NCBI GenBank assembly: GCA_021740175.1
Contig: JAIPAH010000015.1
Coordinates: 1 to 35,534, forward strand
Origin: Bacteroidales bacterium
GTDB lineage: Bacteria > Bacteroidota > Bacteroidia > Bacteroidales > JAIPAH01
DNA: 35,534 bases
Direction of reading: 5' to 3'
The translations under genes were made by a program, and so were the position numbers. Of this stretch, positions 1-35,534 are shown piece by piece. Numbering within the stretch: position 1 is the first letter of the stretch; the number at the start of each line of letters is the position of its first letter. The notes under the pieces are model-generated. The model ran no database searches, was not told the DNA's origin, and worked only from the letters and a program-made list of their open reading frames with translations.

Positions 1-647
1 CTTGTGGTTTGAGCGCAAACAACCACATCGTCCCTTCCATTCCCGTCCACGTCACCACAGGTTATATCACTTGGGTATGAATCTTCTATTTCATGATATT
101 CCGGGGCGGAGAAACCTCCTGTACCGTCATTATATAAAACACCCCAAAACTGGCCATTACCAGAAACCACCACGATATCATTGAAGGAATTTCCGTTAAT
201 GTCTCCATAGTTCATGGAATTAAAAGTCTCATTGGTATTGAGGGAGTAGTCATTATAGGAATTAAAATCTCCTTCTTCATTATAAATTATTCTTATGTAT
301 CGTTCGGCATCACCTGATGTAAAATCCGAATGAAAGGAAACAATATCCGGAAGTGTGTCATTATTAATATTAATGAGCTGTATATTTTCTTGGTAACCAC
401 AAAAAACCATTGAAGTGTCATCAATATTAAAATATCCATTATCATTATTTTCTAAAACTGATATTGTTGGATTTGAATCTTCCCAGGCTGTTTTATGCCC
501 CACCACAATATCCTGATCCCCGTCGTGATCGATATCACCTGCGGTCACGCTGTAGGCAGCACGTGGTATGTTGTAGTTGCTTCGGTTATCCCCGGTTTTG
601 AAGGCGAGAATTGTAAGTACCGTTAGTAGTAAGATGAGTTTTTTCAT
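1..647 (-). CDS. FG-GAP/VCBS repeat secreted protein (N-terminal part, cut by window edge)
   Basis: This is a reading frame open from an ATG at 647 to the window edge, so only about the first 215 residues are visible. It begins MKKLILLLTVLTILAF, a hydrophobic signal-like segment. It then contains calcium-binding-like loops of the FG-GAP/VCBS type: DIDHDGDQDIVVG near residue 40, DINGNSFNDIVVV near 150 and DVDGNGRDDVVVC near 205. Such repeats build a seven-bladed propeller in secreted or surface proteins, and no enzymatic role can be assigned. Unlike the other secreted proteins here, there is no clear Ala/Ser-Gln cleavage site. The C-terminus, where a T9SS sorting domain would be expected, lies outside the window. 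Confidence 0.75.
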   Translation of the reverse strand, partial: MKKLILLLTVLTILAFKTGDNRSNYNIPRAAYSVTAGDIDHDGDQDIVVGHKTAWEDSNPTISVLENNDNGYFNIDDTSMVFCGYQENIQLININNDTLPDIVSFHSDFTSGDAERYIRIIYNEEGDFNSYNDYSLNTNETFNSMNYGDINGNSFNDIVVVSGNGQFWGVLYNDGTGGFSAPEYHEIEDSYPSDITCGDVDGNGRDDVVVCAQTT

Positions 648-895
648 GTTATTTGGTTTTTGAGATTTTTGTCATAAGGTTCTTTCTGTATTGCTTTTCG
701 CTAAAATCCCCTTCATACCCTCTAAGAAACGTATGATTTTAAAGGTATCCCATGAATATGTTATAGTGGTCTGCACCATAATTTCGGTATATTCGTTTCT
801 TATCTCGCCGCTCAGCGATATAAAAAGTATTTTCCCCGAAACATTGCGCTCATTGTTGAAGATGTACCGATGAATGACCTATCTTTTCTCCAATG

Positions 896-931
896 TTCCT
901 GCTTAAATCGCTCAGGGGGTTTAAGCCGGAA
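896..931. repeat. Imperfect hairpin
   Basis: TTCC-T-GCTTAAA (896-907) can pair with TTTAAGC-C-GGAA (920-931). This gives 11 pairs with one mismatch around a 12-nt loop. Neither strand has a following T tract, so a simple intrinsic terminator is not well supported. It could be an RNA leader element for the FG-GAP gene or a repeat remnant. Confidence 0.35.
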
Positions 932-1201
932 GGGTGCCGTTCAGTTTTATTTCATCGATAAGACTAATATAAAAACAATATCATCAAAAAGTAAGTAAAA
1001 TTGGGTTTTTATTAGAAAGTTTTTGTGAATTTGTTTCTTCCCATTGAATAATGCAGGAAGCATAAGGAAGACCAAAAAACTTCGGGTCAATCAAAGCAAA
1101 ATGCCTATTCGATAATTCCCGGTTGGGATGCTCTTTGTATTAATTGAGCTACCATGGGTTCTTCGGGAGTAAGCGATTATGGCTCGATGTGCGGTAAAAG
1201 A

Positions 1202-1353
1202 TTTCACGCAAAGGGCGCAGAGTGCAAGAACACGCTGAGAACGCAGGGGAAGAAGATATGAGCGGTGAGTAGTGAGTGTGTGAGAAGAATTCATGGGTGA
1301 AAAAAGATATTACGGCGAGCGCAAGGAGGAAGAATACGCTGAGCACGCAAAGA
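1202..1353. repeat. Degenerate ACGCTGAGnACGCA intergenic repeat, two copies
   Basis: AAGAACACGCTGAGAACGCAGGG (1226-1248) recurs as a near copy at 1330-1352, with about 19 of 23 bases identical. The first copy is preceded by TTTCACGCAAAGGGCGCAG (1202-1220). The region reads as a chain of short 'ACGCAAAG / CGCAGAG / ACGCTGAG' units. From memory, repeats of this look occur between genes in many environmental bacterial genomes. Their origin is not something I can name from sequence. Both strands give short open frames that are just translations of the repeat. Confidence 0.5.
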
Positions 1354-1415
1354 AAAACAGCCGAAGATATTTTGCTCTCCGACTGCTTTTTTTTGGTAAC
1401 TGATATTGAACGCTA

Positions 1416-3776
1416 TTAATAAACCATCACTTTCTTCAGTTTTGATTGCGAATCATCCTGATAGGTTATCCTGACATAATAAATCCCGGCTTCAAGGTTA
1501 TTTAAGTCCACTTGCTGTTTTTCTCCATTAAAGGGGACCTGTTTGACTCTTGAACCGATACTGTTGAATAACTGCATATTTTGCGGTGTTTTAGCACTAT
1601 TAACTTCCACTGTAAACATTGTCCTTGCCGGATTGGGGAAAACGGTAATGTCACCTGATGCAGTAGCCGCATTCAATGTATTCCCGGTAGCCGTTTGTGA
1701 AAGAACTTTCACTTCAACATCATCAAAATAAAAGCCATCTTCTGTAACGCCCTGGTCACTAACTAAAATGAAACGAATAAGAATTTCCTCTCCTATAAAT
1801 TCATTCAGGTTGATTTCTTCTAAAACCCAATCATCCTGCACCCCGTCATAAAGAGGCTCACCTTCTTCCTGGCTGGAAGTGCCGGTTGAAGTGTATTGTC
1901 CGCTAAGAGGGGTCCAACTTTCTCCATCATCGGCCGACACCTGGACCTGGACATAATCATACCCGGATTCGATTTCCCATCGTGCTCTAAAGCTAAATTG
2001 TGCATAAATCACTTCAGACAAATCAATCGTTTCATCCAATGTTATGGAAGAAAATGTATAATTATCATAGTTGCCATCAGGCGAATCCGTTATGCTATAG
2101 GGTTCTGAAAAGTATGACTCATCGGTGATATCCCAATCTTCCGTATCCCATCCTGAAATCGTATTGCAGCTGTCGGAGATTATAATAACGGGCTCTCCAT
2201 AAAACTTGGTTAATGTATCACTTTCTTCATAATCTCCATTGTCAATGGTTAATGCATATTTGATGCTATCGCCGCTAACTATATTATCAGCGAGCGTATA
2301 GGAGATCGAATCGGAAATAGTCTCCATCAACTCCAGGTTGGAATATTCCTTAGGATCTCCGACTGAAGCAATATTATCATTCAACGGTTCCACTGATACG
2401 GTATATGTATCGCCTTCTTCAAGTCCCAATCTCCTGACATCAAAATGAAAATAACCGGTCTCTTCTTCAATAATGGTTGGCGTTTTATCATAGGCTGTAG
2501 CATAATTGCCGGTAAATTTAGTAGCCAGAATATTCATCAACAAGTTTTCCTGGCATTGCGGGATGATCTGATCCGATGCCGGCCAGAAACCTTCATCATC
2601 TCCTCCCACTTCCGGGGTAAAAGACATGATTTTATTCTTGGTTTCCTGTTCGCCATACATCCAGTCATCCGAAGCACCGTTGGTAGGATAAATGGTGGTG
2701 CTTCCCGGGCCATAAGTATAGTTATTTACCTGGGTCATTTTTTCTGAATAGGCAGCCAGTAATTCATCATCTTCGCATGGTTCTTCAGTATATCCCCATG
2801 TATATAGCAACAGGTCGCTATAGGTATGGTAATTTATTGCAAATCCGAATTCATGGTTCTCACAAAACTGCTTGACGATCTGAGTTTCGGGTTCGGAGAA
2901 GGCAGAGTCACCGCGGTAAGTTTGATCCCATGGATTCGGCGAGGAACCATTGTCATCGTAGCCCCACATATACCCGTAATTTCGGTTAAGATCAACACCC
3001 ACGGCGGCACTCCCATCGATCTCGCGGCGGTTTTTTCGCCACATACCACCGCCATCCGGATTATTTTCTTCATTATAAATATACCCATCGGGATTCACGC
3101 ATGGGGCAAAGTAAATTTCCGTATTATCTACGATATTCTGAATTTCAGGATCATTTTCATAATTCTCCAGCAAATGATACATATAAAAAACCAAAACCAT
3201 CATACCACCCGGTTCGCGGGCATGATGCAATCCCGTAAAAAATATTTCCGGCTCTTCTTCCGATTCACCGGGATTATCTGAAATTTTGGTATAATAAAGC
3301 GGTCTCCCCTCTATCGAAGTTCCCCCCGGCATTGTATCCCTTTCAGTAATCAAATCGGGATAATCGGTAGCCATAGTATCCAGCTCGGCCAGCATCTCAT
3401 CATATGTCAAAAAACCACCCATTGAGCCGAGATTAAAACCATCGGGAACAGGCACATCCATCTCCCGGGCTTTCTGTTGGATTTGGGCTCTTGTCACCTG
3501 CTTACTTCGTTCTGCATAAAACTCACTGACATCATCAATGAGCAATTCATAATCAATTCCGGCCTCTTCAAGCTTTTGGAGGTTACGCTGATTAAATTCA
3601 CCGATGAATGTGGATTTATCAGCCATATAACCTGCATCCATTGGTAAGCCCAATTTGGCCATATTTTCCATTGTATTTTCCTGGATCGGAACTTCCACCC
3701 GTGAATAAGTTCCGGGCTGGGCTTGCATTATCACTGCAGCAGCCACCGCTATAAGAGTAAGTAAATATTTTCGCAT
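1416..3776 (-). CDS. Secreted M14 zinc carboxypeptidase with T9SS sorting domain
   Basis: This 786-residue protein should cleave C-terminal residues from peptides outside the cell. Residues 1-19 form a signal peptide with likely cleavage MQA|QPGT, leaving N-terminal Gln. The M14 domain (about 120-425) keeps the zinc ligands H185 and E188 in HAREP, substrate-binding N264-R265 in DLNRN, the third ligand H317 in YHTYS and the catalytic glutamate E389 in FTPEVGG. A jelly-roll or MAM-like domain of the kind attached to secreted proteases follows at about 545-700. A T9SS type A sorting domain (712-786) starts VFPNPA and ends in KKVMVY. The gene starts 69 bp downstream of gldD on the same strand and could be read from the same transcript. 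Substrate preference (A/B type, or gamma-D-Glu peptides) cannot be told from sequence. Confidence 0.9.
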   Translation of the reverse strand: MRKYLLTLIAVAAAVIMQAQPGTYSRVEVPIQENTMENMAKLGLPMDAGYMADKSTFIGEFNQRNLQKLEEAGIDYELLIDDVSEFYAERSKQVTRAQIQQKAREMDVPVPDGFNLGSMGGFLTYDEMLAELDTMATDYPDLITERDTMPGGTSIEGRPLYYTKISDNPGESEEEPEIFFTGLHHAREPGGMMVLVFYMYHLLENYENDPEIQNIVDNTEIYFAPCVNPDGYIYNEENNPDGGGMWRKNRREIDGSAAVGVDLNRNYGYMWGYDDNGSSPNPWDQTYRGDSAFSEPETQIVKQFCENHEFGFAINYHTYSDLLLYTWGYTEEPCEDDELLAAYSEKMTQVNNYTYGPGSTTIYPTNGASDDWMYGEQETKNKIMSFTPEVGGDDEGFWPASDQIIPQCQENLLMNILATKFTGNYATAYDKTPTIIEEETGYFHFDVRRLGLEEGDTYTVSVEPLNDNIASVGDPKEYSNLELMETISDSISYTLADNIVSGDSIKYALTIDNGDYEESDTLTKFYGEPVIIISDSCNTISGWDTEDWDITDESYFSEPYSITDSPDGNYDNYTFSSITLDETIDLSEVIYAQFSFRARWEIESGYDYVQVQVSADDGESWTPLSGQYTSTGTSSQEEGEPLYDGVQDDWVLEEINLNEFIGEEILIRFILVSDQGVTEDGFYFDDVEVKVLSQTATGNTLNAATASGDITVFPNPARTMFTVEVNSAKTPQNMQLFNSIGSRVKQVPFNGEKQQVDLNNLEAGIYYVRITYQDDSQSKLKKVMVY

Positions 3777-3845
3777 AATATTTCGATTTATTTTAATGTT
3801 AAGACATTCATTTAATTATTGGCGTTGCATGAGAAAATCTTGTTT

Positions 3846-4457
3846 CTAAAAATCTTCTCTCCATTTAATGGTTTTAATAAAGTGATGCATGTCCTCTCTT
3901 ACATGCTCTATCACAGGAGCTAAAGAATCATTGTTGGGTTCGTGCATGAAATAGAGCGCACCTCTGAGAAAATGTTGTGTGCTGTCGGTAATGAAAAACT
4001 GGTAGGGCGAGGCCGCTCCTGCGCCCGAAATTTCCCATGTAATTCCAAAAACATCCCTATTCCTGTCGGTGATGACTCGCTCTTCGATGGCAGAAGCCTT
4101 GGGTATATGTTTATCCACAAATTCATGGCTATCATTTATCAATTCTCCGAGGTTGTCATCCAAACTTCTGTAAGAAAAATATACGGTCCCGTTATAGTCG
4201 GGATACCTGACATTAAACCAATACTTTTTGTTCAAATCCGGGCCTTCTGTTTGTATTTCAGTATATTCAGGATATTCAAAAGTAAAAGGAAAAGAAGTAT
4301 CAAATTTTTGGTATTGGTGTTCAGGCAAATCAATACGATGATATCCTTTGGGTTTGGGTGTATAATCATTGTCTGTGCAAGCTCCCATTACTATCAGGAA
4401 AGGGAGCAGTAATTTAATCAAAAGCACTTTGTTCATCGGCAATCTGTACATCTTCAT
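3846..4457 (-). CDS. gldD: GldD, gliding motility/T9SS-associated lipoprotein
   Basis: This 203-residue protein has a lipoprotein signal ending VMGAC, with C27 as the lipidated cysteine. Family-typical stretches follow: YTPKPKGYHRIDLP near residue 32 and TQHFLRGALYF near 160. GldD is required for gliding and T9SS-dependent surface functions in Flavobacterium, but its biochemical role is unclear. It follows gldE directly and overlaps its end by 44 bp, the arrangement conserved across the phylum, so the two are probably co-translated. An internal ATG (position 4436, residue 8) would give a normal 20-residue lipoprotein signal and is a plausible alternative start. The longer start has AGGA a few bases upstream. 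Confidence 0.93.
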   Translation of the reverse strand: MKMYRLPMNKVLLIKLLLPFLIVMGACTDNDYTPKPKGYHRIDLPEHQYQKFDTSFPFTFEYPEYTEIQTEGPDLNKKYWFNVRYPDYNGTVYFSYRSLDDNLGELINDSHEFVDKHIPKASAIEERVITDRNRDVFGITWEISGAGAASPYQFFITDSTQHFLRGALYFMHEPNNDSLAPVIEHVREDMHHFIKTIKWREDF

Positions 4458-5781
4458 CGATCCTAACTTTCACTTTAATAATTCGTCTTTTATCAACTTG
4501 TTGTATGGTAAACGAAAAACCATTGATTTTAATATCCTTCCCTTTATTGGGAATCTCTCCTTCATGTTCGAGAATAAGTCCGGCAATGGTATCCGATTCT
4601 CCTTTAAACTCTTCAAAATGGCGATTGTCCACGCCGGTCACCTTACAAAAATCATTCAGGGGAGTTTTAGCCTCGAAGATGTAGTTTCGCCGGTCTATTT
4701 TTTGGTAATCAGCAATATCTTCCACATTATCAAATTCATCACTAATCTCCCCGACGATTTCTTCAATAATGTCCTCCAGCGTAATAATACCGGAAGTTCC
4801 TCCATATTCATCAACCACCATAGCCAAATGAATCTTTTTCCCTTGAAATTCCTGCAAAAGATCGCTGATAGGTTTATTCTGAGGGACATAATAGGCTTCA
4901 CGTAAAAGACTTTGCCATCTGAATGATTTCTTTTCGAGATGGGGGAGCAAATCTTTGATATAAAGAATACCCTGAATCTTATCAAAGTTTTCTTTATAGA
5001 CAGGAATCCTTGAATAGCCCGAATTAATAACTAATTGCAACACTTTCTCAAACGAAGTATTATATTCTATGGCGGTAATATCCACCCGGCTTTTCATGAT
5101 TTCACGTACCAGCGTATCACTAAAACGGACAATGCCTTTAAGAATATTTTTTTCCTTTACTTGCTCGGGTTCATTAGAAGCAATATCAATAGCTTCGGAA
5201 ATGTCGTCAATGGAAATATTCATTTTTTTCCGGCTTATTTTTCTATCCACCAGATTTGTTGAATTGACCAGCAATGAGCTAAACTGATAAAATATTTTGA
5301 TCAACCAATTAATGGGCACAGCCATCATTGTAGCAAATTTCACGGGTTTTTGTTTAGCTATCATTTTGGGGATAATCTCCCCGAAAATTAAAAGCAGCGA
5401 AGAGATCAATACGATCTGTATAAGAAAAGTCAACCATACTGAACCGCCGAAATCAAATATGTGGGAGGTTACAAAAACCGAAACCAAGACAATTGCCACA
5501 TTGATGAAATTGTTGGTAATAAGAATAGTGGCCAGCAATCGCCTGGGTCGCTCCAAATGTTCGACGATCAAGCGATTTCTCTCCCCTTTTTCTGTGCGAA
5601 TATTTTTCAGGGATTGAGGGGCAAGTGAAAAAAAAGCCACCTCCGAACCTGATACGAGTGCTGAAAAGAACAGTAGAACAATAACAATTACCGTTCCCGC
5701 AATCACTTCCATCGAAAAAGATTTAGATATCGCTGCATCAAGAATAACCGGCAAATAGGACAAAGAGTCAGGATCTTCCAA
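4414..5781 (-). CDS. gldE: GldE, CNNM/CorC-type membrane protein
   Basis: This 455-residue protein has an N-terminal transmembrane region of the DUF21/CNNM type (about 20-190, including the SGSEVAFFSL segment). Two CBS domains follow at about 210-345 (ending LEDIIEEIVGEI), then a C-terminal CorC/HlyC transporter-associated domain (about 365-445). Family members elsewhere are linked to Mg or other cation efflux. GldE was defined in Flavobacterium by its link with GldD, since extra GldE suppresses some gldD defects. Position between ssb and gldD fixes the assignment. A TACCTTTG promoter box lies 27 bp upstream, so gldE-gldD may be transcribed independently of ssb. Confidence 0.93.
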   Translation of the reverse strand: MEDPDSLSYLPVILDAAISKSFSMEVIAGTVIVIVLLFFSALVSGSEVAFFSLAPQSLKNIRTEKGERNRLIVEHLERPRRLLATILITNNFINVAIVLVSVFVTSHIFDFGGSVWLTFLIQIVLISSLLLIFGEIIPKMIAKQKPVKFATMMAVPINWLIKIFYQFSSLLVNSTNLVDRKISRKKMNISIDDISEAIDIASNEPEQVKEKNILKGIVRFSDTLVREIMKSRVDITAIEYNTSFEKVLQLVINSGYSRIPVYKENFDKIQGILYIKDLLPHLEKKSFRWQSLLREAYYVPQNKPISDLLQEFQGKKIHLAMVVDEYGGTSGIITLEDIIEEIVGEISDEFDNVEDIADYQKIDRRNYIFEAKTPLNDFCKVTGVDNRHFEEFKGESDTIAGLILEHEGEIPNKGKDIKINGFSFTIQQVDKRRIIKVKVRIDEDVQIADEQSAFD

Positions 5782-5807
5782 TTTTAAAATTTTAGTTTAC
5801 CTTATTG

Positions 5808-5815
5808 CAAAGGTA
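5808..5815 (-). promoter_or_regulatory. -7 box TACCTTTG upstream of gldE
   Basis: The minus strand reads TACCTTTG, a full match to the Bacteroidota -7 consensus TAnnTTTG, 27 bp before the gldE ATG. I found no convincing -33 TTTG at the usual spacing. Confidence 0.5.
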
Positions 5816-5937
5816 AATATTTTTATAGCCGTAAAAAAGAAACGTATAAAAACCATTAATCATCCTTAGGCACATCTCACCAACATGCTGCAGAGATTAA
5901 CAGCTTTTATACGTTACACATTTCTCATTAAAAAATT

Positions 5938-6378
5938 CTAAAACGGGAGGTCATCATCACCGGCAGCTTCTTCTGCCTGTCCTTCCTGCGGGCTGCTTTC
6001 CCGGGTGCCGGAAGGCGAGGCAGCAGATTGCTGTTCACCGGAAGAAGATTTCTTCCCTAACATAGTCATATTATTACCGACCACTTCGGTAATATACTTA
6101 GTAACACCGTCCTTTTCATAGGAGCGGGTTTGCAGGCGACCTTCGATATAGATTTGGTCACCTTTGTGAAGATACTGTTCTGCAATTTCGGCAAGCCTTC
6201 GCCATAAGACGATACGATGCCATTCGGTACGTTCCTGTCTGTTCCCGTCCTTGTCGCGGTAATATTCCGTAGTAGCTATAGGTAAATTGGCTACGGCATT
6301 TCCACTTTCAAGATGCTTTACTTCGGGGTCGGCTCCAAGATTGCCGATCAGGATTACTTTGTTAATTCCATTGGCCAT
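5938..6378 (-). CDS. ssb: Single-stranded DNA-binding protein
   Basis: This 146-residue SSB has an OB fold at about residues 4-107, starting [16 protein letters not shown], with the conserved EWHRIVLW and [16 protein letters not shown] segments. It ends in a short Ser/Gly/Glu-rich linker and the acidic tip DDDLPF, the docking peptide for replication and repair partners. It coats single-stranded DNA as a tetramer. The gene lies between mutY (61 bp upstream) and gldE, a Bacteroidota-typical order. It has its own -7 box. Confidence 0.97.
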
Positions 6379-6405
6379 AGGCTAAAATTTTAAATTAGGG
6401 TCACC

Positions 6406-6413
6406 CAAATATA
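6406..6413 (-). promoter_or_regulatory. -7 box TATATTTG upstream of ssb
   Basis: The minus strand reads TATATTTG, matching TAnnTTTG, 28 bp before the ssb ATG in the short mutY-ssb gap. Confidence 0.5.
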
Positions 6414-6439
6414 ACACATTCTGCTTTGCCCAACAATTT

Positions 6440-7537
6440 TTATTCATTTTTTTTTTCGTATTCTGCAAAATTTTCCTGAAGAAAGGCATCAATCAAGCGT
6501 GGGAAAGGATATTGATGAACATTTCTCTTTTCATCCTTAATAATACCATTTACCGAGGAATCCGGCTCCAATAAATTATCGATATTTACTTCCCAAAAAT
6601 AAGTATGCAAGGTCTGGTGACTAAGCTGATGCTTTTTTTTATCCGATTTCCGGTTGAGGGAGCGATAATTCTCACCAATCAATTTTCTCCATTCCCGGGT
6701 GTTAATCAATTCTTCGGGAGACAAAGGTCTTTCCGATTCAATCAAGGGAAAGTCATACAGGTTTTTCCAAATATCGGCGTTGTTAGACCGCTTGCGTAAA
6801 TAGAGATGCCGGTGGTCGCTATTTTGTATCACAAGGTAATTCAGAAAACGATCCCGCGGCTTTTTCTTTGGCTTTTTAGCGGGAAGCTGATCCACATTCT
6901 TATTGGCAAATGCCAGGCAATGTTGCTGAAGAGGACAGGTCTCGCATTTCGGATTTTTGGGTGTACACCACACAGCACCAAATTCGATGAGGGCTTGATT
7001 AAATGTTCCGGGATTCTCTCCGGGTATCAGCTCTTGAGCTATTTTCTTTATTTTTTTATCGCCTGTACTCGTATCAATTTGATCATGTATCCCGAAGAGC
7101 CGGGCCAAAACTCTCTTGACATTGCCATCAACCGCTGTATAGGGCATCCCAAAAGAGAAGGAGGCGATGGCTCCGGCTGTGTATTCTCCGATTCCTTTCA
7201 GGGCAGAAATATTTTTGTAATCGGAAGGAAACTTCCCTCCAAAATTTTGAACAATCGTTTTAGCCGCCCGATGCATATTTCTCGCCCGCGAGTAATATCC
7301 CAAGCCTTGCCATACTTTCAACACATCCGTCTCTTCAGCTTGAGCCAACGCTTCCACATCGGGGAAGGCTTCCAAAAAATTATAAAAATAGTTAATCCCT
7401 TGGCTCACCCTTGTTTGCTGCAGAATTACTTCCGACACCCATATCTTATAGGGATCGCTTGTTCTCCGCCATGGCAAATCGCGCTTCTCCTTTTCATACC
7501 ACCCTATCAATTTTTTTACTATTGGATTCATAAACAT
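6440..7537 (-). CDS. mutY: A/G-specific adenine DNA glycosylase MutY
   Basis: This 365-residue protein removes adenine mispaired with 8-oxoguanine. The helix-hairpin-helix glycosylase domain carries catalytic E36 (VSEVILQQT), Y119 in the hairpin LKGIGEYT and D137 in VDGNVKRV. The [4Fe-4S] cluster cysteines C191, C198, C201 and C207 have the expected C-x6-C-x2-C-x5-C spacing. The C-terminal part (about 230-350) is the MutT-like 8-oxoG recognition domain, with HQTLHTYFWEV near 310. Length is normal. An ATG two codons in (7531) is an equally good start. It is divergent from the HU gene across a 133-bp AT-rich gap. Confidence 0.97.
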   Translation of the reverse strand: MFMNPIVKKLIGWYEKEKRDLPWRRTSDPYKIWVSEVILQQTRVSQGINYFYNFLEAFPDVEALAQAEETDVLKVWQGLGYYSRARNMHRAAKTIVQNFGGKFPSDYKNISALKGIGEYTAGAIASFSFGMPYTAVDGNVKRVLARLFGIHDQIDTSTGDKKIKKIAQELIPGENPGTFNQALIEFGAVWCTPKNPKCETCPLQQHCLAFANKNVDQLPAKKPKKKPRDRFLNYLVIQNSDHRHLYLRKRSNNADIWKNLYDFPLIESERPLSPEELINTREWRKLIGENYRSLNRKSDKKKHQLSHQTLHTYFWEVNIDNLLEPDSSVNGIIKDEKRNVHQYPFPRLIDAFLQENFAEYEKKNE

Positions 7538-7610
7538 TAGAATGAATTTATATTGAGTTCTTTAGCTAAAATTTAATTATAAGATTTTATAGCCATTTAA
7601 AAAAATCATT

Positions 7611-7618
7611 TATATTTG
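7611..7618 (+). promoter_or_regulatory. -7 box TATATTTG upstream of the HU gene
   Basis: TATATTTG matches TAnnTTTG, 53 bp before the HU ATG in a very AT-rich divergent gap. The -33 region is AT-rich without a clear TTTG. AAAGGA precedes the ATG by 6 bases. Confidence 0.5.
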
Positions 7619-7670
7619 CACTTCATTAGAAATCTAAAACTCAAAACTATAAAAAAAGAAAGGATACGTC

Positions 7671-7955
7671 ATGACAAAAGCAGAAGTTGTAGCCGAAGTT
7701 TCTAACAAAACAGGAATAGAAAAAGTTTCAGTACAAGCCATGGTAGAAGCTTTTATGGAAACAGTCAAAGGCTCTTTAACCAGTGGTGAAAATGTTTATC
7801 TGCGAGGTTTCGGAAGCTTTATTATTAAGCACCGGGCAGAAAAAACCGGAAGAAACATCTCAAAGAATACAACAATCACTATTCCTGCACACAACATACC
7901 TGCATTTAAACCTTCAAAAGGTTTTGTTAACGAGGTAAAAGAAAAAGTAAAATAA
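7671..7955 (+). CDS. HU-family DNA-binding protein
   Basis: This 94-residue protein is of usual HU length and bends and compacts DNA as a dimer. Residues 1-45 form the helical dimerisation part. LRGFGSFIIKHRAEKTGRN (about 43-61) leads into the flexible DNA-binding arm, with IPAHNIPAFKPSKGF closing the arm. The arm keeps the Pro of IPAF; the usual second NP is replaced by NI (GRNISKN). The gene for a tiny basic protein lies 20 bp downstream and is probably co-transcribed. Confidence 0.96.
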   Translation: MTKAEVVAEVSNKTGIEKVSVQAMVEAFMETVKGSLTSGENVYLRGFGSFIIKHRAEKTGRNISKNTTITIPAHNIPAFKPSKGFVNEVKEKVK

Positions 7956-7975
7956 TCCAGAAAAGCCATTAGATT

Positions 7976-8065
7976 ATGCCAAGCGGTAAAAAGAAAAGAC
8001 GTTACAAAATGTCTACGCACAAACGTAAAAAGCGTTTGCGGAAAAACAGACACAAGAAAAAGTAA
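7976..8065 (+). CDS. 29-residue basic protein, AURKAIP1/COX24 (mS38-like) type
   Basis: The protein starts MPSGKKKRRYKMSTHKRKK and ends RKNRHKKK. About 60% of its 29 residues are Lys, Arg or His. From memory this matches a small conserved Bacteroidota protein annotated as AURKAIP1/COX24 domain-containing. That family is related to the mitochondrial ribosomal protein mS38 and to actinobacterial bS22, so a role as a small ribosome-associated protein is likely. The gene sits 20 bp after the HU gene and just before a strong hairpin. It is too short for most ORF callers. The composition argues for RNA contact; the exact ribosomal site is unknown to me. Confidence 0.8.
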   Translation: MPSGKKKRRYKMSTHKRKKRLRKNRHKKK

Positions 8066-8074
8066 TTACTCAGG

Positions 8075-8109
8075 GGGTGTTATTATGAGCGTCACTCTTA
8101 ATAACACCC
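8075..8109 (+). terminator. Strong hairpin after HU / COX24-like genes
   Basis: GGGTGTTATTA (8075-8085) pairs perfectly with TAATAACACCC (8099-8109). An inner GAG/CTC pairing (8087-8089 with 8095-8097) adds to it. A weak T-rich stretch (TTAACTTTATT) follows. It separates the HU unit from the RNase gene. Confidence 0.7.
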
Positions 8110-8177
8110 TTAACTTTATTCTACCCAGAATAATTAATCTCTCCATTAGAGTAAAGCATATCAAAAATTAAATTATC

Positions 8178-9731
8178 GTGGAGAAAGAACTTGTTATTGA
8201 TGCTCAGCCATCAGAAGTAGATATAGCCTTACTGGAGGAGAAAAAACTTGTAGAGCTTAGTAAAGACCGGCACGACCAGAGTTTTGCCGTAGGAGATATT
8301 TATCTCGGCAAGGTCAAAAAAATTATGCCGGGGCTTAATGCTGCATTTGTGGATGTGGGCTATGAAAAGGACGCCTTTTTACATTACCTGGATTTAGGTC
8401 CCCAGGTGCGTTCCTTACAAAAATATACGAAATGGGCCATGTCGGGAAGATACAGTCAGCTTAACATCGAAAAATTCAAGCTGGAAAAAGATATTATCAA
8501 GACAGGAAAAATCAATGATGTTTTATCCCCCGGCCAGCAAATCCTGGTTCAAATAGCTAAAGAACCCATTTCTACCAAAGGGCCTCGTATTTCTTCCGAA
8601 ATCTCCTTTGCCGGAAGATATATTGTAATGGTACCGTTTTCGAACAAAATATCCATTTCGCAAAAAATAAAAGACAGTGATGAGCGCAAGCGGCTTAAAC
8701 GGCTGATCAAAAGCATCAAGCCAAAAAATATCGGGATAATCATCAGGACGGTAGCAAAAGACAAAAAGGTAGCCGACCTTCATGCCGATCTCAATCATCT
8801 GTTGAATAAGTGGTTCACGGCCACAAAAACGTTGAAAACGGCTAAAGCCCCACAGAAAGTTATAAGCGAGCTCGACCGAACTACGGCGATTCTCAGGGAT
8901 ATGTTGAACGACACGTTCAACCATATCTATACAAACAGCCCTGATATCTATGAGGATACACGGAAATACCTGGAAAAGATTGCCCCTGAAAAGGTCGACA
9001 TTGTTAAGTTTTACAAAGGGAAACAACCTATTTTCGAGCATTATGGCATCGAAAAACAGGTGAAGAACTCCTTCGGAAAGATAGTAACTATAAGAAGCGG
9101 AATATACCTCATCATTGAGCATACCGAGGCTTTACACGTCATCGATGTCAACAGCGGGCATCGCGTGAATAAGAAAAACAACCAGGAGCAAAATGCCCTG
9201 GAAGTAAATCTCGACGCCGCCGCAGAAATAGCCCGGCAGTTACGTTTGAGAGATATGGGAGGCATTATCGTCGTAGACTTTATCGATATGCATGATGCCT
9301 CCAATAAACGTAAGCTCTTTGAACATCTCAAAAAAGAAATGGGGAAGGATTCGGCGAAGCATACCGTCCTCCCTCCCAGTAAATTTGGTCTGATACAAAT
9401 TACACGCCAGCGTGTACGACCCGAGATGGACATTCATGTCCTGGAAAAGTGCCCGGTATGTAAGGGCAGTGGTGAGGTTAAATCCAGCATGCTCCTGATC
9501 GATGATATCGAAAAAAACCTGAAGTACCTCATCCAGGACCAAAACGAAGAAAAATTAACACTCATGGTTCATCCCTACATACATGCCTACCTGAAGCGGG
9601 GATTTTTGCGCTCGATACAGGTTAGGTGGTTTATGCAGTATAAAAAGTGGGTACGTATTTTCCCGGTTTCTTCATATCATTTCCTTGAATACCACTTTTT
9701 CAATAAACATGATGATGAAATCAAAATGTAG
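8178..9731 (+). CDS. rng: Ribonuclease E/G family endoribonuclease
   Basis: This 517-residue protein is of RNase G length, lacking the long C-terminal scaffold of enterobacterial RNase E. It should process rRNA and turn over mRNA. An S1 RNA-binding domain occupies about residues 35-130 (VGDIYLGKVKKIMPGLNAAFVDVG). The DNase-I-like catalytic part carries metal-binding D323 (VIDVNSG) and D367 (VVDFIDM). The zinc-link CPVCKGSG supplies C425 and C428. The start is GTG at 8178, set by homology of the EKELVIDAQPSEVDIALLE opening. The location downstream of HU and the COX24-like gene is, in my recollection, common in Bacteroidota. Confidence 0.94.
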   Translation: MEKELVIDAQPSEVDIALLEEKKLVELSKDRHDQSFAVGDIYLGKVKKIMPGLNAAFVDVGYEKDAFLHYLDLGPQVRSLQKYTKWAMSGRYSQLNIEKFKLEKDIIKTGKINDVLSPGQQILVQIAKEPISTKGPRISSEISFAGRYIVMVPFSNKISISQKIKDSDERKRLKRLIKSIKPKNIGIIIRTVAKDKKVADLHADLNHLLNKWFTATKTLKTAKAPQKVISELDRTTAILRDMLNDTFNHIYTNSPDIYEDTRKYLEKIAPEKVDIVKFYKGKQPIFEHYGIEKQVKNSFGKIVTIRSGIYLIIEHTEALHVIDVNSGHRVNKKNNQEQNALEVNLDAAAEIARQLRLRDMGGIIVVDFIDMHDASNKRKLFEHLKKEMGKDSAKHTVLPPSKFGLIQITRQRVRPEMDIHVLEKCPVCKGSGEVKSSMLLIDDIEKNLKYLIQDQNEEKLTLMVHPYIHAYLKRGFLRSIQVRWFMQYKKWVRIFPVSSYHFLEYHFFNKHDDEIKM

Positions 9732-9733
9732 GC

Positions 9734-9741
9734 TATTTTTG
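9734..9741 (+). promoter_or_regulatory. -7 box TATTTTTG upstream of trpS
   Basis: TATTTTTG matches TAnnTTTG and lies 31 bp before the trpS ATG, just after the RNase stop codon. No clear -33 element is visible. Confidence 0.4.
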
Positions 9742-9772
9742 CAGTGTTAATTTTCTAAAAGAACCGACAAAT

Positions 9773-10768
9773 ATGGATACTGTTGTAAGCGGCATACGCC
9801 CGACGGGAAACCTGCATCTGGGCAATTATTTCGGAGCTATCAAGAATTTTCTCAGCATGCAGGAAGAGAACAATTGTTACTTTTTTATTGCGGATTATCA
9901 TTCGTTAACCACACATCCCACACCGGAAGACCTGCATGGCAATGTCAAGCAGGTGCTGGCAGAATACCTGGCAGCCGGTTTAGACCCCGAAAAAGCTACA
10001 ATATACATACAAAGTGATGTACCGGAAGTGACCGAGCTTTATTTGCTTCTCAATATGAATGCCTATCTCGGCGAATTGCAGCGAGTCACTTCCTTTAAGG
10101 AAAAAGCCCGCAGCCAGCCCAGCAACGTCAATGCCGGCTTACTAACATATCCGACACTGATGGCTTCGGACGTCATCATCCACAAAGCATCAAAAGTCCC
10201 GGTAGGTAAAGACCAGGAGCAAAACCTGGAGATGATACGTACCTTTACACGCCGTTTTAACCGGATGTATAACACGGATTATTTCCCCATACCCGAACCT
10301 TATAACTTTGGGGAGCCCCTTGTTAAAATTCCCGGCCTGGATGGTAGCGGTAAAATGGGTAAATCCGAAGGGACAGGAAATGCTTTATACCTGACCGATG
10401 ACCCGAAAACCGTGAAAAAGAAAATCATGAAGGCAGTTACCGATAGCGGGCCTACCGAAATAAACCAGGAAAAACCGGATTATATTCAAAATCTCTTTAC
10501 TTTGTTGGGTGTGGTATCGGACAATGAAACCTGTAATTATTTTGAAGAGCAGTATAATAATTGCCGGATAAGGTATGGGGATCTAAAGAAAAAGCTGGCC
10601 GAAGATATGATTGCTTTTATTGACCCTTTGAGAGAAAAAATCGAAGCACTGACAAAAGACGAACAGTACCTGAGCAAGGTGGTACGGCAGGGAGCGGAAA
10701 GAGCACGTGAAAACGCTTCCAAGACTATTAAAGATACACGGGAAATAATTGGAGTAAGAAAATTCTGA
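9773..10768 (+). CDS. trpS: Tryptophanyl-tRNA synthetase
   Basis: This 331-residue class I synthetase charges tRNA-Trp. The HIGH-type motif is HLGN at 15-18 in GIRPTGNLHLGNYFG, and the KMSKS loop is KMGKS at 194-198. D133 in MASDVIIH corresponds to the Asp that reads the tryptophan indole nitrogen. VGKDQEQNLE (144-153) is typical of bacterial TrpRS. Length and ends are normal. It is followed on the same strand by two small envelope-type genes that are not functionally linked in any obvious way. Confidence 0.97.
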   Translation: MDTVVSGIRPTGNLHLGNYFGAIKNFLSMQEENNCYFFIADYHSLTTHPTPEDLHGNVKQVLAEYLAAGLDPEKATIYIQSDVPEVTELYLLLNMNAYLGELQRVTSFKEKARSQPSNVNAGLLTYPTLMASDVIIHKASKVPVGKDQEQNLEMIRTFTRRFNRMYNTDYFPIPEPYNFGEPLVKIPGLDGSGKMGKSEGTGNALYLTDDPKTVKKKIMKAVTDSGPTEINQEKPDYIQNLFTLLGVVSDNETCNYFEEQYNNCRIRYGDLKKKLAEDMIAFIDPLREKIEALTKDEQYLSKVVRQGAERARENASKTIKDTREIIGVRKF

Positions 10769-10823
10769 AAAACTTTTGAATATAAATTGTTCTTCATAAA
10801 TTCGTGAACATAATAAGTATTTT

Positions 10824-11180
10824 ATGGCACGTAATTCCAAAACAAATCCAGGTCATATACTCCTGAAAGCCGCTGTAATTCTATTTCTACTGGCTTTTGG
10901 TATTGAATTCTACCTTAATGAAGAGCCACCTGTGATCCTGATATCTATTCTGGCCGCCACATTAATCGCCGCTGTTTTAATTATTATCATGCTCAAACAT
11001 TCTGACTTTCAGCGTTATGCTTTTATCCCTGTCATACTGATTTCTTTACATGAGATCTATAGCCACATAATGACAGGGGTCAATATTATAGAGTCTTTCT
11101 ATTATTTAGCAATCATTCTAATTTCCATCTACTTTGCCACGAGAGTCAAAAAGAAAAAAGTTAAGAGTAAAAAAAGTTAG
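10824..11180 (+). CDS. Small integral membrane protein of unknown function
   Basis: This 118-residue protein has about four predicted transmembrane helices (near 14-30, 36-58, 66-82 and 88-106). It ends in a strongly basic tail, RVKKKKVKSKKS, that should face the cytoplasm. The helix count and size recall the PsiE-like family, but I do not recognise a specific motif and make no assignment. Its stop is 3 bp before the next start, so it is probably translationally coupled to the GyrI-like gene. The start is 55 bp after trpS. Confidence 0.7.
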   Translation: MARNSKTNPGHILLKAAVILFLLAFGIEFYLNEEPPVILISILAATLIAAVLIIIMLKHSDFQRYAFIPVILISLHEIYSHIMTGVNIIESFYYLAIILISIYFATRVKKKKVKSKKS

Positions 11181-11183
11181 ACT

Positions 11184-11735
11184 ATGAAGCGGTTCCTAAA
11201 ATCTTTGGGCAAGGTAGTTCTCGTTATCATAGTGCTTTTTGTCGGTTTTTTGTGGTATGCCGGTTTTTTTGATAAAGTAAGCATCAATCACCGGGAAAGC
11301 GGGCCCTATTATGCGCTTGTTAGTGAAGTAAATTTGTACGAAGATCCTGCCAATGTCCGCAACAAAATTTTCAAAAACCTGATTAACAATGACATAATGA
11401 GTGAAAGAGGGGTGGCAATTACGAATCAACCGTTTCGGGAAAATCTCATCAGACAAACCGGATGGATAATTAAAAGCAAAAACATCCAATTGGCTAATAA
11501 CCTGGAACCTCCTTATAAAATTATTGAGATCCCTAAAAAAGAGAGATTGGTGGCAGAATTCCCCTACAACAATTCATTCAGCATTATGTCAGGCTCCTAT
11601 ATCGTATATCGGCGGCTGCTGCATTCCGCCCAAAAACAAAACCTAAAAACGGGCAAAATGATAGAAGTTTATGATGACGGGGCAGAAAAAATCTTTTATC
11701 ACTTAAATATAAAACAATCCCAAATCACTCGCTAA
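11184..11735 (+). CDS. Membrane-anchored GyrI-like domain protein
   Basis: This 183-residue protein has one N-terminal transmembrane helix (about 8-28: VVLVIIVLFVGFLWYAGFF). The following domain looks like the GyrI/AraC effector-binding fold: ESGPYYALV near 38, a pair of conserved strands, and near 150-180 the layout 'RRLLHSA..LKTGKMIEVYDDG.EKIFYHLNI', with the Glu-x-Tyr pattern of that fold. An N-terminal membrane anchor plus GyrI-like domain is also the design of eukaryotic TEX264-type proteins. A ligand-binding or partner-binding role at the membrane is possible. The fold call rests on pattern reading alone. It is coupled to the small membrane protein upstream. Confidence 0.6.
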   Translation: MKRFLKSLGKVVLVIIVLFVGFLWYAGFFDKVSINHRESGPYYALVSEVNLYEDPANVRNKIFKNLINNDIMSERGVAITNQPFRENLIRQTGWIIKSKNIQLANNLEPPYKIIEIPKKERLVAEFPYNNSFSIMSGSYIVYRRLLHSAQKQNLKTGKMIEVYDDGAEKIFYHLNIKQSQITR

Positions 11736-11786
11736 CAAATAATAAAGAAACACCATAACGAACAAACCCAACAGAAACAGAATTGT

Positions 11787-11794
11787 TAATTTTG
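11787..11794 (+). promoter_or_regulatory. -7 box TAATTTTG upstream of hflX
   Basis: TAATTTTG matches TAnnTTTG, 19 bp before the preferred hflX ATG. That would give a very short leader. AGAGGAG follows at 11796-11802. Confidence 0.35.
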
Positions 11795-11813
11795 TAGAGG
11801 AGTATTGAAAGGA

Positions 11814-13013
11814 ATGGAAAACACGAATACAACAATAAAAAAAGAAAAGAAAGAGAGAGCTGTCTTAGTGGGCATTGCCACAAACAAACAAGAAGATCAC
11901 AAGTTACAGGAATACCTTAATGAACTCTCTTTCCTTGCCAGAACAGCCGGAGCTACTCCTAAAGCCTTTTTTACCCAAAAACTGCAAAGGCCTAATCCCA
12001 AGTATTATATAGGCTCGGGCAAGATTGAAGAAATTTACGAATACAATAAAGAGCATAAAATTGATGTCGTGATTTTCGACGAAGAGCTATCACCTACCCA
12101 AATACGAAACCTGGAGAAGGCTCTAAAATGCAAAATCATGGACCGCAACGGTCTTATCCTGGACATCTTTGCCAAGAGAGCTCAAACAGCACACGCACGC
12201 ACACAGGTTGAGCTGGCCCAATATGAATACCTTCTACCGCGCCTTAGCGGTATGTGGACCCACCTGCAGAAACAAACCGGTGGTATCGGTACTAAAGGGC
12301 CAGGTGAACGGGAAATTGAGACAGACCGCCGTATCATCCGGGATAAAATTACACGCCTGAAAAACAAGCTGAAGAACATTGATAAACAAAAGGCCACCCA
12401 AAGAAGTAACCGTGGCAACCTGGTTCGCGTGGCCTTAATCGGCTATACCAATGTAGGGAAATCAACGATCATGAATCGCCTTAGCAAAACAGATGTTTTT
12501 GCTGAAAACAAGCTTTTCGCCACATTGGACACCACCGTACGAAAAGTCGTGATAGGTAATCTCCCGTTTTTGATTAGCGATACGGTCGGATTTATACGCA
12601 AGCTCCCCCACAGCCTTGTCGAATCTTTTAAATCCACGCTCGATGAGGTGCGGGAATCAGACCTTGTTATCCACGCGGTAGATGTCTCCCATCCCGATTT
12701 TGAAGAACAAATCAGCGTAGTTAATAACACATTGGCAGAAATTGGGGCCGGGGATAAGCCCACGATTTATCTATTCAACAAAATAGATGCTTACAACCAT
12801 ATTGAGAAAGAAGAAACGGACCTAACTCCCAAAAATCGTGAGAATATAACCCCGGAAGAAATGAAAGAGAGCTGGATGCAGAAAATGAACGCAACCACGC
12901 TTTTTATATCAGCTAAAAACAAAACAAACTTTCAGGAATTCAGGGAGGTATTATACCAGGAAGTGAAAAGAATACATGTTCAAAGATATCCCTATGATCA
13001 CTTTTTATATTAA
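11814..13013 (+). CDS. hflX: GTPase HflX
   Basis: This 399-residue ribosome-associated GTPase is thought to split stalled or stress-damaged ribosomes. The N-terminal HflX domain includes NPKYYIGSGKIEEI near 62 and RNGLILDIFAKRAQTAHART near 112. The glycine-rich GGIGTKGPGERE linker lies near 156, followed by a helical segment. The G domain has G1 GYTNVGKS (210-217), G3 DTVGF (256-260) and G4 NKID (322-325). I prefer the ATG at 11814; a TTG three codons earlier (11805) would extend the frame. lnt starts 8 bp after the stop, suggesting one transcript. Confidence 0.95.
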   Translation: MENTNTTIKKEKKERAVLVGIATNKQEDHKLQEYLNELSFLARTAGATPKAFFTQKLQRPNPKYYIGSGKIEEIYEYNKEHKIDVVIFDEELSPTQIRNLEKALKCKIMDRNGLILDIFAKRAQTAHARTQVELAQYEYLLPRLSGMWTHLQKQTGGIGTKGPGEREIETDRRIIRDKITRLKNKLKNIDKQKATQRSNRGNLVRVALIGYTNVGKSTIMNRLSKTDVFAENKLFATLDTTVRKVVIGNLPFLISDTVGFIRKLPHSLVESFKSTLDEVRESDLVIHAVDVSHPDFEEQISVVNNTLAEIGAGDKPTIYLFNKIDAYNHIEKEETDLTPKNRENITPEEMKESWMQKMNATTLFISAKNKTNFQEFREVLYQEVKRIHVQRYPYDHFLY

Positions 13014-13021
13014 AAACATCT

Positions 13022-14641
13022 ATGAAAAAATATAAAAATCTTTTACTGGCTGCCGCTTCGGGTCTATTATTAGCGGCATCCTGGCCGGAGAACGGGTTCC
13101 CGTTTTTGATTTTTGTGGCTTTTTTGCCACTTTTTTATATTGAGGAAGAGTATACCCGGAAAAAGCAAAGCAGCAGCAAAATCCATATTCTGGGGTATGC
13201 CTACATCACCTTCTTTATCTGGAATGCCCTGACGACATATTGGATCTTAAATTCGACCATTTTCGGAGGGGTCATGGCTGTGGTACTCAATTCGCTGTTC
13301 ATGGCGATTGTCTTCTATGTGTACCACCTGAGCCACCGGATAACAAAAAACCCCAACGGTTTATTCATTTTAATCTTCTACTGGCTGGCCTGGGAGTATT
13401 TTCACCTTGACTGGGATTTGTCATGGCCCTGGTTAAACCTTGGCAACGTCTTTGCTTCTTATCCCGAATGGATCCAGTGGTATGAATTCACAGGAACTTT
13501 TGGTGGCACGGCCTGGGTGTTGATCGTAAACATCTTGATTTTTAAAACCTTCTACTCTTTTCTCAAAAAAGATACATTGCTACGTCCTGCTATCGCTAAT
13601 GGAGTAGTAGCTCTGCTATTTATCACCATTCCTTTGATCAGCTCCCATTCCATTTATAAGAATTACTCCGAAAAGGAAGACCCGGTAGAAATAACTGTCG
13701 TGCAGCCTAATCTCGACCCCTATTCTGAACAGTATAATAAATCACCCAAGGAAATTCTCAACCATATTTTTTCATTGGCGGAGCAAAAGACAGACAGTAC
13801 CACCCAATACATTATATGTCCCGAATCGGCAATACAGGAACGCCCACTCTATGAAAAACATATCAATCGCGGCGAGAGTATCCAGCTTCTCAAAGATTAC
13901 ATGCGTAAACAGCAAAATAAGGCCATCATTATAGGAGCTTCCACTTACTATATTTTTGAAGAGGATGAGGAGATTCCCTTATCGGCAAGACAGTTCAGTG
14001 ATTCAGAAGGATATTACAATGCATACAACACGGCTATTTATCTCGACACTGAAATGAATATGCAATTGTATCATAAATCAAAACTCACGCCGGGAGTAGA
14101 AAGAATGCCGTTTAAAAGTGTTTTTAAGCACATTGAGGATTTCGCCATCGATTTAGGAGGTACGGTAGGTACTCTCGGCACCGATTCTGTTCGCAGACCC
14201 TTTAAAACATTTACAGGTGATAAAACCGGTCCGGCAATTTGTTATGAATCGGTTTACGGGGACTTTTTTGCCGGTTTTGTTCGAAACGGAGCTAATTTTA
14301 TGTTGATTATCACTAATGATGGCTGGTGGGGTGATACGCCCGGATATAAACAGCATATGGCCTATGCCTCAATGCGGGCAATAGAAACCAGGAGAAGCAT
14401 CGCACGTTCAGCAAATACGGGCATTTCAGGCTTTATAAATCAACGCGGAGACATTTCAAAAGCGACGCCCTATTGGGAGGAAGCTGTCATCAATAAATCC
14501 CTTAACAAAAACGACGAAATTACCTTTTACGTCCGCTATGGCAATTATATAGGAAGAATAGGAGTTTTTGGCACTGTAATGCTCTTACTTATCACCATTG
14601 CCGCTGCCATAACCAGTCGCAACCGAAAAATCGTAGGTTAA
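13022..14641 (+). CDS. lnt: Apolipoprotein N-acyltransferase
   Basis: This 539-residue inner membrane enzyme adds the third acyl chain to lipoproteins. The N-terminal half has about six hydrophobic helices (to about 210) with the family's WLAWEYF and WPWLNLGN patches. The periplasmic nitrilase-like domain follows, with catalytic E268 (CPESAIQE), K352 (YHKSKLTPGVERMP) and C407 (AICYES). One transmembrane helix (about 512-532) ends the protein. The lipoproteins in this window (GldD and the M28 lipoprotein) are the kind of substrate it would act on. It is probably co-transcribed with hflX. Confidence 0.95.
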   Translation: MKKYKNLLLAAASGLLLAASWPENGFPFLIFVAFLPLFYIEEEYTRKKQSSSKIHILGYAYITFFIWNALTTYWILNSTIFGGVMAVVLNSLFMAIVFYVYHLSHRITKNPNGLFILIFYWLAWEYFHLDWDLSWPWLNLGNVFASYPEWIQWYEFTGTFGGTAWVLIVNILIFKTFYSFLKKDTLLRPAIANGVVALLFITIPLISSHSIYKNYSEKEDPVEITVVQPNLDPYSEQYNKSPKEILNHIFSLAEQKTDSTTQYIICPESAIQERPLYEKHINRGESIQLLKDYMRKQQNKAIIIGASTYYIFEEDEEIPLSARQFSDSEGYYNAYNTAIYLDTEMNMQLYHKSKLTPGVERMPFKSVFKHIEDFAIDLGGTVGTLGTDSVRRPFKTFTGDKTGPAICYESVYGDFFAGFVRNGANFMLIITNDGWWGDTPGYKQHMAYASMRAIETRRSIARSANTGISGFINQRGDISKATPYWEEAVINKSLNKNDEITFYVRYGNYIGRIGVFGTVMLLLITIAAAITSRNRKIVG

Positions 14642-14715
14642 ATAATAAAGCCGGGAAAGAATGATTTTGACGTTTAAGTAATCCAATAAACATCCTTCAA
14701 AAATGTAACATAAAA

Positions 14716-14765
14716 ATATTCAGCAACTTCGCCTTAGAAAAACCAAGGTGAAGGTTGCTGAATAT
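14716..14765. terminator. Long hairpin between convergent lnt and deiminase genes (bidirectional terminator)
   Basis: ATATTCAGCAACTTCGCCTT (14716-14735) pairs with 14745-14765 through about 20 pairs, with one G-T wobble and one bulged G. The loop is AGAAAAACC. A-rich sequence lies on the left and T-rich sequence on the right, as expected for termination in both directions between convergent genes. Confidence 0.75.
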
Positions 14766-14816
14766 CAAATTATAAATTTTAATGGAAGTTTCCTTTTTTA
14801 CCGAGGGATTATCAAT

Positions 14817-16853
14817 TTAAAACTTTTGAACTTTCCTGACCCAGGTTTCTTTACCGGACTGTACCTTAATAAGATAGATACCATCGGGAACTTCCTGTCC
14901 TGATTGATTGGTCCCGTTCCAGTTTATATATTTTCTGCCTTGAGTTTCATTTTCATTCCATTCCCGTATTTCCTGTCCCCGGATACTAATTATATCAATC
15001 GTGAATGCTTTTTCCCCGGAAATATCAATAATCATTTTCAGATTCTCATTAAATGGGTTAGGTATAAACTTGATTTTATCCTCCGCCGTTTTCGTAATAT
15101 TCGTATTGATTGTTACATCAAACGTCACAGGAATAACAACTTGCTCATTAAACGGATCATTGGAGTTGATAACCAAATCAGCCGTGTAATTCCCCGGAGC
15201 CATACCGCTAGCATCCATTGTAACATCCATTACCGCTGAATCGCCGGGAGGTATGATTCCTGAGCCGGAAGTAACCGAAAGCCACCCGTCCTCATCATCA
15301 TAATTCACTACGGTGTTATAGCTTAAATCTTCCGATCCGTTGTTGTAGATAATCATCTGATCTTCGGCAGTTTCATCCTGTTGACACGCTCCGCTCAATT
15401 GTTCAACATTCGTTTCAATTTCGGCTACTGAACCGGCCTCCTGGAACTCATGCGGGTCGGGAGCGCCAATGTAAGGATGATTCTCACTTCGCCCTGACTC
15501 ATCTGCTGCATGAATATAGTAAGCCACCTCAGTGGTGGGATTAGGTACTGGGATAGCAGCCTCGTATGTGTCGCCACCGGTATTTTCCATAAGCGTTGAA
15601 GAATAATTCTCTTCATCCTCCAACTTGTAATATACCTTGAGAGAGTCTGCATACAATTCTTCCCCGCTAAAAGGAATGATTTCGGCCTCAATGACCTGCT
15701 CTTCGGCGTCTTCAACTTCCCCTAACAGGGGATTATGTTTAATCTTCAGCACATTCCTGTCAGCCATCTCATGTGTACGACAATGAAGGGCATCCGTATC
15801 TTCCCAATTATATCCCTGGTCTTCTATACCTATAATTTCATAACCGGGCATAGCTTCTTCATAGGTTTCAATAGCCTCATCATCCCATTCACTTCCTGTA
15901 AGCGGAACAAAAACACGGTCATTTAAAATCAGGGAGTTGGTATACGGTGTAGCCGGTGAGCCTCCCGGGGTAAAGATGCGATGAACCTCATAATTCGTCC
16001 CCCAGGCTGAGGTAGCATTTTCATAATAATCGGCCACAGCTTCAAAATCTTCGTAACGCGGATCATCTTCCGGGACTTCGCCGATCAATATTTTATTTGT
16101 GGATAAAAATTTTGCCCAGCAGTCGATATGCTCAATATACTCTCCAAGCGGATCTTCATTGAGATGATAGGTCTCAACTCCCATATAATCGTTCATTAAT
16201 CCGTTAATTTCATCAACGGTATATTCCGGGTTTTCTTCGATCACCAGGGTTGTTGAAGAAGCCGAATTCACACCATCAGCCATATAGTTGCCGCCCGTAT
16301 GGACAAGGTCCATTCCAAAAAGCTCTACATCCAGAGAGTCGGCCACAACAATAGGGATATCATTATCATTGGGCCGTGGCCTGTTATAAGGGAAATTCAC
16401 GATTCCAATCTGATTATCATCCCCATGCTCTATATAGAATGGTCCGTAATCTCTTGTCCAGTATGAATCGGTTGGCGCATAAATAAACGTCACGCTATCG
16501 GTATTCACTCCATTGTTTTCATACTGAGTCATCACATAATCTTCCTCACCTTCGTCTTCAACAATGGTGGTGACCAATATTTCTTCCGACATGGTGGCGA
16601 TCAAATCCATCGGAATACCAAAAGGATATCGTATTAAAACCGATTCCATAGGTTCAAATTCCGCAATAGGGCGAACTTCTCCTTCCGGTGGCTCGGTTTC
16701 AAAGAAATCCCGGCCAATCTCATCGGCCCTTTCCTTTTCTTCCTCAGTCATATGATGAGGAAGACTTTCCTGTTGCCGGTCATTTTGGGCATAAATAGGA
16801 ATGAATAAAATGACCAAAAATCCGGTTAAAACAACGCGTAAAAACTTATCCAT
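14817..16853 (-). CDS. Secreted peptidylarginine-deiminase-like (PPAD-type) enzyme with T9SS sorting domain
   Basis: This 678-residue protein belongs to the guanidine-modifying PAD_porph/agmatine deiminase family, which turns arginine-type guanidino groups into ureido groups. A signal peptide ends at about residue 22 (IYA|QNDR). The catalytic domain (about 55-375) holds W132 and D135 (YWTRDYGPF), R158 and R160 (YNRPRPND), H242 and D244 (EHIDCW), N306 (PYTNS) and the nucleophile C358 (ALHCRTHE). These match, as I recall, PPAD W127/D130, R152/R154, H236/D238, N297 and C351. A short linker domain and a BACON-like domain (about 490-590, WLSVTSGSG) follow. A T9SS sorting domain (595-678, FIPNPF to VRKVQKF) ends the protein. 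The signal peptide and sorting domain argue against cytoplasmic agmatine deiminase. Protein substrate is inferred. Confidence 0.85.
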   Translation of the reverse strand: MDKFLRVVLTGFLVILFIPIYAQNDRQQESLPHHMTEEEKERADEIGRDFFETEPPEGEVRPIAEFEPMESVLIRYPFGIPMDLIATMSEEILVTTIVEDEGEEDYVMTQYENNGVNTDSVTFIYAPTDSYWTRDYGPFYIEHGDDNQIGIVNFPYNRPRPNDNDIPIVVADSLDVELFGMDLVHTGGNYMADGVNSASSTTLVIEENPEYTVDEINGLMNDYMGVETYHLNEDPLGEYIEHIDCWAKFLSTNKILIGEVPEDDPRYEDFEAVADYYENATSAWGTNYEVHRIFTPGGSPATPYTNSLILNDRVFVPLTGSEWDDEAIETYEEAMPGYEIIGIEDQGYNWEDTDALHCRTHEMADRNVLKIKHNPLLGEVEDAEEQVIEAEIIPFSGEELYADSLKVYYKLEDEENYSSTLMENTGGDTYEAAIPVPNPTTEVAYYIHAADESGRSENHPYIGAPDPHEFQEAGSVAEIETNVEQLSGACQQDETAEDQMIIYNNGSEDLSYNTVVNYDDEDGWLSVTSGSGIIPPGDSAVMDVTMDASGMAPGNYTADLVINSNDPFNEQVVIPVTFDVTINTNITKTAEDKIKFIPNPFNENLKMIIDISGEKAFTIDIISIRGQEIREWNENETQGRKYINWNGTNQSGQEVPDGIYLIKVQSGKETWVRKVQKF

Positions 16854-16889
16854 TTCTTTTAATTTTTCTTTTTATTTAATATTGACAAA

Positions 16890-16897
16890 CAAAGGTA
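16890..16897 (-). promoter_or_regulatory. -7 box TACCTTTG upstream of the deiminase gene
   Basis: The minus strand reads TACCTTTG, matching TAnnTTTG, 36 bp before the ATG. The same eight bases precede gldE and pyk. No clear -33 element is visible. Confidence 0.5.
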
Positions 16898-17030
16898 ATA
16901 GTTCGTTGCGATTATATAAAATCGTAACTTCTTTCCTGTTAATAATTATAAGATCTATTGAGGTGTTCAACTCAATACTAAACAAAGAGGGTTATTTTAC
17001 AGATTGTAGATATAATAAGCCTTTATTAGA

Positions 17031-17191
17031 GGTAATGACGAGATTCCTCCTCCCCATGTTTCGCATCTAATGATTATTGGTAATGCAAACGCCTGATAAT
17101 GAGAAACATGAGTCGTCGAAATGACTTGATTTTATTATGGATTGAAGCGCAATGGAAGGAGGAGGAATCTGATCATTCTACTGCAAAAGTC
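17031..17191. repeat. Nested inverted repeats, likely remnant of an interspersed palindromic element
   Basis: AGATTCCTCCTCC (17041-17053) is perfectly complementary to GGAGGAGGAATCT (17158-17170). Inside it CATGTTTC (17055-17062) is complementary to GAAACATG (17103-17110). TCGTCGAAATGACTT (17113-17127) and AAAGTCATTTGA (17186-17197) add a further partial inverted pair. The words GAGATTCCTCC and CGAAATGAC are, in my recollection, typical of short palindromic repeats scattered through Bacteroidota genomes. Confidence 0.5.
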
Positions 17192-17269
17192 ATTTGAAAT
17201 TCCTAACTAGCTAGTTGGCCTATTTGTGCATTTTAGTATTCATTTGAACACCCCAGAGAAGATTAATAA

Positions 17270-17315
17270 AAAAAGCCTTCCGGGAGTATTCATAAGACTC
17301 GCCGAAAGGCTTTTT
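17270..17315 (-). terminator. Terminator of the subtilase gene
   Basis: AAAAAGCCTT (17270-17279) pairs with AAGGCTTTTT (17306-17315). Inner CGG-GAGT / ACTC-G-CCG pairing includes one bulge. On the minus strand the hairpin starts 20 bp after the subtilase stop and is followed by a T run. Confidence 0.75.
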
Positions 17316-17334
17316 CGGGTATTCTATTACAAAA

Positions 17335-19350
17335 TTACCGCTGCAAAATAAGCTTTCTCGTATGGACTTGATCGTTCATAACGACTCTTACAAAATATAT
17401 TCCCGGACTCACGCTTTCGCCACCCCGGCTATTGGCTCTCCAAATCCATTCTTCATCTCCCGAGAGCTTTCCATCAAAGAGGGTTTTAATAAGGCTTCCG
17501 GTCATATTGTGTAAAGTAACCCGTCCTTTAATATTAGCCTTTGAATTCAACTTTATTCGAGTAAAATTCTTAAATGGGTTCGGGGCTACTTTTAAAGTGA
17601 CATCTGAAGAGCCATCCGGATCGTTCACTTCGGTGGTCATTCCCACATCCACGGTTATCGTAGCGGTTACCGTATCTTCATCATGTAAATCACGGACAAA
17701 ATAAGCTTCTCCTGTAAGAGTACCATCTTCCAGGCTGTCGCCTTCAATGTAAAAATCAACAGTGTCAGATTCTGAACCGAAAAGGGTACTTTGATCAAAA
17801 TCGGTAGACAACCACCCGGCACTGTCAGAAGCAACCACATGATAATTCATGGCACCGGCGCCGGTATTGGAAACCGACAATTGCACGGTATCGTTCTGCA
17901 TAAGAGGTAGTGATAACTCCACGGTATCTTCCGATAATGTCATCTGAGGGCCTATGGGAACCGTATCCATAGCCATCAGGGAATTATTAAGATTCAGGCG
18001 CCCGCCTGATACGGTAGTACCTTCCAGGGAGGATAAGGGATCGACATTGTAAAGGATATACTCCTTAATCATATAAGCAATAGAATCGGGATTCTCCTTA
18101 TATGCTTCCATCATCGAACTATCGGCATGAGAGAACAAAAGAGCAATTGCTCCGGTCACATGTGGTGTAGCCATTGAAGTGCCGGTTTTATAGCCATAAT
18201 CATCGCCCGGTGTCGTGGAATAGATAGAAGTTCCGGGAGCACCCAGGTCAATGGTAGTCCGGCCATACCCCGCACTGGAACTTTTCACGTCATCATCGGT
18301 GGTATTGGTTACACTAATGAGGTAATCGCTTTCCATAGCTGTAGGGACATCTCCTACCTCATCAATATTAAGCTCGATATTGGTAGTGGCACCGGTGCTA
18401 AGCACACCTACGTAACCCAAAGAATCGTACATGGATCCCCAAATCGGGTAATCATCAGGGTCGCCATAATTCACTCCGAAAGAAGCATTGGTAGCGACCA
18501 CATAAGCTCCCGTATCGCCGTCCGTTTCATTGTAGAGGGCTCTCATATCGTGCACATAGCTATAACCTTCCACCACGGTACTTTCAATACTTGACGAAGC
18601 TGCCACCGGCATTAGCTGAGCATGCCAATTCACGCCGGTTACACCGATATCATTCCCCCCTTTGGCAGAGACGGTACCACCTACGTGCGTTCCGTGACTA
18701 CTGCCGGGAATACTCCCATCGCTGGAGTAAGCGTCCCAACCATGGACATCGTCCACATAACCGTTTCCGTCATCATCTTCTCCATTATCCGGAATCTCAT
18801 TATAATTCGTCCACAAATTATCCTCCAGGTCTTCGTGGTTCAGGGACATCCCCCCATCCACAATGGCAACAACTATTGTATCGCCCAAAGAAGTGAAACC
18901 ACCCTGAGTCATCGACCATGCTTCGGGCCCGTCTACATCGGCATCTTCTACGCCTCCTGTTTGGCCAGTGTTATGGAGCCCCCATAAATCATCGAAATAA
19001 GTATCGTTCGGAATGGTATCATTTGTATCCCTAAGCTCCAATTTGTGATTAAATTGGGCCAGTTTCACAGCTGGGTGGGCTCTTAAATCTTCTAAAAGTT
19101 TCTCGCCATTTTTTGATGTATTATAGGTGCTTAGCCAGATTTTCATCCGATTTGATAATTTTTTGTAGTCCGCATCGAAATCATAATCGGCAAAATCATT
19201 TTCCAAAGTTGTTATAGCCCCTTCCGGGTTATACTTATTGATATCGACCTGGATCATCATTTGCCCGGGTATACGGTTATCCTGTGAAAAGGCATTAAAC
19301 CCGGCTACCACAATCATCAGGGTAAGAAAATATTGTATGAATTGTTTCAT
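17335..19350 (-). CDS. Secreted subtilisin-like serine protease (S8) with T9SS sorting domain
   Basis: This 671-residue protein is an extracellular endopeptidase. The signal peptide ends near residue 22 (AFS|QDNR). A propeptide-like region runs to about 115. The S8 domain (about 120-460) has the catalytic triad D165 (AIVDGG), H219 (SHGTHVGG) and S392 (GTSMATPHV), with the oxyanion N288 in ATNASFG. A BACON-like beta domain (about 470-575, AGWLSTDF) and a T9SS sorting domain (587-671, VAPNPF to RKLILQR) complete it. The calcium-site-like DDDGNGYVDD loop near 192-201 is common in Bacteroidota subtilases. It has its own terminator, so it appears to be a single-gene unit. Confidence 0.94.
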   Translation of the reverse strand: MKQFIQYFLTLMIVVAGFNAFSQDNRIPGQMMIQVDINKYNPEGAITTLENDFADYDFDADYKKLSNRMKIWLSTYNTSKNGEKLLEDLRAHPAVKLAQFNHKLELRDTNDTIPNDTYFDDLWGLHNTGQTGGVEDADVDGPEAWSMTQGGFTSLGDTIVVAIVDGGMSLNHEDLEDNLWTNYNEIPDNGEDDDGNGYVDDVHGWDAYSSDGSIPGSSHGTHVGGTVSAKGGNDIGVTGVNWHAQLMPVAASSSIESTVVEGYSYVHDMRALYNETDGDTGAYVVATNASFGVNYGDPDDYPIWGSMYDSLGYVGVLSTGATTNIELNIDEVGDVPTAMESDYLISVTNTTDDDVKSSSAGYGRTTIDLGAPGTSIYSTTPGDDYGYKTGTSMATPHVTGAIALLFSHADSSMMEAYKENPDSIAYMIKEYILYNVDPLSSLEGTTVSGGRLNLNNSLMAMDTVPIGPQMTLSEDTVELSLPLMQNDTVQLSVSNTGAGAMNYHVVASDSAGWLSTDFDQSTLFGSESDTVDFYIEGDSLEDGTLTGEAYFVRDLHDEDTVTATITVDVGMTTEVNDPDGSSDVTLKVAPNPFKNFTRIKLNSKANIKGRVTLHNMTGSLIKTLFDGKLSGDEEWIWRANSRGGESVSPGIYFVRVVMNDQVHTRKLILQR

Positions 19351-19498
19351 AGTATTAATTTTTTCTAAGAAACATACAAAAAGGTTTAATGTTCTGATCG
19401 TAAGTTATTTTAAATTTTATTAACATTTTAATCACCAGAAAGGAGAAGAAGCGGTCGGTATTGCTTTAAAAAACTGACAGGAGATAAAATTAAAAGCT

Positions 19499-19550
19499 GA
19501 AATAAGCCAAAACCCTAATAATTCTTTAGATTTTCGGCTGAGCTTATTTC
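19499..19550 (-). terminator. Possible terminator overlapping the pyk stop codon
   Basis: GAAATAAGC (19499-19507) is complementary to GCTTATTTC (19542-19550), with the pyk stop inside the 34-nt loop. On the minus strand it is followed by GCTTTTAATTTTATC. The large loop makes this uncertain. Confidence 0.3.
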
Positions 19551-20945
19551 CATAAAGGAAGCGCCATGTTTTTGTCCAAAGTTGCCGGCAACAATTACCA
19601 GGCGATCCCTATCGGAAACATGCCCTGCATTTAAGAGGGCATTCACTGAATGGCGGATTAACTCCGAAGAGTCTTGGCATCTTTCGAGATACCACGGATT
19701 AACACCATACACCAAAGCCATCTCGCGTACCAGACGTTCATCATAACACATCGCAAAAACGGGCTTCGTACTTCTGAAGGCCGCTATATTACGAATCGTA
19801 CGCCCCGAATAAGAATCGACAATCAGTGCTTTTGCATTCAGCCGCGCCACAGCTTTAACAGCTGACTTGGATAGATAGGCGGAAATATCACTGCTCAAAA
19901 CTACCGTAGGTGTTTCATAAAAGGGCTCCTTAGATTGTTCCACCTCACTGGCAACTTCTGCCATAGTTTGCACAGATTCAAGAGGATATTTTCCATAAGC
20001 CGTTTCCCCTGAAAGCATAATGGCATCGGCTTCACTGTAAATAGCACTTGCAATATCGGTCACTTCAGCTCTTGTCGGTCGGGGATTCTCAATCATAGTA
20101 TGGAGCATCTGGGTAGCGACTATCACAGGCTTTCTTTTTTCGTTACCTTTCAAAATCAAATACCGCTGTATTCCCGGAATTTTCGCATAAGGAATTTCTA
20201 TCGCCAGGTCTCCGCGGGCGACCATCATTCCGTAAGCCACCTCAAGGATTTCATCGATATTATCAACTCCTTCCCTGTTTTCAATTTTAGCAATAATTTT
20301 TATAGGACTGTTATATTCATCGAGAATTTTTTGTATTTCGAGTACATCTTCCTTACCTCTGACAAAGGAATGGGCTATGAAATCCAGGTTGTTTTCAATG
20401 GCAAAATGAATATAATCCCTGTCTTTTTCAGAAAGGGAAGGCAATTTAAAGCGTGCCCCCGGGACATTAATGCTTTTTTTGGCCTTGATCGTCCCACTGC
20501 TTAAGGCAACGCATACTGCTTCATGCTCCTTTTTTTCTTTTACTTCAAGTTCAATATCGCCGTCGTCGATAAGAACCTTGTATCCTAATCCCGGCAGTTC
20601 ATCTACAAAATTATGATAGGTAACTTCCAGTGCATAAGCGTCTTCCACAAAGTACCCCTTATCATAGAGATATATTATATCTCCTTCCTTAACCTCCATG
20701 GGCAATTGAGGATTTTCCACGGTTCTTATTTCCGGGCCTTTGGTATCTAAGAGCAAGGCAATGCGATAGGATGCTTTTCTGACATTTTCAATCACCTTTT
20801 GAGTCGCCTCCCTGTCCTGATGGGCAGTATTTAAACGGACAACATCCATCCCCTCTTCGTATAGCGAGCGAATAAAGGGAGTGTCACATTTAAGGTCAGA
20901 GATAGTAGCAACAATTTTTGTTCGTTTTTTGTCAGCGCGATCCAT
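19515..20945 (-). CDS. pyk: Pyruvate kinase
   Basis: This 476-residue protein makes pyruvate and ATP from phosphoenolpyruvate and ADP in glycolysis. The TIM-barrel part shows R37 (VVRLN), DTKGPEIRT (67-75), catalytic K220 (IIAKIENREG), VARGDLAIEIP near 245 and the RPTRAEVTD signature near 293. LSGETAYGKYP follows near 314, then a C-terminal domain of the usual size. The B domain (about 75-165) is present. Normal length, no defect seen. It is a housekeeping gene lying between two secreted-protease genes, with its own -7 box, so it is probably transcribed alone. Confidence 0.97.
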   Translation of the reverse strand: MDRADKKRTKIVATISDLKCDTPFIRSLYEEGMDVVRLNTAHQDREATQKVIENVRKASYRIALLLDTKGPEIRTVENPQLPMEVKEGDIIYLYDKGYFVEDAYALEVTYHNFVDELPGLGYKVLIDDGDIELEVKEKKEHEAVCVALSSGTIKAKKSINVPGARFKLPSLSEKDRDYIHFAIENNLDFIAHSFVRGKEDVLEIQKILDEYNSPIKIIAKIENREGVDNIDEILEVAYGMMVARGDLAIEIPYAKIPGIQRYLILKGNEKRKPVIVATQMLHTMIENPRPTRAEVTDIASAIYSEADAIMLSGETAYGKYPLESVQTMAEVASEVEQSKEPFYETPTVVLSSDISAYLSKSAVKAVARLNAKALIVDSYSGRTIRNIAAFRSTKPVFAMCYDERLVREMALVYGVNPWYLERCQDSSELIRHSVNALLNAGHVSDRDRLVIVAGNFGQKHGASFMEISSAENLKNY

Positions 20946-20968
20946 ATAAATATTGAATTAAATTTCTA

Positions 20969-20976
20969 CAAAGGTA
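20969..20976 (-). promoter_or_regulatory. -7 box TACCTTTG upstream of pyk
   Basis: The minus strand reads TACCTTTG, matching TAnnTTTG, 23 bp before the pyk ATG. The -33 position shows no TTTG. Confidence 0.5.
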
Positions 20977-21083
20977 TAAAACATCTTCTGCCTATATGCA
21001 CCATATTTCGGCTTGTTTAATATACACTCCTTCGCAAACGATTTCAACCCTGGGAAAGCTAATAATTTGTTTTAAAATAAATA

Positions 21084-21111
21084 AAAAACCCGGTGGTCAC
21101 ACCGGGTTTTT
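21084..21111 (-). terminator. Intrinsic terminator of the C25 protease gene
   Basis: CCCGGTG (21089-21095), loop GTCA, CACCGGG (21100-21106), flanked by AAAAA and TTTTT. On the minus strand it starts 17 bp after the stop and ends in a T run. It is a textbook-quality hairpin. Confidence 0.9.
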
Positions 21112-21128
21112 AAAAATCAATTTTTAAC

Positions 21129-24100
21129 TTACTGTATAACAAGCCGCTTAACTGTACGATTATTATTTGTCTCTATAATCAAAAGATAAATTCCTTTGCC
21201 ATTATTACTCAAATCAAAGCGCACTCTTGTTTTGCTGATATTAATATCTTCTTTATGAAGAACCAGATTGGACAATGCATCCATAACTTTCACATTAACG
21301 GACTCCTCAAATCCTTCATCAGCGGAAAGATAAAACACTCCTTCAGTCGGATTCGGATAAATACTGACACCTTCGCCATTTATATCATCTCCAAACCCTA
21401 TGGTATTCCTCACTTTGACCTGCTGCGCTTCGGAATAAGGGCTATCGCCACAATCGTTTACTGCCGTAACCTTTATTTCTGCATCCCCTGTCCATTGGTC
21501 ACTCCATGACACTGTCACAGCGGTATCGTCAGCTAGCAGGGTGCCAGCTTCTTCGGGATCCAGTGTCCACTCGTGGGTATTGGCATACATTGGCGGTAAA
21601 GTAGTATAAACACTCATTGAGTCATATACCAGGTCGACGGTGTCTGTACCGGAAGGTTTTTGCGGTGTTTGGGGTAAAGGACTCATGACAATATTGTAAG
21701 AGCCTTCCCCTGAATTGGCACATCCATTGGCATCAACAACAGTTCCCAATGTATACGCTGTCGTATCATCAACAATGAAAGAGTGCGTCCACTCATCTTC
21801 CGTTACATCCGTATATTCCTGGTCGTTAAGCTCCAATGTCCAGGGAGCTTCCCCGGTCAATTGGACTGTTAAGGTCGCTTCCTGTCCTTCACAAATTTCT
21901 TCTTCCCCTGAGGATAATGTTGCTGTAGGCAGGGAATTTATTGTGAGATTGACATCGATGGAAGTATCAGCACAAGTACCCATACCCATTACATTAAGGG
22001 ATAAGTTGGCCGAGCCGCTGTTGATTTCTTCTTCTCCGGGATAATATACCGGGGCAACCACTGTGCTATCCGAAAAGCTTCCGTTTCCTTGGGTTGTCCA
22101 TAGTAAATCTGAAAAATGGGCAGCTTCAATATTCTCCATGACCAAGGAATCCCCGGCACAAATCGTGGAAGATTGTGGAGCCGACACTTCAGGTTTTTCA
22201 GGTAAGTAAACAACCATTGCATCGGTTTCTTGATCACCTTCCTCACCATTTACGGTTAAAGTCAAAATCACCTGGCCATTCTCAAAATCTTCCTGGCTAG
22301 GAGTATATTCGGGATGCATCGTAACATGACTGTCAAAAGTACCTGAACCCGATGTCTCCCATTCTACGGAATTATAGTAAGTGGCTGCGGCCCCATCAAT
22401 TTCCACAGTATTCATCTGACAACCATGAATATCCTGGCCGGCATAAACCATAGTCATCACTTCAGGAGGCAATACAATATTATCTACCCATGCACAGTCT
22501 TCTCCATTGCTTTGGTAACCATCTTTTTCATACTTCCAGGTAAACGTATGTTCTCCGGCAGAAACAGGGAACTCTACTTTGGCCCAATCCTGCTCACCGG
22601 ACCAGCTTCCCATGACTTCTCCATCAATAAGGAAATAAAGATAATCGTAACCACTTTCAGAGGACACCTTCCTGTAAAAAGAAATTGTATCATCAAACAT
22701 CACTTCATAAGAGATTTTCAATTGTGAATTTTCTGAATTGCTGATTGTTCCAGATTGAGAGGAGTAAACCCCTTCATAAACCGGATCTTCAGTAATGAAC
22801 CAATCGGCATCACCTTCATTTTCCCAATCGAACTGGGAGAAATCACCACTTTCAAAATCCTCCATTATCAAACCTACTTTGAAGCTAAACGGTTGCTCGT
22901 CGCCGTATGGAGGAAACGCCACCAGGTTTTCAATATCTATAAAAGAACCGATAAATGCCCCGGAATCCACCGATATACTGAATTGAGCGGTTTTGGTACT
23001 ATCGGATTGCAAATTCTCAATAGTGTACTCTCCTTCATCGATATAACAGGTAGCAGAAGTAGTAGTGATGGAAGATAAAACATCTTCGGCTTTGCAATGT
23101 CCATCATTTTTTACCTGGATAAACAAGTCGGCTGATTCGCCGGGATCGATTATATCATTCCCGTTACCCTCAGTTTCCACCACCTGCATATTTTTAATTT
23201 CAAGCACAGGTGAATAAATTTTCATATTAAACCCACTCACCCACTCTTCTTCGTTGGAGGTGGCAATCACATCATAAGCAACATTGTGATTATCAGGGAT
23301 ACTGTCGTCCACCTGCACTGTAAATCCGTTTTCAACCGTGGCTGTGGATTCGGGCGGGATATCACCGTAATTCTCCGAATCATCCGTAATTGTAACGTAG
23401 GGGTCATCACTTTCCAGGGTTACCATCACATCTTCAGCAGGGTCATTACCAAAATTTTCCACGGTCAGGGTGATCATCAGCTCTTCGCCATAATCAGCCT
23501 CACTATTGTTATTGCCCTGCTCATCATTGATTTCGAAATCCTCATTAATTACATAAGGTCCGTCGGGCGGTATAACCTCTATCTGCTCATGATAACGGTA
23601 AAAATTTTGTTTAGTTATGACAATATCCACGACCGTTCCCGGCTCCTGGGGCTCAATAGGAATATCTACCGGTGCCCCGGTTCCTTCTGCGGTACCGAGA
23701 ATTTCCCCGTCCACTGAAAGAGCAATCAGGGAACCTTCGTTGGCCGTCACCTCAAAACTATCGGGCCCGCTGAGCAACACGTCATTATGCACTACATCCA
23801 GTTCCTGGGGCATTTCGGAATAAACAGTTGAAAAGGTGCCGCCATGGTGGTGGAAAAGGTGATATGTAACCTCTTTATCGCCCGTATTATACGGCCAATC
23901 AGATTGCTGAAGGTGATATTTTCCGCCAGCATTCCCAAAAGCAGGTTTAACATCTCTCGAATCGGGTGTTGTTCCGTAGTCAGGCATAAAGTCCGGCCAC
24001 ATGTTATCATACATACCCCATACATAGGTATCATTAACAAACGAATAGGACGTTTCGGAGGCCGCAATAACTCCTAAAGCTCCTGATGGTTCACCGTTAT

Positions 24101-25709
24101 GGGTATGCCTGTGGAATTTCTCAGCGAAGCACTCTCCACTCATATTATATTTCCCCGTCAGGCAGTTGATAGACATTACAAATGTAAGATCGGTATTCGT
24201 CAGCTCTTCGATATCGCCCATGTCATAATCGGGTTCTCCCCATCCTGTTTCAGAGCCATGGTCGCGATGCTGTAACATGAAAGCCCCGCTGTTGATGCCT
24301 TCATTTACACCCTCAGCACTTCCATCGAAAGGAGGAAGATAATCGGGAGTTTCTTCTATATACCCTTGTCCATCAGGTCCAAAATAATCGACAACAGTTT
24401 CCGTATTTGTAGCCGTAGACCAAACATCAGTGTTTCCGCTGTAAATCACATTCTCACGGCGGGGATCTTTGCCCTGTTCATTTTTCCAGAACCCATGAAT
24501 GCTCTCGGAGCATATCTGGAACCAACGCTCTGTTTGCCATCCCAGGGCAGTTATCGGGTTGTCATAATAATCTTCATTGGTCGGAGGGTCCTTTTCATGA
24601 TCGATAAATTTAGATACCATCACTTCAAGCTGTTCGGCATTTTGGGCTGTGATACGGCCAAAGACCATATCCGGCAGATGATTACCGGTGACATCTGCAT
24701 AAATATTATCGGAAGCGCAATAGCCGTCATAGATTGGTGAGATGACCCGGTTCTCCATGTCATCACCGTAATCTCCAAGTAAAAGAACGGCTGATGGGGG
24801 TGTATCCCATGTGTTATAGGCTTCATCAAAATAGCTTTCCAAAACGTCGGGATCATTCGCTCCAATTTCCGAGAGTGTTACTACTTTGGTGTGGATTCCC
24901 TGCATATTGCGGAATCTTTTAATAGAATCAGCCCACTGTTGAAATTCTTCGCCATCCGGGGAAACGATGAGGTATTCACATCCTTCTTCGCGCGAATTTC
25001 CTGAAAACTTCCGCGTATAATCTTTCTCCGGAATTACCGTCTTATTGAGAACCGCATCCTTGATAAGCGGATCAAACCAGCGGCTACGGTATTTTGCCTC
25101 ACCAAACTGATTACTTCCACCGGTGTATGTAACTTCTACCTTTATATCCCTGTAAACGATTAATTTTTCAGAAACAGGATTATATTGAAAAGGGGTTATA
25201 CCCAGCATCACGACATCAAACCCCCTGATTTCATCTTTTTCCGATAGTTTGATGGGTTCAGCAGGATAAAAAGCATCTTTATTGTATATCTTTTCATCTT
25301 TGTTGTATTCAAGGGGACCTACTTCATTTTCTTTCGGGATTCGTGGAGCCGGAGCAATCTTAACATTCTCGATAACCTCTTTTCGTTTGTCGGTGATGTT
25401 CAGTTCTACCTCCGCATTCTCCGGGACTGCAATGTATCTCCCTTTTCCCGGAAGGTTAGGTGCTCCTTCGTCATTTGGCAGGTAATGACCGGGAAGCTGG
25501 ATGTCTTTCATTGCATCTCCGTTTATTGTTATTTCCTCAAGAGCAAATTTTTCAATCGAAAAATTTACTACAGTCTTGTCATCTCTTTGCTGCTCAACAG
25601 AATAACCGGGAGCACCTCTGGCATCATCGTATGTATAAGTCTGCGAGAAGAGCAACGGTCCGGTAAAGAGCAAAAGAGTAATGAGTCCATTAGTAATTAA
25701 TTTTTTCAT
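21129..25709 (-). CDS. Gingipain-like C25 cysteine protease, multidomain, T9SS sorted
   Basis: This 1526-residue secreted protease has a signal peptide (LFS|QTYT, about residue 22) and a C25 propeptide-like region (to about 235). The C25 catalytic domain (about 243-600) has His H484 in RDHGSETGW and Cys C516 in SINCLTGK, 32 residues apart as in gingipain R (H211/C244 from memory). LLGDYGDD (310-317) lines up with the gingipain segment that holds the S1 Asp, so basic-residue cleavage is possible. Beyond lie an Ig-like domain (about 640-710), two CARDB-like beta domains (about 718-945), a MAM-like domain (about 949-1082) and PKD/SprB-like modules (about 1088-1400). A T9SS sorting domain (1448-1526, VSIYPNPTEG to RLVIQ) ends it. 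Residues 718-1110 are paralogous to the neighbouring propeller protein. Flanking terminators suggest a single-gene unit. Confidence 0.92.
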   Translation of the reverse strand: MKKLITNGLITLLLFTGPLLFSQTYTYDDARGAPGYSVEQQRDDKTVVNFSIEKFALEEITINGDAMKDIQLPGHYLPNDEGAPNLPGKGRYIAVPENAEVELNITDKRKEVIENVKIAPAPRIPKENEVGPLEYNKDEKIYNKDAFYPAEPIKLSEKDEIRGFDVVMLGITPFQYNPVSEKLIVYRDIKVEVTYTGGSNQFGEAKYRSRWFDPLIKDAVLNKTVIPEKDYTRKFSGNSREEGCEYLIVSPDGEEFQQWADSIKRFRNMQGIHTKVVTLSEIGANDPDVLESYFDEAYNTWDTPPSAVLLLGDYGDDMENRVISPIYDGYCASDNIYADVTGNHLPDMVFGRITAQNAEQLEVMVSKFIDHEKDPPTNEDYYDNPITALGWQTERWFQICSESIHGFWKNEQGKDPRRENVIYSGNTDVWSTATNTETVVDYFGPDGQGYIEETPDYLPPFDGSAEGVNEGINSGAFMLQHRDHGSETGWGEPDYDMGDIEELTNTDLTFVMSINCLTGKYNMSGECFAEKFHRHTHNGEPSGALGVIAASETSYSFVNDTYVWGMYDNMWPDFMPDYGTTPDSRDVKPAFGNAGGKYHLQQSDWPYNTGDKEVTYHLFHHHGGTFSTVYSEMPQELDVVHNDVLLSGPDSFEVTANEGSLIALSVDGEILGTAEGTGAPVDIPIEPQEPGTVVDIVITKQNFYRYHEQIEVIPPDGPYVINEDFEINDEQGNNNSEADYGEELMITLTVENFGNDPAEDVMVTLESDDPYVTITDDSENYGDIPPESTATVENGFTVQVDDSIPDNHNVAYDVIATSNEEEWVSGFNMKIYSPVLEIKNMQVVETEGNGNDIIDPGESADLFIQVKNDGHCKAEDVLSSITTTSATCYIDEGEYTIENLQSDSTKTAQFSISVDSGAFIGSFIDIENLVAFPPYGDEQPFSFKVGLIMEDFESGDFSQFDWENEGDADWFITEDPVYEGVYSSQSGTISNSENSQLKISYEVMFDDTISFYRKVSSESGYDYLYFLIDGEVMGSWSGEQDWAKVEFPVSAGEHTFTWKYEKDGYQSNGEDCAWVDNIVLPPEVMTMVYAGQDIHGCQMNTVEIDGAAATYYNSVEWETSGSGTFDSHVTMHPEYTPSQEDFENGQVILTLTVNGEEGDQETDAMVVYLPEKPEVSAPQSSTICAGDSLVMENIEAAHFSDLLWTTQGNGSFSDSTVVAPVYYPGEEEINSGSANLSLNVMGMGTCADTSIDVNLTINSLPTATLSSGEEEICEGQEATLTVQLTGEAPWTLELNDQEYTDVTEDEWTHSFIVDDTTAYTLGTVVDANGCANSGEGSYNIVMSPLPQTPQKPSGTDTVDLVYDSMSVYTTLPPMYANTHEWTLDPEEAGTLLADDTAVTVSWSDQWTGDAEIKVTAVNDCGDSPYSEAQQVKVRNTIGFGDDINGEGVSIYPNPTEGVFYLSADEGFEESVNVKVMDALSNLVLHKEDINISKTRVRFDLSNNGKGIYLLIIETNNNRTVKRLVIQ

Positions 25710-25817
25710 AATGTTGAATTTGGTTTCAAAAGTCGAAATTTAAAAAAAATTGAAATCTTTTGTTAAAATATAGTAATTATTAAGACAATTTTAACATTTA
25801 GAGCGTTGCAAATAAAA

Positions 25818-25849
25818 AAACGGGAAGATGAAAACTCATCTTCCCGTTT
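25818..25849 (-). terminator. Intrinsic terminator of the Asp-box propeller gene
   Basis: AAACGGGAAGATGA (25818-25831), loop AAAC, TCATCTTCCCGTTT (25836-25849): a 14-bp perfect stem. On the minus strand it lies 26 bp after the stop and is followed by TTTTTTTATT. Confidence 0.9.
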
Positions 25850-25875
25850 GGAATAAAAAAACATACAAACTTTTA

Positions 25876-28800
25876 TTAGCGGCTTATAACAATCTTCTGG
25901 GTAAATAATTCACCGCTTGTTATCACTTTAAGGAAGTAGACGCCGTCAGCTAAATGATTCAGGTCCATTTCCTTTTTATATTCTCTATTTACAGATATCT
26001 CTTTCAGGCTATAAACTTGTTTACCATCCTGATTTACGATTTGTATCGTTGCCTTTTGGGGCGAATCAACCTGCATGATAAAGTTGAATGAACCATCATT
26101 CGGGTTGGGATAAACTTCCACACTTGCAGCTTCTTCCTGTTCAGGAATACCAGTGCAATCCTCGAACGTTATATCCACACTTTTCTCTTGCTGACAATTA
26201 TTTTCCCCGGTTACAAGAGCCGTATAAGTAATGGTTCCCATTCCCACACCGGTTGAATCAATCGTAATTTCAGATGTAGTAACATCACCGGGTGTCCATT
26301 GATACGATGCCGCATTCTCTGCTGACACATCAAAAGTTATTTCGTGATTATGGCAGATAGCAGTATCGGCTACAAGATCAAATTCCGGTAAAGGTTTAAC
26401 ATTCATCATCATACTATCGGTATCATAGGAAGTACATCCATTGGCATCGGTAACCGATAAAATGCTGACCATTGTTGATTGCTCAGCGATGACCTCATGA
26501 ACAAAAGTATCCTCATCGGATGTGATTGTATCATTATTTGATAAAGCCACAGTATAGGGCGCTTCACCGGAGAGTTCCAATTCCACTGTAGCTGTATCAC
26601 CTGAACAGACTTCCATGCTATCGCTGGCAAAAGATGATTCAGGCATAGGCTCAATCTGATAGGTCACCATAGATGTATCATTCTCGCAATCGGCCATACC
26701 ATAACCAACGACTTTAAGGGTAACATAGCCACTGTCAATATCAGCCGCACCCGGATGATAAGTCGTTTGCATCATGGAAGAGTCGCTAAACATTCCGTCG
26801 CCTTCAGTCATCCATTCCACGCTACTTACATTTTCACCTGAAGCTTCATCAAGCATAATGCTATCTACAGCACAAACAGCTGCGTCACTACCTGCTTCAA
26901 CCTCAGGAGATTCAAAGAAATCAACGGTTATCTCACTGGTTTCCGTTTCGGTAGGACCAACCACCGTGAGGGTGAGTGTTACACTTCCCTCATTATAATC
27001 TTCCTGGCTTGGATTATAAACAGTAACTAATGTGTCGGCATTTTCGAAAGCTCCTGAACCGTTAGTTGACCATTCCACGCTATTGTACAAGGTAGCTTCT
27101 CCTGCCAGCGGTACCGAATTCCCGATACATGTTTCAATAGCTGTTCCCGCAAAGGCTGTAGTTGTCATTGCCGGCGGGAATTCTATAAAATCTATCCAAC
27201 CACAATCTTCTCCACCAGATTGTGTAAAATCTTTTTCATAAGCCCATGTGAATGTATGTTCTCCTTGCATAACGGGATAAGAGACTTTCTCCCAATCCTG
27301 CTCTCCGGAATATTGATCGATAAGTTCCCCGTCAATATAAAACTTGAGATAATCATAACCGCTTTCCGAAGAAACCTTCCTGTAGAAGGAAATGGAATCA
27401 TTATTCATCACTCCGTAGTCAATTGAAAGCTCACTCTCCTCGTTATCCTCTATATCAGCTGATTTTGCAGCATAAGCACCTTCATACACTACATCACTAA
27501 CTATAACCCAGGGGTTTAAGGAATCGTTTTGCCAATCGAAATTGGTAAAATCTCCTGATTCCCAATCTTCAACTATAATACCTATATTCACAAAGAAATC
27601 TTTTTGCGCAGAATGATATTCGGAACTCACTTCAAAAGCCATCTCAACAGCCGTTCCTTCCTCGGCTTCTTCCGATACCTCAACATTAAATTCGGCCGTG
27701 TCGGATTCACTGGCTTCCAAATCTCCGAGATTATCTACGGTGCTTAAGACCGTGATTTCATCGCTTAGAGCCTCTATAGTACCGATAACCTGGTTGGCAG
27801 TAAAATCTCCGGGATTAGAAACTGCGACTTTTACCGTTCCTTCTTCTCCGGGGTCCAGGAAACCATTCATATCCCCGCTGGTTTCAACAACCGATTTACT
27901 TCCTATGGCAAGGGCAGGAGCATGCGCTTCCGAGGTAAAGCTGCTGGTGAAAGTACTATCATTGGCATCAACAGATGTAAGAGTGAATTCCACAGATTCA
28001 CCGTCGGGTATGGTCGGATCAGCAGTTACTTCAAAAGCATTCTCCACAGTAATGGTATCCTCCACCTCAAAATCACCAAAATTCTCGTAATCATCTTCAA
28101 GGGTTACATACGAAGACTCAGTCGACAAGGTTACCCCCACATCGTTGGCAGGCTCATCACCAATATTACTCAAAGTCACTGTAAAATACCCGGTTTCATC
28201 GTAATCGAACTCTCCGTTATCATTTCCCTGGGGATCATTATATTGGTGATCATCATAAATAACCCAGGGTTGATTGGGTGGTGGCCCTGATAAAAACGGT
28301 GATACATAAGACATTGTCGTTCCTGTACGATTATCGGTCCAAATCGGGTAAGTCCATCCGCTATAGGAGTCAATACCAAGATAGTCTCCCATATAGCCTG
28401 AGGCCAGTCCCGGAATCGGCGAAGGTGTAAAAGATACATCGCTTACGCGAAAATCTTCCCATGATTCTCCTGCATCATTAGATGTAGCCACAAACACTTC
28501 TGCTTGCGAACTGGAAACGTCACGGTCATCATAAAAAATAACATTTAATGCGCCGGTAACAGGATCACAGGAAATCCAGGGGAAATATTGTTCATTTTCC
28601 TCTTCGGGATCATCCTGGTTGACTCTGATGGGGTCGGACCAGGTATCACCATCGTCCGTTGATTTAATCATGTAAATGTCAATACCGGGCCCTTCGTTAG
28701 TTCCCGGTTCCCCAATGTTGGCCCATGTGACGTAGATCGTTCCGCGGTTAGGGCCACTGCTGATATCCACATCCATAACCGGGAAGGAGTTGACGCGCAT

Positions 28801-29796
28801 GTCTTTAGAGGTTTCGCTATCACGAATACCCCTGATATCTTCAATAATGCGGAAGGTTTCCCAGGTTTCACCTCCGTCATAAGAACGGGCCATAGCAAGT
28901 GCATTCTCATCGTTTGGCCAGCTATCATAAATTGCCCAAACGGCAAAAACCTCACCATCCGGTCCGGTACCTATATTAACGCCCTGGTTATGGCTTCCGG
29001 CATTAACCTCAGAACTTATCTCCTGGGGCTCTGACCAATTAAGACCGCCGTCCTCCGAATAGTTAATTTCAATTTCGTTATCATTGTCTCCGCCAAAATT
29101 GGTCCAGGCAGAATAAACATTGCCTTCATTCGGGCTTGTGGGGCTATTATCCACCCAAAGGTGATTTTTGTCGAGCAAGGAGCCAAAGCCTCCGGGAGCC
29201 TCCCCTACAAGGACAGATGTCCAACTATCGCCATTATCTTCCGAATAGGCTACACCCTGTCCTCCTGTAGAATGGATAAATCCGTTATACATCCGGCCAT
29301 CCAGGTCAATAGCAGCCGCCGGGTCGCCATCATTCTCACCGCCGGTACCTTCAAGGTTACCATACCATGTCTCGCCACCGTCGTCGGTTTTGAGATCATT
29401 CGCTCCATATACACTACCTCCCGGTGTTGTAGAATTATTCGAGTTAAGCGCATGATCGCTGTCATTAGGATCCACAAAAACACTGTTTTCACTTTGTGTG
29501 GATTCTTCCTCAGTCACGGGTACATCCTCCGAATCATCCGTTATTGCACGGGAAGAATGAATTTTCGTGGATTGACGTTCAGGTTCCGGCACTTTCGTCC
29601 TTGGCTGAACCGGAACAAGGCCTTCTGCGGCCATTCGTTTCCAGTATCCCATATTATCAATACGGGTATCCGGTGTGTATTTCTCCGGCATGGGTTCATC
29701 CGGATTATACATTGCTTCGTTTTCTTCTTGTGCGTATCCTGCAAAAGACATTATAAGGATACCACACGATAAAAAGAGTAATTTTAGTTTATTCAT
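25876..29796 (-). CDS. Sialidase-like Asp-box (BNR) propeller protein, multidomain, T9SS sorted
   Basis: This 1306-residue secreted protein has a signal peptide ending GYA|QEEN (about residue 22). The head (about 130-505) is a beta propeller with five Asp boxes of S/T-x-D-x-G-x-x-W form: 185-192, 247-254, 305-312, 379-386 and 439-446. Such propellers occur in sialidases, other glycosidases and non-enzymatic binding proteins. I did not find a clear arginine triad or nucleophile Tyr, so enzyme activity is unproven. The tail repeats the neighbour's plan: two CARDB-like domains (about 509-735), a MAM-like domain (742-875), PKD/SprB-like modules (about 880-1215) and a T9SS sorting domain (1227-1306, VEVYPNPNDG to KIVISR). 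It lies upstream of the C25 gene on the same strand but is separated from it by a terminator. Confidence 0.88.
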   Translation of the reverse strand: MNKLKLLFLSCGILIMSFAGYAQEENEAMYNPDEPMPEKYTPDTRIDNMGYWKRMAAEGLVPVQPRTKVPEPERQSTKIHSSRAITDDSEDVPVTEEESTQSENSVFVDPNDSDHALNSNNSTTPGGSVYGANDLKTDDGGETWYGNLEGTGGENDGDPAAAIDLDGRMYNGFIHSTGGQGVAYSEDNGDSWTSVLVGEAPGGFGSLLDKNHLWVDNSPTSPNEGNVYSAWTNFGGDNDNEIEINYSEDGGLNWSEPQEISSEVNAGSHNQGVNIGTGPDGEVFAVWAIYDSWPNDENALAMARSYDGGETWETFRIIEDIRGIRDSETSKDMRVNSFPVMDVDISSGPNRGTIYVTWANIGEPGTNEGPGIDIYMIKSTDDGDTWSDPIRVNQDDPEEENEQYFPWISCDPVTGALNVIFYDDRDVSSSQAEVFVATSNDAGESWEDFRVSDVSFTPSPIPGLASGYMGDYLGIDSYSGWTYPIWTDNRTGTTMSYVSPFLSGPPPNQPWVIYDDHQYNDPQGNDNGEFDYDETGYFTVTLSNIGDEPANDVGVTLSTESSYVTLEDDYENFGDFEVEDTITVENAFEVTADPTIPDGESVEFTLTSVDANDSTFTSSFTSEAHAPALAIGSKSVVETSGDMNGFLDPGEEGTVKVAVSNPGDFTANQVIGTIEALSDEITVLSTVDNLGDLEASESDTAEFNVEVSEEAEEGTAVEMAFEVSSEYHSAQKDFFVNIGIIVEDWESGDFTNFDWQNDSLNPWVIVSDVVYEGAYAAKSADIEDNEESELSIDYGVMNNDSISFYRKVSSESGYDYLKFYIDGELIDQYSGEQDWEKVSYPVMQGEHTFTWAYEKDFTQSGGEDCGWIDFIEFPPAMTTTAFAGTAIETCIGNSVPLAGEATLYNSVEWSTNGSGAFENADTLVTVYNPSQEDYNEGSVTLTLTVVGPTETETSEITVDFFESPEVEAGSDAAVCAVDSIMLDEASGENVSSVEWMTEGDGMFSDSSMMQTTYHPGAADIDSGYVTLKVVGYGMADCENDTSMVTYQIEPMPESSFASDSMEVCSGDTATVELELSGEAPYTVALSNNDTITSDEDTFVHEVIAEQSTMVSILSVTDANGCTSYDTDSMMMNVKPLPEFDLVADTAICHNHEITFDVSAENAASYQWTPGDVTTSEITIDSTGVGMGTITYTALVTGENNCQQEKSVDITFEDCTGIPEQEEAASVEVYPNPNDGSFNFIMQVDSPQKATIQIVNQDGKQVYSLKEISVNREYKKEMDLNHLADGVYFLKVITSGELFTQKIVISR

Positions 29797-29817
29797 TTTA
29801 ACTTGTTTTATTACTAA

Positions 29818-29829
29818 TTAGTTAACTAA
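29818..29829. promoter_or_regulatory. 12-bp palindrome upstream of the Asp-box propeller gene
   Basis: TTAGTTAACTAA is a perfect 12-bp palindrome 22-33 bp before the ATG. It could be an operator half-site pair overlapping the promoter. In AT-rich DNA such a palindrome can also arise by chance. Confidence 0.25.
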
Positions 29830-29908
29830 CAGATTTGTTTAATGTGAGTTCATTATTTTTCATCTTACTAAATTAAAAAGACAATAAAGGTTTGTGGATG
29901 GTTGTCAA

Positions 29909-32689
29909 TTAATGAGCTTCCAGCCAATTGCATCCTGTATCCATTTCTACAATGATGGGGACGTTCAATTCGATGGCATTTTTCATTTTGTCTTCTGCAA
30001 TTTTTTTAATCTTATCCAATTCGTCTTTGTGTACATCAAAAACTAATTCATCATGCACCTGAAGAATCATGCGAGTTTTCAAATCCTCTTTTTTTAACGC
30101 CTCAAAAATGTTAATCATAGCAATTTTTATCATATCCGCCGAAGAGCCTTGTATGGGGGCGTTAATAGCATTACGTTCGGCTACACCGCGAACCACCGAA
30201 TTATTGGAATAAATATCTTTGAGGTATCGGCGCCGTTTCATGATGGTCTCCACATATCCGTGTTCCCGGGCAAATTCAATGTTGTTGTCCATGTAGTTCT
30301 TCACTGAAGGATACTGCTCAAAGTAAGTATTGATAATTTCAGCCGCTTCCTTACGGGGAATTTCCAGCCGCTCACTGAGCCCAAAAGCTGAGATGCCGTA
30401 AATGATCCCAAAGTTGGCGGTCTTGGCTTTGCGTCGCATTTCTTTGGTAACTTCTTCCAATGGGACGCCATAAATACGCGATGCCGTGGCAGCATGTATA
30501 TCCTGCCCCTTCCGGAATGCATCTAAAAGATTCTTATCGCCACTTAATTCCGCCATAATACGCAGCTCAATTTGGGAATAATCAGCCGCCAGCAGCAGAT
30601 GATTTTCATCACGAGCCACAAAAGCCTTACGAATCTCTCTACCCCTTTCGGTCCGTATCGGGATGTTTTGCAGGTTAGGATTTGTGGAACTTAAACGCCC
30701 GGTGGCTGTTACGGTTTGATTAAAAGAAGTGTGTATGCGACCTGTTTTCGGATTAATCAGATCAGGAAGGGTATCCACGTAGGTGTTCTTTAGCTTGGCA
30801 ACCTGGCGCCATTCAAGGATATCTCCGATTATCGGATGTTTATCTTTCAGCTTTCGCAAATAATCTTCGCTGGTGCTGTACTGTTTGGTTTTGGTAAGCT
30901 TGGGCTTTTCGGTAACTTTAAGTTTTTCAAAAAGAATTTTTCCCAGTTGTTGGGTAGAGGCAATGTTAAATTTTTCCCCGGCCTGCTCGTAAATTTTTTC
31001 TTCAAGATTTTGAAGGTCAGAAGCCAGCTTTTCGGAAATTTCTTTTACGGCATCTTTATCCAGCTTGACACCGGCTGCCTCCATATCAGCCAACACCTCT
31101 ATCAGGGGGATTTCAATCTCTTTAAAAAGATTGATGACGTTGTTCTCTTCCAACCTGGGCTCCAAAGCCTGTTTGAGCTGAAGGGTGATGTCGGCATCTT
31201 CGGCAGCGTAATCTTTAAGCTTTTGAGGATCCACCTGCTTAAGTGTTTTCTGGTTTTTCCCTTTTTTTCCTGCCAGGCTTTCATAAGGCACCGGCCTGTA
31301 ATTGAGATAAGTTTGGGCAAGGTCATCCATATTATGCCGCTGCTCCGGTTCGATCAGGTAATGCGCCAGCATAGTGTCAAAGAACGGACCGGCGACTTCG
31401 ATATCATACCACTTGAGTATGCTGTTATCAAACTTTAGATTTTGTCCGATTTTGAGAATTTTATCGTTGGTGAAAACCGGTTTGAACTCATGCAAAATTT
31501 CCCTGCATTGATTCCGGTCTTCGGGAAGGGGAACATAAGTAGCCCGGCCCGGTTGGGTAGAAAAGGACATTCCTATCATTTCCTCGCGATGCACATCCAA
31601 CCCGGTAGTTTCCGTATCATAACAAAACTCCCCGGCATTACTTAATTCATCAATAAGCTTTTGTCTTTTCTCCTTATCATCGGCCAAAAAATACTGATGA
31701 TCCGTGTTTTCAAGGGTTTTATACGTGTCCTGTTTTTCCGCATTTTCCACTTGTTCGCCGGAGACATCCGAAAAGAGGTCGGGCTGTTGATGCTCTCCCT
31801 GGTTCATGTCGCTAAAAAAGCGCCGTGCAAAAGCTCTGAATTCTAATTCATCAAACAGTTCTTTTAATTTTTTTATTTCAGGAGCCGAAATTTTCAATTT
31901 TTCAGGCTCAAACTCTACCGGGGCATCGGTAATAATTTTGGCAAGCTGACGGGACATTCTAGCCTGCTCCGTATTTTCCCGTATTTTTTTACGGATACTT
32001 TCCTTGTCAATTTTTTCCGGGTTTTGGATTAACTCTTCCACCGTATCAAAATGCTGTAAAAGCTTACTGGCTGTTTTTTGTCCAATCCCTGGTACGCCGG
32101 GGATATTATCCGATGTATCTCCCCAAAGGCCCAGTAAGTCAACAATTTGTTCCGGGTAACGGACGCCGTATTTTTCGCAGACTTCATTTTTACCGAGCAC
32201 ATCAACACCACTTCCCTTATAGGATGGCTTATAAAGAAAAATATTCTCAGAAACCAACTGGCCAAAATCTTTATCCGAGGTCATCATATAAGTTGTAAAG
32301 CCTTGTTCTTCCGCTTCTTTAGCCATTGTGCCGATAATATCATCCGCCTCATAACCTTCCATAGCAATAATAGGGATATTGAAACCTTTGATGATTTCTT
32401 TGATATAGGGCAGGGACTGGGCAATGTCTTCGGGAAGTTCTTCCCTGTTCGCCTTATAATCGGTGAAGTCCTCATGACGCAGGGTCGGGGCAAAGCTGTC
32501 GAATGCCACACCGATGTATGTGGGTTTTTCGTTTTTCAATACATCATAAAGCGTATTGGTAAAGCCTAATATGGCGGAAGTATTCATTCCTTTTGAATTG
32601 ATACGCGGATTGCGGCTCAAGGCAAAATAAGCCCTGTAAATCAAAGCCATAGCATCCAAAAGAAACAGTCTTTTATTGTCTTTACTCAT
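29909..32689 (-). CDS. polA: DNA polymerase I
   Basis: This 926-residue protein acts in repair and primer removal. The N-terminal 5'-3' exonuclease (about 1-290) begins LFLLDAMALIYRAYFAL and includes EGYEADDIIGT. A 3'-5' exonuclease domain (about 330-520) keeps the DTETTGLD metal-binding motif, so proofreading is probably active. The polymerase domain shows motif A ADYSQIELRIMAELS, motif B RRKAKTANFGIIYGIS and motif C with H879-D880-E881 in QVHDELVFDV. I chose the ATG at 32689 (MSKDNKRL), where family similarity begins. An in-frame ATG at 32740 would add 17 unrelated residues. It is divergent from the PIN-PhoH gene. Confidence 0.96.
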   Translation of the reverse strand: MSKDNKRLFLLDAMALIYRAYFALSRNPRINSKGMNTSAILGFTNTLYDVLKNEKPTYIGVAFDSFAPTLRHEDFTDYKANREELPEDIAQSLPYIKEIIKGFNIPIIAMEGYEADDIIGTMAKEAEEQGFTTYMMTSDKDFGQLVSENIFLYKPSYKGSGVDVLGKNEVCEKYGVRYPEQIVDLLGLWGDTSDNIPGVPGIGQKTASKLLQHFDTVEELIQNPEKIDKESIRKKIRENTEQARMSRQLAKIITDAPVEFEPEKLKISAPEIKKLKELFDELEFRAFARRFFSDMNQGEHQQPDLFSDVSGEQVENAEKQDTYKTLENTDHQYFLADDKEKRQKLIDELSNAGEFCYDTETTGLDVHREEMIGMSFSTQPGRATYVPLPEDRNQCREILHEFKPVFTNDKILKIGQNLKFDNSILKWYDIEVAGPFFDTMLAHYLIEPEQRHNMDDLAQTYLNYRPVPYESLAGKKGKNQKTLKQVDPQKLKDYAAEDADITLQLKQALEPRLEENNVINLFKEIEIPLIEVLADMEAAGVKLDKDAVKEISEKLASDLQNLEEKIYEQAGEKFNIASTQQLGKILFEKLKVTEKPKLTKTKQYSTSEDYLRKLKDKHPIIGDILEWRQVAKLKNTYVDTLPDLINPKTGRIHTSFNQTVTATGRLSSTNPNLQNIPIRTERGREIRKAFVARDENHLLLAADYSQIELRIMAELSGDKNLLDAFRKGQDIHAATASRIYGVPLEEVTKEMRRKAKTANFGIIYGISAFGLSERLEIPRKEAAEIINTYFEQYPSVKNYMDNNIEFAREHGYVETIMKRRRYLKDIYSNNSVVRGVAERNAINAPIQGSSADMIKIAMINIFEALKKEDLKTRMILQVHDELVFDVHKDELDKIKKIAEDKMKNAIELNVPIIVEMDTGCNWLEAH

Positions 32690-32934
32690 AACATTTTCAT
32701 TTAACGGCATAAAGTTAGACGGATTCAGGGATATTGCCAAAAGTTGTTATTACAGTATTGGATTTTTTAATACGAAAACTGAGAAAATTTGCTTATACAA
32801 ATAGTTAACAACGCTTTTAATACTTTTACTTATGCTTACTATAAAATTCATTCGCTTATACATAAATATTGTTCTGCACAATACTTATCCATGAATATTT
32901 GTTTATTTTTAAAGGACGAAAAAATTGCTGCGTT

Positions 32935-34269
32935 ATGTTAAGGCCCAAACAAAAAAAGATATTCGTTCTCGATACTTCGGTTATTCTCTATAACCATCAA
33001 GCTATTCTTCATTTTGATAATAATGATGTAGCTATTCCCATCACTGTTTTGGAAGAGTTGGATAATTTTAAAAAAGGGCATGACACCAAAAATTATGAAG
33101 CCCGGGAGTTTATTCGCATTATTGATGATCTGTCGGCGGAAAACTCTCTGCAGGAATGGGTGCCGTTGGGTGAGAAGAAAGGCAAGATTAAGGTCGTCAT
33201 GGATGAAAACGGTCAGGATACCGACGCAAAAAAAATATTCGGTGCCGATAAAGCCGACCACCGTATTCTGAATGCCGCTATCAAAATAGCTAACCAATTT
33301 CCTAAAAGAAAAATTGTGGTTGTTACCAAAGATATTAACCTGCGATTAAAGGCCAAGGCATTAAATATCTCTTCAGACGATTACAAGGCCGGAAAAGTGC
33401 AGGATATCGAGGGCCTGTATAAAGGCAGCGAATTGTTTGATAATGTTAATAAAAGCGTCATTGACGCTTTATACCAGGAAGGAACGGTAGCTCCGGAAAA
33501 AGCCGGGATAGACACTTCCTATCCGAATCAATATTACATTCTACGCACCAGCATGAACCAATCAGCCCTTGCCTACTTTAACCCGGAAAATCAATTTCTG
33601 GACCATGTGGAAAAACGTACTGCTATGCGCATAACACCCCGAAATGCGGAGCAGGTATTTTCCCTGCATGCTATCCTCAATCCGGCGGTTAAGCTGGTGA
33701 CCCTACAGGGTGTGGCCGGAACGGGAAAAACGCTTATCGCACTTGCCGGTGCATTGGAACAACGCTCCCATTTCAGGCAAATCTATCTTGCCCGCCCCAT
33801 TGTTCCATTAAGTAGTAAAGACATTGGTTTTTTACCCGGGGATGCCCAGGAAAAAATCCGGCCGTACATGGAGCCGCTTTATGACAACCTAAAATTCATC
33901 AAAAACCAATACGCGGAGAATGACCCCACCTATAAAAAAATCGATCAATTACTGGAGACTGAAAAGCTATTGATCTCTCCATTAGCTTATATCAGGGGGC
34001 GAAGTCTTTCCAACATCTGCTTTATAGTGGATGAAGCTCAAAACCTTACGCCCCATGAAGTAAAAACGATTATCACCAGGGCCGGCGAAAACACTAAAAT
34101 TATCTTTACAGGCGATGTGTACCAGATCGACACTCCTTACCTTGATGCACAAAGTAATGGACTGTCTTACCTGATCGATAAAATCAAACATCATCCTATC
34201 TTCTCGCATGTACGTCTGGAAAAAGGAGAGCGCTCGGACCTGGCTAACCTGGCCAATGATTTGCTGTAA
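32935..34269 (+). CDS. PIN-domain PhoH-family ATPase (YlaK/PhoH2 type)
   Basis: This 444-residue protein has an N-terminal PIN ribonuclease domain (about 8-145). Its acidic residues D13 (FVLDTSV), E40/E41, D108 (ADHRI) and D133 (TKDINL) suggest an active nuclease. The PhoH ATPase domain (about 235-435) has Walker A GVAGTGKT (259-266) and Walker B IVDEAQN with D366-E367. Family members couple RNA unwinding to RNA cleavage. The ATG at 32935 is preferred because MLRPKQKKIFVLDTS is the usual opening; an upstream in-frame ATG (32869) adds 22 unlikely residues. Its stop lies 2 bp from the end of the convergent M28 gene. Confidence 0.92.
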   Translation: MLRPKQKKIFVLDTSVILYNHQAILHFDNNDVAIPITVLEELDNFKKGHDTKNYEAREFIRIIDDLSAENSLQEWVPLGEKKGKIKVVMDENGQDTDAKKIFGADKADHRILNAAIKIANQFPKRKIVVVTKDINLRLKAKALNISSDDYKAGKVQDIEGLYKGSELFDNVNKSVIDALYQEGTVAPEKAGIDTSYPNQYYILRTSMNQSALAYFNPENQFLDHVEKRTAMRITPRNAEQVFSLHAILNPAVKLVTLQGVAGTGKTLIALAGALEQRSHFRQIYLARPIVPLSSKDIGFLPGDAQEKIRPYMEPLYDNLKFIKNQYAENDPTYKKIDQLLETEKLLISPLAYIRGRSLSNICFIVDEAQNLTPHEVKTIITRAGENTKIIFTGDVYQIDTPYLDAQSNGLSYLIDKIKHHPIFSHVRLEKGERSDLANLANDLL

Positions 34270-34271
34270 TA

Positions 34272-35279
34272 TTACTCCCTGAAAATCACATTAAGCACGA
34301 CGGCACCAACCACTTTCAGGGTCTCGGGGCTAATCTTATCGATAGTGTCTTCTTTAGTATGCCAATGTTTAAAAAACGTTCCGTTTTCAGATTCGGGATT
34401 CAGATGGATAATATTAATCATCGGGATGCCAATAATTTTATTAATAAAATAATGATCATCGTTAATTGTTCCCCCTTCTTTGTCCGGAAAATATTTCCCA
34501 TATCCTGCTTTATCTGCGATATTCCATACTTTATCGACCACATCGGGCGCATAATAAGTCGAAAAGCGCTCTTTAGGGAATTGAGCATTTTCAGCACCTA
34601 CCATATCAAGCAGGATGCCATAATGAGCGTCGTAACCAAAATTATGAGGATTTTTTGCCCAGTATTGCGAACCAAGACCCCACGTGTCCTGCTTGCTGGA
34701 CTGATCGGATTCGGGCGGACCATAATCTTCAGCATCGAAAAAGATAATATCTACTCCCAAATCGGGGTTATTTTTTGCTAAAATCCTTGCTAGCTCCATC
34801 AAGACCCCTACTCCACTGGCACCGTCATTGGCTCCTTGTATGGGTTCCCAGCGAGCGGATTTATCGGGATCATGATCCGCATAAGGACGTGAATCCCAGT
34901 GTGCCCCCAACAATATCCGTTTCGTTTTTCCAGGATTAAAAACCGATATGATATTTTTGATATTCAGGATATCATTATTATAAGCCCTCACCTTACTTTG
35001 TTGCACGATAACGGTATCGGCGTAGCCCTTCATCTTCTGCGCAAGATAATCCGCACATTTTGTATGGGCTTTTGTATTGGGGACGCGCGGTCCAAAATCC
35101 GTCTGCTTTTTTACAAAATGAAAGGCGGAATCGGCATTGAATTCCGGGACATTCACCGATGCTTGTTTTTCTTCACTTTCTTCACCGGACGATGTTTCCT
35201 TTTGTTCATTATCCGGGGTGATACACGCTGTAACTGCAAAAATCGTAATCGTAATCAGGACACCTGCTAACCTCATCAA
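34272..35279 (-). CDS. M28-family lipoprotein, likely glutaminyl-peptide cyclotransferase
   Basis: This 335-residue protein has a lipoprotein signal ending AVTAC (lipid C19) and an acidic Ser/Glu linker. The M28 fold follows: GAHWDSRPYAD (125-135), zinc ligand D152 in GANDGASG, E184-D185 in FFDAEDYG, D225 in LLDMVG and H307 in KHWHTKEDT. The DTWGLGSQYW segment (198-207) and the long W-rich insert after HWDSRPYAD are what I recall from bacterial type II glutaminyl cyclases. These turn N-terminal Gln of exported proteins into pyroglutamate. The alternative is an ordinary M28 aminopeptidase. The missing second-metal His pattern and the lipid anchor favour the cyclase. It is convergent with the PIN-PhoH gene. 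Confidence 0.82.
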   Translation of the reverse strand: MMRLAGVLITITIFAVTACITPDNEQKETSSGEESEEKQASVNVPEFNADSAFHFVKKQTDFGPRVPNTKAHTKCADYLAQKMKGYADTVIVQQSKVRAYNNDILNIKNIISVFNPGKTKRILLGAHWDSRPYADHDPDKSARWEPIQGANDGASGVGVLMELARILAKNNPDLGVDIIFFDAEDYGPPESDQSSKQDTWGLGSQYWAKNPHNFGYDAHYGILLDMVGAENAQFPKERFSTYYAPDVVDKVWNIADKAGYGKYFPDKEGGTINDDHYFINKIIGIPMINIIHLNPESENGTFFKHWHTKEDTIDKISPETLKVVGAVVLNVIFRE

Positions 35280-35317
35280 ACCTTGTATTTATTTCTCAAA
35301 TAAACTGCTTTTTCGGC

Positions 35318-35325
35318 CAAAATTA
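35318..35325 (-). promoter_or_regulatory. -7 box TAATTTTG upstream of the M28 lipoprotein gene
   Basis: The minus strand reads TAATTTTG, matching TAnnTTTG, 38 bp before the ATG and inside the gap after the histidine kinase gene. Confidence 0.4.
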
Positions 35326-35358
35326 CCGAAAAATTCATCTCAACAAAATAATTATCTG

Positions 35359-35534
35359 CTAAAAAGTCAGCGTAAACATCGACCCTTCTCCTGGACTGGA
35401 TCTTACTGATATATTCCCTTTATGGAGATGCATAATCTGCCTGGATAAGCTGAGGCCTATTCCGGAGCCGTTATCCTTGGAAGTATAGAAAGGCATAAAA
35501 ATTTTATCCATGCGATCGGGCTTGATGCCGCAGC
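35359..35534 (-). CDS. Sensor histidine kinase, C-terminal end (cut by window edge)
   Basis: The last 57 or so residues of an ATP-binding HATPase_c domain are visible. They show the F box IFMPFYTSK, the G2 box GSGIGLSLSRQI and the closing strands GNISVRSSPGEGSMFTLTF before a TAG stop. The sensor part and phospho-accepting His lie outside the window, so signal and partner are unknown. It is on the same strand as the M28 lipoprotein gene, 79 bp upstream of it. Confidence 0.88.
   Translation of the reverse strand, partial: CGIKPDRMDKIFMPFYTSKDNGSGIGLSLSRQIMHLHKGNISVRSSPGEGSMFTLTF

What the first reader, a model, noticed from the sequence alone, without database searches (positions are those of the whole stretch)
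14817..16853. Secreted deiminase keeps all the PPAD residues I can recall, including the C-terminal-arginine clamp
The catalytic domain retains W132/D135, H242/D244, N306 and C358, plus the pair R158/R160. By my recollection of Porphyromonas PPAD (R152/R154) that pair binds the carboxylate of a C-terminal arginine. It also has a signal peptide, a BACON-like domain and a T9SS sorting domain. Together these predict an exported protein-citrullinating enzyme outside the genus where PPAD is best known.
Basis: partly seen in the sequence, partly recalled or inferred. Interest (0 to 1): 0.58.

Follow-up and report, generated by a model that had tools for sequence, protein, structure and literature searches.

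The report
PPAD-type deiminase outside Porphyromonas
An uncultured bacterium carries a secreted enzyme built like the Porphyromonas gingivalis enzyme that turns arginines at protein ends into citrulline, and in its relatives this enzyme almost always comes with the kind of protease that makes such ends, so the pair looks older and wider than the gum pathogen.

Summary
Confirmed and extended. The ORF at 14817-16853 (minus strand, 678 aa) is a PPAD-family enzyme, not an agmatine deiminase: 407 bits to PPAD (PDB 4YT9) against 73 to the best agmatine deiminase, 46% identity, model TM-score 0.95 to PPAD. It has PPAD's own Ig domain, one extra Ig domain (not BACON by Pfam's cut-off) and a T9SS sorting domain. 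It is no oddity: P. gingivalis PPAD is a twig inside a large clade of mostly uncultured Bacteroidota, Cloacimonadota and others, and 76 of 247 genomes of the window's order have one. New here: 73 of those 76 also carry an RgpB-type Arg-gingipain, against 37 of 171 without PPAD, and in several genomes the two genes are neighbours. The window's genome has RgpB-type and Kgp-type genes. Most likely a secreted protease cuts after arginine and this enzyme deiminates the exposed C-terminal arginine. Activity is inferred, not shown.

The parts
14817..16853 (-). PPAD-type peptidylarginine deiminase gene, 678 aa, T9SS cargo
16788..16853 (-). signal-peptide-like segment, residues 1-22
   Evidence: sequence inspection; no predictor run
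15753..16691 (-). PPAD catalytic (pentein) domain, about residues 55-367; the Pfam PAD_porph match itself is residues 83-362
   Evidence: outer limits set by eye against PPAD
16449..16460 (-). W132 and D135 (PPAD W127, D130)
16374..16382 (-). R158 and R160, carboxylate clamp (PPAD R152, R154)
   Evidence: function from PMC4487231 and PMC4893104 passages
16119..16139 (-). Michaelis-loop motif Y239-I-E-H242-I-D244-C245 (PPAD Y233, H236, D238, C239): gate tyrosine, general base, guanidine-binding Asp
15936..15938 (-). N306 (PPAD N297)
15780..15782 (-). catalytic C358 (PPAD C351)
15441..15752 (-).
   Evidence: inner limit set by eye
15132..15392 (-). extra HYDIN/VesB/CFA65-like Ig domain, residues 488-574, outside the PPAD match
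14829..15062 (-). T9SS type A sorting domain, residues 598-675
21129..25709 (-). gingipain-family C25 peptidase (propeptide, C25, C25_C Ig, T9SS tail); this type is linked to PPAD-type genes in other genomes too, but its S1 pocket is not clearly RgpB-like
17335..19350 (-). S8 subtilase with BACON_2 domain (T9SS tail just under cut-off), next gene upstream of the deiminase, same strand
1416..3776 (-). M14 zinc carboxypeptidase with T9SS tail; could compete for C-terminal residues (speculative)
   Evidence: used as control

Best explanation
The gene encodes an exported PPAD-family exo-deiminase. SHOWN by sequence and model: PPAD fold and domain order, complete catalytic set, complete C-terminal-arginine site (R158, R160, Y239), T9SS sorting domain, and T9SS markers (PorU, SprA_N) in the same genome. 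INFERRED: it crosses the outer membrane, and outside the cell the Michaelis loop closes over a C-terminal arginine, R158/R160/Y239 hold its carboxylate, D135/D244 hold the guanidine, C358 attacks it with H242 as base, and the products are peptidyl-citrulline and ammonia. INFERRED from co-occurrence and gene neighbourhood: its substrates are ends made by a secreted RgpB-type Arg-gingipain (in this genome encoded elsewhere, contigs C117/C29), so the two act in series in extracellular protein breakdown. The confidence given is for the enzyme's identity and exo-specificity; for the protease partnership as a direct functional link I would say about 0.65.
For: 407.5 bits, E 1.1e-120 to PPAD 4YT9 over residues 50-471; best agmatine-deiminase-like chain 1XKN 72.6 bits. 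10 of 10 active-site and clamp positions identical to PPAD. Model (mean pLDDT 82.9) vs PPAD: TM 0.94-0.95 by target length, rmsd 1.7-2.2 A, 45% identity; best agmatine deiminase TM 0.79. Tree clade of 46 rows with PPAD at 98/95, outgroup split 100/100. NCBIfam agmatine deiminase models far below cut-off (56.1 vs 483; 51.9 vs 381.8). T9SS: PorU model over cut-off three times, SprA_N E 1e-176. Partner: RgpB-type C25 in 73 of 76 PPAD+ vs 37 of 171 PPAD- genomes; adjacent gene pairs; own RgpB-type gene keeps D163, W284, M288.
Against: No activity data. PPAD also acts on free L-arginine (PMC4893104 passage), so peptide substrates are not certain in vivo. In this window the nearest C25 gene is not of the RgpB type by its S1 pocket, and the RgpB-type gene is on other contigs. 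Residues 348-354, next to the catalytic cysteine, are poorly modelled (pLDDT under 50). Of possible secretome controls only M14 was run, and it is associated with PPAD too, though less.
Confidence: 0.85

Rival explanations
1. It is an exported agmatine deiminase, or a general pentein enzyme, that only resembles PPAD.
For: Same Pfam family PAD_porph, which also covers agmatine deiminases: the AgDI-like row L041 scores 430.6 bits against 110.4 for the window.
Against: AgDI-like rows lack the arginine pair and the tyrosine (Ala, Tyr/Phe and Thr there), lie far outside the PPAD clade, and the curated agmatine deiminase models are missed by a wide margin.
Confidence: 0.04
2. It is PPAD-like in fold and site but serves mainly as an extracellular free-arginine deiminase for nitrogen or ammonia, not as a peptide-modifying enzyme.
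For: PMC4893104 (passage) states that PPAD can citrullinate free L-arginine; the clamp binds a carboxylate, which free arginine also has.
Against: PMC4487231 (passage) attributes PPAD's preference for peptides to R154 contacting the preceding carbonyl; R160 is kept. Near-constant presence of an Arg-specific protease homologue suits peptide ends better.
Confidence: 0.1
3. The Arg-gingipain link is not functional coupling: both genes simply mark proteolytic T9SS bacteria. (This rival concerns the partnership, not the enzyme's identity.)
For: M14 carboxypeptidase is also enriched in PPAD+ genomes (36 of 76 vs 10 of 171). C25 genes lie near PPAD in only 14 of 91 loci examined. Genomes are related, so p-values are too small.
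Against: The Rgp link persists among genomes without that M14 (38 of 40 vs 28 of 161), while M14 follows PPAD only weakly among Rgp+ genomes (odds 2.9, p 0.013). With one genome per family it is 10 of 10 vs 4 of 29. The three PPAD+ genomes without Rgp are only 78, 81 and 85% complete. Some pairs lie 11-61 bases (open frames) or 21 and 46 bases apart on one strand.
Confidence: 0.3

Closest known systems
Porphyromonas gingivalis PPAD (PDB 4YT9, 4YTB, 4YTG, 5AK7)
   Same: Catalytic domain plus Ig-like domain, all catalytic and clamp residues, tyrosine gate, T9SS sorting domain; 46% identity over 414 aligned positions
   Different: Window protein has one extra Ig domain (488-574); comes from an uncultured Bacteroidales-like bacterium; activity not measured
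PPAD-type genes in uncultured Bacteroidota, Cloacimonadota, Chlorobiota, Fidelibacterota genomes (L044-L123)
   Same: Same ten-residue signature in 78 of the 79 loci of this set that were aligned
   Different: Protein lengths differ widely; one relative from another search (L008) has a dockerin instead of a T9SS tail
Agmatine deiminase (AguA; 1XKN, 2JER)
   Same: Pentein fold and catalytic residues
   Different: No clamp arginines and no gate tyrosine in the AgDI-like rows here; far outside in the tree
Human PAD4
   Same: By PMC4487231 (passages) shares catalytic residues and the two arginines
   Different: Has Ser468 at the Y233 position, which lets it take internal arginines; calcium dependent; not compared by sequence here
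Gingipain R (RgpB, 1CVR), as the partner
   Same: Gene of the same genome on C29: 324 bits to RgpB vs 69 to Kgp; D163, H211, C244, W284, M288 positions kept
   Different: In this assembly not next to the deiminase gene; the window's own C25 is a different, divergent type

Membership tests
PPAD | Catalytic Asp130, His236, Asp238, Asn297, Cys351 | tested here: met
   D135, H242, D244, N306, C358
PPAD | Arg152/Arg154 carboxylate clamp | tested here: met
   R158/R160 in the same columns
PPAD | Tyr233 gate on the Michaelis loop, which blocks internal arginines | tested here: met
   Y239
PPAD | Ig-like domain fused behind the catalytic domain | tested here: met
   PPAD match continues to residue 471; whole two-domain chain TM 0.95
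PPAD | Groups with PPAD and away from agmatine deiminases | tested here: met
   46-row clade 98/95; outgroup split 100/100
PPAD | T9SS sorting domain in a T9SS-bearing genome | tested here: met
   Sorting domain over Pfam and NCBIfam cut-offs; PorU and SprA_N in the genome; export itself not tested
PPAD | Calcium-independent deimination of C-terminal, not internal, arginine | not testable with these tools
   needs an assay
Agmatine deiminase | Curated model cut-off | tested here: not met
   56.1 vs 483 bits; 51.9 vs 381.8 bits
Agmatine deiminase | Clusters with agmatine deiminases | tested here: not met
   only two AgDI-like outgroup rows (L041, L043), themselves under the equivalog cut-off
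BACON domain | Pfam BACON_2 gathering score | tested here: not met
   23.2 vs 25; HYDIN/VesB Ig 35.5 vs 25.5 instead
RgpB-type Arg-gingipain (gene of the same genome, L172/L173) | S1 pocket Asp163, Trp284, Met288 and dyad His211/Cys244 | tested here: met
   printed alignment; column table
RgpB-type Arg-gingipain (C25 gene in the window, 21129-25709) | S1 pocket Asp163, Trp284, Met288 | tested here: inconclusive
   dyad H484/C516 kept but the Asp163 and Trp284-Met288 blocks do not align

The most novel reading that the evidence does not exclude
PPAD and an Arg-specific gingipain form an ancient, near-obligate secreted 'cut after arginine, then deiminate' module of free-living FCB-group bacteria, sometimes in one operon, and P. 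gingivalis citrullination, tied to rheumatoid arthritis, is a late reuse of it. A sister group of related enzymes keeps the arginine pair but lacks the gate tyrosine (Gly, Val, Gln, Glu or Pro there) and may be bacterial deiminases of internal arginines.
Probability: 0.45. Interest if true: 0.72.

Novelty: new member of a known kind. Interest (0 to 1): 0.57.

Why it matters
Several of the papers read call PPAD unique to P. gingivalis or the only known bacterial PAD (passages). PMC8826395 (passages) already says pPAD-type genes are more widespread than thought, in a supplementary figure I could not open. What this adds is that enzymes with the full C-terminal-arginine site are common in uncultured bacteria, that the P. 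gingivalis enzyme is a twig of that tree, and that the deiminase nearly always travels with an RgpB-type protease. That makes the purpose of PPAD testable outside disease, and gives a series of natural gate variants for studying exo- versus endo-specificity.

Tried and rejected
Agmatine deiminase: rejected by scores, tree and residues. BACON domain: under Pfam's cut-off. The idea that the window's own C25 gene is the Arg-specific partner: its S1 blocks do not align with RgpB, so it is not claimed; an RgpB-type gene was then found elsewhere in the genome. The reading that R158/R160 alone proves exo-specificity: rejected, because sister groups keep both arginines without the tyrosine. Searches of the held papers for PPAD relatives, or for PPAD with gingipain outside Porphyromonas, showed no paper on the pairing in their listings; these cover an open-licence library only, and listings were cut.

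Circularity noted: the named-genome scan used the patterns YI[EKD]HIDCW and PYTNS[LF]I[LMI]N, so Y239, H242, D244, C245 and N306 are partly selected for; 72 of the 80 loci hold the first pattern. Not so selected: R158/R160, and the ten loci L004-L013 from the whole-genome search, 10 of 10 with the full signature. Of the seven aligned loci found by the second pattern alone, six have Tyr and one (L062) has Ser.

Rows dropped: L045 (partial); L124 and L125 as duplicates; 70 of 122 aligned rows kept in the tree after identity thinning; L160 had no usable gene call in the neighbour census; downstream neighbours of PPAD loci were listed but not scanned. In the co-occurrence count the gate-less genomes are the 18 PPAD-negative ones whose listed match had 129 bits or more; four with shorter matches of 110-125 bits (G443, G450, G475, G576) were not counted, and two of those four lack Rgp by my threshold.

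Full report
WHAT IS THERE. The minus-strand ORF 14817-16853 translates to 678 aa. Pfam finds PAD_porph at residues 83-362 (E 1.4e-31), a HYDIN/VesB/CFA65-like Ig domain at 488-574, and a Por_Secre_tail at 598-675 over its cut-off; BACON_2 falls below its cut-off. NCBIfam's agmatine deiminase models score far below their cut-offs, and the T9SS type A sorting domain passes. Against PDB sequences the best matches are all PPAD (407.5 bits, E 1.1e-120, residues 50-471); the best agmatine-deiminase-like chain, 1XKN, has 72.6 bits.

ACTIVE SITE. In an alignment with the printed 4YT9 chain, W127, D130, R152, R154, Y233, H236, D238, C239, N297 and C351 of PPAD correspond to W132, D135, R158, R160, Y239, H242, D244, C245, N306 and C358. 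Identity is 46% over 414 aligned positions and 49% over 276 in the catalytic part. In PMC4487231 (passages) R152, R154 and Y233 bind the carboxylate of a C-terminal arginine; the two arginines are shared with arginine deiminases and human PADs, and PAD4 has Ser at the Y233 position, which opens the site to internal arginines. PMC4893104 (passages) reports lower peptide activity for R152A and R154A and a preference for Gly-Arg. The gate tyrosine is therefore the more telling residue, and it is kept.

STRUCTURE. AlphaFold2 with an 11-sequence alignment gave mean pLDDT 82.9. Foldseek against PDB ranks seven PPAD chains first (TM by target 0.94-0.95, rmsd 1.7-2.2 A, 45% identity); agmatine deiminases follow at TM 0.79 or less. 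Residues 348-354 are poorly modelled. I did not overlay side chains.

RELATIVES AND TREE. Among 40 genomes of the 'relatives' draw, 11 (own included) have a match of 328 bits or more (42-100% identity). In an even draw of 395 genomes from the phylum only four besides the window's own reach 350 bits, all in family f61, and those have Ala at the gate position. In an even draw of 247 genomes from the window's order, 76 reach 328 bits. By record title they are 55 Bacteroidota, 15 Cloacimonadota, 4 Chlorobiota, 4 Fidelibacterota, 1 Eiseniibacteriota and 1 unplaced; most titles say MAG, so mis-binning is possible for single records. The nearest named record is a Bacteroidales MAG, Tobar18m-G3, 88% identical over the whole protein. 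Of 122 aligned rows (window and PPAD included) 90 share the full ten-residue signature. The tree of 70 rows places window and PPAD in one clade of 46 rows (98/95); P. gingivalis PPAD sits next to L011 and L104 (98/93), inside the mostly uncultured diversity; the AgDI-like outgroup is split off at 100/100. The exact place of the window row within its 32-row subclade is unresolved.

SISTER GROUPS WITHOUT THE GATE. A second group with 30-39% identity to the window enzyme keeps both arginines but has Gly, Gln, Val, Glu or Pro instead of the tyrosine and Met at the C239 position (21 rows); family f61 has Ala and Thr (4 rows); one row inside the PPAD clade, L062, has Ser. Of two members of the second group scanned, L020 has a T9SS tail over the cut-off and L029 one just under it. 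Whether these enzymes act on internal arginines is open.

PROTEASE PARTNER. The window also encodes a C25 gingipain-family peptidase, an S8 subtilase, an M14 carboxypeptidase and a BNR protein with T9SS tails, the S8 tail just under its cut-off. With a C25 profile, 14 of 91 non-redundant PPAD loci (1.22 Mb of flank) have a C25 gene in the flank, 13 of the 14 on the same strand and 10 of the 14 within 400 bases; 0 of 19 control loci of the gate-less group (0.32 Mb) do (the hits in L056 and L128 are weak). In a Pfam census C25 is matched by 8 of 82 upstream neighbours and SLT transglycosylase by 27; neither is among the 25 families listed for the 35 control neighbours. The window's C25 type keeps the catalytic dyad, but its S1 blocks do not align with RgpB. 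Other linked C25 genes are RgpB-type: L114 scores 344 bits to RgpB against 42 to Kgp, L106 296 against 73, with the D163, W284 and M288 positions kept in the printed alignments. Pocket roles are from PMC9559808 and PMC4357240 (passages).

The window's genome has seven C25 matches; three genes pass the PorU cut-off. On C29 lies an RgpB-type gene (324 bits to RgpB, 69 to Kgp) and on C117 a Kgp-type gene (380 bits to Kgp, 107 to RgpB). The end of C117 holds the N-terminal part of a gingipain-type gene whose last residues equal the first 41 of C29, so the two gingipain-type genes are probably neighbours. SprA_N is present.

CO-OCCURRENCE. In the same 247 genomes, an RgpB-type C25 (best E <= 1e-50 to this genome's own) is found in 110; it is in 73 of 76 PPAD+ and 37 of 171 PPAD- genomes (Fisher p 1.2e-30). 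The three exceptions, G001, G561 and G577, are 78, 85 and 81% complete. Restricted to the 194 genomes with any C25 match it is 73 of 76 vs 37 of 118 (p 1.7e-21); with one genome per family in the relatives draw 10 of 10 vs 4 of 29 (p 1.6e-6). Of the 37 PPAD- genomes with Rgp, 18 carry the gate-less group, and all 18 gate-less genomes counted have Rgp (four shorter matches not counted, see Tried and rejected). Control: a close relative of the window's M14 (E <= 1e-50) is in 36 of 76 vs 10 of 171 (p 1.2e-13), so part of the signal is a shared proteolytic secretome; but among genomes without it the Rgp link holds (38 of 40 vs 28 of 161), and among Rgp+ genomes M14 follows PPAD only weakly (odds 2.9, p 0.013). 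The genomes share ancestry, so these p-values overstate the evidence.

GENE PAIRS. Seven stretches, chosen because PPAD and an RgpB-type hit lay within about 6 kb on one contig, were read: in five the two genes are direct neighbours on one strand, closest 21 and 46 bases apart; in two one gene lies between. All nine C25 rows compared keep the Asp163, His211, Cys244 and Met288 positions; seven keep Trp284.

CONCLUSION. The protein is a new member of the PPAD family with the full exo-deiminase site. The most likely role is deimination of C-terminal arginines left by an Arg-specific secreted protease. The wide distribution and the protease partnership are the parts a specialist would not expect from the literature that calls PPAD unique.

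Noticed in passing
G000 contigs C117 (L173:1006-4926 and 2-907) and C29 (L172:3-3671): The window's genome carries a Kgp-type and an RgpB-type gingipain gene, apparently side by side across a contig break; relatives such as G006, G020 and G026 show a second, weaker C25 match about 3-4 kb from their RgpB-type gene.
   Followed up: partly
L014, L019-L038 (and further genomes of the order): Widespread group 30-39% identical to the window enzyme with R152/R154 kept but Gly/Val/Gln/Glu/Pro at the Tyr233 gate and Met at C239: candidate deiminases of internal arginines.
   Followed up: partly
L062: Natural Ser at the gate position inside the PPAD clade, as in human PAD4 (Ser468).
   Followed up: no
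L008:1348-2943: PPAD-type enzyme ending in a type I dockerin, with no T9SS tail detected.
   Followed up: no
L001:1423-3054 (G000 C105): Second deiminase-family gene of the same genome, T9SS-tailed, with Glu and Ile at the R152 and Y233 positions; very long branch in the tree.
   Followed up: partly
upstream neighbours of PPAD loci: A transglycosylase SLT gene is the nearest upstream gene in 27 of 82 PPAD loci; reason unknown.
   Followed up: no
window 25876-29796: BNR-repeat T9SS protein; relatives 48-66% identical occur in the flanks of 11 PPAD loci.
   Followed up: no
L039, L040: Shorter deiminase-family proteins lacking both clamp arginines yet branching next to the PPAD clade; no T9SS tail found in L039 (L040 not scanned).
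   Followed up: no
G000 C237 and C100: Three genes pass the PorU sortase cut-off in one genome.
   Followed up: no
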